Source: Microbacterium testaceum
GTDB taxonomy: Bacteria; Actinomycetota; Actinomycetes; Actinomycetales; Microbacteriaceae
DNA length: 64,000 nucleotides
Reading direction: 5' to 3'
NCBI RefSeq assembly: GCF_020781835.1
Contig: NZ_JAJGNJ010000014.1
Coordinates: forward strand, 1 to 64,000
Part shown: piece by piece, positions 1-64,000 of the stretch
How positions within the stretch are numbered: position 1 is the first letter of the stretch
Layout of the letters: every line of letters begins with the position of its first letter
Notes under the pieces: model-generated
Database searches by the model: none
What the model saw: the letters and a program-made list of their open reading frames with translations, nothing else
Told to the model about the DNA's origin: nothing
Made by a program: the position numbers and the translations under genes

Positions 1-36
1 GTTGGCGGGTGGGGGGTGTTGTGGGTCGGGCCCCCG

Positions 37-70
37 GGTCCACCCCCCCGCTGCGGGGTGGGCCTCTTTT
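37..70 (+). terminator. Rho-independent terminator of an upstream gene
   Basis: Arms at 37-46 (GGTCCACCCC) and 55-64 (GGGGTGGGCC) pair over ten positions with one G:T, around an 8-nt loop, and a TCTTTT tract follows. It probably ends a gene lying before the window. In related genomes frr usually follows pyrH, but pyrH itself is not visible here. Confidence 0.6.
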
Positions 71-86
71 CGCGGTCCCCCCTGCT

Positions 87-130
<44 letters not shown>

Positions 131-133
131 CGA

Positions 134-139
134 CTAGAC
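134..139 (+). promoter_or_regulatory. -10 element for frr
   Basis: TAGACT lies 31 nt before the GTG start of frr, leaving room for a short leader that contains the GGAG ribosome binding site at 162-165. No convincing -35 can be judged because the upstream bases are the suspect G/C run. Confidence 0.45.
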
Positions 140-170
140 TGAGTCGATAGTTCCAACGAATGGAGTCACC

Positions 171-725
171 GTGATCGCCGATGTCCTCGCCGATGCCGGA
201 GCGCGCATGGATCGCGCCGTGGAGGCCGCCAAGGAGGACTTCGCGACCGTCCGCACCGGGCGCGCGAACCCCCAAATGTTCCAGAAGGTCCTCGTCGACT
301 ACTACGGCTCGCCCACCCCGCTCGCTCAGCTGGCGTCGCTGAACAATCCCGAGGCACGCACGCTCGTGGTCAACCCGTACGACAAGTCGGCGCTCAAGGC
401 CATCGAGCAGGCGATCCGCGACATGCCGAACCTCGGTGTGAACCCCACCAACGACGGCAACCTCGTGCGCGTCACGATGCCCGAGCTGACAGAGGATCGC
501 CGCAAGGAGTACGTCAAGCTCGTGCGCAGCAAGGGCGAGGACGCCAAGGTGCAGGTGCGCAACCTGCGTCGCAAGGCCAAGGACGACCTCGACGCGCTCA
601 AGAGCGATGTCGGTGAAGACGAGCTGGTACGCGCCGAGAAGGAGCTCGACGGCGTCACGCGGGCGCACGTCGATGCGATCGACGAGGCGCTCAAGCGCAA
701 AGAGGCCGAGCTTCTCGAGGTCTGA
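171..725 (+). CDS. frr: Ribosome recycling factor
   Basis: This cytoplasmic factor splits the post-termination 70S ribosome together with EF-G. The 184-residue length is normal for the family. The sequence has the typical N-terminal pattern of an RRF ([21 protein letters not shown] near residue 30, then [15 protein letters not shown]) and the basic C-terminal helix with [14 protein letters not shown]. The GTG start is supported by GGAG about 6 nt upstream. cdsA begins 3 nt after the stop, so the two genes are almost certainly co-transcribed, a very common frr-cdsA order. Confidence 0.97.
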
Positions 726-728
726 TCC

Positions 729-1775
729 ATGCCCGAGGCCCCCGACGCCGATGAGACGGCACCCGCCGCTTCGCCTTCCCGACGGAGGGCCGACGCGCGG
801 CGCGCGCCGGTGAGCGGTGACTCGGTCACCGCCATCGAGTCGCAGTTGCGCGCCATGCGGACGGACGCCGAGCAGCACATCGCGCACGCCCGGGCCGAGT
901 TCGATCAGGCCAACGAGCGCATCAAACAGCGCACGGGGCGCGATCTCATCGTCGCGATCCTCATCGGCGTCGCCATCGGCGTCGTCGTCGTGGCGTCGCT
1001 GATCTTCGTGAAGTGGCTCTTCGCGTTCTTCGCCCTCGGCGCGATGGTGCTCGCGGTGTTCGAGTTCTCCCGAGCGTTGCAGGTCTCGGGGCGACGGGTC
1101 GATGTCGTTCCGCAGCTGGCCGCCGGTGTCCTGCTTCTGGCCAGCGGGTTCCTCGCGGGCCTCTGGTTGCACTGGGTGGCGACGCTCGTCGCGGTGGCGT
1201 TCGTCATCGTCTGGCGTCTCACCGCACAACTCCTCGCCGACGACGGCCGCGCGTATAACGAGGTGCTCGCCGACGTCCTCGTCGCCGCGTTCGTTCAGCT
1301 CTACGTCCCGTTCCTCACCAGCATCGCGATGATCCTGCTGGCGGAGGACGGTGGCGAGTGGTGGGTGCTGGCGTTCCTGATCCTCGCGGTGGTCGCCGAC
1401 ACCGGCGCCTACGTGTCGGGTTTGACGTTCGGACGCGGCGGACGGCATCCGATGGCCCCGCGAATCAGCCCCAAGAAGACCTGGGAGGGCTTCGCGGGTG
1501 CGTGTGTGGCCGCTCTCGCGGCGGGCGTCGTGCTGGCCGTGTTCATGCTGCAGCTGCCGTGGTGGACGGGGCTGATCTTCGGCGCGGTCGTGCTGGCCAC
1601 CGCCACCGTGGGTGACCTCGGGGAGTCGATGCTCAAGCGCGACCTCGGCATCAAAGACATGAGTTCGTGGCTTCCCGGCCACGGCGGGGTGCTCGACCGT
1701 CTCGACTCGATCCTGCCGTCCGCGACCGCGGCGCTCGCGACGTACTACCTTCTCGCGCCCCTCGGAGTGTCATGA
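729..1775 (+). CDS. cdsA: Phosphatidate cytidylyltransferase (CDP-diacylglycerol synthase)
   Basis: This integral membrane enzyme makes CDP-diacylglycerol from phosphatidate and CTP, the branch point for phospholipid synthesis. The first 70 or so residues are a charged cytoplasmic extension rich in Ala, Arg and Glu. From about residue 75 a series of hydrophobic segments begins. The family signature is complete near the C-terminus: ESMLKRDLGIKD followed by LPGHGGVLDRLDSIL. At 348 residues it is longer than the E. coli enzyme because of the N-terminal tail. Its stop overlaps the next start by 4 bp (ATGA). Confidence 0.95.
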   Translation: MPEAPDADETAPAASPSRRRADARRAPVSGDSVTAIESQLRAMRTDAEQHIAHARAEFDQANERIKQRTGRDLIVAILIGVAIGVVVVASLIFVKWLFAFFALGAMVLAVFEFSRALQVSGRRVDVVPQLAAGVLLLASGFLAGLWLHWVATLVAVAFVIVWRLTAQLLADDGRAYNEVLADVLVAAFVQLYVPFLTSIAMILLAEDGGEWWVLAFLILAVVADTGAYVSGLTFGRGGRHPMAPRISPKKTWEGFAGACVAALAAGVVLAVFMLQLPWWTGLIFGAVVLATATVGDLGESMLKRDLGIKDMSSWLPGHGGVLDRLDSILPSATAALATYYLLAPLGVS

Positions 1776-2347
1776 CCGAGACCCAGATCGCCCGTTCCGA
1801 CCGATCGACGCCGTTCCCCGACGCCCCCGGGCGTTCGAAGGGCTACGAGAAACGCGCCGTCGACACCTTCCTCGAGAAGGCGCGCGAGGCGTTCGAGGCC
1901 GACGAGCCCGGCGCCCTCCGGTCGACGGAGGTGCGTTCGGCATCCTTCCCCCTGGTTCGAGGCGGCTACGCCATCGGACCGGTGGATGCCGCGCTGGGGC
2001 GTGTGGAGGACGCGTTCGCGGCGCGGGAGCGCGAATACGCCCTCTCGCGGCTCGGTGCCCGGGCCTGGGTCGCGGAGACGCGCGACACCGCGCAAGTCGT
2101 CCTCGATCGCCTGTCGCGGCCCCGCGGGCAGCGCTTCGATCGGGTCGGCCTCCTGCACTACGGATACAGCGTCGACGAGGTCGACATCGTCGCCGACCGC
2201 GTCCGCCGTTACCTCGCGTCCGGCGATCCGATCACCGCGGAACAGGTGCGGTCGGTGGCCTTCCGCATGCAGCGCGGTGGCTACCGCGAGGTGCAGGTGG
2301 ATGCCGTGCTCGACGCCGTCGTCGAGGTCATGCTCGCCGTGGGCTGA
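1772..2347 (+). CDS. DivI1A-repeat protein (DivIVA-related)
   Basis: This 191-residue soluble protein is built from four copies of the short DivI1A motif. The copies start near residues 11 (FPDAPGRSKGYEKRAVDTFL), 52 (SFPLVRGGYAIGPVDAAL), 111 (RFDRVGLLHYGYSVDEVDIV) and 159 (FRMQRGGYREVQVDAVL). Each has an aromatic or hydrophobic start, a GY, and VD plus a following helix. In DivIVA/Wag31 this motif is the membrane-curvature-sensing N-terminus, but the long coiled coil of DivIVA is missing here. The ATG at 1772 overlaps the cdsA stop by 4 bp, so it belongs to the frr-cdsA operon. A role in cell-envelope or polar organisation is inference. Confidence 0.8.
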   Translation: MTETQIARSDRSTPFPDAPGRSKGYEKRAVDTFLEKAREAFEADEPGALRSTEVRSASFPLVRGGYAIGPVDAALGRVEDAFAAREREYALSRLGARAWVAETRDTAQVVLDRLSRPRGQRFDRVGLLHYGYSVDEVDIVADRVRRYLASGDPITAEQVRSVAFRMQRGGYREVQVDAVLDAVVEVMLAVG

Positions 2348-2378
2348 GCCCCGCATAGCACCCCGACGACGGCATCGA

Positions 2379-2384
2379 TAGAAT
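2379..2384 (+). promoter_or_regulatory. -10 element for the transglycosylase-like gene
   Basis: TAGAAT lies 10 nt before the GTG start at 2395. The implied transcript would have at most a few leader bases, and no Shine-Dalgarno sequence is present. Confidence 0.5.
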
Positions 2385-2394
2385 CGAGCACACT

Positions 2395-3108
2395 GTGACT
2401 CCCGGATCCGACCTCACGCGTGCGTCGTCCCGACGTGTGGCCCGTCGCGGCCACGCGGTGGTCGATGTGGTGCATCCGGCTCCATCCGGGCGACGCGGAC
2501 CCCACTGGTCGCGCCGCCGCGGTGTCGTCGCGGTCTTCGCCGCCTGCGCCGCGCTCGCCTTCACGGGCGCGTACGTCGGCCCGATGGGCGGGGCGATCCT
2601 GAGCGCACAGGCCGACGAGCCCCAGACGGTGACGTTGTACGCGGAGGGTCTCGACGACGTGCAGCAGGTCTCCACCGGCGGCGAGAAGCAGGCTCCCTCG
2701 CTCGACCGCTCGAGCTACAACGTGTACGTCAAGCCCAAGCCGACCCCGACGCCGCAGCCCGTCCGGGCCTCCTCGACCGGATCGGACGCTTCCAGCGGGG
2801 GCAGCAGCGGACCGCTCTACTATTCCGGCGGTGGCGCGCCCGGCGAATGGATGGCGGCGGCGGGCATCTCCGAAGCCGACATGGGCTACGTCGACTACAT
2901 CGTCAGCCGCGAGAGCGGTTGGAACCCCAACGCCACCAACCGGTCATCCGGTGCCTGCGGGCTCGTTCAGGCGCTTCCCTGCAGCAAGGTGCCCGGGAAC
3001 GGCTACGACCCCGTCGACAACCTCCGCTGGGCCACCGGATACGCCACCGGTCGGTACGGCAGCTGGGCCGGAGCGTACGCGTTCTGGACCAGCAACCACT
3101 GGTGGTGA
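2395..3108 (+). CDS. Secreted/membrane-anchored lytic transglycosylase-like protein
   Basis: The 237-residue protein has a basic N-terminus, one hydrophobic segment at about residues 41-64 (uncleaved anchor or signal), and a Pro/Ser/Gly-rich linker at about 105-145. The C-terminal domain of about 85 residues resembles the lysozyme-like domain found in resuscitation-promoting and aggregation-promoting factors. Visible features are YIVSRESGWNPNATN with the likely catalytic Glu, then GACGLVQALPCSKVPG and a terminal WAGAYAFWTSNHWW. It probably cleaves peptidoglycan outside the membrane. The start is GTG with no ribosome binding site. Confidence 0.8.
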   Translation: MTPGSDLTRASSRRVARRGHAVVDVVHPAPSGRRGPHWSRRRGVVAVFAACAALAFTGAYVGPMGGAILSAQADEPQTVTLYAEGLDDVQQVSTGGEKQAPSLDRSSYNVYVKPKPTPTPQPVRASSTGSDASSGGSSGPLYYSGGGAPGEWMAAAGISEADMGYVDYIVSRESGWNPNATNRSSGACGLVQALPCSKVPGNGYDPVDNLRWATGYATGRYGSWAGAYAFWTSNHWW

Positions 3109-3115
3109 CGGGCGC

Positions 3116-3403
3116 GTGCCCCGTTCGCGCAAGCGGCGTCCGTCCAGCGACCGTTCCGACGCCTCGCTCGACCGCCTGATCGCCGGCTGGAAGCGCACCG
3201 AGTTCAAGCGCGGTGCCGAGTGGACCGTGCAACCCCTTTCCGGCGCACAGGCGCAGAAGCCCTATATCTGTCCCGGCTGCGGCAGAGCGGTCGAGGTCGG
3301 TGTCACCCACGTCGTCGTCTGGCGCGCCGACGGCGTCCTCGGCGACTCTGCCGATCTGGCCGCCCGCCGTCACTGGCACACCCACTGTTGGAGGATCGCC
3401 TGA
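3116..3403 (+). CDS. Small zinc-ribbon-like protein, function unknown
   Basis: The 95-residue protein starts at a GTG 8 bp after the preceding stop. Its N-terminus is very basic (VPRSRKRRPSS). The core carries CPGCGRAVEVG and a C-terminal HWHTHCWRIA, so Cys-x2-Cys plus His/Cys could bind zinc, reminiscent of HNH or treble-clef folds. Actinobacterial relatives are often labelled 'ATP/GTP-binding protein', but no P-loop is visible and that label is not supported. Its stop overlaps the hydrolase start by one base (TGATG), so the two are translationally coupled. Confidence 0.7.
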   Translation: MPRSRKRRPSSDRSDASLDRLIAGWKRTEFKRGAEWTVQPLSGAQAQKPYICPGCGRAVEVGVTHVVVWRADGVLGDSADLAARRHWHTHCWRIA

Positions 3404-4125
3404 TGGAGATTCGCGGACCCGTGCTGCTTCCCGCTCGACGGGAGGACATCGAGCTGGAGACCGTCGACGGCCTGACGCTCGTCGGCGAACTGGCATCCCC
3501 CGAGCACCGTGAGCCGGTGGCCACGCTCGTCACGCTGCACCCGCTTCCGACGGCCGGGGGGTTCATGGACTCGCACATCCTGCGCAAGGCCGCGGGTCGA
3601 CTCCCGGCCCTGGCGGACCTGGCCGTCCTGCGGTTCAACACCCGTGGCACGACATCGCCGCGCGGGACGAGTGAGGGCGCGTTCGACGGGGGAGGAGCGG
3701 AGGTGTTCGATGTCGCCGCGGCCGTCGACTTCGTGCGCGAGCGAGGGCTCCCGCGACCCTGGCTCGTGGGCTGGTCCTTCGGCACCGAACTCGCCCTGAA
3801 GTACGGCCGCGACCACGACATCGAGGGTGTCATCCTGCTCTCCCCGCCGCTGCACCGGGCGACCGCGGACGAGGTCGCCGCCTGGGCGGGCGATCGGCGC
3901 CGGATGGTCGTGGTGGTGCCGGAGTTCGACGACTACCTGCGCCCCGACGAGGCCCGCGAGCGCTTCGCCTCGGTTCCACAGGCGCAGCTCATCGCCGTCG
4001 ACGGCGGCAAGCACCTGTGGGTCGGCGAGAACCAGACGCGTCGCGTGCTGACGGAGATCGTCGCCGCCGTGAATCCGGACGCCCTGCCGCTTCCGGTCGA
4101 GTGGGACGGCCCCCTCGAGGCCTGA
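3403..4125 (+). CDS. Alpha/beta hydrolase
   Basis: The 240-residue protein has the nucleophile elbow GWSFGTE (Ser near residue 129), a likely acid in PEFDDYL and a late His in GGKHLWVG, which together form a Ser-Asp-His triad. The early LHPLPTAGGFMDSHI and RFNTRGTTSPRG match the dienelactone-hydrolase-like or CocE/YfhR-like small hydrolases. The substrate is unknown. The ATG at 3403 overlaps the previous stop, and the gene converges with the AI-2E-family permease with only 3 bp between the stops. Confidence 0.85.
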   Translation: MEIRGPVLLPARREDIELETVDGLTLVGELASPEHREPVATLVTLHPLPTAGGFMDSHILRKAAGRLPALADLAVLRFNTRGTTSPRGTSEGAFDGGGAEVFDVAAAVDFVRERGLPRPWLVGWSFGTELALKYGRDHDIEGVILLSPPLHRATADEVAAWAGDRRRMVVVVPEFDDYLRPDEARERFASVPQAQLIAVDGGKHLWVGENQTRRVLTEIVAAVNPDALPLPVEWDGPLEA

Positions 4126-4128
4126 GCC

Positions 4129-5205
4129 TCAGCGCTCGTTCTGGCGCGGGATGATGACCTCGCGGTAGATGATCAGAATGCTGGCCGCAACCGGGATGGC
4201 GATGAGCGCACCCAGGAGGTTCAGCAGCGCCCCACCGGCGAGTGCCGAGATGACCACGACCGAACCGGGAACCGAGACCGCCCGGTTCATGATGCGCGGC
4301 GAGATCACGTACGCCTCGATCTGCATGTACACGAGGTAGTAGATCGCTGCGGCCACGATCGCCCACGTCGGCGTTCCGAGGCCGGGGATCAGGCAGGTCA
4401 GCACGATGATCGTCGACCCCGTGAGCGTGCCGACGAGGGGGATGAGGGAGAAGAAGAACGCGATGACCGCGAGCACGGCGGGGAAGGGCGCGTCGATGAT
4501 CGTGAGGAAGATCGCGCTCAGGATGCCGTTGATCACGCCGAGGCTCACCTGACCCATGACGTAGTAGCCGACCGAGTCGGTGATCTTCTCGGCCAGTTCG
4601 ATGAACCGCGCACGACGGGATGCCGGGACGAGCTGATACACCGCGGACTTCAGCGACGGCGTCGACGCGGTGAAGTAGATGGTGAGGATCAGCACGATGA
4701 AAGCGCCGCCGATGCCGGCGGCCACCGCCCCGCCGATCGTCAGGAGACTGTTGCCGACCATCGTGGAGATCGAGCCGACGTCGAGGGTGGTGAACCAGTT
4801 CTGCACCCCGGCCCAGACCTCGTCGATCCGAAGCCAGGGAAAATTCATCGTGGCCCAGTCCTGGACGTCGGCGACGATCTCGTTCCAGCGCCCCGGTTGC
4901 AGCAGCTGCTCGATCTGCCCGACGAGCTGGGTGATCTGGCTGACGATGATGGGGACGACCATGAGGATGATCCCGGCGAAGATCCCGAGCACACCGAGGA
5001 TCGTCAGGAGGACGGCTGCCCACCGCGGCAGCCCGCGGCGTTCGAGGAAGGAGACGACCGGATCGAGCCCGAGGGAGAGGAACAGCGCGGTGCCCACGTA
5101 CAGCAGGATCGTCGAGAGGTTCTGCACGCTCCCGATGACCAGGAGACCGACGCCGACGCCCAAGGTCGCCAGCAGGGCGACCCGGAACGGATTGTGGATC
5201 TTCAT
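4129..5205 (-). CDS. AI-2E family transporter (membrane permease)
   Basis: The 358-residue integral membrane protein has hydrophobic pairs at the N-terminus (about residues 8-40), around 63-90, and then from 150 to the end. The central part is a more polar amphipathic stretch. The conserved C-terminal part (FSLIPLVGTLTGS, PRIMNRAVSVPGSVVVISALAGGALL, IPVAASI) is typical of the AI-2E/UPF0118 family. Family members export varied small molecules or act in Na+/H+ exchange, and only a few handle autoinducer-2, so the substrate here is open. GGAG precedes the ATG. Confidence 0.9.
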   Translation of the reverse strand: MKIHNPFRVALLATLGVGVGLLVIGSVQNLSTILLYVGTALFLSLGLDPVVSFLERRGLPRWAAVLLTILGVLGIFAGIILMVVPIIVSQITQLVGQIEQLLQPGRWNEIVADVQDWATMNFPWLRIDEVWAGVQNWFTTLDVGSISTMVGNSLLTIGGAVAAGIGGAFIVLILTIYFTASTPSLKSAVYQLVPASRRARFIELAEKITDSVGYYVMGQVSLGVINGILSAIFLTIIDAPFPAVLAVIAFFFSLIPLVGTLTGSTIIVLTCLIPGLGTPTWAIVAAAIYYLVYMQIEAYVISPRIMNRAVSVPGSVVVISALAGGALLNLLGALIAIPVAASILIIYREVIIPRQNER

Positions 5206-5318
5206 CCTCGTGACTCCTGCCTGCGGTGGGCGAGCGTGCCCGTCTCGAAAGGATACTGAGACAGTGCGCTTCCGGCGTGACCGCGGGGCCTCGCCGCGAA
5301 CTTTCAGCCGGCCTCGGC

Positions 5319-5324
5319 TAGTCT
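5319..5324 (+). promoter_or_regulatory. -10 element in the 5206-5378 intergenic region
   Basis: TAGTCT lies about 55 nt before the proposed GTG at 5379 and would give a leader of about 45-50 nt. It is the best promoter candidate for the 5379-8122 gene pair. Confidence 0.4.
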
Positions 5325-5378
5325 GAAACGTCGATTCTTCGGTGGCCGCCCGAGTCGCCGGTGGGGATGGTGTGTAGC

Positions 5379-7181
5379 GTGAGATTCGTCTGGGCCGTGG
5401 TGGCGTTCGTCATCGCCGCCGCCATGATCGGCGCGGGCATCGCTCAGCGCACCGTCTTCCAGGGGCCCTCCGAGGCCACGGAGTCGATTCAGACCGACGG
5501 GTCCACGGCCTACACGCTCATCGACGGCGCCGTCCTCGGCAGCCTTCCCGGTGCCCAGGCGCTGCGCGTCTCCGGCGACGGTGAGGTCTTCGTCTCCTAC
5601 GGCCGTACGAGCGACGTGCGCGCCTGGCTCGCCGACGTCCCGTACACGGCGGTCACCCTGGGGCCGGAGAACGCCGTGCAGACGTCCCTCGTCCCCGCCT
5701 CGACCGAGGCTCCCGTGACCGAGGCGACCGCCGCACGCACGCCCGTGGGCTCGGACCTCTGGCTCGACGAGTATCAGCAGACCGGCTCGCTCAGCACGAC
5801 CCTTCAGCTCCCGTCCGACATGAGCGTCCTCGTCGCCAGCGACGGTACAGCGCCCGCCCCGTCCGACATCACCGTCACGTGGCCCATCGACAACTCCACG
5901 CCGTGGGCGGGTCCGCTGATCGCCGGGGGAGCGATCGCCCTCCTCGCCGGCATCGTGCTGTACCTGCTCGGCATCCGCCATGTCCGCCGCTCCCGTCGTC
6001 CGCGGCGCAAGGGCCTGCCTCTTCCCGTCACCGAGCCGATCTCGATCGCCGACGCCGACGCGGCGGAGAAGGGCGTGATCAGCTCGTCTCCCTCCCGGCG
6101 CGGACGCGGGGCGCTCGGTTCCGGCCGCCGCGCGCTGATCGCCGTTCCGGCGCTGGGCGTCTCGGCCGCGCTCTTCGCGGGGTGCTCCGCCGACGCATGG
6201 CCGCAGTTCGCCGCGAGCGAGAGTCCGAGCCCCACCCCGACGGTCATCGTGCCCGAGGGGCAGTTCCCGCCGGCGGTGACCGAGAACCAGGCGGAGCGGA
6301 TCATCTCCCGCATCGCCACGACGGTCGCGCAGGCCGATGCGGCTCTGGATGCCGCCGCAGCCGAGACGCGGCTCACCGGACCCGCGCTGGCCGAGCGGCA
6401 GACGAACTACACCCTGCGCGCCGCGCTGCCCGACCGGCCCGCGCTGCCCGCGATCCCTTCCGACCCCGTGCAGATCATCCTCCCGCAGACGACCGGGACC
6501 TGGCCGCGCACGGTCATGACGGTCGTGGAGTCCCCGGCCACCGACGCCCCCACCACGTCCATCATGATGATGACGCAGGAGGATCCGTGGTCGGAGTACC
6601 GGGTGTCGTACATCGGCAACCTCGAGGCATCCACGAACCTGCCTGAGCTGGCCGCTCCCTACGTCGGCGCGACGCAGGTCCCGCCGGACTCGTCGTTCCT
6701 GGTCATGCCGCCCGACGAGGTCGCAGCCGCGTACGCCGACCTCATCAACAACGGCCAGAACAGTGCATCGTGGGCGGCATTCGACACCGCCAACGATCTG
6801 CTGCTGCCGGCGATCGAGGACAACAAGCGCAAGCGCACGGAAGAGCTGAACCAGACCGGACAGGGCACGGCCGAGATCAGTTTCTCCGCGACGGCCGGTC
6901 CGGCCGCGCCGATCGCCCTCGCCACGCTCGACACCGGCGCGATCGTCGCGGTCAACGTCTTCGAAAGCGACACGGCGAAGCCGACCAACGCGGATGCCGT
7001 CATCAAGCTCGACAACAACCCCGCGGTGAAGGCTCTCACCGGCGTCGACCAGTCGGCGACGGGCTTCACCACGACCTACACCGACCAGATCTTCTTCTAC
7101 GTGCCCAGTCAGGGATCGGACGACAAGATCCGGCTGCTGGGCTACCGTTCCAGCCTCCTCGAAGCGAAGGTGTCTCCGTGA
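5379..7181 (+). CDS. Membrane protein with internal lipobox-like segment, function unknown
   Basis: This roughly 600-residue protein was not recognised as a named family. It has a transmembrane segment at about residues 4-22 and an exported region of about 160 residues. A second hydrophobic segment (about 178-200) is followed by a basic cytoplasmic linker. A third segment (about 245-268) ends in LFAGCSA, which looks exactly like a lipoprotein lipobox. The remaining 330 residues start with a Ser/Pro/Thr-rich spacer and would be outside the cell. The layout suggests a membrane protein fused to a lipoprotein. GTG 5379 was chosen for the GGTGGGGA upstream; ATG 5367 or GTG 5361 are possible. Its stop overlaps the thioredoxin gene by 4 bp. 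Confidence 0.75.
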   Translation: MRFVWAVVAFVIAAAMIGAGIAQRTVFQGPSEATESIQTDGSTAYTLIDGAVLGSLPGAQALRVSGDGEVFVSYGRTSDVRAWLADVPYTAVTLGPENAVQTSLVPASTEAPVTEATAARTPVGSDLWLDEYQQTGSLSTTLQLPSDMSVLVASDGTAPAPSDITVTWPIDNSTPWAGPLIAGGAIALLAGIVLYLLGIRHVRRSRRPRRKGLPLPVTEPISIADADAAEKGVISSSPSRRGRGALGSGRRALIAVPALGVSAALFAGCSADAWPQFAASESPSPTPTVIVPEGQFPPAVTENQAERIISRIATTVAQADAALDAAAAETRLTGPALAERQTNYTLRAALPDRPALPAIPSDPVQIILPQTTGTWPRTVMTVVESPATDAPTTSIMMMTQEDPWSEYRVSYIGNLEASTNLPELAAPYVGATQVPPDSSFLVMPPDEVAAAYADLINNGQNSASWAAFDTANDLLLPAIEDNKRKRTEELNQTGQGTAEISFSATAGPAAPIALATLDTGAIVAVNVFESDTAKPTNADAVIKLDNNPAVKALTGVDQSATGFTTTYTDQIFFYVPSQGSDDKIRLLGYRSSLLEAKVSP

Positions 7182-8122
7182 GCACTCCCACCCCCGGTTC
7201 CGTCCTCCGCGGTGCCGTCGACCTCTCGTCCCTGCGCAACCGTCCGCAGCCGCCGGCGGCGCTTACCGACGGTGCGCCGTCCCCCGCCGCGGGTGCCGCC
7301 CCGTCCCCGCTCGTCGTCGACGTCACCGACGCGTCCTTCGGACAGGTGCTCGAGCTCTCGCGCACCGTCCCGGTGGTCGTGGACCTGTGGGCCGAGTGGT
7401 GCGGTCCGTGCAAGCAGCTCAGCCCGGTGCTCGAGAAGGTCGTGATCGAGCTGGCCGGCAAGGTGGTGCTCGCGAAGGTCGACGTCGACGCCAACCCCCA
7501 GCTCGCCCAAGGCTTCCGCGCGCAGTCGATCCCGATGGTCGTCGCGCTCGTCGCGGGCCAGCCGGTGCCCCTGTTCACCGGTGCCGTGCCCGAGCAGCAG
7601 GTCCGTGAGGTGTTCGCGCAGCTTCTCCAGCTCGCGGCCCAGCACGGGGTCACCGGCACGGTGCCTCTCGATGGCGCGACGGATGCCGAGGAGCCCGCCG
7701 AGCAGCCGCTCCCGCCGTTGCACGCCGAAGCGTTCGCCGCCATCGAAGAGGGCGACTACCCGCGTGCGATCGCGGCGTACGAGCGCGCTCTGGCGGAGAA
7801 CCCCCGTGACGCCGATGCGCGTGCCGGACTCGGCCAGGTGCGTCTGCTCGATCGCGTCCAGGGCGCCGACCTGCAGGCCGCGCGGGCGGCCGCAGCCGCG
7901 GGCCCGACCGATGTCGACGCCCAGTTCCTGGTGGCCGATCTGGACGTCGCCGGCGGTCACGTCGACGACGCGTTCGAGCGGTTGCTCGACCTGTTCGCCG
8001 CCCTTCCCTCGGACGAGCGCCCTCCGGTGCGCGAACGTCTCCTGGAGCTGTTCGGGCTCGTCGGCGACGAGGACGCCCGGGTGATCCGCGCTCGCTCGCG
8101 TCTGGCATCCCTGCTGTTCTGA
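7178..8122 (+). CDS. Thioredoxin-TPR protein (YbbN/CnoX-like)
   Basis: The 314-residue protein has a low-complexity N-terminus (1-43), a thioredoxin domain at about 44-150 with the intact active site WCGPC (cysteines 75 and 78), and a C-terminal half of helical TPR-like repeats (for example FAAIEEGDYPRAIAAYERAL). This architecture is that of YbbN/CnoX, a holdase that also protects clients from over-oxidation. Unlike E. coli YbbN, which lacks the CxxC, this one could be redox-active. GTG start within the GTGA overlap of the preceding stop. A strong terminator follows. Confidence 0.9.
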   Translation: MSTPTPGSVLRGAVDLSSLRNRPQPPAALTDGAPSPAAGAAPSPLVVDVTDASFGQVLELSRTVPVVVDLWAEWCGPCKQLSPVLEKVVIELAGKVVLAKVDVDANPQLAQGFRAQSIPMVVALVAGQPVPLFTGAVPEQQVREVFAQLLQLAAQHGVTGTVPLDGATDAEEPAEQPLPPLHAEAFAAIEEGDYPRAIAAYERALAENPRDADARAGLGQVRLLDRVQGADLQAARAAAAAGPTDVDAQFLVADLDVAGGHVDDAFERLLDLFAALPSDERPPVRERLLELFGLVGDEDARVIRARSRLASLLF

Positions 8123-8130
8123 TCCATGTG

Positions 8131-8158
8131 AAAGGCCCCGTCCGCGGACGGGGCCTTT
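8131..8158. terminator. Bidirectional terminator
   Basis: A perfect 28-bp palindrome: AAAGGCCCCGTCC, a GC centre, then GGACGGGGCCTTT. The A/T ends give a T tract in either direction. It separates the rightward thioredoxin-TPR gene from the leftward glgB, so it can end both. Confidence 0.85.
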
Positions 8159-8176
8159 CACATCTGCGCGCGTCGG

Positions 8177-10315
8177 TCAGCCCGCGCGGTGGTGCAGCCA
8201 GAGGACGCCGAGCGGCGGAACCGTCAGGACGGCGCTTCCGCGGGCGTCCGTGGTCACCGAGCCGAGGTTGCCCTGACCGGAGCCGCCGAACGCCTCCGCG
8301 TCGCTGTTGAGCACCTCGGTCCACGTGCCGGCCTCGGGGAGATCGAGCGGGAAGTCGCCGAGGGGCACACCGGAGAAGTTGCAGACCACGACCACGGTGT
8401 TGCCGTGGTGGTCGCGGCGCGCGAAAGCGAGCACGTTGGGGTTCCACGCCGGTGCGCCCAGGCGCGAGAACGCGGCTCCGTCGTGGTCGCGCGACCACAG
8501 CGGCGCGTGCTCGCGGTAGACGCGATTGAGTTCGGCGACGAACGAGTGCAGCTGGGCGTGCGAAGGCTGGTCGAGCATCCACCAGTCGAGGCTCCGCGAC
8601 TCCGACCATTCGGACATCTGCCCGAACTCCTGGCCCATGAACAGCAGCTGTTTGCCCGGATGACCCCACATGTAGGCGAGGAAGGCGCGCATGTTCGCGA
8701 GCTTCTGCCAGTGGTCGCCCGGCATTCGACCGAACAGACTGCCCTTGCCGTGCACGACCTCGTCGTGGCTGATGGGGAGGATGAAGTTCTCGCTGAACGC
8801 GTACACGAACGAGAACGACAGCTCACCCTCGTGGTGCGAGCGGTACATGGGATCGCGCGCGATGTACTGGAGCGAGTCGTTCATCCAGCCCATGTTCCAC
8901 TTGAACCCGAAGCCCAGGCCCGCGTGGGCGGTCGGCGCGGTGACGCCCGGGAAGCTCGTCGACTCCTCGGCGATCATCGCGATGCCGGGGTAGCGCTTGT
9001 AGGCGGTGGCGTTGACCTCCTGCAGGAAGCGGATGGCCTCGAGGTTCTCGCGGCCACCGAACTGGTTGGGGGCCCACTCGCCATCGTTGCGGGAGTAGTC
9101 GAGATAGAGCATGGATGCCACGGCATCCACGCGGAGTCCGTCCACGTGGAACTCCTCGAACCAGTACAGCGCATTGGCGACGAGGAAGTTGCGCACCTCG
9201 TTGCGTCCGTAGTCGAAGATCAGGGTGCCCCAGTCCTTGTGCTCTCCGCGACGGGGGTCGGGGTGCTCGTAGAGCGGCTCTCCGTCGAAGCGGGCGAGGG
9301 CGAAGTCGTCCTTGGGGAAGTGGCCGGGGACCCAGTCCATGATCACGCCGATGCCGGCCTGGTGCAGGCGGTCGATCAGGTAGCGGAGGTCGTCGGGGTC
9401 GCCGAAGCGGCTCGTGGGGGCGTAGTACCCGGAGACCTGGTAGCCCCACGACCCTCCGAACGGGTGCTCGGCGAGGGGCAGGAACTCCACATGTGTGAAG
9501 CCCTGGGCGCTGACGTAGGCGATGATCTCGTCGGCGGCGTCGCGGTACGACAGGCCCGGGCGCCACGAGCCCAGGTGCAGCTCGTAGATCGACATGGGGC
9601 GATCGATCGGGGCGGTCCGGGACCGCTCCTCGATCCAGGCGTCATCGGCCCAGCGGTAGGCGGATGTCGTCACGACCGACGCGGTGGCCGGGGGGATCTC
9701 CGCCAGGCGTGCCATGGGATCGGCCTTCTGGATCCACGCCCCCGCACGCGTCAGGATCTCGAACTTGTAGCGCGCGCCGACGCCGACTTCGGGGACGAAC
9801 AGTTCCCAGATGCCGCTGCCGCCCATCGAGCGCATCGCACTGCCGCTTCCGTCCCATCCGTTGAAGTCGCCGATCACGCGGACGGCGCGAGCGTCGGGCG
9901 CCCACACGGTGAACGCCGTACCCGTGGAGCCGTCCAGTTCACGGACATGGGCGCCGAGGACGCGCCAGAGCTCTTCGTGACGGCCCTCCGAGATGAGGTG
10001 CAGGTCGAGCTCGCCCAGCGAGGGCAGATGCCGATAGGGATCGTCGGCGACATGCTCGGCTCCGCCGTCGTACGTCGCGCGCACGCGATACGGACCCGGC
10101 GCGCCGGCGTGCGCACCCTCCCAGATGCCGCCGTGCGTGTGGGCGAGATCCACCGTGGAGCCGTCGGCGAGTTCCGCGACGACCTCACGCGCCAGCGGTC
10201 GTCGGGTGCGGATGACCCATCCGTCGGCGGTCTCGTGCACGCCGAGGACGCTGTGGGGGTCATGGTGGGCGCCGTGGGCCACGGCATCCAGGAGTTCGGG
10301 GGGAAGAGCGGTCAT
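8177..10315 (-). CDS. glgB: 1,4-alpha-glucan branching enzyme
   Basis: This GH13 enzyme forms alpha-1,6 branches in glycogen-like glucan. It has an N-terminal carbohydrate-binding/beta-sandwich part (about residues 1-210 with FTVWAPDARAVRVIGDFNGW), then the TIM barrel. Visible conserved regions are DWVPGHFPKDD, GLRVDAVASMLY (nucleophile Asp), AEESTSFPGVT (acid Glu) and ISHDEVVHGKG, followed by a C-terminal beta domain. The length of 712 residues is normal. The start overlaps the glgE stop by 4 bp, so glgE-glgB form a coupled pair, the arrangement known from the GlgE pathway in mycobacteria and streptomycetes. Confidence 0.97.
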   Translation of the reverse strand: MTALPPELLDAVAHGAHHDPHSVLGVHETADGWVIRTRRPLAREVVAELADGSTVDLAHTHGGIWEGAHAGAPGPYRVRATYDGGAEHVADDPYRHLPSLGELDLHLISEGRHEELWRVLGAHVRELDGSTGTAFTVWAPDARAVRVIGDFNGWDGSGSAMRSMGGSGIWELFVPEVGVGARYKFEILTRAGAWIQKADPMARLAEIPPATASVVTTSAYRWADDAWIEERSRTAPIDRPMSIYELHLGSWRPGLSYRDAADEIIAYVSAQGFTHVEFLPLAEHPFGGSWGYQVSGYYAPTSRFGDPDDLRYLIDRLHQAGIGVIMDWVPGHFPKDDFALARFDGEPLYEHPDPRRGEHKDWGTLIFDYGRNEVRNFLVANALYWFEEFHVDGLRVDAVASMLYLDYSRNDGEWAPNQFGGRENLEAIRFLQEVNATAYKRYPGIAMIAEESTSFPGVTAPTAHAGLGFGFKWNMGWMNDSLQYIARDPMYRSHHEGELSFSFVYAFSENFILPISHDEVVHGKGSLFGRMPGDHWQKLANMRAFLAYMWGHPGKQLLFMGQEFGQMSEWSESRSLDWWMLDQPSHAQLHSFVAELNRVYREHAPLWSRDHDGAAFSRLGAPAWNPNVLAFARRDHHGNTVVVVCNFSGVPLGDFPLDLPEAGTWTEVLNSDAEAFGGSGQGNLGSVTTDARGSAVLTVPPLGVLWLHHRAG

Positions 10316-12396
10316 CGGGACTCCTTCACGTGCAGGATGTGCACGGGTTCGGCGAATGCGTCCAGGCGCACGAAGTTGTGGTCGGTCCAGGTCCAGACCG
10401 CGCCCGTGACGAGGTCTTCGACGTCGTAGGGCGTCCCGGGCTCGACGCCCCAGATCGTGGTGTCGAGGTGAACCGTCGTCTCACGCGTGGAGTGCGGGTC
10501 GACGTTGGCCACGACGATGATCGTGTCGGCCTGGCCCGTGGGCGACAGCGCAGCGTCGAGGTGCTTGGCGTAGACCAGGATCGCGTCGTCGTCGCTCCAC
10601 TGGATGTGGAGGTTGCGCAGCTGGCGCAGGGCCGGGTGGTCGCGTCGGATGCCGTTCAGGCGGCGCAGGTACGGGGCGAGGGAGTCGCCGGCCGCCTCGG
10701 CACCGGACCAGTCGCGGAATTTGTACTCGTACTTCTCGTTGTCGATGTTCTCTTCGGACCCCGGCCGCGCGACGTTCTCGTACAGCTCGTAGCCGGCGTA
10801 CACGCCGTACGTCGGCGCCGCGGTCGCCGCGAGGGCAGCACGGATCTTGTAGGCGGGGCGACCGCCGAACTGCAGGTACTCGGTGAGGATGTCGGGGGTG
10901 TTGACGAAGAGGTTGGGGCGGAGGAAGTCCGCGGTCTCGTGGGCGAGACCGTCGAAGAACTCCTCGAGCTCCTGCTTGGTGTTGCGCCACGTGAAGTACG
11001 TGTAGCTCTGCTGGAACCCGGCCATCGCGAGACCCTGCAGCGGCGCGGGTCGTGTGAAGGCCTCGGCGAGGAACACCGCGTCGGGCTCTTCGGCACTGAC
11101 GGTGGCGATGAGCCACTCCCAGAACTGCAGCGGCTTGGTGTGCGGGTTGTCGACGCGGAAGATGCGGACGCCCTGGGCGATCCAATGCCGCACGATCCGC
11201 AGGACCTCGGCCCGGATGCCGTCGGGGTCGTTGTCGAAGTTGACCGGGTAGATGTCCTGGTACTTCTTGGGAGGGTTCTCGGCGTAAGCGATCGACCCGT
11301 CGGGAAGCGTCGTGAACCATTCGGGGTGCTCGGTGACCCAGGGGTGGTCGGGGGAGGCTTGGAGAGCGAGGTCGAGGGCGACCTCGATGCCGTTGACGCG
11401 TGCTGCCTCGACGAACGCGCGGAAATCGTCGAGCGTCCCGAGGTCGGGGTGCACGGTGTCGTGGCCGCCGGCCGGTCCACCGATCGCCCAGGGTGACCCG
11501 GGGTCGCCCGGGGAGGTGACGAGGGTGTTGTTGGGACCCTTGCGGTTCTGCTCGCCGATCGGATGGATCGGCGGCAGGTAGAGCACGTCGAAGCCCATGC
11601 CTGCCACACCCGGCAGACGGTCGACGGCAGAGCGGAAGGTACCGCTGATCACGGAGCCGTCCTCGGCGCGCGTGGCGCCCTCCGAGCGCGGGAAGAACTC
11701 GTACCAGGCGCCGACGCCGGCACGCTCGCGTTCGACGAGCAGTTCGGCGTCCCGACCCGCGGAGACGAGCCCCATGACGGGACGGGCCGCGAACAGCTCC
11801 GCGATCTGGGGGTCGCGGACCACCTGGAGAGCGACGTCGTCGTGCGTGTCGGGGTCGCGGAGCGTTCGCGCGGCGGCGTACAGCAGGTCTTTGTCTTCGG
11901 CCGGACGCTTCTTCTCGCCGCGGGCCCGGTCGAACAGCTGCGCACCCATCTCGCGCATCAGTGCGGCGTCGACGCCGGCGGCGATCTTCACCTCGGCAGC
12001 GTGCTCCCACGTGGCGAACTCGTCGGCGAACGCCTCGAAGCGGAACCGCCACACGCCCTGCTCGAGCGGGGCGACGAGGGTCGACCACCGGTCGAACCCG
12101 TCGTTCAGCGGCGAAAGCCGGTGCAGGGACTCGTCGCCGGACGGGGAGAAGAGGCGCACGTGAACGCCGATGCGGTCATGTCCCTCGCGGAACGCGGTGA
12201 CGGTGAAGGGCACCGCTTCGCCGACGTAGGCCGAGGGGCGGAACCGACCGCCGGGCACGTGCGGATGGGGGAGAGCCATCGGGATGCGCGGCGTCACCAC
12301 CCCTCGGGAGGGCGTCGGTTTGATCGGACGCACCGGGATCGAGGCGGCGCTGCGCCAGGCGGAAACGGGCGAAGAGGTCGTCGTCGTGGTGGCCAC
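10312..12396 (-). CDS. glgE: Alpha-1,4-glucan:maltose-1-phosphate maltosyltransferase
   Basis: This GH13_3 enzyme lengthens alpha-1,4-glucans with maltose-1-phosphate. Family marks include GGRFRPSAYVGEAVPFTVTA near the N-terminus, LPPIHPIGEQNRKGPNNTL, LALQASPDHPWVTEHPEWF, the nucleophile region FRVDNPHTKPLQFWEWL and FLAEAFTRP. The GTG at 12396 is fixed by a TAGGTT hexamer exactly 6 nt upstream, giving a leaderless start and 694 residues. No treS or pep2 (maltose-1-phosphate source) lies in the window, so the donor is made elsewhere or by GlgC/GlgM. Confidence 0.96.
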   Translation of the reverse strand: MATTTTTSSPVSAWRSAASIPVRPIKPTPSRGVVTPRIPMALPHPHVPGGRFRPSAYVGEAVPFTVTAFREGHDRIGVHVRLFSPSGDESLHRLSPLNDGFDRWSTLVAPLEQGVWRFRFEAFADEFATWEHAAEVKIAAGVDAALMREMGAQLFDRARGEKKRPAEDKDLLYAAARTLRDPDTHDDVALQVVRDPQIAELFAARPVMGLVSAGRDAELLVERERAGVGAWYEFFPRSEGATRAEDGSVISGTFRSAVDRLPGVAGMGFDVLYLPPIHPIGEQNRKGPNNTLVTSPGDPGSPWAIGGPAGGHDTVHPDLGTLDDFRAFVEAARVNGIEVALDLALQASPDHPWVTEHPEWFTTLPDGSIAYAENPPKKYQDIYPVNFDNDPDGIRAEVLRIVRHWIAQGVRIFRVDNPHTKPLQFWEWLIATVSAEEPDAVFLAEAFTRPAPLQGLAMAGFQQSYTYFTWRNTKQELEEFFDGLAHETADFLRPNLFVNTPDILTEYLQFGGRPAYKIRAALAATAAPTYGVYAGYELYENVARPGSEENIDNEKYEYKFRDWSGAEAAGDSLAPYLRRLNGIRRDHPALRQLRNLHIQWSDDDAILVYAKHLDAALSPTGQADTIIVVANVDPHSTRETTVHLDTTIWGVEPGTPYDVEDLVTGAVWTWTDHNFVRLDAFAEPVHILHVKESR

Positions 12397-12480
12397 GGTC
12401 CGAACCTACCGTGGGGCGACGAGGTTGCCGCAGGGCTTGCCCCGGGCCTTGACAGGACCCTCCGGTTCGACGACGGTTCG

Positions 12481-14571
12481 TCAGCCTCGCGCCTCGACGC
12501 GGAAGAGCCGCATCGACGTTCCGACGAACGGGACGACGTCGCCGGGGGACAGGCGGGGCGTCTCCTCGGACGGCGTTTCATCGGCGCTCGACCACAGAGA
12601 CACGTACTCCACATCGTCCGCCAGCGCCGGCAGCGTCACCTCGACGGGGCTTTCGTTGCCGTGCACGACGAGCAGGATGCGATTGAACTCCTCGGTCTCC
12701 GGGGTCGACGTCGCGAGGTACTGGAGGGTGCGGTGCGAGGGGTCGGTCCATCGCTCACCCGACATGGTCTCGCCGTGCTCGTCGAACCAGTCCATGACCG
12801 ACGCGGAGGGGATCCGCTCGCCGGAGCGCGCAAAGCGCACGGGGCGCAGCGCCGGGTTCTCACGGCGCAGGGTGAGGAGCCGCCGCGTGTGCGCGTACAG
12901 ATCCTGCTGCCAGGGCGCGAGGTCCCAGGACAACCATGTGAGGGGGGAATCGTGGCAGTACGCGTTGTTGTTGCCGCGCTGCGTGCGACCCATCTCGTCG
13001 CCCGCGGTGATCATCGGCACGCCCGCCGACAGCAGCAGCGTCCCGAGCAGGTTGCGCATCGCCTTCCGGCGGGTGGCGAGGATACGCGGATCGTCGGTCT
13101 TCCCCTCGGCACCGTGGTTGTACGAGCGATTGGTGTCGGCGCCGTCGCGGTTCTGCTCGCCGTTGCCGAGGTTGTGCTTGACGTCGTACGACACGAGGTC
13201 GCGAAGCGTGAACCCGTCGTGGGCCGTGACGAAGTTGACGCTCGCGAGCGGTCCGCGTTCTTCGGAGAACGTGTTCGAGGACCCCGCCAGGCGCGTGGCG
13301 AACCCCCCGATGCCGACGGGCGCCGTGCTGGCGCGGCGCGCGTAGTCGACGTCGCTGAGCCAGAAGTTTCGGACGCGGTCGCGGTAGCGGTCGTTCCACT
13401 CGTGCCATCCGTCGCCGAACCCGCCGGTCTGCCAACCGCCCATGCCGACGTCCCAGGGCTCGGCGATGAGCTTGGTGCCCGCGAGAACCTCGTCCTCGCG
13501 GATCGCCGTCAGCAGCGGATGGTCGGGCGTGAACGCATGGTTCTGGTCACGGCCGAGGGTCACGGCGAGGTCGAAACGGAATCCGTCGATCTGCACGTCC
13601 TCGGCCCAATAGCGCAGGGAGTCGAGCACGAGTCGGGCCGCGGCATCCGTCGCGGTGTTCACGGCGTTCCCGCAACCGGTCTCGTCGATGTAGACGCCCT
13701 CGTCGGTCTGACGGTAGTACGAGCGGTTGTCGATGCCGCGGAAGCTCGAGCGCGGTCCGCCGATGCCCTCCTCGGCGGTGTGGTTGTACACGACGTCGAG
13801 GATGACCTCGAGCCCGGCCTCGTGCAGGAGCCGGACCATGCCCTTGAACTCGCGCAGCACCGCCTCGGGACCCTCGGCCCGGCTCGCGGCGGTGGCGTAG
13901 GCCGCGTGCGGCGTGAAGAAGTTGAGCGAGTTGTAGCCCCAGTAGTTCGTCAGCCCGAGTTGGAGCAGGCGCGGCTCGGTCGCGAACGCGTGGACGGGCA
14001 GGAGTTCGACGCTGGTGATCCCGAGCGAGAGGAAGTGCTCGATCATCGCCGGGTGGGCGAGTCCGGCGTACGTGCCGTGCAGGGCCGGCGGGACCCCGGG
14101 ATGCCGCTTGGTGAGGCCCTTCACGTGGCCCTCGTAGATGACCGTCCGGTCCATCGGGACGCGCGGCTTCGCGACGCCTCCCCAGTCGAAGCCCCCCTCG
14201 ACGACGACCGACCGCCAGTCCCCGAAGCCGCCCGCGACGAGGCCACGGGCGTACGGGTCCAGGAGGAGCGTCTCGGGGTTGAACGTGTTCCCGGGCCCGT
14301 GGGGGCCGCCGACGCGCACGGCATACCGCGCGCCGGGGGTCAACAGCGGGGTCGTGGCCTCGAAAACGCCGCCACCCACGGCCGTCATCGGCAGCGTCTC
14401 GACGGCCCAGTCGAGGTCGACGTCGTCGAACACGACGAGCTGCATCGCGTCCGCGTGCGCCGACCACACCCGGAGCGTGCCGCCCTCGGGACCGAGCCGC
14501 ACCCCCAGGTCATCGAGGGACGGCGAGAGGAGGGCGGATCGTGCAGACAGGGCCGCTTCGGGTGGGACCAT
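12481..14571 (-). CDS. glgX: Glycogen debranching enzyme GlgX
   Basis: This 696-residue GH13_11 isoamylase-type enzyme hydrolyses alpha-1,6 branches of glycogen-like polymer. Features are an N-terminal beta domain (LGPEGGTLRVWSAHADAMQLVVF), VYNHTAEEG, DGFRFDLAVTLG (nucleophile), AEPWDVGMGGWQTGGF and FVTAHDGFTLRDLVSYDVKHN. The open frame continues far upstream, but the ATG at 14571 is chosen because similarity begins there and TACCCT lies 7 nt before it. It stands 84 bp ahead of glgE, which has its own promoter, so the three glucan genes may be read as one unit or separately. Confidence 0.95.
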   Translation of the reverse strand: MVPPEAALSARSALLSPSLDDLGVRLGPEGGTLRVWSAHADAMQLVVFDDVDLDWAVETLPMTAVGGGVFEATTPLLTPGARYAVRVGGPHGPGNTFNPETLLLDPYARGLVAGGFGDWRSVVVEGGFDWGGVAKPRVPMDRTVIYEGHVKGLTKRHPGVPPALHGTYAGLAHPAMIEHFLSLGITSVELLPVHAFATEPRLLQLGLTNYWGYNSLNFFTPHAAYATAASRAEGPEAVLREFKGMVRLLHEAGLEVILDVVYNHTAEEGIGGPRSSFRGIDNRSYYRQTDEGVYIDETGCGNAVNTATDAAARLVLDSLRYWAEDVQIDGFRFDLAVTLGRDQNHAFTPDHPLLTAIREDEVLAGTKLIAEPWDVGMGGWQTGGFGDGWHEWNDRYRDRVRNFWLSDVDYARRASTAPVGIGGFATRLAGSSNTFSEERGPLASVNFVTAHDGFTLRDLVSYDVKHNLGNGEQNRDGADTNRSYNHGAEGKTDDPRILATRRKAMRNLLGTLLLSAGVPMITAGDEMGRTQRGNNNAYCHDSPLTWLSWDLAPWQQDLYAHTRRLLTLRRENPALRPVRFARSGERIPSASVMDWFDEHGETMSGERWTDPSHRTLQYLATSTPETEEFNRILLVVHGNESPVEVTLPALADDVEYVSLWSSADETPSEETPRLSPGDVVPFVGTSMRLFRVEARG

Positions 14572-14616
14572 GCGTCCTAGGGTAGTGAAGGACTCGGACG
14601 GGAAGCGGGAGGGTGC

Positions 14617-15801
14617 ATGTCGGTCTATCTCGACCACGCCGCCACGACCCCGCTGCGGCCGGAGGCGCGCGACGCCTGGCTGGCCGCCCATGAGGTGCTG
14701 GGCAACCCGTCGTCGATCCACGGTGCCGGGCAGGCGGCACGGCGGCTGCTCGAGGACGCCCGTGAGCGGCTCGCGGAGGTCCTGGGATGCCAGCCCATCG
14801 AGGTCGTGCTGACCTCGGGCGGCACCGAGGCGACCAATCTCGCGTTGAAGGGGCTGTGGTGGTCGCGCGAGCCGTCCACCGATGCGGTGGTCCTGCCCGA
14901 CGGCGAGCACCACGCCACCGTCGACACGGTGGCGTGGCTGACCTCCGAGGCGGGTGCCGCGCTGCGCCCCGTCGGGCTCGACACGCTCGGTCGCATCCCG
15001 CTCGACGCCTTCTCGGGCGCGCTGCCGGGCTCGGCCCTCGCGACGGCCCTGGTCGCCAACAACGAGGTCGGCACGGTCCAGGATGCCGCGGGCCTCGCAC
15101 GCGTCGCGGACGAGGCCGGCGTGCCGCTGCACTTGGACGCGGTGTCGGCACTCGGACAAGTGCACGTGGACTTCTCGCGCTGGCGCGGCGGTGGGAGCGG
15201 GCCCGCGGGCTTGGTCGCCCTGTCCGTGTCCGCGCACAAGGTCGGCGGACCGGTCGGTGTCGGCGCCGCGGTGGTGTCGCGTCACGCGCGACTCACGCCG
15301 CTCCTGCACGGCGGGGGACAGCAGCGCGGACTCCGCGCGGGAACCCAGGATGCTGCCGGAGCCGCCGCTTTCGCGGCCGCTGCGGCGGCGAGCGAGGCGG
15401 AGCGGGAGCGGGAGGCCGTGCGGCTCCGGACACTGCGTCGGCGCCTGGTGCACGGCATCCTCGACTCGATCCCGGCCGCGCGGCTGCTCGGCGACCCGGA
15501 GGACAGGCTGCCGGGGAACGTCCACGTGCTCTTCCCGGAGGCGGCGGGGGAGACGCTGCTGTTCCTCCTCGACATGGCGGGCATCTCGGTGTCGACGGGA
15601 TCCGCGTGCCAGGCGGGCGTCGCCGAGCCCTCGCACGTCGTGCTCGCCCTCGGTCTGGACGATCGCGCCGCGCGGTCCGTGCTCCGGCTGACCCTGGGGC
15701 GCACGTCGACGGAGGAGGACGTGGATGCCGTGCTGGCGGCGCTGCCCTCCGCCTACGAGCGGGCCGTGGCATCCGGCGCCCGCTCAGCCGGCGGTTCGTA
15801 G
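14617..15801 (+). CDS. Cysteine desulfurase (IscS/NifS-like)
   Basis: This PLP enzyme removes sulfur from cysteine as a persulfide. At 394 residues it has YLDHAATTPLRPEA at the N-terminus, TSGGTEATNLAL, the conserved DAVSALGQ region, the PLP lysine in SAHKVGGPVGVG, and the active-site Cys in STGSACQAGVAEPSHV. It overlaps the -10 of mnmA, which starts 9 nt later, so its likely job is to supply sulfur for tRNA 2-thiouridine. Iron-sulfur assembly is an alternative, but SUF in these bacteria usually has its own desulfurase. GGGAG precedes the ATG. Confidence 0.93.
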   Translation: MSVYLDHAATTPLRPEARDAWLAAHEVLGNPSSIHGAGQAARRLLEDARERLAEVLGCQPIEVVLTSGGTEATNLALKGLWWSREPSTDAVVLPDGEHHATVDTVAWLTSEAGAALRPVGLDTLGRIPLDAFSGALPGSALATALVANNEVGTVQDAAGLARVADEAGVPLHLDAVSALGQVHVDFSRWRGGGSGPAGLVALSVSAHKVGGPVGVGAAVVSRHARLTPLLHGGGQQRGLRAGTQDAAGAAAFAAAAAASEAEREREAVRLRTLRRRLVHGILDSIPAARLLGDPEDRLPGNVHVLFPEAAGETLLFLLDMAGISVSTGSACQAGVAEPSHVVLALGLDDRAARSVLRLTLGRTSTEEDVDAVLAALPSAYERAVASGARSAGGS

Positions 15802-15804
15802 ACT
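15799..15804 (+). promoter_or_regulatory. Leaderless -10 of mnmA, overlapping a stop codon
   Basis: TAGACT lies exactly 6 nt before the mnmA ATG. Its first three bases are the TAG stop codon of the cysteine desulfurase gene. Confidence 0.6.
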
Positions 15805-15810
15805 GGGACG

Positions 15811-16908
15811 ATGCGAGTTCTGGCGGCGATGAGCGGTGGCGTCGACTCCGCGGTGGCCGCGGCGCGCGCGGTCGAGGCGGGGCATGACGTGGTCGGCGTC
15901 CACCTGGCCCTCTCGCGCGCGGGCGGGACGCTGCGCGCGGGGAGCCGCGGCTGCTGCACGATCGAGGACGCGATGGACGCCCGTCGTGCCGCGGACAAGC
16001 TCGGCATCCCCTTCTACGTGTGGGATTTCTCGGAGCGGTTCCGCGACGACGTGATCGAGGACTTCGTGTCGGAGTACCGCGCGGGCCGCACACCGAATCC
16101 CTGCATGCGGTGCAACGAGAAGATCAAGTTCGCCGCGCTGCTGGAGCGAGCGCTCGAGCTCGGATTCGACGCCGTCTGCACGGGGCACTACGCCACGCTC
16201 GTCGACACCCCCGACGGACGCGAACTGCATCGCGCGTCGGATGCCGCGAAGGACCAGTCCTACGTTCTCGGCGTCCTCACCGCGGCGCAGCTCGCCCACA
16301 CCTACTTCCCGCTCGGGTCCACGCCGTCGAAGGCCGTCGTGCGCGCCGAGGCCGAGGAGCGCGGGCTGTCGGTCGCGCAGAAGCCGGACAGCCACGACAT
16401 CTGCTTCATCCCGGACGGTGACACGCGGGGCTGGCTCGCCGACCGCGTGGGGGCCGAGACCGGCGACATCCTCGACCGCTCGGGCGCCGTGGTGGGGCGT
16501 CACGAGGGAGCGCACGCGTTCACCGTCGGTCAGCGCCGGGGACTGCAGCTCGGCGTGCCCGCGGCCGACGGCAAGCCGCGGTTCGTCCTCGAGGTCCGGC
16601 CGGTGAACAACACCGTCGTCGTGGGACCGAAGGAGGCCCTCGCGTGCGCCGAGATCGCCGGCGACCGCTTCACGTGGGCCGGCCGGGCGCCCGAGACGTC
16701 CGAGTTCTCCTGCCACGTGCAGATCCGCGCGCACGCCGATCCGGTCCCGGCGACGGCCGTGCTCGTCGACGGCGTGCTCACGGTCCGTCCGGATGAGCCC
16801 TTCGACGGTGTCGCGCCGGGGCAGACCGCAGTCCTCTACGACGGCACCCGGGTCATCGGGCAGTTCACGATCGCCCGGACGGTGTCGGCGGTCCCGGTCG
16901 AGGCCTGA
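15811..16908 (+). CDS. mnmA: tRNA-specific 2-thiouridylase
   Basis: This enzyme adenylates and thiolates U34 of the Glu, Gln and Lys tRNAs. It is 365 residues with the PP-loop SGGVDS at about residues 8-13 and both working cysteines present: one in [11 protein letters not shown] (about residue 95) and the second in [11 protein letters not shown] (about 193). GTGHYATL-like CTGHYATL and KDQSYVLG are also seen. It follows the cysteine desulfurase, its likely sulfur donor. Start ATG with TAGACT 6 nt upstream and no Shine-Dalgarno. Confidence 0.96.
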
Positions 16909-17052
16909 GCGCATCGGCACCGGCCCGCCCTCCGGCAGCGGAGAAGATGTGGGCAGGGTGGAGGGGGATCTCGGCATCCGTCCGTCGATCGCGGAACCTC
17001 CTCCCGAACACGCGTCCGGGACAACCCCGCCGGTGATGTCGGACCCTCTCCC

Positions 17053-19473
<2,421 letters not shown>

Positions 19474-19482
19474 CACGAGCGG

Positions 19483-19515
19483 GCCGAGGCGGCGACGGTC
19501 CCGGACCGCCCTCGG
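19483..19515. terminator. Imperfect hairpin between convergent genes
   Basis: CCGAGG at 19483 can pair with CCTCGG ending at 19515, enclosing CGGTCC/GGACCG. It lies between the converging ligA and acyl-CoA ligase stops. There is no U tract and the stem is bulged, so this is a weak call. Confidence 0.35.
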
Positions 19516-19577
19516 TGCGTCCGCCTCGCGGCGTCCGCCCGCTGTCCGCGGGAGGAACCGGTTCCCCAGCCCCGACG

Positions 19578-21266
19578 TCACTCAGCGAGCAGGCGTTCCT
19601 TCACCTGGCGGCGGAGCACCTTGCCGATGAGAGACTTCGGCAGCTCGTCGACGACCACGATCCTGCGCGGGACCTTGTACGGCGTCAGGATGCCGCGCGC
19701 GTACGCGCGCACCTCCTCGGGATCGATCTCCGACCCTTCGGCGGCGACGACAGCCGCGACGACCTCTTCGCCCGAGTGCTCGCTGGGCAGGCCCACGACC
19801 GCGACCTCCGCGACGGCCGGATGCTGTCGCAGCACGTTCTCCACCTCGGTGGGTGCCACGTTGAAGCCGCCGGTGATGATGAGCTCCTTGATGCGATCCA
19901 CGATGCGGACGAACCCGTCCTCGTCGATGGTCACGATGTCGCCCGTCCGGAACCACCCGTCCACGAACACCGCCTCGGTCTCCTCGGGTTTGCCGTAGTA
20001 GCCCGAGAACACCTGCGGGCCGCGCACCAGCAGCTCACCGCGTCCGCCGGGCTCGACGTCGGCGTGCGGATCGTCCGGGTCGACGACGCGGCACTCGGTG
20101 CCCGGGAGCGGCAGTCCGACCGTGCCGGGCACGCGATTCTCGGCGACGGGGTTCGCCATGAGCACGGGCGAGCACTCGCTCAGCCCATAGCCCTCGACGA
20201 GGTAACCGCCGGTGGCCTTCTCGAACGGCACCACCAGGTCGTGGGGCAGCGCCATGGCGCCCGAGATGGCGATGTCGGTGCCCGCGAGCGAGACGCCCTG
20301 CGCCTCGGCAGCGGCCAGGAGGCGCTCGGCGATCGGAGGTACGAGCGGCAGGAAGGTCGCCGGATGCCGTTTGGTGACGGCGAGGACGAGGTCGGGGTCG
20401 AACTTCGGGAACAGCACGAGACGCGCGCCCATCGACATCGCGAACGTGAGGCACAGCGTGAGGCCGTACGCGTGGAACATCGGCAGGACGGCGTACACCA
20501 CGCACCCCTCTCCACGCACGATCGAGGGCACCCACGCGCGCGCCTGGGCCGCGTTGGAGAGCAGATTGGCGTGGCTGAGCATCGCCCCCTTCGGCGTCCC
20601 GGTGGTGCCGCTGGTGTACTGGATGATCGCCAGGTCGCCCGTGGCCGGACGCGGGTGCGTCTCGGGGAGCGCGTCGTGCCGCAGGAGCTGCGCCCACGGG
20701 GTGGCATCCGAGGTCTTCTCCGTCAGAGCCGCGCGCGCGTCACGCGCTTTCGCGACGGGGAGGCGCAGCGCGAGACGCATGCGCAACGGCATCGCGCGGG
20801 TGACGTCGACCGAGACGAGCGTGGTGACCCGCAGATCCGCGGGGAACTCCTGCACGGTCTTCACGACCTTGCTCCAGACGATCGCGTGCTTCGCTCCGTG
20901 GTCCTCGAACTGCTTGCGCAGCTCGCGGGCCGTGTAGAGCGGGTTGTGCTCCACGACGACCGCGCCCAGTCGCAGGACCGCGTAGAAGGCCACGATGTGC
21001 TGCGGGCAGTTCGGGAGCACGATCGCGACCGGGTCGCCGGCGCGCACGCCGTGAGCCGCGAGCGCCGCCGCGACGCAGGCCACCTGGGAGGACAGCTCGG
21101 TGTACGTGGTCTCACGGCCGAAGAATTCCAGTGCCGGGGCGTCCGGGTAGTCCCGCGTCGAGGCGTCGAGGATGTCGACGAGCGATCCCGACTGGGGGTC
21201 GAGGTCCTCCGGGACTCCGGGGGCGTAGCTGGCGGTCCAGGGGCGAGGCGGGTCGAAGCTCGTCAC
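19578..21266 (-). CDS. Long-chain acyl-CoA ligase (AMP-forming)
   Basis: This 562-residue enzyme of the ANL superfamily activates a fatty acid through acyl-AMP to acyl-CoA. The P-loop-like motif QYTSGTTGTPKGAMLSH is intact, as are VEGYGLSECSPV, the hinge region GWFRTGDIV with DEDGFVRIVDRIKELI, and the C-terminal lysine in KSLIGKVLRRQVK. A longer open frame exists upstream, but GTG at 21266 has TACGCT exactly 6 nt before it and starts where similarity begins. Divergent from gatC with a 60-bp shared promoter region. Chain length is not deducible. Confidence 0.92.
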   Translation of the reverse strand: MTSFDPPRPWTASYAPGVPEDLDPQSGSLVDILDASTRDYPDAPALEFFGRETTYTELSSQVACVAAALAAHGVRAGDPVAIVLPNCPQHIVAFYAVLRLGAVVVEHNPLYTARELRKQFEDHGAKHAIVWSKVVKTVQEFPADLRVTTLVSVDVTRAMPLRMRLALRLPVAKARDARAALTEKTSDATPWAQLLRHDALPETHPRPATGDLAIIQYTSGTTGTPKGAMLSHANLLSNAAQARAWVPSIVRGEGCVVYAVLPMFHAYGLTLCLTFAMSMGARLVLFPKFDPDLVLAVTKRHPATFLPLVPPIAERLLAAAEAQGVSLAGTDIAISGAMALPHDLVVPFEKATGGYLVEGYGLSECSPVLMANPVAENRVPGTVGLPLPGTECRVVDPDDPHADVEPGGRGELLVRGPQVFSGYYGKPEETEAVFVDGWFRTGDIVTIDEDGFVRIVDRIKELIITGGFNVAPTEVENVLRQHPAVAEVAVVGLPSEHSGEEVVAAVVAAEGSEIDPEEVRAYARGILTPYKVPRRIVVVDELPKSLIGKVLRRQVKERLLAE

Positions 21267-21272
21267 CGTCCC

Positions 21273-21320
21273 AGCGTAGGCCGGGCTCGGTCTCGGCGCG
21301 CGATGCCTGCGAACTAGACT
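21273..21320. promoter_or_regulatory. Divergent leaderless promoters (acyl-CoA ligase / gatC)
   Basis: Leftward TACGCT (21278 to 21273) sits 6 nt from the ligase GTG, and rightward TAGACT (21315-21320) sits 6 nt from the gatC GTG. Both fit the leaderless pattern seen across the window. Confidence 0.55.
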
Positions 21321-21326
21321 TGCCGG

Positions 21327-21626
21327 GTGTCTGAAATCACCCCTGATCTCGTGCGCCATCTCGGTGTGCTCGCTCGGATCCAGTTGAGCGACGAAGAGGT
21401 GCAGCGCCTCACCGGGCAGCTGGATGCCATCGTCGACAACATCGCGAAGGTGTCCGAGGTGGCAACGCCCGACGTCGCGGCGACGAGCCACCCGATCCCG
21501 CTCCAGAACGTCTTCCGCCCCGACGCCGTGGGCGACACCCTCACCCGCGAGCAGGCGCTGCAGAACGCGCCCGATCAGGCTGACGGCCGATTCCGGGTGA
21601 CCGCGATCCTGGGGGAGGAGCAGTGA
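21327..21626 (+). CDS. gatC: Glu/Asp-tRNA amidotransferase subunit C
   Basis: This 99-residue linker subunit wraps around GatA and stabilises GatCAB, which converts Glu-tRNA(Gln) and Asp-tRNA(Asn) to the amide forms. Family features are [24 protein letters not shown] and the C-terminal [23 protein letters not shown] start 6 nt after TAGACT. Its stop overlaps the gatA start by 4 bp. Confidence 0.95.
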
Positions 21627-23143
21627 CCGATCTCACGCGCCTGAGCGCCGCCGACCTCGCCGCCGCCCTGACCGCGAAGGAGGTGTCCAGCGTCGAGGCG
21701 ACGCAGGCGCACCTCGACCGCATCGCCGCCGTGGACGGCGACGTGCACGCCTACCTCCACGTCAGCGACCACGCTCTCGACGTCGCCGCCGACATCGACC
21801 GCCGCCGCGCCGCGGGCGAGGAGCTCGGCGAACTCGCCGGCGTCCCGCTGGCCGTGAAGGACGTCCTCGTCACCACCGACATGCCGTCCACGAGCGGATC
21901 CAGGATCCTCGAGGGGTACATGTCGCCGTACGACGCCACCGTCGTCGCGCGCTCCCGCGCAGTGGGCCTGGTGCCGCTCGGCAAGACGAACATGGACGAG
22001 TTCGCCATGGGCTCGTCGACGGAGTTCTCGGCCTACGGCCCCACCCGCAACCCGTGGGATCTCGACCGCATCCCGGGCGGTTCCGGCGGAGGATCGGCCG
22101 CGGCGGTCGCCGCCTTCGAGGCTCCGCTCGCCCTCGGCTCCGACACGGGCGGCTCGATCCGTCAGCCCGCGCACGTCACCGGGACGGTGGGGGTCAAGCC
22201 CACCTACGGCGGCGTCAGCCGTTACGGCGCGATCGCCCTGGCATCCAGTCTCGATCAGGTGGGTCCCGTCACCCGCACGGTGCTCGACGCGGGACTTCTG
22301 CACGACGTGATCGGCGGGCACGACCCGCACGACTCCACCTCGCTCTCCGACGCCTGGCCCTCGTTCGCCGCGGCCGCGCGGGAGGGTGCCACCGGGCAGG
22401 TGCTGAAGGGCCTCAAGGTCGGAGTCGTCCGGGAGCTCGACGACAGCGGCTTCCAGAAGGGCGTGTCCGCTTCGTTCCGCGAAGCGCTGGCGGCCATGGA
22501 GGCGCAGGGTGCGGAGATCGTCGAGATCAGCGCCCCTCACTTCGAGTACGGCGTGGCCGCCTATTACCTGATCCTGCCCGCCGAGGCATCCAGCAACCTG
22601 GCCAAGTTCGACTCGGTCCGTTTCGGCCTGCGCGTCACTCCGCAGGGCACGCCGACGGTGGAGAACGTGATGGCCGCCACCCGCGACGCCGGCTTCGGGC
22701 CGGAGGTCAAGCGCCGGATCATCCTCGGCACCTACGCCCTCTCGGCCGGGTACTACGACGCCTACTACGGCAGTGCGCAGAAGGTCCGGACGCTCATCCA
22801 GCAGGACTTCGACGCCGCCTTCGCCGAGGTCGACGTCATCGCGACCCCGTCGGCGCCGACCACGGCCTTCCGCCTGGGCGAGAAGATCGACGATCCGCTG
22901 CAGATGTACCTCAACGACGTCACCACGATCCCGGCGAACCTCGCCGGTGTCCCGGGTATCTCGATCCCGAGCGGTCTGGCCGAGGAGGACGGCCTGCCGG
23001 TCGGCATCCAGTTCCTCGCCCCCGCTCGCGAAGACGCGCGTCTGTACCGCGTCGGCGCGGCGGTCGAGGCGCTGCTCGTCGACCAGTGGGGCGGTCCTCT
23101 GCTGGATCGAGCCCCCTCCCTCACGAACGGAGCGACGCGCTGA
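21623..23143 (+). CDS. gatA: Glu-tRNA(Gln)/Asp-tRNA(Asn) amidotransferase subunit A
   Basis: This glutaminase subunit releases ammonia from glutamine for the GatB active site. It is 506 residues of the amidase-signature family. The Ser-cisSer-Lys triad is visible: Lys in [14 protein letters not shown], and the Gly/Ser-rich [15 protein letters not shown] followed by [18 protein letters not shown] start in a 4-bp overlap with gatC, and the stop overlaps gatB by one base, so the three subunits are made in step. Confidence 0.97.
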
Positions 23144-24657
23144 TGGCCAAGGATGCGCTGATGGACTTCGACGAGGCGCTCGAACTGTTCGAGCCGGTCC
23201 TCGGCTTCGAGGTCCACGTCGAACTGAACACCGCGACGAAGATGTTCTCCGCCGCGCCCAACCCGGCGAACGAGGCCAATCACGGGGCCGAGCCGAACAC
23301 GCTCGTGGCTCCGGTCGACATGGGTCTGCCGGGCGCGCTGCCCGTCGTGAACGCCGAGGCGATCCGCTCGTCGATCAGTCTGGGCCTGGCGCTCGGCTGC
23401 TCGATCGCGCCGTCGAGCCGCTTCGCGCGGAAGAACTACTTCTACCCTGATCTCGGCAAGAACTACCAGATCTCCCAGTACGACGAGCCGATCGCGTTCG
23501 AGGGGTCGGTCGAGGTGGAGCTCGAGGACGGCACGATCGTGACCGTGCCGATCGAACGGGCCCACATGGAGGAAGACGCCGGCAAGCTCACGCACATGGG
23601 CGGGGCGACCGGGCGTATCCAGGGCGCCGAGTATTCGCTCGTCGACTACAACCGCGCGGGCGTCCCGCTCGTCGAGATCGTGACGAAGCCGATCTTCGGC
23701 GCCGAGCACTCCGCTCCGGCCCTGGCGAAGGCGTACGTCGCGACGATTCGCGACATCGTCCGCGCCCTCGGCATCTCCGAGGCGCGTCTGGAACGCGGCA
23801 ACCTCCGCTGCGACGCGAACGTGTCGCTGCGTCCGCGCGGCCAGGAGAGGCTCGGCACCCGCACGGAGACCAAGAACGTGAACTCCATGCGGTCGGTCGA
23901 GCGCGCGGTCCGGTACGAGATCCAGCGGCAGGCCGCGATCCTGGCCGCCGGCGGGACGATCACGCAGGAGACGCGGCACTGGCACGAGGACACCGGGCGC
24001 ACGTCGCCGGGTCGTCCGAAGTCGGATGCCGACGACTACCGCTACTTCCCCGAGCCCGACCTGCTGCCGGTGGTCCCGGCACCCGAGCTGATCGAGGAGC
24101 TGCGGGCCGCGCTCCCTGAGCCGCCGGCCGCCCGGCGTCGCCGGCTCAAGGCCGACTGGGGCTTCGCCGACATCGACTTCCAGGGCGTCGTCAACGCGGG
24201 TCTGCTCGACGAGGTCGAGGCCACGGTCGCGGCCGGCGCCTCGCCCGCTGCCGCGCGCAAGTGGTGGATGAGCGAGATCAGCCGTATCGCGAACGCCGAG
24301 GAGCGCGAGCCCGCCGAGCTCGTCAGCCCCGAGAACGTCGCCGCGCTGCAGCAGCTCGTCGACGCCGGCACGCTGACCGACAAGCTCGCGCGGCAGGTGC
24401 TCGAGGGCGTCATCGCCGGTGAGGGCACGCCGCAGCAGGTGGTGGACGCGCGCGGCCTCGCCGTCGTGTCCGACGACGGCGCGCTCATCGCCGCGATCGA
24501 CGACGCCCTCGCCGCGCAGCCCGACGTGCTCGCGAAGATCCGCGACGGCAAGGTCCAGGCCGCCGGCGCCGTGATCGGCGCCGTGATGAAGGCGATGAGG
24601 GGTCAGGCCGACGCCGCGCGCGTGCGCGAGCTCGTGCTGGAGCGCGCCGCCCAGTAA
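23143..24657 (+). CDS. gatB: Glu-tRNA(Gln)/Asp-tRNA(Asn) amidotransferase subunit B
   Basis: This kinase/transamidase subunit phosphorylates the tRNA-bound acid and amidates it. The 504-residue sequence has [58 protein letters not shown] and [13 protein letters not shown], all strongly conserved. The C-terminal helical YqeY-like tail (about residue 400 on) binds tRNA. ATG 23143 within TGATG. A very strong hairpin follows the stop. Confidence 0.97.
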
Positions 24658-24662
24658 GCCCC

Positions 24663-24711
24663 CGGATGCCACGGCCCCGCCCGTCCACGAGACGCGGGGC
24701 CGTGGCATCCG
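24663..24711 (+). terminator. Strong hairpin terminator after gatCAB
   Basis: Perfect 18-bp arms at 24663-24680 and 24694-24711 surround a 13-nt loop. The outer part of the stem is the GGATGCC/GGCATCC pair that is over-used across the window. No U tract follows, as is common for actinobacterial terminators. Confidence 0.75.
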
Positions 24712-24738
24712 TCGTTACGGCGGCGGCGTCGCGCGGCC

Positions 24739-24819
24739 GCGCAACCTCAGTGATCCGCCCCGGGTCAGTGGTTTCCGCGGGATTCGAGCTGAGGTTCTGC
24801 GGATGGCTGAGGTTGCGCG
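24739..24819. promoter_or_regulatory. Inverted repeat upstream of dinB
   Basis: GCGCAACCTCAG at 24739-24750 is repeated inverted at 24807-24818 (CTGAGGTTGCGC), with a third partial copy (GCTGAGGTT) at 24788-24796. It lies 57-137 bp before dinB, in the 24712-24875 gap that holds nothing else. It looks like an operator with paired sites, but it does not match the actinobacterial SOS box. Confidence 0.4.
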
Positions 24820-24875
24820 TGTGACGCGGCGGTGGTCCCGGCCCGATGTCGGAGGCCCGGGGGAGAATGGATGCC

Positions 24876-26132
24876 ATGGGACGCGGAGACGGCACGGGGC
24901 GCATCGTGTCACCGCCGGGCGCCGACGACACGGGCACCGGGATCCTGCACGTCGACATGGACGCGTTCTTCGCGTCGGTCGCCGTGCTCGACGATCCGTC
25001 GCTCGCGGGAAAGCCTCTCATCGTCGGCGGCACCCAGGGTCGCGGCGTCGTCTCGAGCGCGTCGTACGAGGCGCGGCGTTACGGTGTGAAGTCCGCGATG
25101 CCGGTGGCGATCGCCCTCCGCCTGTGCCCGACCGCCATCGTGGTCAACCCGCCGTACTCGCGTTACACCGAGATGTCGCGGCAGGTCATGTCGATCTTCG
25201 ACGAGATCACACCGCTGGTGGAGCCGCTGTCCATCGACGAGGCCTTCCTCGATGTGCGCGGGGCGCGGCGGCTGTGGGGCAGCCCCGGGAAGATCGCGCG
25301 TGACCTTCGCGCGCGCGTCAAGGAACGGACGGGCCTGACGTGCAGCGTCGGGGTGGCCGCGACGAAGCACGTCGCCAAGATGGCCTCGACGATCTCCAAG
25401 CCCGACGGCCTGCTCATCGTCGCCGAGGCCGACACCGAGGCGTTCCTGCGCCCGCGGTCGGTGCGCACGCTGTGGGGTGTCGGTCCCAAGGCGGCGGAGT
25501 CCCTCGAGTCCCGCGGTATCCGTCTCATCGCCGATGTGCTCGACACCCCTCCTCCTGTCTTGGCACAGGTGTTGGGGCCGGCGATGGGAGAACGCGTCTG
25601 GCACCTGGCCCGGGGCGTCGATGCCCGTGCGGTGCATACCGGGCGTGTCGAGAAGAGCGTCGGGCACGAAGAGACGTTCCACACCGACATCTCCGACACG
25701 CCCACCTTGCACGTCGAGCTGCGGCGCCTCGCCGATCGCGTCGGTGCGCGTCTGCGCAGCCAGGGATACGAGGCATCCACGATCTCCATCAAGGTGCGCT
25801 TCAGCGATTTCACGACCCTCAGCCGCTCGCGGACGCTCCCCGAGGCCACCTCGGTCGGTCAGCGGATCGGGGAGGCCGCGATCGAGATGTTCGACGGTAT
25901 CGACCGGCGCCAGGCAGTGCGGCTGGTGGGGGTGCGCGGTGAGAAACTGCGACCGACCTCGGCTGCGGCGACGCTGTGGGACGACGATGCCGAATGGCGT
26001 CGCGTCGAGGGGGCGCTCGACGGCGCGGCCGCGCGGTTCGGGCGCGGTGCGGTGACCCGTGGCTCCCTGCTCGGTCCCTCGCGGGGCGGGGGCGCGCTGC
26101 CGACCAATCCGCGCCCGTCGTACGAGCACTGA
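24876..26132 (+). CDS. dinB: DNA polymerase IV (Y-family)
   Basis: This translesion polymerase has ILHVDMDAFFASVAVLD and SIDEAFLDV carrying the catalytic acids, SSASYEARRYGVKSAMP, the HhH motif VRTLWGVGPKAAESLESRGI and the little-finger domain from about residue 245. The start is uncertain: ATG 24876 has GGGGGAG about 10 nt upstream (418 residues), ATG 24867 is in frame but too close to it, and ATG 24846 has no ribosome binding site. No beta-clamp motif is obvious at the C-terminus (ending NPRPSYEH). Confidence 0.93.
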   Translation: MGRGDGTGRIVSPPGADDTGTGILHVDMDAFFASVAVLDDPSLAGKPLIVGGTQGRGVVSSASYEARRYGVKSAMPVAIALRLCPTAIVVNPPYSRYTEMSRQVMSIFDEITPLVEPLSIDEAFLDVRGARRLWGSPGKIARDLRARVKERTGLTCSVGVAATKHVAKMASTISKPDGLLIVAEADTEAFLRPRSVRTLWGVGPKAAESLESRGIRLIADVLDTPPPVLAQVLGPAMGERVWHLARGVDARAVHTGRVEKSVGHEETFHTDISDTPTLHVELRRLADRVGARLRSQGYEASTISIKVRFSDFTTLSRSRTLPEATSVGQRIGEAAIEMFDGIDRRQAVRLVGVRGEKLRPTSAAATLWDDDAEWRRVEGALDGAAARFGRGAVTRGSLLGPSRGGGALPTNPRPSYEH

Positions 26133-26183
26133 CACGAGCCGATCCGGCGCGCAACGCCCCTGGGCGCGGCCGCGACCCCCGGG

Positions 26184-26189
26184 TACGGT
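26184..26189 (+). promoter_or_regulatory. Leaderless -10 of the GerW-like gene
   Basis: TACGGT lies 6 nt before the ATG at 26196. Confidence 0.45.
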
Positions 26190-26195
26190 GGGCTC

Positions 26196-26516
26196 ATGCC
26201 CAACATCGCATTGGAACTCGGTCAGCAGTCCACGAACTTCGGCGTTACGGCCGCTTACGGCGAGCAGCAGGACGTCGACGGCGTGCGCATCGTCCCCGTC
26301 GCCCTCACCTGGGCCGGATTCGGCGGCGGCTCCGACGAGCAGGGCAACGGCGGCGGAGGCGGAGGCGGCTACACCCTGCCGCTCGGCGCCTACATCCGCC
26401 GGGGCGACGACCTGCGCTTCGACCCGAACCTGGTCTCGCTGCTCGCCGTCGGCATCCCGTTCGTGTGGGTCGCCGGTCGCGCGCTCAGCCGTGTCATCCG
26501 CGCCCTCAAGAAGTAG
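26196..26516 (+). CDS. GerW/YtfJ-family-like protein
   Basis: The 106-residue protein begins MPNIALELGQQSTNFGV, and the middle has VRIVPVALTWAGFGGGSDEQG, a run of seven glycines, then TLPLGAYIRRGDDLRFDPN. A C-terminal hydrophobic helix and the basic tail RVIRALKK follow. This order (VPVxxxxxGFGGG, Gly run, hydrophobic beta part) is that of the GerW/YtfJ family, known from sporulating Firmicutes but widespread in non-sporulating actinobacteria, where its role is unknown. The C-terminal helix may touch the membrane. It overlaps the next gene by 26 bp. Confidence 0.7.
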   Translation: MPNIALELGQQSTNFGVTAAYGEQQDVDGVRIVPVALTWAGFGGGSDEQGNGGGGGGGYTLPLGAYIRRGDDLRFDPNLVSLLAVGIPFVWVAGRALSRVIRALKK

Positions 26517-27084
26517 CGCCGATCCCCTCGACGACGCCCTGACCATCGCGGTCGGGGCGGTGTCGTCGCGGGTCGCGGCGGTGGGCGCGGCCAACCCCGT
26601 CGTCCTCATCGACGGCCGCAGCGGGGCGGGCAAGAGTTCCCTCGCGCGACGCCTGGTGAGCGCGTGGCCCGGCCGCAGTCGCGTGCAGCTGGTCGCGCTG
26701 GACGACCTGTACCCGGGGTGGGACGGTCTCGCCGACGGTGCGGAGTATGCGCGCGAGGTCATCCTTCTGCCGCACGCGAAGGGGAACGTCGGCGTGTGGC
26801 GAAGGTGGGACTGGGAGGCGGGGGAGCGCGCCGAGGCTCACGCCGTGGATCCGTCGTTGCCGCTCGTCGTGGAGGGCGCCGGGCTTCTCACACCTGCCGC
26901 CGCGTCCTTGGCCGACGTCTGCGTGTGGGTCGATGCGCCGGACGGCTCCCGGAAGGACCGTGCATTGCGTCGGGACGGCGACACGTATCGCCCGCACTGG
27001 GAACGGTGGGCCGCTCAGGAGGAGACGCACCTGGCCGACCACGACCCGCGGGCGCTGGCATCCGTCGTCGTCGACCTGCCCTGA
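26491..27084 (+). CDS. P-loop nucleoside/uridine kinase-like protein
   Basis: The roughly 197-residue protein has Walker A GRSGAGKSSLARRL, LVALDDLYPGWDGL like the DD(F/L)Y motif of uridine-kinase-like proteins, LVVEGAGLLT and a final RDGDTYRPHWERWAAQEE. It probably phosphorylates a small molecule in the cytosol; the substrate is unknown. The GTG at 26491 is inside the end of the preceding gene, and an alternative GTG is at 26560. Convergent with the DUF2017 gene. Confidence 0.75.
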   Translation: MSSAPSRSSADPLDDALTIAVGAVSSRVAAVGAANPVVLIDGRSGAGKSSLARRLVSAWPGRSRVQLVALDDLYPGWDGLADGAEYAREVILLPHAKGNVGVWRRWDWEAGERAEAHAVDPSLPLVVEGAGLLTPAAASLADVCVWVDAPDGSRKDRALRRDGDTYRPHWERWAAQEETHLADHDPRALASVVVDLP

Positions 27085-27113
27085 GCATCCGCGCCGGCAG
27101 ACGGCTCCGCGCC

Positions 27114-27617
27114 TCAGTGCCCGGGTGGTTCCTCGAGCGTGCGGTCGAGGGCTGTGACCAGGCCGTCGAGGCGGTAGCCGATCCAGTCGTAGATGCCGAA
27201 TCGCGCGTCGCCCGGGCGATGGTCATCGTCGTCCTGGATGCCGAGCCTCGTGGCCAGCACGAGGCGGACGGCCGAGAGGGTCCGCATCCACGCGCGCGCT
27301 TCGCCCTCTCCCAGGGCCACCGTGATGGTGGTCTCGGGATCGCCGGTCGGATCGAGCTCGCCGCTTTCCATGCCGAGGGTGTGAAGCACCGTCTGCGCGT
27401 CGTCCGCGCGGCGATCCAGCATGTCTGCGCCGGTCAACCGGCGGAACTCGCGGCTGGCGTCCTCGTCGTCGGGGTAGGCATCCGGGGTGAGCCGCGCGAC
27501 AGCCGGGTCGTCATCCCGGTCGGCGTTGACGACGAGGTCACGGAATTGACCGACGATGCCCGCCAGGTGCAGCGCCTCGAGACCGCTGACCTCGAGCACG
27601 ACGATGCGATCGTTCAC
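27114..27617 (-). CDS. DUF2017 family protein
   Basis: The 167-residue acidic cytoplasmic protein starts MNDRIVVLEVSGLEALHL and ends YRLDGLVTALDRTLEEP. It lies directly behind clpS with a 4-bp overlap, an arrangement conserved widely in actinobacteria, which suggests a role in ClpS-dependent proteolysis. That link is inferred from gene order only; no catalytic motif is visible. Confidence 0.85.
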   Translation of the reverse strand: MNDRIVVLEVSGLEALHLAGIVGQFRDLVVNADRDDDPAVARLTPDAYPDDEDASREFRRLTGADMLDRRADDAQTVLHTLGMESGELDPTGDPETTITVALGEGEARAWMRTLSAVRLVLATRLGIQDDDDHRPGDARFGIYDWIGYRLDGLVTALDRTLEEPPGH

Positions 27618-27907
27618 CGCGGGTCCTTTCGCACCGTGGCCCACAGACCGAAGTCGTGCATCGCCTGTGCATGCACCTCCATGAGCTCGCGCGGGCCCCG
27701 GGCGACCACGGCATGGCCGTCGTGGTGGACGGCGAGCATGAGCCGGTGCGCAGTGGCCGCATCGAAGCCGAAGTAGGTCCGGAACACATGGACGACGTAG
27801 CTCATGAGGTTCACCGGGTCGTTCCAGACGACCGTCTGCCACGACGTCGGGGGAGCGACCTCGATCGCGGTCGTCTCGTCGAGGTCGGGTGCGGCCACGC
27901 CGGCCAT
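27614..27907 (-). CDS. clpS: ATP-dependent Clp protease adaptor ClpS
   Basis: This 97-residue adaptor delivers N-degron substrates to ClpC/ClpA. Typical parts are WQTVVWNDPVNLMSYVVHVF (with the N-end-rule pocket residues N, D and M), HRLMLAVHHDGHAVVARGP, and the C-terminal ALHDFGLWA-like MHDFGLWATV. ATG 27907 lies in TGATG with the upstream stop. The cognate ClpP1/ClpP2 peptidase genes are at the far end of this window. Confidence 0.95.
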   Translation of the reverse strand: MAGVAAPDLDETTAIEVAPPTSWQTVVWNDPVNLMSYVVHVFRTYFGFDAATAHRLMLAVHHDGHAVVARGPRELMEVHAQAMHDFGLWATVRKDPR

Positions 27908-28284
27908 CACGCCCACCCCAGCTCGTGCAGGCGCGTGTCGTCGATGCCGTAGAAGTGCGCGATCTCGTGGACGAGCGTCGTGTGGATCTCGTCGCGCAGC
28001 TCGTCCTCATCGACGCAGACCGCCAGGTGCGGCTCGCGGTACACGATGATGCGATCGGGGAGCTCTCCGACCCCGTAGCGCTCGCGCTCGGTCAGCGCCC
28101 AGCCGTCGTACAGACCCAGGAGATCGAGCGAGCCGTCCTCGGGACGGTCCTCGACCACGAAGACGACGTTGTCGAGTCCGTCGACCATGTCGTCGGGCAA
28201 CCGATCGAGCTCGGCGACGACCAGAGCCTCGAACGCGTCGGCGTCGAGATCGAGCGGCGACCGCTCTTCGACGTCCTCGTGCAT
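27907..28284 (-). CDS. Putative zinc metallopeptidase (minigluzincin-like)
   Basis: The 125-residue protein has the zinc motif HEIAHFYGIDDTRLHELGW, that is HExxH with downstream acidic and His residues. This small-protein form corresponds to the metallopeptidase family formerly called DUF1025. It is the first gene of an operon with clpS and DUF2017 and overlaps clpS by one base. GGGAG precedes the ATG. The substrate is unknown; a link to protein turnover is suggested by position. Confidence 0.85.
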   Translation of the reverse strand: MHEDVEERSPLDLDADAFEALVVAELDRLPDDMVDGLDNVVFVVEDRPEDGSLDLLGLYDGWALTERERYGVGELPDRIIVYREPHLAVCVDEDELRDEIHTTLVHEIAHFYGIDDTRLHELGWA

Positions 28285-28389
28285 GGGGTCTCCCGACTCT
28301 CCGGACGATGGCGAGGGGATGCCGAGCCGCCTCGTCCGATCGATTCTACGAGCCTCAGGGAGATGCGGACCATGCGGACCGGAACGACC

Positions 28390-28414
28390 AAGGCCCGCCG
28401 GAGAGGCGGGCCTT
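28390..28414. terminator. Terminator formerly downstream of tRNA-His
   Basis: AAGGCCCGCC (28390-28399) and GGCGGGCCTT (28405-28414) form a perfect 10-bp stem with a 5-nt loop and T ends. It lies 8 bp beyond the left att copy. Before the element inserted, it would have stood directly after the 3' end of tRNA-His, so it is probably the tRNA terminator left behind. Confidence 0.7.
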
Positions 28415-28421
28415 CGTCTGC

Positions 28422-28446
28422 TGGGGTGGCTAACGGGACTTGAACC
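28422..28446. repeat. attL: 25-bp copy of the tRNA-His 3' end
   Basis: Identical to 31975-31999, beginning TGGGGTGGC and ending CTTGAACC. Beyond 28446 the sequence no longer matches the tRNA, so this is a truncated copy left at the far end of the element. Confidence 0.9.
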
Positions 28447-28521
28447 AGTTGCACACACCCCGGCCGATCTGCATCTAGCCGCGGAATCACGCGGATCTTG
28501 TGTGAGTGAGCGGGTTGCTCG

Positions 28522-28571
28522 TGTAGGCCAATATAGGCCTCTCTGGGTGGTCATTTGTAGGCATGCCTACA
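28522..28571. promoter_or_regulatory. Left cluster of integrase arm-type sites
   Basis: TGTAGGCC at 28522 and ATAGGCC at 28533 are followed by the perfect 16-bp palindrome TGTAGGCATGCCTACA at 28556-28571. The same TGTAGGC core recurs at the opposite end (31919-31937). Repeated short sites flanking the core att are how lambda-type integrases bind DNA. Confidence 0.6.
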
Positions 28572-28588
28572 GCGTGTCTACACAAAGA

Positions 28589-28629
28589 AGCCCCCGGGCT
28601 CCCGCTCCGGAGAGGGGTGCCCGGGGGCT
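28589..28629. terminator. Terminator-like hairpin inside the element
   Basis: AGCCCCCGGGC (28589-28599) pairs perfectly with GCCCGGGGGCT (28619-28629) around a 19-nt loop. It lies between attL and the first small ORF, and may shield element genes from outside transcription. Confidence 0.55.
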
Positions 28630-28647
28630 GCGTAGCGAGGGTCGTCC

Positions 28648-28653
28648 TAGGCT
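28648..28653 (+). promoter_or_regulatory. Leaderless -10 of the 70-residue ORF
   Basis: TAGGCT stands exactly 6 nt before the ATG at 28660. Confidence 0.45.
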
Positions 28654-28659
28654 TCTGGC

Positions 28660-28872
28660 ATGGACCCCAGACCTGGCGCGAGCCTAGGCGTCGTGAATGT
28701 GCACCACGAGCTCGCTTACCTGCGCGCGGGGAGCGATCCGCCATGGGAGCGCCCCCACAAGGGCGGGGTGGACGTCACCTACCGACCTGACCTGTGGACG
28801 CCCTACCAGCGGGAGCGTCGAGCCTCATTCGAGGCGCGGGTCCTTGAGTATCGCCAGCGCGGACTCCTCTGA
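28660..28872 (+). CDS. Small element protein, function unknown
   Basis: The 70-residue hydrophilic protein (MDPRPGASLGVVNVHHELAY through RVLEYRQRGLL) has many charged residues, no signal peptide and no recognised domain. Support for a real gene is the TAGGCT hexamer at leaderless spacing and its place directly in front of the SGNH gene on the same strand. It could be a phage-type small protein. Confidence 0.5.
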   Translation: MDPRPGASLGVVNVHHELAYLRAGSDPPWERPHKGGVDVTYRPDLWTPYQRERRASFEARVLEYRQRGLL

Positions 28873-28942
28873 GGGTGTGAATCAATCTGCGCACGAAAGA
28901 TGCAGGGGAAGCGACCGAGATCGGAGCGTTCAGCGGTTCCCC

Positions 28943-28948
28943 TAGACT
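28943..28948 (+). promoter_or_regulatory. Leaderless -10 of the SGNH hydrolase gene
   Basis: TAGACT lies 7 nt before the ATG at 28956. Confidence 0.5.
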
Positions 28949-28955
28949 TCGTCGC

Positions 28956-29750
28956 ATGAGCTTCCGGTCAGGGCACCGCACATGGGTTCAATCCGAGATC
29001 GGCGGGATGCCGATCTGGGCGTTGGTCGCCACAGCAACTGTCATCGCGGTTCTCGCCGCTGTCGCATTCGTCAACATGCCGAGCGCGGTGCAAGCAGAAC
29101 CGCAACGCACCCCGCGCACCGATTTTTCGTTCGGGGCTCCACAGGATGAGCGGCCTCATGCGCGATGGTTGGGAGATTCGTTCACAGAGGCGGGTCAGGT
29201 GCCGGAGAATGAGCGGTTCCCGAAGATCGTCTCCGAACACTTCGGGTGGACGTTGACCAATGCCGCTGAGGGCGGAACCGGTTACGTCACGGACGGACCC
29301 CAGGAGTTCCCGGAACGTGAACCTCTGACCGGACACGTGCAGAGGGTGATCGCAGACGCCCCCGACTTCCTATTCGTCGCGGCCGGGCTGAATGACACGT
29401 CGCGGAACTACACGGAAGACGAGATCCGCGCCGCCGTGCAGGAAACGCTTGGTGGCGTCCGAGACGGCCTGCCCGAGACGGAGATCGTGGTCATCGGCCC
29501 CTTCTGGCCGCGCGGCAACCCCATCCCCGAGATCCTCATGGTGCGCGATATCGTCCGGGAAGAGGCAGAAGCACGCGGCCTGCGATTCCTCGATCCGATC
29601 GAAGGCGAGTGGGTAAACCGTGACCCCGCGTTGATCGGGCCAGACGGAACACACCCCACTTCGGCGGGTCAGGCGGTGATCGCCCAGCGCATCATCGAGA
29701 GCTTGACCGCTGCGGGCGTCTCCCCTTACGAGGCAACGCCCGCAGCGTGA
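28956..29750 (+). CDS. SGNH/GDSL hydrolase, membrane-anchored
   Basis: The 264-residue protein has a transmembrane or signal-anchor segment at about residues 19-40, then a complete SGNH domain. Block I is WLGDSFTEA with nucleophile Ser75. Block II is the Gly in EGGTGYV, block III is GLNDTS, and block V is DGTHPTSAGQAV with Asp and His. It should be an esterase/lipase-like enzyme acting outside the membrane, perhaps on cell-wall or sugar acetyl groups. Phages of actinobacteria often carry such genes, which fits its place in an integrated element. A second, broken SGNH gene lies head-to-head behind it. Confidence 0.85.
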   Translation: MSFRSGHRTWVQSEIGGMPIWALVATATVIAVLAAVAFVNMPSAVQAEPQRTPRTDFSFGAPQDERPHARWLGDSFTEAGQVPENERFPKIVSEHFGWTLTNAAEGGTGYVTDGPQEFPEREPLTGHVQRVIADAPDFLFVAAGLNDTSRNYTEDEIRAAVQETLGGVRDGLPETEIVVIGPFWPRGNPIPEILMVRDIVREEAEARGLRFLDPIEGEWVNRDPALIGPDGTHPTSAGQAVIAQRIIESLTAAGVSPYEATPAA

Positions 29751-30026
29751 TCACGCGGTCCACGCGGCGGCCAGCTTGCCCCCCACGTACCGGGCGTGAT
29801 GCTTCATCCCCCACCGGCTCGGGTGCGTACCGTCAGAACCGCGGACCAGATCTGCGTTCCCGGACAGGTTGGTAGCCCCGACACGACCTGTGCCAGTGAC
29901 GTAGGAGCGGTCGATCTGCACGACCTGCGCGCCCGCGGCGTGTGCAGGTCCGCTGAATCCCGATATACACGAGCACAGGTGAGAAGACTCTAATCTGAGA
30001 TTTGAACGGTCGAACATCAAATCCAT
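29751..30026 (-). pseudogene. C-terminal fragment of a second SGNH hydrolase
   Basis: The last 60 or so residues (AGAQVVQIDRSYVTGTG, then LVRGSDGTHPSRWGMKHHAR) match the end of an SGNH hydrolase, including the block V Asp and His. There is no nucleophile block: the frame begins at ATG 30026 and the first 30 residues are unrelated, AT-richer sequence. It differs in sequence from the intact neighbour, so it is not a simple duplication. The gene probably lost its 5' part by deletion. Stop is 1 bp from the neighbour's stop. Confidence 0.65.
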
Positions 30027-30081
30027 AGGAATCTCAGGAAGCCGGGTAACGATCGCGTAACCCCCTTAGATCACCTAGCAA

Positions 30082-30294
30082 TTAGCTCTCTTCCAACCCA
30101 CTTTCGAAGGTGTGTTCGATAGTAGAGGAGGGCTCCGACATTGGCGAGGGGGCTGGGTCAATGTACTCACTGAGGATGCGCGTCAGCACGTCCGCGAGGG
30201 TCTGCCCGCGGGAGGCTGCGAGAGCAGCGGCGCGCGCGAGGAGGTCGGCGTCGACACCGTGGAAGACGCCGTCGTTCGCTTCGCGATCGTCCAC
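30082..30294 (-). CDS. Ribbon-helix-helix-like small protein
   Basis: The roughly 70-residue protein contains GVDADLLARAAALAASRGQTLADVLTRILSEYI, with the spacing of a CopG/Arc-type RHH helix pair, then an acidic tail (PSSTIEHTFESGLEES). GTG 30294 was chosen; a TTG at 30330 would add 12 residues. It is divergent from another RHH-like gene with 50 bp between, so one may control both. No toxin partner is visible. It could act as an excisionase or repressor of the element. Confidence 0.55.
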   Translation of the reverse strand: MDDREANDGVFHGVDADLLARAAALAASRGQTLADVLTRILSEYIDPAPSPMSEPSSTIEHTFESGLEES

Positions 30295-30344
30295 GACGCC
30301 GATGGTACGCCGTGTCAATACACGCGACAACCGGTGCTGACAAC

Positions 30345-30542
30345 ATGGACATCGTGACCGCGCCTCGCCACACGCCGCCCCGGAGCTTCCGCATCCCGGA
30401 AGACATCTACGTGCGCGCGCTGCACAAAGCGCAGTCGGAGAACCGCTCTCTCACGTCTGTCGTGGTCGCCGGCCTCGAGGAGTACATCGAGGACTACGAA
30501 GACGACGACCCCGAAACGACAGAAGCCCCCCACGCCCAGTGA
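30345..30542 (+). CDS. CopG-like ribbon-helix-helix protein
   Basis: This 65-residue protein has the RHH core RSFRIPEDIYVRALHKAQSE followed by NRSLTSVVVAGLEEYIEDY and an acidic tail. The beta strand (SFRIP) and the two helices are clear. It is probably a DNA-binding dimer that regulates the element. The last codons (EAPHAQ) and the TGA stop are inside a terminator hairpin, so the coding sequence and the terminator share bases. Confidence 0.7.
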   Translation: MDIVTAPRHTPPRSFRIPEDIYVRALHKAQSENRSLTSVVVAGLEEYIEDYEDDDPETTEAPHAQ

Positions 30543-30560
30543 CGGGCGTGGGGGGCTTCT
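30521..30560. terminator. Bidirectional terminator overlapping a gene end
   Basis: AGAAGCCCCCCACGCCC (30521-30537) and its exact complement at 30544-30560 form a 17-bp stem with a 6-nt loop. The TGA stop of the rightward RHH gene (30540-30542) lies in the loop. The hairpin also stands 18 bp beyond the stop of the leftward integrase, so it can end both transcripts. Confidence 0.85.
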
Positions 30561-30578
30561 GGTGTTCGTTCTGACGGC

Positions 30579-31874
30579 CTAAGCCGCGCTGGTGGGGGAG
30601 TAGACGCCTTCGTCGTCCTCATCCTCGTAGACGAGCTCCTCGTCCTCGTCCACCTCGGGTGCCTCGAGTGCTCGGAGAGTGGACTTGCCGGAGCCGAGGA
30701 TGTCGCCGATGGCGTCGGCCATCTTGGCGTGCGCGTCGGGCACGAGGTGACCGTAGACGCCGACCGTGGTGGTGATCTTCTCGTGGCCGAGGCGCGCCTG
30801 AATGTAGGGGAGCGGGACGCCGGCGGCGATGAGCCAGGACGCGTGGGAGTGGCGCAGGTCGTGGATGGTGGGGTTCTGCCGAAGCGGAGTGAGTCCAGCC
30901 TCCTTGCAGAGCTCGATGTCCTGTGCACGGCGGAGCGTGGGAATCCAGGTGCTCGCGCGGAAGCGCCGGTACCAGATGGCATCGCCGGATACCTTGCCGC
31001 GGAAGATGAGCTGGTCGCCACGCCCGGGGGTCCCGAGCGCATCGACGAGGTCCGGGTAGAGGGAAACCGATCGGCGTCCGGCCTTCGACTTCGTGACGCC
31101 GAGCTCGCGCGCTGCAGTGGCGCCCTTCTTCCATGCCTTGACGATGCGGACAGTGGGCGGGCTCACCGCGAGCTGAATGTCGTTCCAAGTGACGGCAGTG
31201 GCCTCACCCCATCGGGCGCCCGTCCCGCCGAGGAAGTGGACCAGGGGCCGGTAGTACTCGGGGGTGAAGTGCAGGATGGTCTCGAACTCGGCCGGGGTGA
31301 GGAAGGTGGCTTCCTTCTTGACACCCTCGGTGAGCTTGGTCTTGTAGGCCGGGTTGGCGACGATGATCTTCTCCGCGACGGCGGACGCGAGCGCGGCGGA
31401 GAGGATGCCGTGGTAGTTCTTGATCGTCTTGGCGGCGACGAGCTGTCCGGCGCGGTGGACGGACGGCTGCTTCTCCTGCCAGGCGATCCACCGGGCGACG
31501 TCAGTCTTCGTGATGGCGTCGAGGGGGTGGTCGCCGAGGATGTTGAGGAACGAACGGCCGGCGGCGCGACGGTAGCCGTCTCGTGTGCCATCGGTCACGC
31601 CACTCAGCAGGCCGGACTCCGGGTCGAGGTAGCGCGTCATGAACTCGCGCAGCGACGGCATGTCGGCGGGCGCTGCGTTGCGCGCGAGGAGAACGGTGCG
31701 CGCGGCTCGACCTCCGACGCGGTCGACGAGCGCTCCGAACTCGTGCGCGGCGATACCCTTGCCGCCGCCTTCGTCGGGGAACGTCTCCTGGCACATCTGG
31801 CCGTCGATGCGGAACTGGACGCGCCAGCTCAGCGCGTTCGTGGCCTTGCTTCGACGGGGGGTGACACTTGCCAT
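30579..31874 (-). CDS. int: Tyrosine-type site-specific integrase
   Basis: The 431-residue phage-type integrase has an N-terminal arm-binding domain, a SAM-like core-binding domain at about 90-190 (PSLREFMTRYLDPESG, TKTDVARWIAWQEKQ) and a catalytic domain at about 200-400. All active-site residues are present: Arg in GTGARWGEATAVTW, HLR-type His and Arg in IHDLRHSHASWL, His in LGHEKITTT and the nucleophile Tyr in VGVYGHL. An acidic C-terminal tail follows. ATG 31874 has GGAGG 6 nt upstream; ATG 31886 is less likely. It lies beside attR and is downstream of the tRNA-His promoter. Confidence 0.95.
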   Translation of the reverse strand: MASVTPRRSKATNALSWRVQFRIDGQMCQETFPDEGGGKGIAAHEFGALVDRVGGRAARTVLLARNAAPADMPSLREFMTRYLDPESGLLSGVTDGTRDGYRRAAGRSFLNILGDHPLDAITKTDVARWIAWQEKQPSVHRAGQLVAAKTIKNYHGILSAALASAVAEKIIVANPAYKTKLTEGVKKEATFLTPAEFETILHFTPEYYRPLVHFLGGTGARWGEATAVTWNDIQLAVSPPTVRIVKAWKKGATAARELGVTKSKAGRRSVSLYPDLVDALGTPGRGDQLIFRGKVSGDAIWYRRFRASTWIPTLRRAQDIELCKEAGLTPLRQNPTIHDLRHSHASWLIAAGVPLPYIQARLGHEKITTTVGVYGHLVPDAHAKMADAIGDILGSGKSTLRALEAPEVDEDEELVYEDEDDEGVYSPTSAA

Positions 31875-31918
31875 TTCGGCCTCCATCTGCCGGTCGCGGA
31901 GCGCGACTCGCAGCTAGA

Positions 31919-31940
31919 TGTAGGCCAAAATGTAGGCAAA
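31919..31940. promoter_or_regulatory. Right integrase arm-type sites
   Basis: Two direct copies of TGTAGGC (31919 and 31931), 12 bp apart, lie between the integrase start and attR. They match the sites near attL. Confidence 0.6.
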
Positions 31941-31974
31941 GGGCTCTTCGTGCCCTGTGTTCCCTTGATTTTAT

Positions 31975-31999
31975 TGGGGTGGCTAACGGGACTTGAACC
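31975..31999. repeat. attR: 25-bp repeat within tRNA-His
   Basis: The partner of 28422-28446, all 25 bases identical. The tRNA gene stays whole on this side, so integration kept it functional. Confidence 0.9.
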
Positions 32000-32050
32000 C
32001 GCGACCCCCGCGACCACAACGCGGTGCTCTACCAACTGAGCTATAGCCAC
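31975..32050 (-). tRNA. tRNA-His (anticodon GTG)
   Basis: A full cloverleaf with acceptor GTGGCTA/TAGCCAC, D-arm AGCTCAGTTGGTAGAGC, anticodon loop TTGTGGT and T-loop TTCAAGT, and the CCA end encoded. Position -1 is G and the discriminator is C, as required for tRNA-His. Its 3' 25 bases are also attR (31975-31999) of the integrated element. A CATAAT -10-like hexamer is seen upstream at 32081 to 32076. Confidence 0.97.
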
Positions 32051-32086
32051 CATGTGTCCGCCGTCGCGGACAACTGAACGATTATG

Positions 32087-32713
32087 TCATACGTCGCGCG
32101 CGAACGACGAAACGACCGACGATGCGGCGCCCTTCGCCTCGTCGCTGGTGGGTCCGGGCTCGGCCACGAACACGGCCTTGCGGTAATAGGCCAGCTCGCG
32201 GATGGACTCCAGGATGTCCGCGAGGGCACGATGGCCCCCGTTCTTCGCGGGAGCGTTGAAGTAGGCGCGCGGGTACCACCGCCGCGAGAGTTCCTTGATG
32301 CTCGACACGTCGACGTTGCGGTAGTGCAGCCAGCGGTCGACCCGCGGCATGTACTTCGCCAGGAACATGCGGTCGGTGCCGATGGTGTTGCCCGCGAGCG
32401 GCGCCTTGCCTTCGAGAGGCGCGAAGCGCTGGATGTACTCGAGCGCTTGGAACTCGGCATCCGCGAGGCTGACGCCGTTCGGGATCTCGTCGAGGAGTCC
32501 GGAGGAGCGGTGCATCTCGGTGACGAACTCGCCCATGTTCGCCAGCGCCGAGGCATCGGGCTTGATGACGACCTGGAAACCGGGATCGAGGACGTTCAAC
32601 TCGAAATCGGTGATGACGATCGCGATCTCCACGAGCTCGTCGACCGCCAGATCGAGGCCGGTCATCTCGCAGTCGATCCAGACCAGCCGATCGTTCTCAG
32701 AGGCGCTTACCAT
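32087..32713 (-). CDS. orn: Oligoribonuclease
   Basis: This essential 3'-5' exoribonuclease of the DEDDh family degrades 2-5 nt RNAs and pGpG-type linear dinucleotides. It is 208 residues with WIDCEMTGLD (first Asp and Glu), MHRSSGL, NTIGTDRMFLAKYMP (Asp) and the His-Asp motif GGHRALADI. The last 30 residues are a variable tail. ATG 32713 has TAGGAT 6 nt upstream. It sits between tRNA-His and tRNA-Arg on the same strand. Confidence 0.96.
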   Translation of the reverse strand: MVSASENDRLVWIDCEMTGLDLAVDELVEIAIVITDFELNVLDPGFQVVIKPDASALANMGEFVTEMHRSSGLLDEIPNGVSLADAEFQALEYIQRFAPLEGKAPLAGNTIGTDRMFLAKYMPRVDRWLHYRNVDVSSIKELSRRWYPRAYFNAPAKNGGHRALADILESIRELAYYRKAVFVAEPGPTSDEAKGAASSVVSSFARDV

Positions 32714-32750
32714 CCCGTCATCCTACTGACGGGCTCGGACACGGAGTCGG

Positions 32751-32823
32751 TCCCCCAGGCACGATTCGAACGTGCGACCGGCGGATTAGAAGGCCGCTGC
32801 TCTATCCACTGAGCTACTGGGGG
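32751..32823 (-). tRNA. tRNA-Arg (anticodon TCT)
   Basis: The cloverleaf runs from 32823: CCCCCAG acceptor, AGCTCAGTGGATAGAGC D-arm, anticodon loop CTTCTAA with TCT, T-arm GCACGTTCGAATCGTGC and CTGGGGG plus discriminator A. CCA is not encoded. A TATCCT -10 candidate lies at 32837 to 32832. Confidence 0.96.
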
Positions 32824-32891
32824 TCGCCACCAGGATATCGGTGACCGCGCGCGGCGTGGTCGACCCCCTGGCGGGGCCACGCGCGCGGGCG

Positions 32892-32897
32892 TAATCT
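32892..32897 (+). promoter_or_regulatory. -10 element
   Basis: TAATCT lies 27 nt before the ATG at 32925. Unlike most genes here, this one has a leader with a strong GAAAGGAG ribosome binding site. Confidence 0.4.
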
Positions 32898-32924
32898 CCG
32901 GCCAGGTCGAACGAAAGGAGCACC

Positions 32925-33134
32925 ATGTCCGACACGACGACACGACGCCTGTGGGTCGCGTACGGTCCGACCGGAGTGGTCGGCACGATCCAGAAGGACG
33001 CCGAGGGGTATGCCGTGCACATGACGGGCACGGACGACAGGCTCGGGGTCTACCCGACCATGGCGATCGCCAAGAACGCCCTGCACGCCCACCTCAAGCC
33101 CGGGAGCGATCGTCCCGAGTTCCGCGAGCACTGA
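32925..33134 (+). CDS. Small conserved actinobacterial protein, function unknown
   Basis: The 69-residue soluble protein (RRLWVAYGPTGVVGTIQKD, then GVYPTMAIAKNALHAHLKPG) has no signal peptide or known motif. The strong ribosome binding site (GAAAGGAG, 6 nt before ATG) and a compact beta-beta-alpha-like pattern support a real gene. No function can be assigned. Confidence 0.75.
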   Translation: MSDTTTRRLWVAYGPTGVVGTIQKDAEGYAVHMTGTDDRLGVYPTMAIAKNALHAHLKPGSDRPEFREH

Positions 33135-33183
33135 GCTCGTCACCGCGTCGCGGGGCGAGGGCGCTGCCGCGGAGGGCGGGTCC

Positions 33184-33792
33184 TCACACCCGGGCCGCAC
33201 GGCGAAGACGCCGGTGCGGCTCGGGTGCCGCCAGCAGGGGCAGCGCCACGTGCACGAGCGGTCCGATCCCCAGCGCGAACACCACGGTGCCGATGCCGAC
33301 GGTGCCGCCCAGGAGCCATCCCGCGACCAACACGGTCCCCTCGACGCCCAGGCGGCAGGCCCAGATTGGCCAGCCGAGCCGCGCGTGCAAGCCGGTCATC
33401 AGACCGTCTCGCGGTCCGGGGCCGAAGTGTGCGCCGATGTACAGACCGGATGCCACGGCGACGGTGACCACTCCGGTGACCAGCATCGCGGCCTGCCCGA
33501 GGGCGGAGTCGGGGTGAGGCAGCACGCCCAGGGCGAACTGCATGCTCGTCCCCACCAGCAGGATGTTCGCCACGGTGCCGACACCCGGCCGTTGATGCAG
33601 CGGAATCCACAGCAGCAGGACGGCGAGTCCCACGATGTTGGTGATCCACCCGACGCCGATCCCCGTCACGCGGGCCAGTCCTTCGGCGAAGACCGTCCAG
33701 GGGTCGACGCCGAGTTCCGCCGCGACGGTCAATGCGCAGCCGAAACCGTAGAGTGCGAGGCCGATCAGAAGGCGGAGGATCCGGGATGACAC
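33184..33792 (-). CDS. YczE/YitT-family membrane protein
   Basis: This 202-residue protein is almost entirely hydrophobic, with about five to six transmembrane segments. It starts LRLLIGLALYGFGCALTVAA and contains LGVDPWTVFAEGLARVTGI and HFGPGPRDGLMTGLHARLG, all typical of the YczE family. The function is unknown, possibly transport. GTG 33792 is the chosen start. It is divergent from a MocR-type regulator, the classic YczE-YczR pair, and so is the likely target of that regulator. Confidence 0.85.
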   Translation of the reverse strand: MSSRILRLLIGLALYGFGCALTVAAELGVDPWTVFAEGLARVTGIGVGWITNIVGLAVLLLWIPLHQRPGVGTVANILLVGTSMQFALGVLPHPDSALGQAAMLVTGVVTVAVASGLYIGAHFGPGPRDGLMTGLHARLGWPIWACRLGVEGTVLVAGWLLGGTVGIGTVVFALGIGPLVHVALPLLAAPEPHRRLRRAARV

Positions 33793-33801
33793 ATGGAAGA
33801 T

Positions 33802-33838
33802 CCAATCATGTGATTGGTCCTTCTCCACGTGGCCAATT
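33802..33838. promoter_or_regulatory. Candidate YczR operator
   Basis: The 62-bp divergent region holds CCAATCA-TG-TGATTGG (33802-33817), a perfect inverted repeat with 2-bp spacer, and another half-site GCCAATT at 33832-33838. The intervening CCACGTGG is also palindromic. MocR-type regulators bind repeated half-sites in exactly this kind of divergent promoter. Confidence 0.55.
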
Positions 33839-33842
33839 CGAG

Positions 33843-33848
33843 TATTCT
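33843..33848 (+). promoter_or_regulatory. Leaderless -10 of the MocR-type gene
   Basis: TATTCT lies 6 nt before the ATG at 33855, immediately beside the candidate operator, so binding there would block initiation. Confidence 0.5.
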
Positions 33849-33854
33849 GGCCCC

Positions 33855-35273
33855 ATGGATTCCCGCATCTCCGCTCGTGCGCTGGCTGAGGCGCTCGGCG
33901 GGTGGCGTGGCCGCGGTCCGGCCTACGAGGCGCTGGCCGACGGCATCCGCCTGCTCTGCCTGGACAACCGCATCGCGCCGCTGACGGCTCTCCCGGCGGA
34001 ACGCGAGCTCGCGGCGGCCCTGGGCCTGAGCCGGACGACCGTCGCCGCGACCTATCGCAGCCTCCGGGACTCGGGGCACATCGAGAGCCTGCGGGGGAGC
34101 GGCAGCGTGACCCTTCCGCTTCGACGCAACGACCCGGGTGCGGTGGACCGCCGCGACGGTGTGATCGATCTGCAGCAGGCGAGTCCCGCAGCGTGGCCCG
34201 GGCTGCCGGCCGTGATGGCGGAGGTCGCCCAGGATGCGGCGGCCCTCGTCGCGCGCACGGGGTACGACGTCGTTGGCGACATCGGCCTGCGCGAGGCGAT
34301 CGCCCAGCTGTACCGCGACCGGGGTCTGCCGACGACCGCGGATCAGCTCCTCGTGACCACGGGCGCGCAGAGCGCGCTGCACCTGGTGGCATCCGTCCTG
34401 GTGTCGCGCGCCGACCGCGTGCTCATCGAGACCCCGACCTACTCCCACGGCGCGGACGCCTTCCGGGCCGCCGGGGCGCGACTCGTGGGTGTCCCGGTGA
34501 CCCCGGATGCCGGGTGGGACCTCGACCGCGCGGCCCAGACGTTCGCGCGGGTGCTGCCGACGCTGGCGTACCTCATGCCCGACTTCCACAACCCCACCGG
34601 ACGCACGATGAGCCCGACCGAGGTCGCGGCTTTCGTCGAGGGCGCGCAGCGGGCGGGGACGTATCTGCTCCTCGACGAGACGACGGCGGGACTCGACATC
34701 GACAGGAAGACGGCGGGAACGTCGTTCCCCGACGTGCCCCGGATCATCCGCGTGGGATCGCTGGGGAAGACCGTGTGGGGCGGTCTTCGCGTCGGATGGG
34801 TGCGTGCCGAGGCCGACATCGTGCGACGGCTCGCGAGCGGACGACCCGTCCATGACCTGGGCACGCCCGAGTTCGAACAGGCCGTTGCGGCGCGGGTGGT
34901 CGGGCGGCTGGACGAGATCAGCGTGCAGCGCGCAGATCTGCTCCGTGCCGGCCGCGACGCCCTGACGCGCGCGCTGACGGAGACGTTCCCCGAGTGGGAG
35001 ATACCGGTAGTGCACGGCGGCGTCTCGCTGTGGGTCGGAATCGGCGAGCCGGTCAGTACCCCGCTGGTGATGAACGCCCGTACGCGCGGCCTGCTCCTTT
35101 CCGCGGGTTCGCGGTTCGCGGTGGAGGGCGGGCACGACCGGCGTCTGCGCCTGCCGTTCACGGCCGCTCCGCACACTCTGGAGCGCGCCGTCGGGATCCT
35201 CCGCTCCGCGTGGGACGACGTCCGGGGAACCCCCGCCGGTGCCGCTCTCGACGACCTCACCGCGGTGGTCTGA
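33855..35273 (+). CDS. MocR-family transcriptional regulator (YczR-like)
   Basis: The 472-residue protein has a GntR-type winged helix at about residues 15-85 (YEALADGIRLLCLDNRIAPL, AERELAAALGLSRTTVAATYRSLRDSGHI). A linker follows, then a fold-type-I aminotransferase domain. The PLP lysine is in RVGSLGKTVWGGLRVGW, with DFHNPTGRTM and LLDETTAGLDID as family motifs. It senses a PLP-related ligand and controls itself and the divergent yczE-like gene. TATTCT is 6 nt before the ATG. Confidence 0.92.
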   Translation: MDSRISARALAEALGGWRGRGPAYEALADGIRLLCLDNRIAPLTALPAERELAAALGLSRTTVAATYRSLRDSGHIESLRGSGSVTLPLRRNDPGAVDRRDGVIDLQQASPAAWPGLPAVMAEVAQDAAALVARTGYDVVGDIGLREAIAQLYRDRGLPTTADQLLVTTGAQSALHLVASVLVSRADRVLIETPTYSHGADAFRAAGARLVGVPVTPDAGWDLDRAAQTFARVLPTLAYLMPDFHNPTGRTMSPTEVAAFVEGAQRAGTYLLLDETTAGLDIDRKTAGTSFPDVPRIIRVGSLGKTVWGGLRVGWVRAEADIVRRLASGRPVHDLGTPEFEQAVAARVVGRLDEISVQRADLLRAGRDALTRALTETFPEWEIPVVHGGVSLWVGIGEPVSTPLVMNARTRGLLLSAGSRFAVEGGHDRRLRLPFTAAPHTLERAVGILRSAWDDVRGTPAGAALDDLTAVV

Positions 35274-35314
35274 GCGGTCGTCTTCGGCGGACGCCAGGCT
35301 CGGGCCGCGAGGGT

Positions 35315-35572
35315 TCACCGCGCGTAGCGCAGACATTCGAGCGCGTCGGCCGAGGACCAGAACTCGCCGAGCCGCCGGAACCGGCCGGTCGCCGCGTGGA
35401 AGCGCTCGGCCGCGTACCGCCAGCCGCCGTCGGCGGCGATGGCGCGCACGTGCCCGACCACCACGCCGCGCGGATCGGCGATGCGCCACAGACCCGCGGC
35501 GACGTGCGTCGCGGCGCCCCACCCGACCGGGCGCGGGGCCGGGGCGAGGTCGTTCCACAGTGCGGTGCTCAT
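35315..35572 (-). CDS. Hypothetical protein
   Basis: The 85-residue protein (MSTALWNDLAPAPRPVGWGA, then RIADPRGVVVGHVRAIA and a C-terminal RRLGEFWSSADALECLRYAR) is not recognised. It is soluble, basic and has several tryptophans. Reality is supported by TACCGT 6 nt before the ATG, the leaderless spacing used by neighbours. Convergent with the MocR gene and divergent from ssb. Confidence 0.65.
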   Translation of the reverse strand: MSTALWNDLAPAPRPVGWGAATHVAAGLWRIADPRGVVVGHVRAIAADGGWRYAAERFHAATGRFRRLGEFWSSADALECLRYAR

Positions 35573-35703
35573 GGCTTCACGGTACGAGGGGCCTCCGACA
35601 TCGCGCGGTCGGTCCTCCTCCCCACGGGCGTGCTCTGAGGACTTCTCCACGGAACAGCCATCGCGGCCCGCGCGTACCGACCGGACCCCGTCATCCTGGC
35701 ACT

Positions 35704-35740
35704 GGCTCCGGCGTCCGTCGGGCACACGGATGCCGGAGCC
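35704..35740 (+). promoter_or_regulatory. Hairpin in the ssb leader
   Basis: GGCTCCGGCGTCCG (35704-35717) pairs with CGGATGCCGGAGCC (35727-35740), with one G:T, around a 9-nt loop. It ends about 8 nt before the GGAGAGAGGA ribosome binding site. The genes on both sides point away, so it is not an ordinary terminator and may control ssb translation or transcription. Confidence 0.45.
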
Positions 35741-35764
35741 CACCCCATGGAGAGAGGACACATC

Positions 35765-36307
35765 ATGAGCGACCACATCACCCTCGTCGGCAACATCGTC
35801 GGAGACCCGGAGGAGCGAGCCACCCGCGGCGGCGATCCGATCGCCGCGTTCCGGCTGGCCGTGAGCGAGCGGCGGTTCGACCGCGAGCGCGGTCAGTGGA
35901 TCGATGGACACACCAACTACTACGCCGTCTCGGTCTTCGGCGAGTTGGGGCGCAACGCATTGACGTCGCTGCGCAAGGGAGAGCGGGTCATCGTCGCGGG
36001 AAGACTGCGGTTGCGTGAGTGGGAGACGGACACCAAACGCGGCGTGAGCGCGGATGTCACGGCCGACGCGGTCGGGCACGACCTGCGCTGGGGGGCGACG
36101 GCATTCCGGCGGTCCACTCGATCGGAGGCGCCGGCCGACGACACCGAAAGCTCGGCCACGACCAGCCACGCCGCGCCGGAAGGCGATGCGTGGGCGGTCC
36201 CGGGCGCTGCGCCGGCTGATCCCGGGTCCACACCCGACCCGGAGACGGCAGGCGACGCCCGGGCTGAGCCCGTACTCGTCGACGCCGGCGACACGACCCC
36301 GTTCTGA
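35765..36307 (+). CDS. ssb: Single-stranded DNA-binding protein
   Basis: The 180-residue protein has an N-terminal OB fold (ITLVGNIVGDPEERATRGGDP, then FRLAVSERRFDRERGQWID with NYYAVSVFGELGRNA and KGERVIVAGRLRLREW). A long disordered Ala/Pro/Asp-rich tail ends in GDTTPF, close to the conserved acidic-PF tip that recruits repair proteins. It is probably a paralog (SsbB-type), since the main ssb normally sits between rpsF and rpsR. ATG 35765 has GAGAGGA upstream. Confidence 0.9.
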   Translation: MSDHITLVGNIVGDPEERATRGGDPIAAFRLAVSERRFDRERGQWIDGHTNYYAVSVFGELGRNALTSLRKGERVIVAGRLRLREWETDTKRGVSADVTADAVGHDLRWGATAFRRSTRSEAPADDTESSATTSHAAPEGDAWAVPGAAPADPGSTPDPETAGDARAEPVLVDAGDTTPF

Positions 36308-36334
36308 CGGCGCGAGGCGGGCGCGAGCGGTCCG

Positions 36335-36340
36335 TAGACT
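36335..36340 (+). promoter_or_regulatory. Leaderless -10 of the lipoprotein gene
   Basis: TAGACT lies 7 nt before the GTG at 36348. Confidence 0.5.
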
Positions 36341-36347
36341 CGGGCGC

Positions 36348-36848
36348 GTGATCCGCCTGAATCCCCGTCCGATCGCGGTGCTGGCGACGGCAGCCGTTCT
36401 GTTCCTCGCCGGCTGCACGCCCAGTGCGCCGGCGGAACCGTCGGGCACCGGCCCCACGGCGTCTTCGGCGTCCCCCGCGGTCTCTGCACCGGCTCCCTCG
36501 CCTTCCGCCTCGGCCGGTGCGCTCGCACCGGAGGCTTCGGCCGCTGACAACCTCCCCCTGTTCGAGAGGGTCGTCCGGGAAGTCTGGAACGGACCGGCGC
36601 AGGTATCGGGCCGCGCGTACATCGACGCCCTCGTGGCGGCAGGCTTCGACAAGGGCGCCATGCAGGTCACACCGGACACCACCGTGATCGGCAACCCCGC
36701 GGAGAGCATCGAGTTCTCGGTCCGGTGGGGGGAGGAGTGCCTTGTCGGTCAGGTCGGGCCGTCGATCGGCGATCCTGTCGTGACCGTTCTGCCCGGCCTA
36801 TCCACCGGGGGGTGCCTCATCGGACAGACTCGCCCCATCGACTGGTGA
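36348..36848 (+). CDS. Lipoprotein, function unknown
   Basis: The 166-residue protein has a type II signal peptide: a basic start, hydrophobic IAVLATAAVLFLAGC with the lipid Cys near residue 24, then a Pro/Ser/Thr/Ala-rich spacer to about residue 68. The folded part (LFERVVREVWNGPAQVSGRA, then VSVRWGEECLV-like FSVRWGEECLVGQVG and LSTGGCLIGQTRPIDW) has two cysteines that could form a disulfide. No known domain was recognised. It should be anchored on the outer face of the membrane. Confidence 0.75.
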   Translation: MIRLNPRPIAVLATAAVLFLAGCTPSAPAEPSGTGPTASSASPAVSAPAPSPSASAGALAPEASAADNLPLFERVVREVWNGPAQVSGRAYIDALVAAGFDKGAMQVTPDTTVIGNPAESIEFSVRWGEECLVGQVGPSIGDPVVTVLPGLSTGGCLIGQTRPIDW

Positions 36849-36895
36849 CGCCCGCGTTCGTGTGTACCGACGGTCGGCCCCACAGGCGGCGTTGA

Positions 36896-36901
36896 TAGGC
36901 T
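36896..36901 (+). promoter_or_regulatory. -10 element upstream of ettA
   Basis: TAGGCT lies about 98 nt before the ATG, giving a leader of roughly 90 nt with an AAGGTGG ribosome binding site. Confidence 0.35.
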
Positions 36902-36999
36902 GGAGGAGACTTCCGCGCACCCGGGCGCTCCGCTGAGATTCGAGTCGGCGACCCGGGAGGGCGCGGCCCTCATCCCCGATCGAAGGTGGTACGTCCTCG

Positions 37000-38679
37000 A
37001 TGGCCGAATACATCTACTCCATGGTCCGCGCCCGCAAGGCGGTGGGCGACAAACTCATCCTCGACGACGTCACGATGGCGTTCCTGCCGGGAGCGAAGAT
37101 CGGCATGGTCGGCCCGAACGGTGCCGGCAAGTCGACGATCCTCAAGATCATGGCCGGGCTCGACACCCCGTCCAACGGCGAGGCCAAGCTCAGCCCCGGG
37201 TTCTCAGTCGGCATCCTCATGCAGGAGCCCGAGCTCGATGAGAACAAGACCGTGCTCGAGAACATCCAGGACGGCATCGCCATCAAGGCGAAGGTCGACC
37301 GCTTCAACGAGATCTCCGCGCTCATGAGCGACCCCGACGCGGATTTCGACGCGCTCCTGGCCGAGATGGGCACCCTGCAGGAAGAGATCGACGCGGCCGA
37401 CGCGTGGGACCTCGACTCGCAGCTCGAACAGGCCATGGATGCCCTGCGCACCCCGCCGGGCGATGCCGCGATCGGACCGCTGTCCGGCGGTGAGAAGCGC
37501 CGCGTGGCGCTGACCAAGCTCCTCCTGCAGAAGCCCGACCTGCTGCTCCTGGACGAGCCCACCAACCACCTGGATGCCGAGAGCGTCCTGTGGCTCGAGC
37601 AGCACCTGCAGAAGTACCCCGGCGCCGTCATCGCCATCACCCACGACCGGTACTTCCTCGACAACGTCGCCGAGTGGATCGCCGAGGTCGACCGCGGTCG
37701 GCTCATCGGCTACGAGGGCAACTACTCGACGTACCTCGAGAAGAAGGGGGAACGCCTGGAGGTGCAGGGCAAGAAAGATGCCAAGCTCGCCAAGCGCCTG
37801 AAGGAAGAGCTCGAGTGGGTGCGGTCCAACGCCAAGGGCCGCCAGGCCAAGTCGAAGGCGCGCCTGGCCCGTTACGAGGAGATGGCCGCCGAGGCCGACC
37901 GGACGCGCAAGCTCGATTTCGAGGAGATCCAGATCCCGCCGGGGCCGCGCCTGGGCAGCATCGTGATCGACGCGAATAAGCTCGAGAAGCGTTTCGGCGA
38001 CCGTTCGCTGATCTCGAACCTGAGCTTCAACCTCCCGCCCAACGGCATCGTCGGCGTCATCGGACCGAACGGTGTCGGAAAGACCACGCTCTTCAAGACG
38101 ATCGTGGGCCTGGAGCCCCTCGACGGCGGCACGTTGAAGATCGGTGAGACCGTCAAGATCAGCTACGTCGACCAGTCGCGCGCCAACATCGACCCGAACA
38201 AGACGCTGTGGGAGGTGGTGTCGGACGGGCTCGACATCATCACCGTCGGCAAGACCGAGATCCCCTCACGCGCCTACGTGTCGAAGTTCGGTTTCAAGGG
38301 GCCCGATCAGCAGAAGAAGGCCGGCGTCCTCTCCGGCGGAGAGCGCAACCGACTGAACCTCGCGCTGACGCTCAAGGAGGGCGGCAACCTGCTTCTCCTG
38401 GATGAGCCGACGAACGATCTCGACGTCGAGACGCTGCAGTCGCTCGAGAACGCGCTCCTGGAGTTCCCGGGATGTGCCGTGGTCATCACGCACGACCGGT
38501 GGTTCCTGGACCGCATCGCGACGCACATCCTCGCCTACGAAGGCACGGACGAGCACCCCGACCAGTGGCACTGGTTCGAGGGCAACTTCGAGGCGTATGA
38601 GGCCAACAAGGTCGAGCGCCTCGGTCCGGACGCCGCTAACCCGTCGCGTTCGAGCTACCGCAAGCTCACCCGTGACTGA
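37000..38679 (+). CDS. ettA: Energy-dependent translational throttle protein EttA (ABC-F)
   Basis: This 559-residue ABC-F protein binds the ribosomal E site and gates the first steps of elongation by ATP status. Two ABC domains are joined by the basic P-site-tRNA-interacting linker (KRLKEELEWVRSNAKGRQ). Domain 1 has GPNGAGKST, LSGGEKRR and LLLLDEPTNHLDA. Domain 2 has GPNGVGKTT, LSGGERNR and LLLLDEPTNDLD. There are no membrane segments. Its stop overlaps the following GTG by 8 bp. Confidence 0.96.
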   Translation: MAEYIYSMVRARKAVGDKLILDDVTMAFLPGAKIGMVGPNGAGKSTILKIMAGLDTPSNGEAKLSPGFSVGILMQEPELDENKTVLENIQDGIAIKAKVDRFNEISALMSDPDADFDALLAEMGTLQEEIDAADAWDLDSQLEQAMDALRTPPGDAAIGPLSGGEKRRVALTKLLLQKPDLLLLDEPTNHLDAESVLWLEQHLQKYPGAVIAITHDRYFLDNVAEWIAEVDRGRLIGYEGNYSTYLEKKGERLEVQGKKDAKLAKRLKEELEWVRSNAKGRQAKSKARLARYEEMAAEADRTRKLDFEEIQIPPGPRLGSIVIDANKLEKRFGDRSLISNLSFNLPPNGIVGVIGPNGVGKTTLFKTIVGLEPLDGGTLKIGETVKISYVDQSRANIDPNKTLWEVVSDGLDIITVGKTEIPSRAYVSKFGFKGPDQQKKAGVLSGGERNRLNLALTLKEGGNLLLLDEPTNDLDVETLQSLENALLEFPGCAVVITHDRWFLDRIATHILAYEGTDEHPDQWHWFEGNFEAYEANKVERLGPDAANPSRSSYRKLTRD

Positions 38680-39205
38680 CGCGAGCACGAACGTGGGCTC
38701 GGCTCCGGCCGGGCCCACGCGGCTGCACGTGCCCATCCACCTGCGATGGGGCGACCTCGATGCGCTCGGGCACGTGAACAACACGTCGATGCTCAAGCTG
38801 CTCGAAGAGGCGCGTCTGCGCGCATTCTGGCGGGGCGACGAGGGCGGGGAGCCGCTGCCCACCGCCGTGTTCGACATGAGCGTGCTGGAGAGCGGCGGAG
38901 AGCGTGCGACGCTCATCGCCCGCCAGGAGATCGAGTACCTGCGGCCCGTGCCCTACAGTCAGCGCCCCCTCGACGTGCGCCTGTGGATCGGCGCGATGGG
39001 CGGCTCCAGCGCCGACATCTGCTTCGAGGTGTTCAGCCCCATCGGAGACGACGCACCCGTTCTCTACGCGCGTGCCACCGCCGTGGTCGTGCTGGTCGAC
39101 ACCGCCAGCGGTCGCCCCATCCGTTGGAGTGAGACCGAACGTCGCGCCTGGGGACCGTACGTCGGCGAACCCATCGAGTACCGACGCCGCGCCGCCGGGC
39201 GCTGA
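38672..39205 (+). CDS. Acyl-CoA thioesterase (4HBT hotdog family)
   Basis: The 177-residue single-hotdog protein has the 4HBT signature RWGDLDALGHVNNTSMLKLLEE with the catalytic Asp, then RQEIEYLRPVPYSQRPLDVRLW. It hydrolyses an acyl-CoA; chain length is unknown. The GTG start lies inside the ettA end. A second, unrelated-fold-number thioesterase (TesB type) converges with it 31 bp away. Confidence 0.88.
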   Translation: MTDASTNVGSAPAGPTRLHVPIHLRWGDLDALGHVNNTSMLKLLEEARLRAFWRGDEGGEPLPTAVFDMSVLESGGERATLIARQEIEYLRPVPYSQRPLDVRLWIGAMGGSSADICFEVFSPIGDDAPVLYARATAVVVLVDTASGRPIRWSETERRAWGPYVGEPIEYRRRAAGR

Positions 39206-39236
39206 CGCCGCACCGCCGACCGCGGGCGGGACGGGC

Positions 39237-40106
39237 TCACTCGCCCGGGACCCGCGCCATGATCTCCTGCGCGACGCTGGCGAGCAGGGTTCCCCCGCGG
39301 GTGTAGATCCGGCCGGTCGAGAGGCCTCGACCACCGCGGGCGTTCGGCGATTCCTGCACGTACAGGAGCCAATCGTCGACCCTGCCCGGGCGGTGCCACC
39401 ACATGGCGTGGTCGAGGCTCGCGACCCGCAGACCCGGCGTGCTCCATGGCACGCCGTGACCGCGCAGGATCGTTTCCTGGATGGTGAGGTCGCTGAGGTA
39501 CGCCAGCGCCGCACGATGCACCGCGGGGTCGTCGGGGAGCGCGCGCCGGGTTCGCATCCAGACCGCCTGGCGGGGCACATGAGGTTCCTCGACCGAGGAG
39601 TAGACCGGAGAGGGCACGTGCACGACATCGACCGGGCGTTCCGAGAACAGATTGCGGCTGACCGGATGCAGTTGGCCCTCGTCGAACGGGGGGAGGTCCT
39701 CGGGCTGCGGAATGCCCTCGGGCATGGGCTCGGCGTGTTCGAGACCGGGGCCGTCGTCCTGGAACGAGGCGATCATCGAGAAGATCGGCACGCCCGACTG
39801 GAAGGCCTGGGTGCGCCGGGTCGAGAACGACCGCCCGTCGTGGATCCGATCGACCGAGAAGGTGATGCCGGCCGCGGGGTCGCCGGGGCGCAGGAAGTAG
39901 CCGTGCATCGAGTGGACGGCTCGCTCGGGAGGGAGCGTACGGGAAGCGGCGACGATGGACTGCGCGAGCACCTGTCCGCCGTAGACCCGTCCCGACGGCA
40001 TGGGCTGCGACATGCCGGTGAAGATGTCCTCGGTGGTCCGCGCACCCGCGTCGCGGAGGTCCAGCACCGCGAGAAGCGAGGCGACGGGGTCGATGGCGTC
40101 GGTCAC
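39237..40106 (-). CDS. tesB: Acyl-CoA thioesterase II (TesB)
   Basis: The 289-residue double-hotdog enzyme has RVYGGQVLAQSIVAASRTLP, VHSMHGYFLRPGDP and STRRTQAFQSG in the first hotdog, and SLDHAMWWHRPGRVDDWLLY in the second, where the catalytic Asp, Thr/Ser and Gln lie. It cleaves medium- to long-chain acyl-CoA. GTG 40106 has CGGGAG about 5 nt upstream; GTG 40112 is possible. Confidence 0.93.
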   Translation of the reverse strand: MTDAIDPVASLLAVLDLRDAGARTTEDIFTGMSQPMPSGRVYGGQVLAQSIVAASRTLPPERAVHSMHGYFLRPGDPAAGITFSVDRIHDGRSFSTRRTQAFQSGVPIFSMIASFQDDGPGLEHAEPMPEGIPQPEDLPPFDEGQLHPVSRNLFSERPVDVVHVPSPVYSSVEEPHVPRQAVWMRTRRALPDDPAVHRAALAYLSDLTIQETILRGHGVPWSTPGLRVASLDHAMWWHRPGRVDDWLLYVQESPNARGGRGLSTGRIYTRGGTLLASVAQEIMARVPGE

Positions 40107-40145
40107 GCTCACTCCCGTTCCGCCGCAGAGGTCTGCGTCGCTTGA

Positions 40146-40151
40146 TAGTTT
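40146..40151 (+). promoter_or_regulatory. Leaderless -10
   Basis: TAGTTT lies 7 nt before the GTG at 40159. Confidence 0.4.
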
Positions 40152-40158
40152 AGGGCGG

Positions 40159-40827
40159 GTGTCCGCGCGCCTGTTGTTCCCCGACCCCCAGGCGGCAGCC
40201 GACCTGCTCACCTTCTCCTCCCGGGCCGTCCGGCTCGGCGACGGATCCGTCCGCCTGCGGGCCGACGGCGGCGTGCTGGTCACCACGGCTGCCCCCCTTG
40301 CGCCGAGGGGTCTGCTGGATGCCACCCCCACCGTGCTCGGGCTGCGCGTGTCGGCGGTCGACCCGGAACTGCAGTGCGACCTCGTGGTCGAGGCATCCGC
40401 CCTGTCCCTCGCTTCCGACGACGCCTCCGCGATCGTGCTGCCGGAGACGGCGAGCGCCCCCGCATGGGCGGGCATCTCACCACCCCGCGGCGGGTGGACG
40501 GCGACCGACGCCCTCGACAGCGCCGTGCTCGCCGCCCGGGCCCAGTACGGCATCGCCGCGGTGGCCGACGCGCTGCCCGCCGATCCCGGCGAAGACGTCG
40601 TGCGCACGGTGCGCGCCCAGGTGTGGGGTCGACCGGACGACGCGCTCGGAGGGTTGCCCCTGGGAGCCGCCTTCGCCGCCTACGCCCTCGGATTCATCGC
40701 CGGGGCGGAGGAAGCGGCCGTTCGCACCAGCGGGGCCTGGACACGCGTGACGCTGGATCGGGGCCACGTCCTGGTGCGAGGACCCGTGCGCTCGGGGCTC
40801 ACGGCCGTCCGAACCACGGGGCGCTGA
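40159..40827 (+). CDS. Hypothetical protein
   Basis: The 222-residue soluble, Ala/Val-rich protein starts VSARLLFPDPQAAADLLTFSSRA and ends LVRGPVRSGLTAVRTTGR. An alternating pattern in the first 100 residues suggests beta strands, and about 120-190 is helical with AAFAAYALGFIAGAEEAAV. No family or motif was recognised. The leaderless-type promoter supports the GTG start. 40828-40927 after it shows no feature. Confidence 0.7.
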   Translation: MSARLLFPDPQAAADLLTFSSRAVRLGDGSVRLRADGGVLVTTAAPLAPRGLLDATPTVLGLRVSAVDPELQCDLVVEASALSLASDDASAIVLPETASAPAWAGISPPRGGWTATDALDSAVLAARAQYGIAAVADALPADPGEDVVRTVRAQVWGRPDDALGGLPLGAAFAAYALGFIAGAEEAAVRTSGAWTRVTLDRGHVLVRGPVRSGLTAVRTTGR

Positions 40828-40927
40828 ACCAGCGATCACACGGGCGAGGTCGGTGGCGTCGCCGTCACCGTTTGCCGACAAGAGGAGAGCATTCCCGACC
40901 GGGTCAGGCGCCGCGCGGCGGCCGCCG

Positions 40928-41377
40928 TCAGTCCGCGGAGCGGATCGGCAGCCCGGTGCCGGCGCGTCCCGGGCCGGTCGGACCGATTCCGCGCGGCTCG
41001 AACGTGTTGACCATGGCGTGGGCGGCCCGCTCGAGGTAGTCCCACAGCGGTGCCTCCAGGGCCGGGGGCAGTGCGATCTCGTCCACCGCGGCGCGCATGT
41101 GCCCCAGCCAGCGGTCGCGGGCGTCGGGGTCGACGTGGAAGGGCATGTGGCGCATCCGAAGGCGCGGGTGCCCGCGATTCTCGCTGTACGTCGTGGGTCC
41201 TCCCCAGTACTGAGCGAGGAACAGCGTGAGACGCTCGGCGGCGGGTCCGAGGTCTTCCTCCGGATACATGGGCTTGAGAACGTCGTCCCGCGCGACCCCT
41301 CGGTAGAAGGCATCGACCAGACGGCGGAACGTGTCCATGCCGCCGGCCTGTTCGTAGAAGCTGATCGGCTCGCTCAT
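40928..41377 (-). CDS. glbO: Truncated haemoglobin, group II (GlbO-like)
   Basis: The 149-residue haem protein has a 2-on-2 globin core: SFYEQAGGMDTFRRLVDAFYRGV with Tyr at B10, MYPEEDLGPA with Tyr at CD1, RMRHMPFHVD with the proximal His, and DRWLGHMRAAV with the group II Trp at G8. It binds O2 or peroxide, and a redox or electron-transfer role is likely in actinobacteria. The start overlaps the mechanosensitive channel stop by 4 bp. Confidence 0.93.
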   Translation of the reverse strand: MSEPISFYEQAGGMDTFRRLVDAFYRGVARDDVLKPMYPEEDLGPAAERLTLFLAQYWGGPTTYSENRGHPRLRMRHMPFHVDPDARDRWLGHMRAAVDEIALPPALEAPLWDYLERAAHAMVNTFEPRGIGPTGPGRAGTGLPIRSAD

Positions 41378-42657
41378 GCGGAGGCTCCGTCATCGTCGGC
41401 CCGCACCGCGGGGGGAGTGGGCTTGATCACGGCATCGTCGTCGGCAGTCGGCGTCGCCGACGGTGGGGTCGCCGCGGCGGGGGGCGCGGCATCCGCCGCG
41501 GCCGTCTTCTTCGGGCGCGGCTTCGCGGCCGCCATCTCGGCGGCTACGGCGTCGGCGTCGAGGACCGAGTCGGACACCGCCAGCTTCCTGCGCTTGGGGC
41601 GCCACACCGGACGCTCGGTCGCCGTCGTCACCGCAGGGGTCGGCTTGGTCTTCGGCGGGTGTGCCCCGCGGACGCTCTGCGCGCCCTCGGCCCCCGTGAG
41701 GACGATCGAGTTGAGCTGGGGCAGGGTGATGCCGAGCGCGTCGATCGCGCGCTTGAGACGCACACGGAGCTCTCGTGCCACGTCGTCCTTCGCGCTCGAG
41801 CGCGTCTTCATGACCAGTCGGATGACGAGGGCGTCGCCGCTGATGGACTCCAGGCCCCAGATTTCGGGCTGCTCGATGATCCGGGAGCGCCACTTGGGCT
41901 CCTTGGCCAGACCTCTCGCGGCTCCGAGCATGGCCGTTTCGACCTCGTCGATGTCGGCATCCACCGGCACCGCCAGGTCGATGATGACGCGCGACCAGCC
42001 CTGCGACATGTTGCCGATGCGGGTGATCTCTCCGTTGCGGACGTACCACAGTGTGCCGTTGACATCGCGGACGTGGGTGATCCGCACGCTGACGAACTCC
42101 ACGATGCCGGTGGCCAGCCCCAGGTCGACGACGTCGCCGATGCCGATCTGGTCCTCGGCGACGATGAAGATGCCGTTCAGGACGTCCTTGACGATGTTCT
42201 GCGCACCGAAGCCGAGTCCGGCGCCCACCGCGGCGGTGAGGAGGGTGAGGGATGCCAGGGCGTTCGGCGCCACGATGCCGGCGATCCAGACGAGGGCGAC
42301 GATCACGAGCACGACGTTGACGATGTTCTGCAGGATCGTGCCGAGCGTCCGCGTGCGCTGCACGAGACGGACGGCAGCGAGCGGCGACCGATCGAGCGCC
42401 TGGGTGTCGTCGACGCGCGCATTCTTCTTGGCGCCGTTGACGATGCGGTCGACGACGCGCCGGATGATCGAGCGCAGGATCCACGCGGCGACCACCACGC
42501 CGATGATGACCCCGATCACGCGGAGCGTCACGCCGCCGAACTCCAGCAGCCGCGCGCCGATCCACGCCCAGGTGGAGGGGTCGACGAAGTCGGCGGGTGA
42601 GCTGGGCGAGGTGGGGGACGGTTCCGGTGCGCTGGCGAGAACAGACATCGCCTTCAT
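41374..42657 (-). CDS. Small-conductance mechanosensitive ion channel (MscS family)
   Basis: The roughly 427-residue protein has one hydrophobic segment near residues 38-62 and two more at about 115-170. The second of these is the pore helix VGAGLGFGAQNIVKDVLNGIF, followed by the family's IGDVVDLGLATGIVEFVSVR beta domain. The C-terminal 100 residues are a disordered Lys/Ala/Pro/Thr tail. It opens on hypo-osmotic shock. The open frame extends to 42699; ATG 42657 or 42648 is more likely because 42664-42704 is a hairpin. Confidence 0.9.
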   Translation of the reverse strand: MKAMSVLASAPEPSPTSPSSPADFVDPSTWAWIGARLLEFGGVTLRVIGVIIGVVVAAWILRSIIRRVVDRIVNGAKKNARVDDTQALDRSPLAAVRLVQRTRTLGTILQNIVNVVLVIVALVWIAGIVAPNALASLTLLTAAVGAGLGFGAQNIVKDVLNGIFIVAEDQIGIGDVVDLGLATGIVEFVSVRITHVRDVNGTLWYVRNGEITRIGNMSQGWSRVIIDLAVPVDADIDEVETAMLGAARGLAKEPKWRSRIIEQPEIWGLESISGDALVIRLVMKTRSSAKDDVARELRVRLKRAIDALGITLPQLNSIVLTGAEGAQSVRGAHPPKTKPTPAVTTATERPVWRPKRRKLAVSDSVLDADAVAAEMAAAKPRPKKTAAADAAPPAAATPPSATPTADDDAVIKPTPPAVRADDDGASA

Positions 42658-42663
42658 GCTAAC

Positions 42664-42704
42664 GAGGGATGCCTCGGTGCCGCCTGAGCATCGAGGCATC
42701 CCTC
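42664..42704 (-). terminator. Hairpin after the ABC operon
   Basis: GAGGGATGCCTCG (42664-42676) and CGAGGCATCCCTC (42692-42704) form a perfect 13-bp stem with a 15-nt loop, 14 bp beyond the permease stop. The stem contains the GGATGCC/GGCATCC pair. No U tract. Confidence 0.65.
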
Positions 42705-42717
42705 CTTCCTCACACGG

Positions 42718-43506
42718 TTACGCGTCGCGACGCTGCAGCAGAACGATGCCGGCGCCGACGAGCGCCACCACCCAGGCCGTGAGCGTGAGCGCGGGGACCA
42801 GGGGATCCCCGGTGGGAATCGCGGTCAGGTCGGATCCGGCGGCGACAGGGAGGTAGCGGCCGAGGTCGACGACCCACTGCCAGGACGCCCCGCCCAACTG
42901 GAAGAGGCTCACGGCGATGGGGGCGACGAACAGCACACCGACGGTCGCGGCGATCGCGCCGGCGCCGTTGCGGATGAGGAGACCGAAGCCCATCCCGATG
43001 AGGGCGTAGGCGACCATCGCGGCGATGCCGAGCACCAGGGGCAGCAGAGCCTGGGCGGGTTCGGCCCAGGCGACCTCGGTGGACGACATCGGAACCGTGA
43101 CGGCGAGGCACACCAGGTAGCTCACGGCGGTGGCCGCACCGACGACGATCGCGACAGCGATGCTCTTCGCCAGCGCCACCTGGACGCGGCGGGGGTCGGC
43201 GGCCAGGGTCGAGCGGATCATGCCGGTGGCGTACTCGCCGGTGACGGTGATCGCGCCCAGCACCCCCGCCACGAGCATCGTGAACTGGGCGGAGACGAGC
43301 ACGCCGAGGACGGGAGATCCGCCGTCCGAGGCCGAGGCGTACAGAAAGGCGATGGCGACCGAGAGAACGGCAGCGATCGTGAGCGACCACCACGTCGACC
43401 GCAATGTCACGAGTTTGAGGAGTTCGCCACGCAGGGTCCGCAGGAACGTCGGTCCCCCCGCGGCATCCGTGAACGTGGCGCGACGGGGCGAGGTCAGGGC
43501 GGTCAT
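42718..43506 (-). CDS. ABC-2 type transporter permease
   Basis: The 262-residue protein has six hydrophobic segments. Typical ABC-2 features are the N-terminal LRGELLKLVTLRSTWWSL, ITVTGEYATGMIRSTLAADPRR after the second segment, and the last helix ending LLQRRDA. The ATG overlaps the ATPase stop by 4 bp, so the two form one export system. The substrate is unknown (drug, antibiotic or lipid). Confidence 0.9.
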   Translation of the reverse strand: MTALTSPRRATFTDAAGGPTFLRTLRGELLKLVTLRSTWWSLTIAAVLSVAIAFLYASASDGGSPVLGVLVSAQFTMLVAGVLGAITVTGEYATGMIRSTLAADPRRVQVALAKSIAVAIVVGAATAVSYLVCLAVTVPMSSTEVAWAEPAQALLPLVLGIAAMVAYALIGMGFGLLIRNGAGAIAATVGVLFVAPIAVSLFQLGGASWQWVVDLGRYLPVAAGSDLTAIPTGDPLVPALTLTAWVVALVGAGIVLLQRRDA

Positions 43507-44414
43507 ACGAGCTCCTTCGTCTTGTATTCGATCGCGTCCTCGGTGAGGGCGAGGTAGGCGTCCTCGAGAGAACCGCGGCGCGGGGTGAGTTCGTGAAGCG
43601 GGATGCCGTGTCGGGCGGCGACGTCCCCGACGTCGGATGCCGAGGCGCCGGTGAGGCTGGCGCAACCGGGCTCCACGGGCGTCGCCGTCACGCCCGTCGG
43701 CGCGAGCGCTTCGACGAGGCGGGGAAGCTCCGGAGAGCGGACGAGCACCGCCTCGGTGGTCCAGGAGCGCACGAGATCCGCGAGAGGGGCGTCGGCGAGC
43801 ACCGAGCCCCGGCCGAGGACGATGACGTGGTCGGCGGTCATCGCCATCTCGCTCATCAGATGGCTGGAGAGCAGGACGGTGCGCCCTTGGGAGGCCACAT
43901 GGCGCACGAACTCGCGCACCCAGCGGACCCCCTCGGGGTCGAGACCGTTCACCGGTTCGTCCAGGATGAGCGTGTGCGGGTCGCCCAGCAGTGCCGCGGC
44001 GATGCCCAGCCGCTGACCCATGCCGAGGGAGAAGCCCCCCGCCCGCTTGTCGGCCACCGACGCGATGCCGGTGATCTCGATGACCTCGTCGACGCGTCGG
44101 CGGCTGATTCCGTGGGTGGCGGCCATGACCCGGAGATGATTACGGGCCGTACGCCCGGTGTGCACAGCCTTGGCGTCGAGCAGCACGCCGACCTCGGTCA
44201 GGGGAGCGCGCAGGCGATCGTACGGCGTTCCGTTGACGGTGACGCTGCCCGCGGTCGGTCGGTCGAGTCCGACGATCATGCGCATCGTCGTGGACTTGCC
44301 GGCGCCGTTGGGTCCGAGGAACCCGGTGACGCGTCCCGGCGGGACGGTGAAGGAGACGTCGGACACGGCGACGCGGGTGCCGTATCTCTTGGTGAGGTGG
44401 TCTGCGACGATCAT
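43503..44414 (-). CDS. ABC transporter ATP-binding protein
   Basis: The 303-residue ATPase of the drug-export type has Walker A GPNGAGKSTTMRMI, Q-loop region, signature FSLGMGQRLGIAAAL, Walker B HTLILDEPVNGLDPEG and the switch His in LLSSHLMSEM. The C-terminal 80 residues are the extension usual for this class. ATG 44414 has TAGCGT exactly 6 nt upstream. It pairs with the following permease. Confidence 0.93.
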   Translation of the reverse strand: MIVADHLTKRYGTRVAVSDVSFTVPPGRVTGFLGPNGAGKSTTMRMIVGLDRPTAGSVTVNGTPYDRLRAPLTEVGVLLDAKAVHTGRTARNHLRVMAATHGISRRRVDEVIEITGIASVADKRAGGFSLGMGQRLGIAAALLGDPHTLILDEPVNGLDPEGVRWVREFVRHVASQGRTVLLSSHLMSEMAMTADHVIVLGRGSVLADAPLADLVRSWTTEAVLVRSPELPRLVEALAPTGVTATPVEPGCASLTGASASDVGDVAARHGIPLHELTPRRGSLEDAYLALTEDAIEYKTKELV

Positions 44415-44495
44415 GCGTCCACGCTAGGAAGCGGTCACCGTTCTCCGCGTCCGTCCTCGGAGGGATCTCCGCGCCTCGACGTACATCGGAAGAGG

Positions 44496-44529
44496 TACGC
44501 CCCCTCCCGCGGCAGCGGGAGAGGGCGTA
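44496..44529 (-). terminator. Terminator after pepN
   Basis: TACGCCC-C-CTCCCGC (44496-44510) pairs with GCGGGAG-A-GGGCGTA (44515-44529), with a single mismatch and a 4-nt loop. It lies 16 bp beyond the pepN stop. Confidence 0.7.
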
Positions 44530-44545
44530 TCCGGTGAACTGCGAC

Positions 44546-47095
44546 CTACTGCGCGTCGCGCTCCTGCACGGCCAGCGCGCGCTCCACGCCCGCCAGGTTC
44601 TCGCTGACGAGGCGACGCAGTGCCGGAGCCGCGTCCTTGTGAGCGGACAGCCACGCGCGGGTGGCATCCCGCAGCTCGACGTTCGCGAGGGCGGCGGGGT
44701 ACATCCCCACGATGAGGTACTGCGCGATCTGGTAGCTGCGGCTCTCCCAGATCGGAAGCAGCATGTCGAAGTACGGCCCGACGAACTCGGCGAGGACGTC
44801 CACCGTCGCCGGGTGTGTGAAGCCGAGGGCGGCGGAGCGCACGATCGTGTTGGGCGCGTCGGCGCGGTCGATGAGCGAGCTCCAGGCTTCCTGCTTGGCC
44901 TCGAGGCTCGGGAGGGCTGCCTTGGCCTGCGCCGCGAACTCGCCGCCCTTGGCGGTGTTGTCGGCGGCGCGAGCATCGTCGATGTCGGTCGCCGTGACCG
45001 CGCCACCGGCGGCGAGCGCCACCAGCAACTGCCACGACAGGTCGGTGTCGACCTCGAGGCCGTCCAGGACCGTCTCGCCGTCGCGGAGGGCCCGTACGGC
45101 GTCGACGTGCGCCGGTGTCGCGGCGGCCGCAGCGAAGGCGGTCACGAACTGGAGCTGGCTGTCGCTGCCGGCCGCGGCCGCCTGCGCGAGCTCCCAGAGT
45201 CCGTCCGCGACGCGCTCGCGCGCAGCCTGACGCGTCGCCGGTGCGACGTAGCTGTTCGCCGTGAGCTGCAGCTGAGCGAGCGTCGTGCGAACGGTCGTCG
45301 ACTCGGTCTCCGCACCGATGTTGCGCAGCACCAGGTCGATGTAGTCGGTCGCCGAGGCCTCGGCATCCCGGGTCTGGTCCCACGCGGCTCCCCAGACAAG
45401 GGACCGCGCGAGCGGGTCGCCGATGTCCTTCAGGTGCGCGATGGCGGTGGCCAGCGACCGCTCGTCGAGGCGGATCTTGGCGTAGGCGAGGTCGTCGTCG
45501 TTGAGCAGGACGAGGTCGGGGCGACGGATGCCGCGCAGCTGAGGCACCTCGGTGCGGTCGCCGTCGACGTCGAGCTCGACGCGGTGCACCCGCTCGAGGA
45601 CCCCCGTGCCGTTGAGCGAGTAGAAGCCCACCGCCAGACGGTGCGGGCGGATGGTGGGGTAGTCCGACGGCGCGGTCTGCACGATGGCGAACCGCGTGAG
45701 CGAGCCGTGGTCATCCTGCTCGATGAGCGGCGAGAGCGTGTTCACGCCCGCCGTCTCCAGCCACTTCTTGGCCCAGTCGCCGAGGTCGCGTCCGCTCGTC
45801 GTCTCGAGCTCGGCGAGAAGGTCGCCGACCTCGGTGTTGGACCACTGGTGCTTCTGGAAGTACGCCGCGACGCCCGCGAAGAACTGCTCGATGCCGACCC
45901 AGGCCGCCAGCTGCTTCAGCACCGAGCCGCCCTTGGCGTACGTGATGCCGTCGAAGTTCACCTGCACGTCCTCGAGGTCGTTGATCTCGGCGACGACCGG
46001 GTGCGTGGAGGGCAGCTGGTCCTGGCGGTAGGCCCACGTCTTCTCCATGGCGTTGAAGGTCGTCCAGGCGGCCTCCCACTCGGTGGCCTCGGCCGTGGCG
46101 ATCGTCGACGCCCATTCGGCGAACGACTCGTTCAGCCACAGGTCGTTCCACCACTTCATCGTGACGAGGTCGCCGAACCACATGTGGGCGAGCTCGTGGA
46201 GGATCGTCACGACACGACGCTCCTTCACGGCATCCGTGACCTTGCTGCGGAAGACGTAGGTCTCGGTGAAGGTCACGGCGCCGGCGTTCTCCATCGCACC
46301 GGCGTTGAACTCGGGCACGAAGAGCTGGTCGTACTTGGCGAAGGGGTAGGGGAAGCCGAACTTCTCCTCGAAGTAGGCGAAGCCCTGACGCGTCTTGTCG
46401 AAGACGTAGTCGGCATCCAGGTACTGCCACAGGCTCTTGCGGGCGTAGACGCCGAGCGGGATGACGCGGCCGTCGGCGCTGGTGAGCTCGGAGGACGTGC
46501 TCTCGTACGGACCGGCGATGAGGGCGGTGATGTACGACGAGATGCGCGGCGTCGCGGGGAAATCCCATCGTGCCACACCATCGCCGGCCTCGACCGGTTC
46601 GGGGGTGGGGGAGTTGGAGACGACTTTCCACGCGGCGGGAGCCGTCACGGTGAAGGTGAACTCGGCCTTGAGGTCGGGCTGCTCGAACACCGTGAAGACA
46701 CGGCGCGAGTCGGGCACCTCGAACTGGGTGTAGAGGTAGACCTCGCCGTCGACGGGGTCGACGAACCGGTGGAGGCCTTCTCCGGTGTTCGTGTACTCGC
46801 AGTCGGCGTCCACGACGAGTTCGTTCTCGGCCTGGAGTCCGTCGAGCGCGATGCGGGAGTCGGCGAAGACCTCTGCCGGATCGAGGCTGCGACCGTTGAG
46901 GGTCACGGAGTTCACGGTGCGCGCGATGAGGTCGATGAAGGTCGACGCCCCCTCGGTGGCGGCGAAGCGGGCGGTGGTCACCGAACCGAACACCTCGTCG
47001 CCGCGCGTGAGGTCGAGCTGCACGCGGTACTCGTGCGTGTCGACGATCGCGCGGCGCTCCTGCGCTTCGATGCGGGTGAGGTTCTCTCCTGGCAC
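44546..47095 (-). CDS. pepN: Aminopeptidase N (M1 metallopeptidase)
   Basis: This 849-residue zinc aminopeptidase has the substrate N-terminus motif GAMENAGAVTF, the zinc site HELAHMWFGDLVTMKWWNDL plus LWLNESFAEW giving HExxH-18-E, and the ERAP1-like helical C-terminal domain. The open frame runs on upstream, but GTG 47095 is where similarity starts (VPGENLTRIEAQER). It is divergent from ferrochelatase. TAGGCT at 47171 to 47166 is the candidate -10. Confidence 0.95.
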   Translation of the reverse strand: MPGENLTRIEAQERRAIVDTHEYRVQLDLTRGDEVFGSVTTARFAATEGASTFIDLIARTVNSVTLNGRSLDPAEVFADSRIALDGLQAENELVVDADCEYTNTGEGLHRFVDPVDGEVYLYTQFEVPDSRRVFTVFEQPDLKAEFTFTVTAPAAWKVVSNSPTPEPVEAGDGVARWDFPATPRISSYITALIAGPYESTSSELTSADGRVIPLGVYARKSLWQYLDADYVFDKTRQGFAYFEEKFGFPYPFAKYDQLFVPEFNAGAMENAGAVTFTETYVFRSKVTDAVKERRVVTILHELAHMWFGDLVTMKWWNDLWLNESFAEWASTIATAEATEWEAAWTTFNAMEKTWAYRQDQLPSTHPVVAEINDLEDVQVNFDGITYAKGGSVLKQLAAWVGIEQFFAGVAAYFQKHQWSNTEVGDLLAELETTSGRDLGDWAKKWLETAGVNTLSPLIEQDDHGSLTRFAIVQTAPSDYPTIRPHRLAVGFYSLNGTGVLERVHRVELDVDGDRTEVPQLRGIRRPDLVLLNDDDLAYAKIRLDERSLATAIAHLKDIGDPLARSLVWGAAWDQTRDAEASATDYIDLVLRNIGAETESTTVRTTLAQLQLTANSYVAPATRQAARERVADGLWELAQAAAAGSDSQLQFVTAFAAAAATPAHVDAVRALRDGETVLDGLEVDTDLSWQLLVALAAGGAVTATDIDDARAADNTAKGGEFAAQAKAALPSLEAKQEAWSSLIDRADAPNTIVRSAALGFTHPATVDVLAEFVGPYFDMLLPIWESRSYQIAQYLIVGMYPAALANVELRDATRAWLSAHKDAAPALRRLVSENLAGVERALAVQERDAQ

Positions 47096-47221
47096 TGGCG
47101 TTCTCCCGAGGATGTGGGTGGATCGTCGCGGATGGCACTGCTGGCGCCGACGACAACCGTATAAGCCTAATGTCGAGATACCCCACGCCCGGGCTGATCG
47201 CGCAGGTGGGAGGATGTCGGG

Positions 47222-48409
47222 GTGAGCACGACCGACACGGACACCAGCCCCGAGACCGTCCTCTACGCGTCGCCTGCCGCGGCATCCGGACCCCGGTGGG
47301 TCGAGACGCCCGTGGCGTACGACGCCATCCTCCTCGCCGGTTTCGGCGGGCCCGAGGGTCAGGACGATGTCATCCCCTTCCTGCGCAACGTCACGCGCGG
47401 GCGCGGGATCCCCGACGAGCGCCTCGAAGAGGTCGCGCACCACTACCGTCACTTCGGCGGTGTGAGCCCGATCAACGAGCACAACCGTCAGTTGAAGGCG
47501 GCGCTCGAGGCCGAGATCGCCCGGCGCGGGCTGAACCTTCCCGTGTACTGGGGCAACCGCAACTGGGCGCCCTACCTCGAGGAAGCCGTCACCGAGGCCG
47601 CGGAGGCCGGCGACACGACCCTGCTGGCCATCGCGACGAGCGCGTACAGCTCGTTCTCGAGCTGCCGCCAGTACCGCGAGGACTACGCCCGCGTGCTCGA
47701 GGCCACCGGCCTCGGCGAGACGGTGACGATCGACAAGGTGCGCCAGTTCTTCGACCACCCCGGGTTCGTCTCGACCTTCGTCGAGGGCGTGAAGGATGCC
47801 GTGTCCACCTACGTCGCCGATGGCGTCGCGCCCGAGAAGATCCGCGTCCTCTTCTCCACCCACTCCATCCCCACCGCGGATGCCCAGCGCTCGGGTCCGC
47901 GCGACGTCGACTTCGGCGAGGGCGGTGCCTACGAGGCGCAGCACAAGGCCGTCGCCGCCTTCGTGATGGCCGAGGTCGCCGCGGCCGTCGCCGACGTCGA
48001 GTGGGAGTTGGTCTACCAGTCGCGTTCCGGCCCCGCGTCGCAGCCGTGGCTGGAGCCCGACGTGAACGATGTCATCGCCGAGCTCCCCGGCCGCGGGGCC
48101 GAGGCCGTGGTGATCGTGCCGCTCGGCTTCGTCAGCGACCACATGGAAGTCCTCTGGGACCTGGACACCGAAGCGATGGAAGCCGCCGAGGAGGCCGGCA
48201 TCCGTGCCGTCCGCACCCCCACGCCGGGCATCGACCCCGCGTACGTGTCGGGGCTGATCGACCTCGTCGAGGAGCGTCTGAAGGGAACCCCGAAGGCGGA
48301 ACGTCCCCACGTCACCGACCTCGGCCCCTGGTATGACGTGTGCCGTCCGGGGTGCTGCGAGAACGTCCGCGCCGGATTCAAGCCCGTCGCCGCGGGACTT
48401 CGGCCCTGA
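47222..48409 (+). CDS. cpfC: Coproporphyrin III ferrochelatase
   Basis: The 395-residue enzyme inserts Fe2+ into coproporphyrin III (or protoporphyrin) in haem synthesis. It has AILLAGFGGPEGQDDVIPFL, HYRHFGGVSPINEHNRQL, the catalytic His in LFSTHSIPTADAQR and the Glu-containing VPLGFVSDHMEVLWDLD. Four cysteines are placed as in the [2Fe-2S] actinobacterial ferrochelatases: SSFSSCRQY in the middle and CRPGCCEN near the C-terminus. In actinobacteria this protein acts in the coproporphyrin-dependent route. GTG start; hemH is the older name. Confidence 0.93.
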   Translation: MSTTDTDTSPETVLYASPAAASGPRWVETPVAYDAILLAGFGGPEGQDDVIPFLRNVTRGRGIPDERLEEVAHHYRHFGGVSPINEHNRQLKAALEAEIARRGLNLPVYWGNRNWAPYLEEAVTEAAEAGDTTLLAIATSAYSSFSSCRQYREDYARVLEATGLGETVTIDKVRQFFDHPGFVSTFVEGVKDAVSTYVADGVAPEKIRVLFSTHSIPTADAQRSGPRDVDFGEGGAYEAQHKAVAAFVMAEVAAAVADVEWELVYQSRSGPASQPWLEPDVNDVIAELPGRGAEAVVIVPLGFVSDHMEVLWDLDTEAMEAAEEAGIRAVRTPTPGIDPAYVSGLIDLVEERLKGTPKAERPHVTDLGPWYDVCRPGCCENVRAGFKPVAAGLRP

Positions 48410-48417
48410 CGCACCGC

Positions 48418-48446
48418 GGCGCCGCCCGCGTCGGGTGGGCGGCGCC
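48418..48446 (+). terminator. Terminator after ferrochelatase
   Basis: GGCGCCGCCC (48418-48427) and GGGCGGCGCC (48437-48446) form a perfect 10-bp stem with a 9-nt loop, followed by TTCG. Confidence 0.7.
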
Positions 48447-48479
48447 TTCGCGTCCACCCGACGTGTCAGCGACCCTCAA

Positions 48480-48485
48480 TAGGAT
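48480..48485 (+). promoter_or_regulatory. Leaderless -10 of rpiB
   Basis: TAGGAT lies 6 nt before the ATG at 48492. Confidence 0.5.
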
Positions 48486-48491
48486 GAGCGC

Positions 48492-49034
48492 ATGCGCATT
48501 CACATCGGCACCGATCACGCCGGTCTCGAGTTCTCCACTCAGCTTCAGCACCACCTGGCCGAACAGGGCCACGAGGTCGTCGACCACGGTCCGATCGAGT
48601 ACGACCCGCTCGACGACTACCCGGCGTTCTGCATCCGCGCCGCCCAGGCGGTCGTGCGTGACCAGGCCGACGGCGTCGAGACGCTCGGTGTCGTCTTCGG
48701 CGGATCCGGCAACGGTGAGCAGATCGCGGCGAACAAGGTCCTCGGTGTCCGCGCCGCCCTCGTGTGGAGCATCGCGACGGCCGAACTGGCGCGCGAGCAC
48801 AATGACGCCAACGTGATCGCGATCGGGGCACGTCAGCACACGTTCGATGAGGCCGTGTCGTTCATCGACCGGTTCATCGCAACGCCGTTCTCCGGCGAAG
48901 AGCGCCATGCCCGCCGGATCGCGCAGCTCGCCGCCTACGAGCAGGACGGCATCCTCGTACCCGACCCCCGCGAGGGGCAGCAGGAGCCCGACGTGCTCGA
49001 CGCGAGCGATTCGTTCGACCCCGAGGCAGGCTGA
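48492..49034 (+). CDS. rpiB: Ribose-5-phosphate isomerase B
   Basis: The 180-residue enzyme interconverts ribulose-5-phosphate and ribose-5-phosphate. It has the family start MRIHIGTDHAGLEF, the anion-hole region FGGSGNGEQIAANK and REHNDANVIAIGARQH. Actinobacterial RpiB uses an acidic residue rather than the Cys of E. coli, and the GSGNGE version here fits that. The C-terminal 30 residues are an acidic extra tail. The stop overlaps the glycosylase start by one base. Confidence 0.93.
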   Translation: MRIHIGTDHAGLEFSTQLQHHLAEQGHEVVDHGPIEYDPLDDYPAFCIRAAQAVVRDQADGVETLGVVFGGSGNGEQIAANKVLGVRAALVWSIATAELAREHNDANVIAIGARQHTFDEAVSFIDRFIATPFSGEERHARRIAQLAAYEQDGILVPDPREGQQEPDVLDASDSFDPEAG

Positions 49035-50023
49035 TGCCCGAAGGGCACTCCGTCCATCGCATCGCCCGGCAGTTCGACCGCAACATCGTCGGCCGCGCCG
49101 TGGCGGCATCCAGCCCCCAGGGCCGGTTCGCGGAGGGTGCGGCGGTCATCGACGGACGCGGGGCCCTGGAGGTCCGCGCCGTCGGAAAGCAGATGTTCGT
49201 GCGGTTCGACCCGGACGTGTGGCTGCGCGTCCACCTCGGTATGTACGGGGCGTGGGACTTCTCCGGCGAGGTGGCGGTGGACGCCACCATCGCCGCCGCG
49301 AACGGACGCATGGGTCAGACCAACCAACGCGGCACCGTCCTGGACGAGCCGATTCTGGATGCCGCCGGCGAGAACTCCCTGACCTCGATCGGTGCACCGC
49401 GGCGCGCCCGGGTGCGGATGTCGGAGCAGACCACCGGTCTCGAAGAGCAGACCGAATGGCCGCCTCCGGTCGTGGGAGCGGTGCGTCTGCGCCTGCTCAC
49501 CGAGGCGACGTGCGCCGACCTGCGCGGGCCCACCGCGTGCCAGCTGCAGAGCCCTGACGAGGTCGCGGCGACGATCGCGAAGCTCGGTCCCGACCCGCTC
49601 GTCGACGACATCGCCGAGGGGGAGGAGCGTTTCGTCGCCACCGTCCGGCGCAAGCCCACCGCCATCGGCCTGCTGCTGATGGATCAAGCCGTCGTGAGCG
49701 GTATCGGCAACGTCTACCGCGCCGAGCTCCTCTTCCGCGCACGTCAGAACCCGCACACCCCTGGCCGAGACGTGCCGGAGGAGACCGTGCGCGACATCTG
49801 GCGCGACTGGGTGCGCCTGCTGGCGATCGGCGTGCAGACCGGGCAGATGATGACGATGGACGATCTCGACCCCGAGGCCTACCGTCGCGCGATGGCACAC
49901 CGGGACGACCGGCACTGGGTGTACCACCGGGCGGGTCTTCCGTGCCGGGTCTGCGGCACGACGGTGCTCGTGGAAGAGGCGGCCGGACGCAAGCTGTACT
50001 GGTGTCCGAATTGCCAGGCGTGA
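49034..50023 (+). CDS. Fpg/Nei-family DNA glycosylase (Nei2-like)
   Basis: The 329-residue base-excision enzyme has the catalytic N-terminal PEGHSVHRIARQF (Pro2, Glu3), the H2TH region VSGIGNVYRAELLFRARQNP and a C-terminal zinc finger CRVCGTTVLVEEAAGRKLYWCPNCQ. GRKLYWCPNCQ replaces the Fpg ending GRGTFWCPxCQ, pointing to endonuclease VIII type 2. It removes oxidised pyrimidines. An insertion of about 30 residues near 115-150 (MSEQTTGLEEQTEW) distinguishes it from Nei1. Confidence 0.92.
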   Translation: MPEGHSVHRIARQFDRNIVGRAVAASSPQGRFAEGAAVIDGRGALEVRAVGKQMFVRFDPDVWLRVHLGMYGAWDFSGEVAVDATIAAANGRMGQTNQRGTVLDEPILDAAGENSLTSIGAPRRARVRMSEQTTGLEEQTEWPPPVVGAVRLRLLTEATCADLRGPTACQLQSPDEVAATIAKLGPDPLVDDIAEGEERFVATVRRKPTAIGLLLMDQAVVSGIGNVYRAELLFRARQNPHTPGRDVPEETVRDIWRDWVRLLAIGVQTGQMMTMDDLDPEAYRRAMAHRDDRHWVYHRAGLPCRVCGTTVLVEEAAGRKLYWCPNCQA

Positions 50024-50029
50024 GCGTTC

Positions 50030-50035
50030 TAGGCT
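50030..50035 (+). promoter_or_regulatory. Leaderless -10 of the PaiB-like gene
   Basis: TAGGCT lies 6 nt before the GTG at 50042. Confidence 0.5.
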
Positions 50036-50041
50036 GATCCG

Positions 50042-50674
50042 GTGCGGCAGAATCCGAGTTTCGCGATCACCGACGTCGGCGAGATCCGACGTCTCATCGA
50101 GCAGAATCCGTGGGTCACCCTGGTCTCGTCCGGCGCGGAGGGGCTCGTCGCCTCCCACTACGCCGTGCTTCTGGACGATGAGCGTGACGATCTCGCCATC
50201 GTGGGGCACGTCGGCAAGCCCGACGATGCGATCCTCGGGCTCGGGGATCGGGAACTGCTGGTGGTCGTACAAGGTCCGCATGGCTACGTGTCGCCGCGGT
50301 GGTACGGCGACGTCCCGGCAGTGCCGACATGGAACTTCGTCACGGCGCATCTCAGCGGCATCCCGGAACTGCTCTCTCCCGACGAGAACCTGCGGGTGCT
50401 CGACCGTCTCGTCGCCCGTTTCGAGGGCGACGGCGTCGATGCGCGCGGCCTGTACCGCGCGCCGAACGACCCGGAGTTCGTCGAGCGGCTGGAGCGGGGC
50501 ACGGTCGGGTTCCGGCTGACACCGACGCGGGTCGTCGCCAAGCGGAAGCTGTCGCAGAACCGTTCGGCCGAGGTCGTGGACACGATCATCGACGGACTGA
50601 GCGATCGGCCGTACGCCAACCCGTCTCTCGCTGCCGAGATGCGCCGCGCCGCCGACGCGCGACCGCGGGCATGA
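50042..50674 (+). CDS. PaiB-like FMN-binding protein
   Basis: The 210-residue protein of the PaiB/flavin-binding split-barrel family contains MRQNPSFAITDVGEIRRLIEQ, YVSPRWYGDVPAVPTWNFVTAH and FRLTPTRVVAKRKLSQNRS, all conserved in the family. B. subtilis PaiB is called a negative regulator, but the fold suggests an FMN or haem enzyme, so the label is tentative. Four-bp overlap with the amidohydrolase gene. Confidence 0.88.
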   Translation: MRQNPSFAITDVGEIRRLIEQNPWVTLVSSGAEGLVASHYAVLLDDERDDLAIVGHVGKPDDAILGLGDRELLVVVQGPHGYVSPRWYGDVPAVPTWNFVTAHLSGIPELLSPDENLRVLDRLVARFEGDGVDARGLYRAPNDPEFVERLERGTVGFRLTPTRVVAKRKLSQNRSAEVVDTIIDGLSDRPYANPSLAAEMRRAADARPRA

Positions 50675-52167
50675 TCGGCGAGACCGCGGCCTTCGTCCGC
50701 GCGGTCCGTGTGGCCGGTCCGGGCCGGGAGTTCTTGCCCACGCCCGGTGAACCCGTGGACCTGGTGCTCGCCGACGGACGCATCCTGGACATCGCGCCGA
50801 CCGGCAACCTGCGGCCCCGCGGCCACATCATCGACGGGAGGGACGGTTGGCTCCTGCCCGGCCTGTGGGATCACCACGTCCATGTCGTGCAGTGGGCGCT
50901 CAGTGTGGAGCGGATCCCGCTCGGGGATGCGGCGTCGGCCGCTGAAGCCGCCGCCATCATGGGACGCGCGCCCGTGTCCGGCGGCCGGCGCATCGGAGTG
51001 GGCTTCCGCGATGGACTGTGGCCCGACGAGCCCACGCTCGACGTACTGGATGCCGCCACGGGCCAGGCGCCGACCTACCTCGTGAACGCCGACGTGCACA
51101 GCGTGTGGATGAACTCCGCCGCCTTCCGTCGCGAGGGCATCGAGCCCTCGGCATCCGGGATGCTGCGCGAGGAGGAGGCGTTCGAGATCTCGCGACGGAT
51201 CAACGACGTCGGGTCCGATGTCGCGGACCGCGCCGTCGAGCGAATGGCGCGCGCCGCCGCCGCGCGGGGGATCGTCGGACTGGTCGACCTCGACATGACC
51301 TGGAACGACGAGCCGTGGCAGCGCCGCGTCGCACGGGGATTCGACGCGCTGCGGGTGTCGTACGGCACGTATCCGCAGCATCTGGATCGAGCGATCGCGG
51401 AAGGCCTTCGAACGGGCGACCCCGTGCGCGGGGCGCACCACGACCTCGTCCGCGTCGGCCCACTCAAGGCCATCACCGACGGATCGCTCGGCACGCGGAC
51501 CGCCGCGTGCGCTCATCCCTATCCGGGAGATGTCGGCAATCACGGGCTGCTGACGATCCCGCCTCACGAGCTCGAGGACCTCATGACGCGCGCGACGGCC
51601 GCGGGACTCGAGTGCGCGATCCACGCGATCGGCGATGTCGCCAACGCGCACGCGCTCGATGCGTACGCCCGCACCGGCGCGGTGGGCACGATCGAGCACG
51701 CGCAGCTCGTCGCGCACGCGGACATTCCGCGGTTCGCGCGTCTGGGGGTCGCCGCCAGCGTGCAGCCCGAGCACGCCCTGGACGATCGAGACATGACGGA
51801 TGCCATCTGGGCGGAGCAATCCGCGCAGCCGTATCCGCTGCGCGCACTGGCCGACAGCGGCGGCAACCTCCGCTTCGGCTCCGATGCCCCCGTCGCGCCG
51901 CTCGACCCGTGGGCCGCGATGGCATCCGCGGTGTTCCGCACCCGAGATGGGCGCGATGCGTGGCAACCGCATCAGCGTGTCGACATCGACACCGCCATCG
52001 CGGCATCCACCGCGGGAGGATCGACCTCTCCCGCGGAGATCGCCCCGGGAGCGCGTGCGGACCTCGTCATCGTCGACGCCGATCCTCGCACCGCGGATGA
52101 GCGCGGTCTGCGTTCCATGCCCGTCCGCACCACACTCATCGCGGGTCGGGTGACGCACGCGTCCTGA
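50671..52167 (+). CDS. Amidohydrolase (YtcJ/Amidohydro_3-like)
   Basis: The 498-residue metal-dependent hydrolase has the HxH motif in GLWDHHVHVVQWALS, the metal-bridging region TDGSLGTRTAACAHP, CAIHAIGDVANAHALD, IEHAQLVAH and the final Asp in RFGSDAPVAPLDPW. Family members act on amides or exoenzyme-type esters; the substrate is unknown. ATG overlaps the preceding stop by 4 bp. A 13-bp terminator follows. Confidence 0.88.
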   Translation: MIGETAAFVRAVRVAGPGREFLPTPGEPVDLVLADGRILDIAPTGNLRPRGHIIDGRDGWLLPGLWDHHVHVVQWALSVERIPLGDAASAAEAAAIMGRAPVSGGRRIGVGFRDGLWPDEPTLDVLDAATGQAPTYLVNADVHSVWMNSAAFRREGIEPSASGMLREEEAFEISRRINDVGSDVADRAVERMARAAAARGIVGLVDLDMTWNDEPWQRRVARGFDALRVSYGTYPQHLDRAIAEGLRTGDPVRGAHHDLVRVGPLKAITDGSLGTRTAACAHPYPGDVGNHGLLTIPPHELEDLMTRATAAGLECAIHAIGDVANAHALDAYARTGAVGTIEHAQLVAHADIPRFARLGVAASVQPEHALDDRDMTDAIWAEQSAQPYPLRALADSGGNLRFGSDAPVAPLDPWAAMASAVFRTRDGRDAWQPHQRVDIDTAIAASTAGGSTSPAEIAPGARADLVIVDADPRTADERGLRSMPVRTTLIAGRVTHAS

Positions 52168-52176
52168 CTCCTGACG

Positions 52177-52214
52177 CGAGAAGGGGGCGACGCCGAAGCG
52201 CCGCCCCCTTCTCG
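52177..52214. terminator. Terminator between amidohydrolase and dps
   Basis: CGAGAAGGGGGCG (52177-52189) and CGCCCCCTTCTCG (52202-52214) form a perfect 13-bp stem with a 12-nt loop. It lies between two converging genes, so it may serve both. Confidence 0.75.
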
Positions 52215-52223
52215 GAGGGTCCG

Positions 52224-52709
52224 TCAGGCTGCGAGGTGCGCGAAGAGGAACCAGCGGTCCTTGTCGAGGCCGCGCTTGATCTCGATCGCGACGTCCTGGC
52301 TCGACAGGTCGGTCTCGTCGAGGCCGTCGATGGCGGTCTGGATGTCGACGAGAACGGCGTCGATGTCGGCGATCACGGCGCGGATGATGACGTCGGACTG
52401 AGCGAAGCCCGCGGGGACGGCGGTCTCCTTCGCCTTGGCGGCGACGGTGGACAGGCGCGAGTCGATGGGGAGACCGAGGGCGACGATGCGCTCCGCAGCG
52501 AGGTCGGCCCAGTCCTGCGCGTGGGCGACGACGGTGTCGAGCAGCTCGTGCACGCCGATGAAGTTGGAACCGCGCACGTGCCAATGCGCCTGCTTGCCGT
52601 TGACGACGAGGGCCTCCAGACCGAGGACGACCGGCGAGAGGAACTGTGCGGTGCTGGACGCCATGGTCGAGTCGACGGTGGTGGCGGCGGGCGTCTGAAC
52701 GGTGCTCAT
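52224..52709 (-). CDS. dps: Dps-family ferritin-like DNA protection protein
   Basis: The 161-residue protein has the inter-subunit ferroxidase residues: His in NGKQAHWHVRGSNF (first His and second His), Asp in DTVVAHAQDWADLAAERIVALG with the Glu, and the C-terminal KDRWFLFAHLA. It forms a 12-mer that stores iron and detoxifies H2O2. The short N-terminal tail (STVQTPAATTVD) has no Lys, so direct DNA binding is doubtful. GAGGAGAT precedes the ATG. A sigma-R/H-like promoter lies upstream. Confidence 0.94.
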   Translation of the reverse strand: MSTVQTPAATTVDSTMASSTAQFLSPVVLGLEALVVNGKQAHWHVRGSNFIGVHELLDTVVAHAQDWADLAAERIVALGLPIDSRLSTVAAKAKETAVPAGFAQSDVIIRAVIADIDAVLVDIQTAIDGLDETDLSSQDVAIEIKRGLDKDRWFLFAHLAA

Positions 52710-52748
52710 GAGATCTCCTCGGGTTCTTCGGAAGTCGTTCTGACAGCA

Positions 52749-52783
52749 ACGCTACTCAGCCCGGAACATTCCGCAAGCAAGAT
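52749..52783 (-). promoter_or_regulatory. Promoter region of dps, sigma-R/SigH-like
   Basis: Read leftward, GGAAT (52782 to 52778) is followed by 17 nt and GTT, close to the consensus of the actinobacterial redox-stress sigma factors SigR/SigH. A housekeeping TAGCGT -10 (52754 to 52749) overlaps. CGGAA-CA-TTCCG (52772-52783) is also a small inverted repeat. Confidence 0.45.
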
Positions 52784-52835
52784 GAGGCTCGGCTAAATCC
52801 CTGGTAGACAGGCAATCCTCACCTCACTCCGGCGA

Positions 52836-52841
52836 TAGGGT
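52836..52841 (+). promoter_or_regulatory. Leaderless -10 of the gamma-carbonic anhydrase gene
   Basis: TAGGGT lies 7 nt before the ATG at 52849. Confidence 0.45.
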
Positions 52842-52848
52842 CGGCGGT

Positions 52849-53385
52849 ATGACGATCGCTGCCGATGCCACTGTCCTCGCCCTGCCCGATGCGACGCCGG
52901 AGGTGCATGCGACCGCGTTCGTGGCATCCGGTGCACGCATCATCGGCGATGTGACCCTCGGCGAGGATTCCAGCGTCTGGTACAACGCCGTCGTGCGCGG
53001 GGACAGCGCGGCGATCGTGCTCGGCCCACGGAGCAACCTGCAGGACAACGTGTCGGTGCACGTCGACCGGGGTCGTCCGGTCACGATCGGCGCGGACGTG
53101 TCGGTGGGACACAACGCCGTGGTGCACGGCTGCACGATCGGCGACGGTTCGCTGATCGGGATGGGCAGCGTCGTGCTCTCGGGCGCCGAGATCGGACCCG
53201 GATGCCTCGTGGCCGGGGGAGCGGTGGTCCTGGAGGGCACCGTAATCCCGGAGGGCTCGCTCGTCGCGGGAGTGCCCGCGAAGGTGCGCCGCGCGCTCAC
53301 GTCAGAGGAACGCGCCGGCATCCTGCGTAACGCTCAGACTTACCTCGACCACGTGGAGCGGCATTCGGCGGCGACCCCCAGCTGA
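52849..53385 (+). CDS. Gamma-class carbonic anhydrase family protein
   Basis: The 178-residue left-handed beta-helix protein has hexapeptide repeats from about residue 25 to 140 (ASGARIIGDVTLGEDSSVWYNAVVRGD, then VSVGHNAVVHGCTIGDGSLIGMGSVV) and a C-terminal helix. The metal-binding histidines are visible in NVSVHVD, VGHNAV and VHGC. Such proteins are either zinc/iron carbonic anhydrases or non-enzymatic YrdA-like relatives. TAGGGT is 7 nt before the ATG. Confidence 0.9.
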   Translation: MTIAADATVLALPDATPEVHATAFVASGARIIGDVTLGEDSSVWYNAVVRGDSAAIVLGPRSNLQDNVSVHVDRGRPVTIGADVSVGHNAVVHGCTIGDGSLIGMGSVVLSGAEIGPGCLVAGGAVVLEGTVIPEGSLVAGVPAKVRRALTSEERAGILRNAQTYLDHVERHSAATPS

Positions 53386-53392
53386 GTGATTC

Positions 53393-54343
53393 TCACCGCG
53401 GAATCAGGCGCGGAACGACGCGGACGAGCACGATCATCCCGATCAGCTCGACGACGGTCTGCGCGACGACGGCGGCGGATGCCGCGGCCAGCGGCTGGGG
53501 CAGGGCCAGGGCGAGCGGCAGGACGACGAGCGAATTCCGCGTGGAGCCGGAGAACACCGTCGCCCGCGCCGTTGCCGCATCCTGCCGGAAGAGCCGGGAG
53601 ACGACGACGCCCAGGAGCGGTGCGGCCACGAGGAAGGCGACGTACACGGGGAGCACCCCTAAGAGGGCACTCACATGGTCGCGGACCGTCCCGACGTGGG
53701 CCGCGACGATGACCGCGAGGGTGACGGCGAGGATCGGCACCATCGCGGCATCCATGCTGCGCTCGACCATTCGTGCGACCGCGACCCGGCGTCCCAGCGC
53801 CTGAGTGAGAGCGGCGAGTCCCATCGGCAGGACGACGAAGAGGCCGAACGCGCTCGTGAACGGGGCGATGTCGATACCGTCGATGACGTCGGGTCCGGCC
53901 ATGAGCCCGATGAAGACTGGCAGCAGCGCGAGTTGAACGAGCATGACCACGGGCGACACGGCCAGAAGCCGGGATGCCGCGCCGCCGGCGATCCGCGTGA
54001 AGACAACGACGTAGTCGATGCAGGGGGCGAGCAGGACGAGCAGGACGCCGACGAGGATCGCCCGATCGTGGGCGACGAAGCGGGAGAGCCCGAAGACCAG
54101 CGCCGGCACGAGTGCGAAGTTGAGGAGGAGGATCGCCGCGAGGAAGCGGACATCGCGCGCCGCGCGGCCGATCTCGACGAACGGCACCGCGAGAAACGTC
54201 GCGAACAGGAGCACGATCAGGGTCGGATTGACGAGCGCCGTGAAGACGGGAGTCGCGCTGGGCAGCAGGATTCCGACCGCGGCGCCCGCGAGAATCCCCG
54301 TCAGGTAGAGGGGGATCTGCCAGCGGTTCGCCCATGTGATCAT
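53393..54343 (-). CDS. ACR3/BASS-family transporter (arsenic-resistance-like)
   Basis: The 316-residue protein has about ten transmembrane segments. The conserved APCIDYVVVFTRIAGG motif and FSGSTRNSLVVLPLALALP near the end are typical of the ACR3 arsenite and bile-acid:sodium symporter superfamily. ACR3 proper has a Cys in ALAPCTxMV. The Cys is kept here (LAPCID), but no arsR or arsC gene lies nearby, so arsenite export is not proven. ATG 54343 with TAGGCT 7 nt upstream. Confidence 0.85.
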   Translation of the reverse strand: MITWANRWQIPLYLTGILAGAAVGILLPSATPVFTALVNPTLIVLLFATFLAVPFVEIGRAARDVRFLAAILLLNFALVPALVFGLSRFVAHDRAILVGVLLVLLAPCIDYVVVFTRIAGGAASRLLAVSPVVMLVQLALLPVFIGLMAGPDVIDGIDIAPFTSAFGLFVVLPMGLAALTQALGRRVAVARMVERSMDAAMVPILAVTLAVIVAAHVGTVRDHVSALLGVLPVYVAFLVAAPLLGVVVSRLFRQDAATARATVFSGSTRNSLVVLPLALALPQPLAAASAAVVAQTVVELIGMIVLVRVVPRLIPR

Positions 54344-54375
54344 CGACTCGAGCCTAGGGCGACCGCCAGTCGGTC

Positions 54376-54415
54376 GTCCGCGGGGCCGACGGCGTGGACC
54401 GCCGGCCCCGCGGAC
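54376..54415 (-). terminator. Terminator after the large surface-protein gene
   Basis: GTCCGCGGGGCCG (54376-54388) and CGGCCCCGCGGAC (54403-54415) form a perfect 13-bp stem with a 14-nt loop, starting directly behind the stop codon of the 54416-59479 gene. Confidence 0.8.
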
Positions 54416-57400
54416 TCATTTCACCGGGCTGGTGGCGGAGGATGTCAGCGAAGCGGGCACGTAGCCGGTCTGGGTCCCGCGGACCCTCACGGTGATCGCC
54501 TTGCCCACCTGTGCGGACGTCAGTCGAAACGTGCTTTTCGTCGCCCCGGCGATCGCCTGGCTCCCGGCGAACCAGGTGTAACCGAGCGTGGTGCCCGCCG
54601 TCCACGCGCCGGGATCCGCGGTCAGCGTCGACCCGACTTTCGGGCTGCCGATGATGCGCGGCTTCGTCGTCTGCAGGTCTTTCAGCTCGGTGAGCGTCAC
54701 GTTCGCCGTGGACGCCGCCCCGGCCTTGACGGTGACGGTCGTGGTGCCGCACGCCTCGCCGAAGTGGTCGCTCCGGGGAACCCCCGTCGGAAGGGAGGCG
54801 CACACGCGGTACGTGCCCGGCGGGAGGACGGCGGAGTACACGCCCGGGGCTCCGGTCGCGCTCGTCTCCGCGGACACGACCTCTTCACCCGAGGTGGTCT
54901 TCACCGACACGTGCGCGTTGCTGAGCCAGACGTTCCCGCCCGTCGCGAGAGATGCCTTCACCCGGCCGGTCAGCAAGCCTCCGGCCGACAGTTTGCTCGT
55001 GGGGACGGTGGCCACCGATCCTGCCGTCACCGCCACGGGTGTCGCGGCGCTGCGGGTCGCGGCGTTGTCGACCCACTCCGGGGCGTACGTCGAGTTCCTC
55101 GCGTCCGGCAGGGAGTAGCCGCTGCTGTAGGCACCGACCCGCACGCGGTACGACCCGCTCGACAGATCCGAGAAGTCGTACCGACCGCGCGAGTCGGTCA
55201 CTGTCTCCTCGACGAGCCCCTCATCGTTGTTGAGGACGATGTGTACCGGTGTTCCGACCACGGGCGCGCCGGTCGTGGCATCCAGGACGGTGCCCTTCAG
55301 ACGTGCGGGCGCCGCGAACGCCAGGTCCACCGTCTGAGACCCCGTGCGCGCAAGGATCTCCGCGCGCGCCGACGTCCCGGGCGAGTTGCTCGCGGTCACG
55401 GTGTATGCGTGACCGGCGGCGAGCGCGGAGGGGAATGAGTAGCGCCCGTCCGCTCCCGTGGTGACGCTCCTCGCGTCGACGATGCCGCCGGCGGCCGTTG
55501 TCTCCGTGACAGCGACGTACACGCCGGCAACCCCGACGCCGTCGGGACCGGTCACGGTGCCGACGAGGCTCGCCTTGCCCGGGACGACAGCGAGGTTTGC
55601 GCTCGCGGCGCCTCCGGCCGACACGGTCACCTTCCGCGCGGACGAGGCGCTCGTCCCGCCGTACCAGGCGGTGGGCGCCGACGGGCTCTGCACCCCCACG
55701 GTGTACGAACCTGCAGACAGTGCGGGGAACGTGTAGGTGAACGACGTCGGTCCCGTGCGCTTCACCGTGGTGGAGCGGATCGTGCCGTCGGCGGACGTCA
55801 CGAACACGGCGACGTTCGAGGCGGATGTGATGCCGGACACCGACCCGCTCAGGCTCCCCGCCGAGGCTGGGACATCCGTCACCGTCCCGATGTCGACAGT
55901 GGCACCCGCGCCCACCGTGATCCGCGGCGCCGACGCCGGATCGTCGGATGCGAAATCGTAGGTCGAGGAGACGAGCGCGTACACGCCGGGTGCGAGGCTC
56001 CCGAACGTGAAGGTCTGGCCGTCGGAGATCCATTGCGACCCGGTGCGCTCCCATGTCGCGCCGTTCGACTGCCACAGGCCCAGCGACAGACCCCCTTGCG
56101 ACGAGGTGCGGACGTCACCTGTGATCGCACCGGCACGGAGCACCGCGAGGTTCTTCTTCAGCGATGTCGTGCTCATCGTGAAGTAGTCGGACTCTGCCGC
56201 TGAGGACGCACCGAAGGCCCATGTCTGCGCGTACGCGGCATCGGCGGGACGGACCGCGAGCGTGTAGGAACCGGGCGGGACGTTGCGCAGCGCGTACGCG
56301 CCGCCCTTGCCGATGGTGGCCTGAATCCCGGCGGCGCCGGTCGACGAGTACAGCGTGACCGTACCGCTCGAGATCGCCGCGCCGGTGTCGGCCGCGGTGA
56401 TGACGCCGGTGATCGAGCGACCACCCAGGGCGATCTCGACGGTGGTGGTCCGACCGAGCGCCACGGATGAGAACGCCGCCGCGACGATCGAGCCGGCGCC
56501 GTTGGAGAACGTCAGCCCACCCCCCGTGAGGACACCGACGGCGACGTCTCCGGCGCGCAGCCCGACCACCCTGAACGCACCTGCCGCGTCCGTCCGGGAC
56601 GAGCCCACCTCGACACCGGCGCGGTTCATAACGCGTACGTCCGCTCCGCCCACGGCGACTCCGTCGGCGGAGCGTACGGTTCCCGCCACCGAGCCGCCCG
56701 TCGCAAGTTTGGTGACGAGGTTGCTGCGAACCTGGCCCGCGTCCACTGTCAGGCCGGTTGCCGTCGCCTGGTCCGTTGAGTCGTTCCACCACTCGGGCAG
56801 CAGCGCCGAACCCGACGGGGGAGTGAACTCGAGCGCATAGGTCGCCGGGCTCAGGCCGGTGAACGTGTACGCACCCGCACTGTCGGTGGTGACGGACGAG
56901 CCCCATCCCCACGTGCTGCCGGATCGTGGGTGTATCGTCACGCGCGCGTTCGACACGGGAGCACCGGCCGCGTCCCGTACGTAGCCCTTCACCACTCCGC
57001 CGCGGTCCAGAGTGACGTCCACATGGGACACGGACTGCGCGGCGGTCACCGTAAGCGAGTCCGCGGACCAGTAGTTGGCCTTGTCGGAATACCACTCCGA
57101 CAGCACGCCCGAGCTCGAGGGCGCTGAGAACTGGAGCCGATAAGACCCGGCGGGGAGTCCTCGCAGCGAGTAGGTGCCGTCTACCTGGATGCCGGTGGAC
57201 GCCACGTAGCTCATCTGCGGGCCGTACGCGGTGACCCGGTACTGCATCGAGTCGACGGAAACCCCAGCAGGAAGCGTCACACGCCCCGAAATTGTGCTTC
57301 CCGTGATCAAGCTCGCGTCGACGCCGCTCACGGTCTGGCCCGCACCGACTGCGACACGTGTCGCGTCGGCGTAGGTCGCCACATCGTTGTAGTACTCGTC

Positions 57401-59479
57401 GATCAGCCCCCATTCGTCGGGTGCCTGGAACGAGATGACGTACTCGCCGGGGAGAAGCCCCCGAAGCGCGTAGGTCCCGTCCGCGTTGACGGTGGTGCTC
57501 GACGAGGAGTAGGACCCTCCCGAGTTCGACGACGCGTAGACGGAGATGCGGCTGCCATTCGATCCCCGGGGTGTGCCGACGGGTACGGTCACGGTGCCGG
57601 TGATCGTGGCACCGACGGCGAACTGGGCGTCCACACCGGTCACGGCCTGTGCGCTGGCGAGGGTGATGCCGGTGGACGCCGACCATGTCGTGGCGTCGTC
57701 CCACCATTCCGAAAGCAGCGCGGAGCCGTACGGCGGCTGGAACCGGAGGTGGTACGTGCCCTCGCGCAATCCCGTGACGGCGTAAGACCCGTCGGCGCTG
57801 ACGGGAGTGGAGGACACCCAGTTGTGCTCGCTCGAGTACACCTGTACCGAGCCGCCGCTGACGGCGTAGCCCGCCGGAGCGGTGACCGTTCCCGAGATCG
57901 AGGCGCCCGCACCGAGGGTGGCGTCGATGCCGGTGCGTGTGCCTCCCGCCGACACGTCGATCGGAGTCGCCGAGGCGAAGTCCGCGGCGTCCTTCCACCA
58001 CTCGGGCAGGAGGACCGACGGCGAGTAGGCGGAAAAGCGGACGCGGAGGCTCCCGCCCGGCAGACCGCCGACGGAGTACGTCCCGTCGGATCGGACGTTG
58101 GTGTACCCCACCGTGCTCTGCGACGAGTCGTACACGTAGATCGAGACCTCGGAGGGCGAGGAGCCGGCCGGGACGGTGACGCGCCCTGAGATCGTGGCCC
58201 CGCGTGCGAGGGTCGGGTTCACGCCGGTGCGAGTCGCTCCTGCCGCGACGGTGACCGTCTTCGCGGAACCGAAGTTCGCGGCATCCTCGTACCACTCGTC
58301 GCGCAGGCCGCTGGAGGTGTCGGCGTCGATCTGCAGGCGGTAGTCGCCCGCGGGGAGACCCGCGAGGCGGTAGGTGCCGTCGCTCGCCGCATAGGTGTCG
58401 GCGACCCAGCGCTGGTTCGCGTGGTACACGGACACCCTGATCGTCCAACTACTGATCGTGACCCCCGTGGGCACGGACACGCGCCCGCTGATGACGGCGC
58501 CCTTGGCGAGCGTGACATCGGCTCCGGTGCGCTTCTCGCCGGCGGTGAGTGTGATGGCGTCGGCCGTCGAGAAATCCTTCTTGTCGTTGAACCATTCCGT
58601 GACGAGTCCGCTGCTGGAGCTGGAGCTGAACTGCAGGAAGACAGGGCCGGCGGGGAGCGACGAGACGGTGTAGGAGCCGTCTGCCGCGACAGCGGCCGAA
58701 CCGATCCAGCTCTGGGACTGGTCGTACGCCGACACGAAGACGCCGCTGACCCCGCCGGGCGTGCCCGCCGGCACGGTCACGACACCGGAGATGGATGCCG
58801 CCTTCGCCAGGGTCACGTTGACGCCGGTGCGATCGACCCCGGCGGCGAGCGTGATCGCGTCGGCGGCGTACCGGCTGGTCTTGTCGTTGTACCACTCGGC
58901 GAGCAGACCGGTGGAGGGGGCGACGTCGACGAACAGCACGTACCCTCCCGCCTTCAGCCCGCTCAGGGTGTACTTCCCGTTCGACGTCACGGTCGCGGCG
59001 GCCACCTCGGTCCAGAGGTCGTCCTTGCTGTACGCGCGCACCGTGATGCCGGTGGCGGGCAACGACGATCCGCTCGCGACGGAGATGAGCCCGGAGATCG
59101 ACATCGGCTGGGACGAACCGGTCGGGCTCGGAGTCGGGGTCGGGGTCTTCGTCGGGCTGACGGTGGGCTTCGGCGTCGGCGTGGCCGACGTGGTGGGCGA
59201 GGGTGTACGCGTCGGCGTGGCCGAGGTGGTCGGCGTCGGCGTCCGTGTCGTGGTCGGGCTGGGAGCGGGTGTGCTCGTCGGTCGCGGCGTGGCGGACGCG
59301 GTCTGTCCGGGCGCCGGGGATGCCGTGGGGCTGGCGGACACCGGTGTCGGTGTGGGCGTGGGCGTCGGCTGAGCCGCCGAGGCCGCGGGGGCTACGCCCA
59401 GCCCCAACGACAGCGTGAGCGCCAGCGCGACCGCACTGGAAATGTACCGGCGCGTACGCGCACCAAAGGACGTGGACAT
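54416..59479 (-). CDS. Secreted protein of ~15 carboxypeptidase-regulatory/CNA-B-like repeats
   Basis: This 1687-residue protein has a signal peptide ([20 protein letters not shown] ending ASA near residue 36), then about 90 residues of Thr-Pro/Ser-Pro repeat and about fifteen tandem domains of 85-105 residues. Each begins ISGxVTVPAG, has ADGTYxLxGLPAGxYRLxF in the middle, and in repeats 1-8 an LLxEWYxD motif. A C-terminal Ig-like cap ([16 protein letters not shown]) closes it. There is no LPxTG or membrane tail, so it is released or held non-covalently. GGGGGGAAC precedes the ATG at 59479. Likely an adhesive or glycan-binding filament; the ligand is unknown. Confidence 0.9.
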
Positions 59480-59677
59480 GTTCCCCCCATAAACGGTGCA
59501 CGCCGAGCTCGCAGCACCCCTGCGGCGAGCAATTCGTGGCCTCGGGCGACCACGCGCTATTCCTACCACACCGTGTTCGCCTCGCGGGGACGGATGAACG
59601 CCGAGGGTCACCCGCACGGGACGTCGGCAAGATCGGGATGCCGATCAACCCCCTCGCGATGGGGCGCGCCTCGCGTC

Positions 59678-59683
59678 TAGCGT
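59678..59683 (+). promoter_or_regulatory. Leaderless -10
   Basis: TAGCGT lies 6 nt before the ATG at 59690. The rest of 59480-59677 is the divergent promoter region and shows no other clear motif. Confidence 0.45.
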
Positions 59684-59689
59684 GCGACC

Positions 59690-60064
59690 ATGCACATCGA
59701 AACGCTCCAGCCCGGTGAGATCTTCGTCTTCGGCTCCAACGCCTCAGGTGCGCACGGCGGGGGCGCGGCGCGGTTCGCGCACGACCGCTTCGGTGCGATC
59801 TGGGGACAGTCCGAGGGGCTGCAGGGACAGTCCTACGGCATCGACACGATGTCCGGACTCACGGTGTTCGAGGAGCACGCGCGGCGCTTCATCGCTTTCG
59901 CGGCCGAGCATCCCGAACTGCGGTTCCTCGTCACCGAGGTGGGCTGCGGCATCGCCGGGTATCGGCCGCAGCAGGTGGCCGGATTCTTCGCGGATGCCGG
60001 GGAGAACGTGGCGCTGCCGGAATCATTTCGGGCGGTGCTCGGGGAAGACCCAGCGCTCAGCTGA
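59690..60064 (+). CDS. Conserved protein resembling a phage-associated (A1S_2505-like) family
   Basis: The 124-residue cytosolic protein contains GEIFVFGSNASGAHGGGAARFA, GLQGQSYGIDTMSG and LVTEVGCGIAGYRPQQV. The FGSNxxGxHGxGAA and TxxGCGIAG pattern occurs in a small family found both in phages and in chromosomes. The Gly-rich loops recall macro-domain or nucleotide-binding proteins, but no activity is known. TAGCGT is 6 nt before the ATG. Confidence 0.7.
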   Translation: MHIETLQPGEIFVFGSNASGAHGGGAARFAHDRFGAIWGQSEGLQGQSYGIDTMSGLTVFEEHARRFIAFAAEHPELRFLVTEVGCGIAGYRPQQVAGFFADAGENVALPESFRAVLGEDPALS

Positions 60065-60073
60065 GAGTCGATG

Positions 60074-60147
60074 TGGAGGGGATGACGGGAATCGAACCCG
60101 CACCATCAGTTTGGAAGACTGAGGCTCTACCATTGAGCTACATCCCC
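60074..60147 (-). tRNA. tRNA-Gly (anticodon TCC)
   Basis: Cloverleaf from 60147: GGGGATG acceptor, TAGCTCAATGGTAGAGC D-arm, anticodon loop CTTCCAA with TCC, T-arm TGCGGGTTCGATTCCCGTC, CATCCCC, discriminator T and encoded CCA. A TAGAGT -10 candidate lies at 60178 to 60173. Confidence 0.96.
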
Positions 60148-60343
60148 GCGGCGGCGAACCGCAGCGTCGACCACTCTACTTCACGCCGGGCCGTCCGACG
60201 AACACGGCGGTGACCACAACGGGGGCTGCGTTCAGAGCCGGGCGATCGGGGCCGGATCGGCCTGTCCTCGCGGCATGACCTGTTCTCGAGTCGCGCCGCG
60301 GCATCCGCGAAGCTTCTCGATCGGCGCTCACACCTCCATCGAC

Positions 60344-60349
60344 TAGACT
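60344..60349 (+). promoter_or_regulatory. -10 element of tRNA-Pro
   Basis: TAGACT lies 40 nt before the tRNA. The gap 60148-60389 otherwise holds only the two divergent tRNA promoters. Confidence 0.4.
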
Positions 60350-60389
60350 TCCAGGGGTCGTTTCGTCGAACGCGTCTTGCGCGTCGCCC

Positions 60390-60463
60390 CGGGGCGTAGC
60401 TCAGCTTGGTAGAGCGCCCGCTTTGGGAGCGGGAGGCCGCAGGTTCAAATCCTGTCGCCCCGA
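60390..60463 (+). tRNA. tRNA-Pro (anticodon TGG)
   Basis: CGGGGCG acceptor, AGCTCAGCTTGGTAGAGC D-arm, anticodon loop TTTGGGA with TGG, T-arm GCAGGTTCAAATCCTGT, CGCCCCG and discriminator A. CCA is not encoded. It lies 75 bp before the trigger factor gene on the same strand. Confidence 0.96.
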
Positions 60464-60537
60464 CGCAAACGGCCCCACAGACCACAGGCCTAGCCGGCCC
60501 CCGCGTGCGCGCGGGCCACACGAGGAGAACACACCGC

Positions 60538-61995
60538 ATGGTCAACAGCACCGTCGAGAAGCTCAGCCCGACCCGGGTCAAGCTCCACATCACGGTCTCG
60601 CCCGAAGAGCTCAAGCCGAGCATCGCCCACGCCTACGAGCACATCGCTCAGGACGTGCAGATCCCCGGCTTCCGCAAGGGCAAGGTGCCCGCGCCGATCA
60701 TCGACCAGCGCATCGGCCGCGGCGCCGTCATCGAGCACGCCGTCAACGAGGGTCTCGACGGGTTCTACCGCCAGGCCGTCGAGGACCAGGAGCTGCGTGT
60801 CATCGGCCGCCCCAGCGCCGAGATCGTCGAGCTGCCCGAGCTCAAGGACTACTCGGGTGACCTGGTCGTCGACGTCGAGGTCGACGTTCGTCCGGAGTTC
60901 GATCTGCCCGCCTACGACACGATCACCGTGACCGTCGACGCCGTCGAGACCGACGACGCGGCCGTGGATGCCGAGCTCGACCGCCTGCGCGCCCGATTCG
61001 GCACTCTCGTGACCGTGGACCGTCCCGCCGCGAAGGGCGACTTCGTCGAGCTCGATCTGGTCGCCACGATCGACGGCGCCGAGATCGACCGCGCCGAGGG
61101 CGTGTCGTACGAGGTCGGCTCCGGCGAGCTGCTCGAGGGCATCGACGAGGCCATCGACTCGCTCACGGCCGACGAGCAGACCACTTTCCGCTCCAAGCTC
61201 GTCGGCGGCGACCACGCCGGCGAAGAGGCCGAGGTCTCGGTCACCATCACCGCCGTCAAGGAGCGCGAGCTCCCCGAGGCCGACGACGACTTCGCCCAGA
61301 TGGCATCCGAGTTCGACACCCTCGAGGAGCTGCGCGCGTCGCTCGCCGAGCGCGTGTCCGAGCAGTCCGTCTTCACGCAGGGCGCGGCCGCGCGCGACAA
61401 GTTCGTCGAGGCGCTGCTCGAGGCCGTCGAGATCCCCGTCCCGCCGCAGCTCATCGAGGACGAGGTGCACAACCACCTCGAGGGCGAGAACCGCCTCGAC
61501 GACGACGTGCACCGCGCCGAGGTCACCGAGGCCAGCGAGAAGCAGTTCCGCACCCAGATGGTCCTCGACAAGATCGCCGAAGATGCCGACGTCCAGGTGT
61601 CGCAGGACGAGCTGACGCAGTACCTCATCCAGTCGGCCGCGCAGTACGGCATGGCCCCGCAGGACTTCGTCAACGCGTTGCAGCAGGGCAACCAGCTGCC
61701 CGCCATGGTCGGCGAGGTCGCCCGCAACAAGGCGCTCGCGATCGCCCTGGGCAAGGTGACCGTCGTCGACACCAACGGCAAGCCCGTCGACCTGACCGGC
61801 TTCGTCGCCGTCGAGGGTGAAGAGCCCACCGACGCCGAGGACGAGGTCGTCGAAGAGGCGCAGGAGATCGCCGACGCCGCCGCCGACGCGGACGCCGTCG
61901 TCGAGGCGGAAGAGGCCCCCGTCGAGGAGGCCCCCAAAAAGGCTCCCGCCAAGAAGCGCGCTCCGGCCAAGAAGAAGGCCGCCGACAGCGAGTAA
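60538..61995 (+). CDS. tig: Trigger factor (ribosome-associated chaperone, PPIase)
   Basis: The 485-residue chaperone has the ribosome-binding tail region [19 protein letters not shown] (signature G-F-R-x-G-x-x-P), a central FKBP-like PPIase domain at about 150-245, and C-terminal helical arms. The last 50 residues are an extra acidic then Lys/Ala/Pro-rich tail ([19 protein letters not shown]) not present in E. coli. CGAGGAG lies 9 nt before the ATG. The order tig, clpP1, clpP2 is standard and clpX is expected next, outside the window. Confidence 0.96.
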
Positions 61996-62014
61996 CACTC
62001 GCACGTCGTGCAGA

Positions 62015-62046
62015 CAGGGGGTGGATGCCACGGCATCCATCCCCTG
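62015..62046 (+). terminator. Terminator after tig
   Basis: CAGGGGGTGGATGCC (62015-62029) pairs with GGCATCCATCCCCTG (62032-62046), with one G:T, so in RNA a loop of a few bases must open from GGATGCC-AC-GGCATCC. TTCC follows. The stem again carries the over-used heptamer on both arms. Confidence 0.75.
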
Positions 62047-62176
62047 TTCCTGTCACCGCCTCGTTAGCTGACTGTCCACGACACGCCGGATGACGACCGA
62101 CCGATACGGCGTGTCTTGGACACTCGACGGGGTTCGCGGCCGGAAGGCGCCGCTCACGACGCAGGGAAGAACGTAC

Positions 62177-62665
62177 ATGGACGACTGGCAGGACCGCGTC
62201 GACGCGGTGTGGGATGACACGACGTTGACCGAGCAACAGCTCATCGAACGGATCGACGTCCTCGCGAGCGAACGACCCGACGACGACGCTGTCGCTCTCT
62301 TCGAACGCGCGGGCGCTCGCGACTCCGCAGGGCTCGAGGGAGAGGCTGAGGTGCTCTACCGCCGGGCGTTGGAGATCGGGCTCGACGATCACCGTCGCAC
62401 CCGTGCGACGATCCAGCTCGCGAGCACGATCCGCAATCTCGGCAAGGTCGACGAGGCTCTCACACTGCTCCGCGGCGAGTACGAGCGCGAGCCACGGGGA
62501 CCGCTCCACGACGCGGTGGCGGCGTTCTACGCCCTCGCACTCGTCTCGTCGGGGGACGCCGAGCGGGCGGCCTCCATCGCGCTCCAGGCGCTCGCTCCGC
62601 ACCTGCCGCGCTACACCCGCTCCGTGACCGGATACGCGCGCGAGATCGCCGACGGACACGCCTGA
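62177..62665 (+). CDS. Tetratricopeptide-repeat protein
   Basis: The 162-residue all-helical protein (MDDWQDRVDAVWDDTTLTEQQ) has TPR-like repeats such as EAEVLYRRALEIGLDDHRR and ATIQLASTIRNLGKVDEALTLL. ATG 62177 has GGAAG upstream; an earlier ATG at 62090 lacks support. It is a likely interaction scaffold between trigger factor and clpP1, with unknown partner. Confidence 0.8.
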   Translation: MDDWQDRVDAVWDDTTLTEQQLIERIDVLASERPDDDAVALFERAGARDSAGLEGEAEVLYRRALEIGLDDHRRTRATIQLASTIRNLGKVDEALTLLRGEYEREPRGPLHDAVAAFYALALVSSGDAERAASIALQALAPHLPRYTRSVTGYAREIADGHA

Positions 62666-62708
62666 TCCGCCCGCGGCGAACACGGCGACCCGGCCTGAAC
62701 CGCGCCGG

Positions 62709-62714
62709 TAGATT
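62709..62714 (+). promoter_or_regulatory. -10 element of clpP1P2
   Basis: TAGATT lies 29 nt before the ATG, leaving a leader with AGAGGAG. No ClgR or heat-shock operator was recognised next to it. Confidence 0.4.
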
Positions 62715-62743
62715 CGTTGCAGATCACCGGAAGAGGAGCACCA

Positions 62744-63328
62744 ATGCCCGAACCCCTTATGGCAACGAGCGTCTTCGACAGGCTGCTGAAGGACCGCATC
62801 ATCTGGCTCGGTTCGGAGGTGCGTGACGAGAACGCCAACGAGATCTGCGCCAAGATCCTGCTGCTCGCCGCAGAGGACTCGCAGAAGGACATCTACCTCT
62901 ACATCAACTCGCCCGGCGGCTCGATCACGGCCGGCATGGCGATCTACGACACGATGCAGTTCGTGCCGAACGACATCGTCACGGTCGGTATCGGCATGGC
63001 CGCGTCCATGGGTCAGCTGCTGCTCACCAGCGGCACCAAGGGCAAGCGCTACATCACCCCGAACGCTCGCGTGCTGCTGCACCAGCCGCACGGTGGCTTC
63101 GGCGGCACGGCGAGCGACATCCAGACGCAGGCGCAGCTCATCCTCGACATGAAGAAGCGTCTCGCCGAGATCACCGCCGCCCAGACCGGCAAGAGCGTCG
63201 AGCAGATCAACGCCGACGGTGACCGCGACCGCTGGTTCACCGCCGACGAGGCCCTCGAGTACGGCTTCGTCGACCACATCCGCGAGCACGCGACCGACGT
63301 CGCCGGCGGCGGCGGGACCGCGGCCTGA
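62744..63328 (+). CDS. clpP1: ATP-dependent Clp protease proteolytic subunit 1
   Basis: The 194-residue serine peptidase has the catalytic Ser in [17 protein letters not shown], His in HQPHGGFGG and Asp in the late [21 protein letters not shown] region. In actinobacteria ClpP1 and ClpP2 form a mixed 14-mer driven by ClpX or ClpC. GGAGGAGC-type SD (AGAGGAG) precedes ATG 62744. clpP2 starts 29 bp later. Confidence 0.95.
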
Positions 63329-63357
63329 GGCCGAGGGCGAGAGGAAAGGACACCGCA

Positions 63358-64000
63358 ATGCACACTCCCACCTTCGGCGGCGGCGCCGCGCACATGCCGA
63401 GCAGCCGCTACATCCTGCCCCAGTTCGAGGAGCGCACGGCCTACGGCTACAAGCGCCAGGACCCGTACAACAAGCTGTTCGAGGACCGCGTCATCTTCTT
63501 GGGCGTCCAGGTCGACGACGCTTCGGCCGATGACGTCATGGCACAGCTGCTCGTCCTCGAGTCGCAGGACCCCGACCGCGACATCATCATGTACATCAAC
63601 TCGCCCGGCGGCTCGTTCACGGCCATGACGGCGATCTACGACACCATGCAATACGTCTCGCCGCAGATCCAGACGGTCGTGCTCGGCCAGGCCGCCTCGG
63701 CGGCCTCGGTGCTGCTCGCTGCCGGCGCCCCCGGCAAGCGTCTGGCCCTTCCGAACGCCCGCATCCTGATCCACCAGCCCGCCGTCGGCGAGTCCGGTCA
63801 CGGCCAGGCATCGGACATCGAGATCCAGGCCGCCGAGATCATGCGCATGCGCACGTGGTTGGAAGAGACGATGGCCCGTCACACCGGCCAGGACGTCGCG
63901 AAGGTCAACAAGGACATCGACCGCGACAAGATCCTCTCGGCACAGGAGGCGATGGAGTACGGCATCGTCGACCAGGTCCTGACGACCCGCAAGCGCGTGC
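63358..64000 (+). CDS. clpP2: ATP-dependent Clp protease proteolytic subunit 2 (partial at window end)
   Basis: The first 214 residues are present and the frame is still open at the window end. The N-terminus has the ClpP2-type extension ([20 protein letters not shown]), then catalytic Ser in [17 protein letters not shown], His in [13 protein letters not shown] and Asp in [19 protein letters not shown]. It pairs with clpP1 just upstream in one operon. GAGAGGA precedes the ATG. Confidence 0.95.

Follow-up and report, generated by a model that had tools for sequence, protein, structure and literature searches.

A probable prophage remnant in Microbacterium testaceum keeps the anchored member of a convergent SGNH gene pair that recurs in actinophages

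The window analysed here, a stretch of 64,000 nucleotides from Microbacterium testaceum (assembly GCF_020781835.1, contig NZ_JAJGNJ010000014.1), contains an element of 3,553 bp (start to start) that is bounded by a perfect direct repeat, one copy of which lies within a tRNA-His gene (Table 1). Between the two copies are an intact gene for a membrane-anchored SGNH hydrolase, the C-terminal stump of a second SGNH protein facing it, three small reading frames and an intact integrase gene.

Table 1. Features of the element in the window (positions in the 64,000-nucleotide stretch)
Feature	Position	Strand	Basis
Attachment-site repeat, far copy, 25 bp	28422-28446		Exact direct repeat of 31975-31999
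orf70, small ORF typical of mobile elements	28660-28872	+	Relatives in genus genomes
Membrane-anchored SGNH hydrolase (TM-SGNH), intact, ATG to stop	28956-29750	+	PF13472, catalytic residues, N-terminal TM
C-terminal stump of tail-type SGNH protein	29751-30026	-	Matches GOATification gp4 and L184 late protein
Small ORF, by eye only like a short DNA-binding protein	30082-30330	-	ORF
Arc-like (ribbon-helix-helix) regulator	30312-30542	+	PHROG phrog_6506, Arc-like repressor, E=1e-6
Terminator-like hairpin in the regulator/integrase interval	30520-30561		18-pair stem, 14 G-C; inverted repeat I1
Tyrosine integrase, intact	30579-31886	-	PF00589, E=1e-16; phrog_1, E=1.8e-60
Attachment-site repeat, tRNA copy	31975-31999		3' end of tRNA-His
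tRNA-His(GTG), integration target	31975-32050	-	ARAGORN

The rightward gene encodes a protein of 264 residues in which the Pfam domain spans residues 72-240 (E=3.1e-19) and the Ser, Gly, Asn and Asp/His blocks of the SGNH/GDSL superfamily follow one another in order. In an alignment of 16 sequences Ser75 (of the GDS motif), Gly109, Asp230 and His233 are invariant and Asn146 is kept in at least 90%. The N-terminal anchor reaches a best 19-residue Kyte-Doolittle mean of 2.45, from residue 20, and the view taken in the first-pass annotation, that the gene retains all SGNH blocks together with a membrane anchor, is thus upheld. The nearest solved sequences, acetyl xylan and CE2 esterases, a PAF acetylhydrolase and thioesterase I, are not specific, and a structure prediction made without an alignment reached a pLDDT of 53.6, too low to be of use in a fold search. 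Relatives above 37% identity were not found, and single-protein queries of viral_contigs with either this protein or the stump returned no close relatives of either. A promoter scan gave one weak sigma-70-like match inside the gene, with 0.4 expected by chance. The protein is predicted to be a surface esterase expressed during lysogeny.

The facing frame is 91 residues long, of which about 65 (approximately 29763-29957) are SGNH-like. It carries a DGTHP block V, lacks blocks I-III and has no Pfam match. Residues 44-86 share 56% identity (43 residues, E=1e-6) with the end of gp4, annotated as an esterase, of Gordonia phage GOATification, and residues 24-78 share 38% identity (55 residues; E=9e-07 in a single pairwise comparison) with a late protein of L184, an uncultivated phage contig (IMG/VR 3300042922_000673). 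Relatives of the stump were confined to the window itself among 295 genus genomes (E<=1e-5) and 398 family genomes (E<=1e-3). The anchored protein and the stump have only a 26-residue block V match in common (E=0.003). The frame had been described as the block V end of a different SGNH protein, which agrees with these results, and as lying 1 bp from its neighbour, which needs correction, as the two stop codons directly abut with 0 nt between them. The statement that no tail or lysis neighbours remain also has to be amended, since the truncated frame is itself the remnant of a tail-type neighbour. The window thus holds a small anchored SGNH gene tail to tail with an SGNH-bearing late gene whose product is truncated; the stump lies nearer to the integrase than does the anchored gene, and the late operon is deleted.

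Relatives of orf70 with 77, 67 and 64% identity occur in other genus genomes, and the family was detected in ten of 149 (E<=0.01, own genome included), near recombinases or phage genes as judged by reading; in G084 the relative faces, tail to tail, genes that by reading encode phage structural proteins. Searches of phage and plasmid records with orf70 gave no match. The Arc-like regulator likewise matched no phage record and was found in none of the others among the 149 genomes, and the small leftward ORF that precedes it has neither a Pfam nor a PHROG match. Among the six element frames scanned with Pfam and PHROG there were no head, terminase or lysis genes and no replication or packaging genes, and Pfam gave no match to an acyltransferase-3 (AT3) or MBOAT partner.

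An integrase gene beside a tRNA gene, direct repeats at both ends and a tail-type SGNH stump as the sole remnant of a structural gene are together what is expected of a decayed prophage. The element is most likely to derive from a temperate actinophage that integrated into tRNA-His and then lost nearly all of its lytic genes. Judged from the intact integrase and attachment sites, its excision is possible, while virions could not be made from the element alone. The same perfect repeats and intact integrase, through which mobility may persist, could instead belong to a small autonomous integrative element or phage satellite made up of integrase, regulators and cargo, and orf70 relatives are also found near other recombinases (by reading). 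A truncated tail gene would, however, be out of place in a functional satellite, the frames scanned include no gene for replication or packaging, and the stump was found in none of the others among the 295 genus and 398 family genomes; we regard this alternative as very unlikely.

An integrase of the window type is present in eight of the 295 genus genomes, including that of the window (E<=1e-60). In six of the seven others it adjoins tRNA-His; the seventh, G120, has an integrase of 46% identity and no tRNA-His in its 4 kb locus. In all six tRNA-His prophages, tail and other structural genes are recognizable behind the integrase when the ORFs are read by eye, with a phage tail repeat identified by Pfam in G049. 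The latter is a 38.5 kb prophage enclosed by two identical attachment-site copies, each differing from that of the window by three mismatches, and its second copy is followed by a gene similar to the metallopeptidase-like gene that lies outside the far copy in the window. In the stretches fetched for the other five tRNA-His genomes, no second copy was found within four mismatches of the window repeat.

The convergent pair is a recurrent phage arrangement. Used as a tblastn query, the intact protein hit 56 phage records, 24 of which are from actinobacterial phages (18 Gordonia, five Arthrobacter and one Streptomyces) and represent 20 distinct phages. Sixteen of these were opened, four of the GOATification group and all 32 other records being left out, and 13 of the 16 contain a small SGNH gene; in GOATification, Hollow and LibertyBell the match lies in a large late gene, with no small SGNH partner in view. 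A 14th phage, Footloose, was added through an integrase search. All 14 isolated actinophages (Footloose, Eyes, Matteo, Budski, DirtyBoi, Clown, Bowser, Squiddly, Morkie, Belphegor, Kukla, AbbyDaisy, TripleJ and BrayBeast) have the small SGNH gene converging with a late gene. The annotation of this late gene is tail protein for Matteo, Budski, DirtyBoi, Squiddly, Morkie and one Bowser record; in the remainder it is assigned as a virion gene by its late-operon position. Four Microbacterium prophages (G098, G018, G140 and G112) carry the same convergent pair. Most of the small SGNH proteins have a hydrophobic N-terminal stretch (that of Squiddly falls outside the scored residues and that of Belphegor was seen in the alignment only), and those of TripleJ and BrayBeast are more lipoprotein-like.

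The stop codons of the two genes are between -11 and +15 nt apart in 16 of the 18 pairs, the wider gaps being 374 nt in BrayBeast, where a small ORF intervenes, and 577 nt in G112. The anchored gene is mostly found beside the integration/immunity region, on the strand opposite to the late gene. Footloose gp27/gp28 and Eyes gp29/gp30, with stops 3 and 2 nt apart, respectively, resemble the window in that an SGNH late gene converges with a small anchored SGNH gene, and place the anchored gene between the late operon and the integrase. They differ from it in being full phages with an intact tail-type gene and with the anchored gene on the integrase strand. The anchored protein of Eyes is 36% identical to that of the window and that of Footloose 22%, a match that by itself is not significant (E=0.074). 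Belphegor departs from placement at the end of the late operon beside the integrase, its pair gp23/gp24 (L071:5965-7937) being inserted among head and tail genes.

The late partner is an SGNH protein in all 18 pairs (14 phages and four prophages). In 16 this follows from its own Pfam match (E<1e-6), those of Matteo and TripleJ among them falling just below Pfam's cut-off; the AbbyDaisy partner scores 0.069 with Pfam alone and matches the Bowser partner at 4.5e-39, and that of G098 scores 2.9e-4 alone and matches the TripleJ partner at 3.8e-40. As controls, the last tail-type genes were compared in loci that have no small SGNH gene, namely seven Gordonia phages picked by integrase similarity and five of the tRNA-His prophages; Chymera was scanned without a match and left out, as its late end is uncertain and the protein is cut in the stretch. 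None of the seven Gordonia phages has a GDSL match, and Denise gp24 belongs to the esterase family SASA, which we take to belong with SGNH; among the five prophages an SGNH tail gene was found in G022 only. Counting Denise, two of the 12 controls therefore have an SGNH-type tail gene. When near-identical phages are collapsed, the comparison becomes 13 of 13 against two of 11 (Fisher p=4e-5), for controls that are few in number and were selected post hoc. By BLASTP the control proteins match the 18 partners at their N-termini only, with the exception of G022. The G022 tail gene (L050:12739-16035) is 33% identical to Eyes-type partners over 420 residues, and faces a 498-residue membrane-type protein without a Pfam match that occupies the slot of the anchored SGNH.

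An independent set was drawn from 34 scanned IMG/VR loci, 11 of which are new, lie away from a contig edge and have a small SGNH ORF that is complete and begins with a hydrophobic segment. An SGNH partner is present in six of the 11 (L178, L181, L182, L184, L185 and L188), at a distance of 160 nt in L182. The partners in L177, L179, L180 and L187 are not SGNH proteins by Pfam, the neighbour in L180 having a weak alpha/beta hydrolase match, and L199 has no partner in view. This proportion implies that the SGNH-partner rule is not strict. The count excludes L186 (no anchor by the rule used), L183 (no ORF called), L189 (contig edge), L175 (identical to Clown) and L176 (partner Pfam scores the same as those of G140); the L186 partner is an SGNH protein by homology to that of BrayBeast, and with this locus the count is seven of 12. 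In 69 genome loci a script found a convergent neighbour in 22; eight of these were scanned, with SGNH neighbours in L113 (Nocardioides) and L137 (Rhodococcus) and none in the other six.

The closest counterpart of the window as a whole is L184. Its integrase is 54% identical to that of the window, its anchored SGNH protein is 29% identical over 245 residues, with similarity extending into the membrane anchor, and the gene for the latter is directly convergent with that for a 991-residue late protein. No tRNA was found in the available stretch. The late protein (L184:4865-7840) has two SGNH matches in one chain, and the stretch resembling the stump forms the end of one of them. L184 thus has the integrase, the anchored SGNH and the stump counterpart in common with the window, from which it differs in the orientation of the pair relative to the integrase.

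These comparisons bear on the proposal in the first-pass annotation that the cargo was assembled by recombination, two esterase genes of different sources having been joined in the element. The two proteins of the window are not close paralogues, and the orientation of the pair with respect to the integrase is the reverse of that in L184, G098 and Footloose; both observations would suit such a history. However, the same arrangement recurs in intact phages, in 14 isolated actinophages as well as four Microbacterium prophages, and in L184 all three components already stand together, so that we consider the proposal highly improbable. Two contrary outcomes had been named alongside it: a full-length second gene in an unrelated context, and similarity of the intact gene to housekeeping lipases only. 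The full-length gene was instead found in the same context, including in L184, and the intact gene has its relatives in phages as well as in chromosomes, several of the chromosomal ones in envelope-polysaccharide loci. The suggested phage origin is borne out by the att/tRNA/integrase anatomy and by the phage homologues.

A deletion that fused the integrase end of the prophage to the end of its late operon would have left the integration end, the last residues of the tail-type SGNH protein and the intact convergent gene for the anchored SGNH. The anchored gene is on the integrase strand in L184, G098 and Footloose, which share the integrase type of the element, and on the opposite strand in the window, as also in Matteo, Budski, Squiddly and Morkie. 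The segment may have been inverted; alternatively, attP may have been located between an integrase gene and an anchored gene on opposite strands, in which case the late-operon end would come to lie at the far attachment site and one deletion would be needed to give the gene order of the window. The orf70 relative in G084, which faces genes read as structural, fits both the inversion and the far-end attP.

Comparison of DNA blocks longer than 250 bp revealed the exchange of a single cassette that comprises the C-terminal part of the tail gene together with the anchored gene. The two Getalongvirus phages Budski and Asapag share a 2,434 bp stretch of 91.8% identity that reaches residue 177 of the tail protein gp34 and, beyond the swapped block, one of 1,366 bp at 98.1%; in between they differ by a block of about 2.9 kb (L061:5239-8109 versus L102:12737-15726). 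In Budski this block contains an SGNH tail end and the anchored SGNH gene; in Asapag it contains a tail end without an SGNH match and an acyltransferase-3 gene, and the Birdsong cassette is of the Asapag type. In Ecliptus the tail end is pectate-lyase-like and no acyltransferase gene of this kind is annotated. Eyes and Bowser carry two different SGNH pairs between similar flanks, 3,405 bp towards the tail genes at 91.0% identity and 1,749 bp towards the integrase at 83.0%. Conversely, Budski and Matteo, which belong to different genera, are 98.6% identical over the 3,142 bp that hold the pair and 64-68% identical in other blocks, and Eyes and Matteo are 94.1% identical over 2,400 bp holding the pair. 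Such exchange argues for a functional match in which the enzymes of the virion and of the lysogen would act on the same surface acyl group.

BLASTP links the anchored proteins to one another, the best value between different phages being 2e-30. Among the partners, an Eyes type, a Bowser-AbbyDaisy-TripleJ-G098 group, a Clown-Belphegor-Footloose-G140 group and others can be told apart, and in the 18 pairs compared no full-length relation between groups was found. Gene duplication was rejected as the origin of the pair: within the 18 pairs an anchored protein resembles its own partner no more than it resembles those of others, the best own-pair match having E=0.001.

Acyltransferase-3 genes occur in or beside the slot of the last tail gene in Birdsong (gp35, L100:13547-14668), Asapag (gp35, L102:13006-14178), Kukla (gp31, L067:4600-5754) and the G062 prophage (L041:3087-4343); those of Birdsong and Asapag are convergent with the tail gene and overlap it.

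Chromosomal relatives of the anchored protein are common, being present in 111 of the 295 genus genomes, own genome included (E<=1e-10). Several, as judged by reading, lie in envelope-polysaccharide loci: the copies in G067 and G101 adjoin genes for chain-length-determinant-like and phosphatase-like proteins, those in G146 and G216 are near glycan-type genes, and that in G207 adjoins an acyltransferase with an SGNH-like end; a CDP-alcohol phosphatidyltransferase was identified by Pfam in locus L121. The window protein is not placed in the tree, where phage genes are interleaved with chromosomal ones. Descent of the anchored gene from one phage source was tried and set aside, one phage clade being weakly rejected (p-AU 0.015). 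The protein may accordingly be viewed as an actinobacterial envelope esterase that phages acquired, with no antiphage role and a chance survivor of a recent deletion, as the abundance of chromosomal relatives, the interleaving and the rejected clade would allow. This leaves unexplained the joint exchange of the pair and the SGNH-bearing gene that faces it in all 18 pairs and in six of the 11 independent loci, and we judge it quite unlikely.

The reading that we consider probable combines a decayed prophage with a cassette of tail and anchored SGNH genes, the anchored half of which would serve superinfection exclusion. During adsorption the tail enzyme would act on a surface glycan of the host; the anchored enzyme, likely to be expressed in the lysogen, would target acyl groups of the same class from its place in the cell membrane. 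The lysogen surface would then be unfit for virions with such tails, which would exclude superinfecting phages and protect released progeny. The earlier suggestion that the cargo is a surface-modifying esterase, with a possible effect on phage adsorption, stands in this sense as a prediction. In other phages, SGNH tail proteins deacetylate surface polysaccharide (PMC13123978, PMC10743462), and Escherichia coli lacking O-acetylation of the O-unit is completely resistant to the deacetylase-tailed phage G7C (PMC10743462); the opposite strategy is seen in Sf6, whose O-acetylation blocks superinfection (PMC9558356). A prophage enzyme able to strip off the group on which the tail enzyme acts would make the cell inaccessible. 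We infer lysogenic superinfection exclusion of the Sf6 Oac type from the position of the gene, the exchange of the cassette and precedent only; lysogenic expression, a common substrate, deacylation and retention of the gene by selection are likewise predicted.

A more specific version is tentative, its chances falling somewhat short of even. The pair would be a lock-and-key cassette in which the virion SGNH uses an acylated glycan and the anchored SGNH of the prophage removes or changes the same group, shutting out like-tailed phages; the cassette would be swapped whole, other tail ends coming with other partners such as an acyltransferase, and the window would be a fossil keeping the protective half only. 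The exclusion reading is weakened by the six of 11 SGNH partners in the independent IMG/VR set, by the SGNH tail gene of G022 that faces another membrane-type protein, by the flipped orientation of the pair relative to the integrase in comparison with L184, G098 and Footloose, and by the distance of Footloose gp28 from the window protein, the two being linked through other members.

The same decayed prophage could alternatively have carried an acyl-transfer system, in which the anchored SGNH, as partner of a host or phage acyltransferase-3 or MBOAT protein, would help to acylate the surface glycan in the manner of the SGNH domains of OatA/OafA or PatB, and the tail enzyme would be the matching deacylase. 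An acyltransferase-3 gene directly adjoins the pair in Kukla (E=8.5e-30), occupies the corresponding slot by itself in Birdsong and Asapag, and lies between integrase and tail genes in G062; the chromosomal relative in G207 has its acyltransferase neighbour (by reading), and a soluble SGNH protein, PatB, can receive acetyl from a protein consisting of AT3 only (PMC9558356). Hydrolysis, however, requires no partner, an annotated acetyltransferase is found in one of the 14 phages with an anchored gene (Kukla) within the stretches opened, the element frames scanned have no AT3 match, and in Asapag and Birdsong AT3 accompanies a tail end without SGNH. Acyl transfer is thus an unlikely role, and hydrolysis in the service of exclusion is retained here as the preferred reading.

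The variable region of Gordonia phages between the minor tail genes and the integration cassette has been predicted to hold prophage defence genes (PMC5559632). It is the same slot as that described here, and Bowser gene 31, termed there a 'putative lipase', is among the 14 anchored SGNH proteins; the section concerned mentions neither an SGNH tail partner nor a matched pair (PMC5559632). Seroconversion by Oac of the Shigella phage Sf6 resembles the proposal in that a prophage enzyme alters surface acylation and blocks the phage's own tail enzyme; Oac, though, is an acyltransferase that adds acetyl, whereas the window encodes an SGNH hydrolase in a Gram-positive host, with a predicted effect (PMC9558356). 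G7C gp63.1, Klebsiella prophage tail fibres and Curtobacterium prophage enzymes are SGNH proteins of tail or depolymerase-like type for which deacetylation has been shown or predicted, and in the portions consulted they are described as virion enzymes only, without an anchored partner (PMC10743462, PMC13123978, PMC9862828). A literature search limited to the accessible text of papers outside subscription and preprint sources found no description of an anchored/tail SGNH pair.

The general pairing of SGNH genes is of interest beyond the element in the window. If the substrates of the two enzymes match, a single exchangeable pair of genes could reveal both receptor choice and self-exclusion in temperate phages of Gram-positive hosts, and the position opposite the last tail gene would be a direct place in which to seek surface-modification defences, SGNH and acyltransferase-3 alike. 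A very small element with an integrase and attachment sites can, moreover, be a prophage that retains only a surface-conversion gene, a function that is here predicted.

A Wzy_C-like protein is encoded in the tail region of the G040 prophage (L049:7655-8977; E=2.5e-6, below the cut-off). The host genome itself contains a second, chromosomal SGNH gene (G000:C7:16017-16715; L081:7991-8713), the product of which is 28% identical to the anchored protein of the element and has a lipoprotein-like start.
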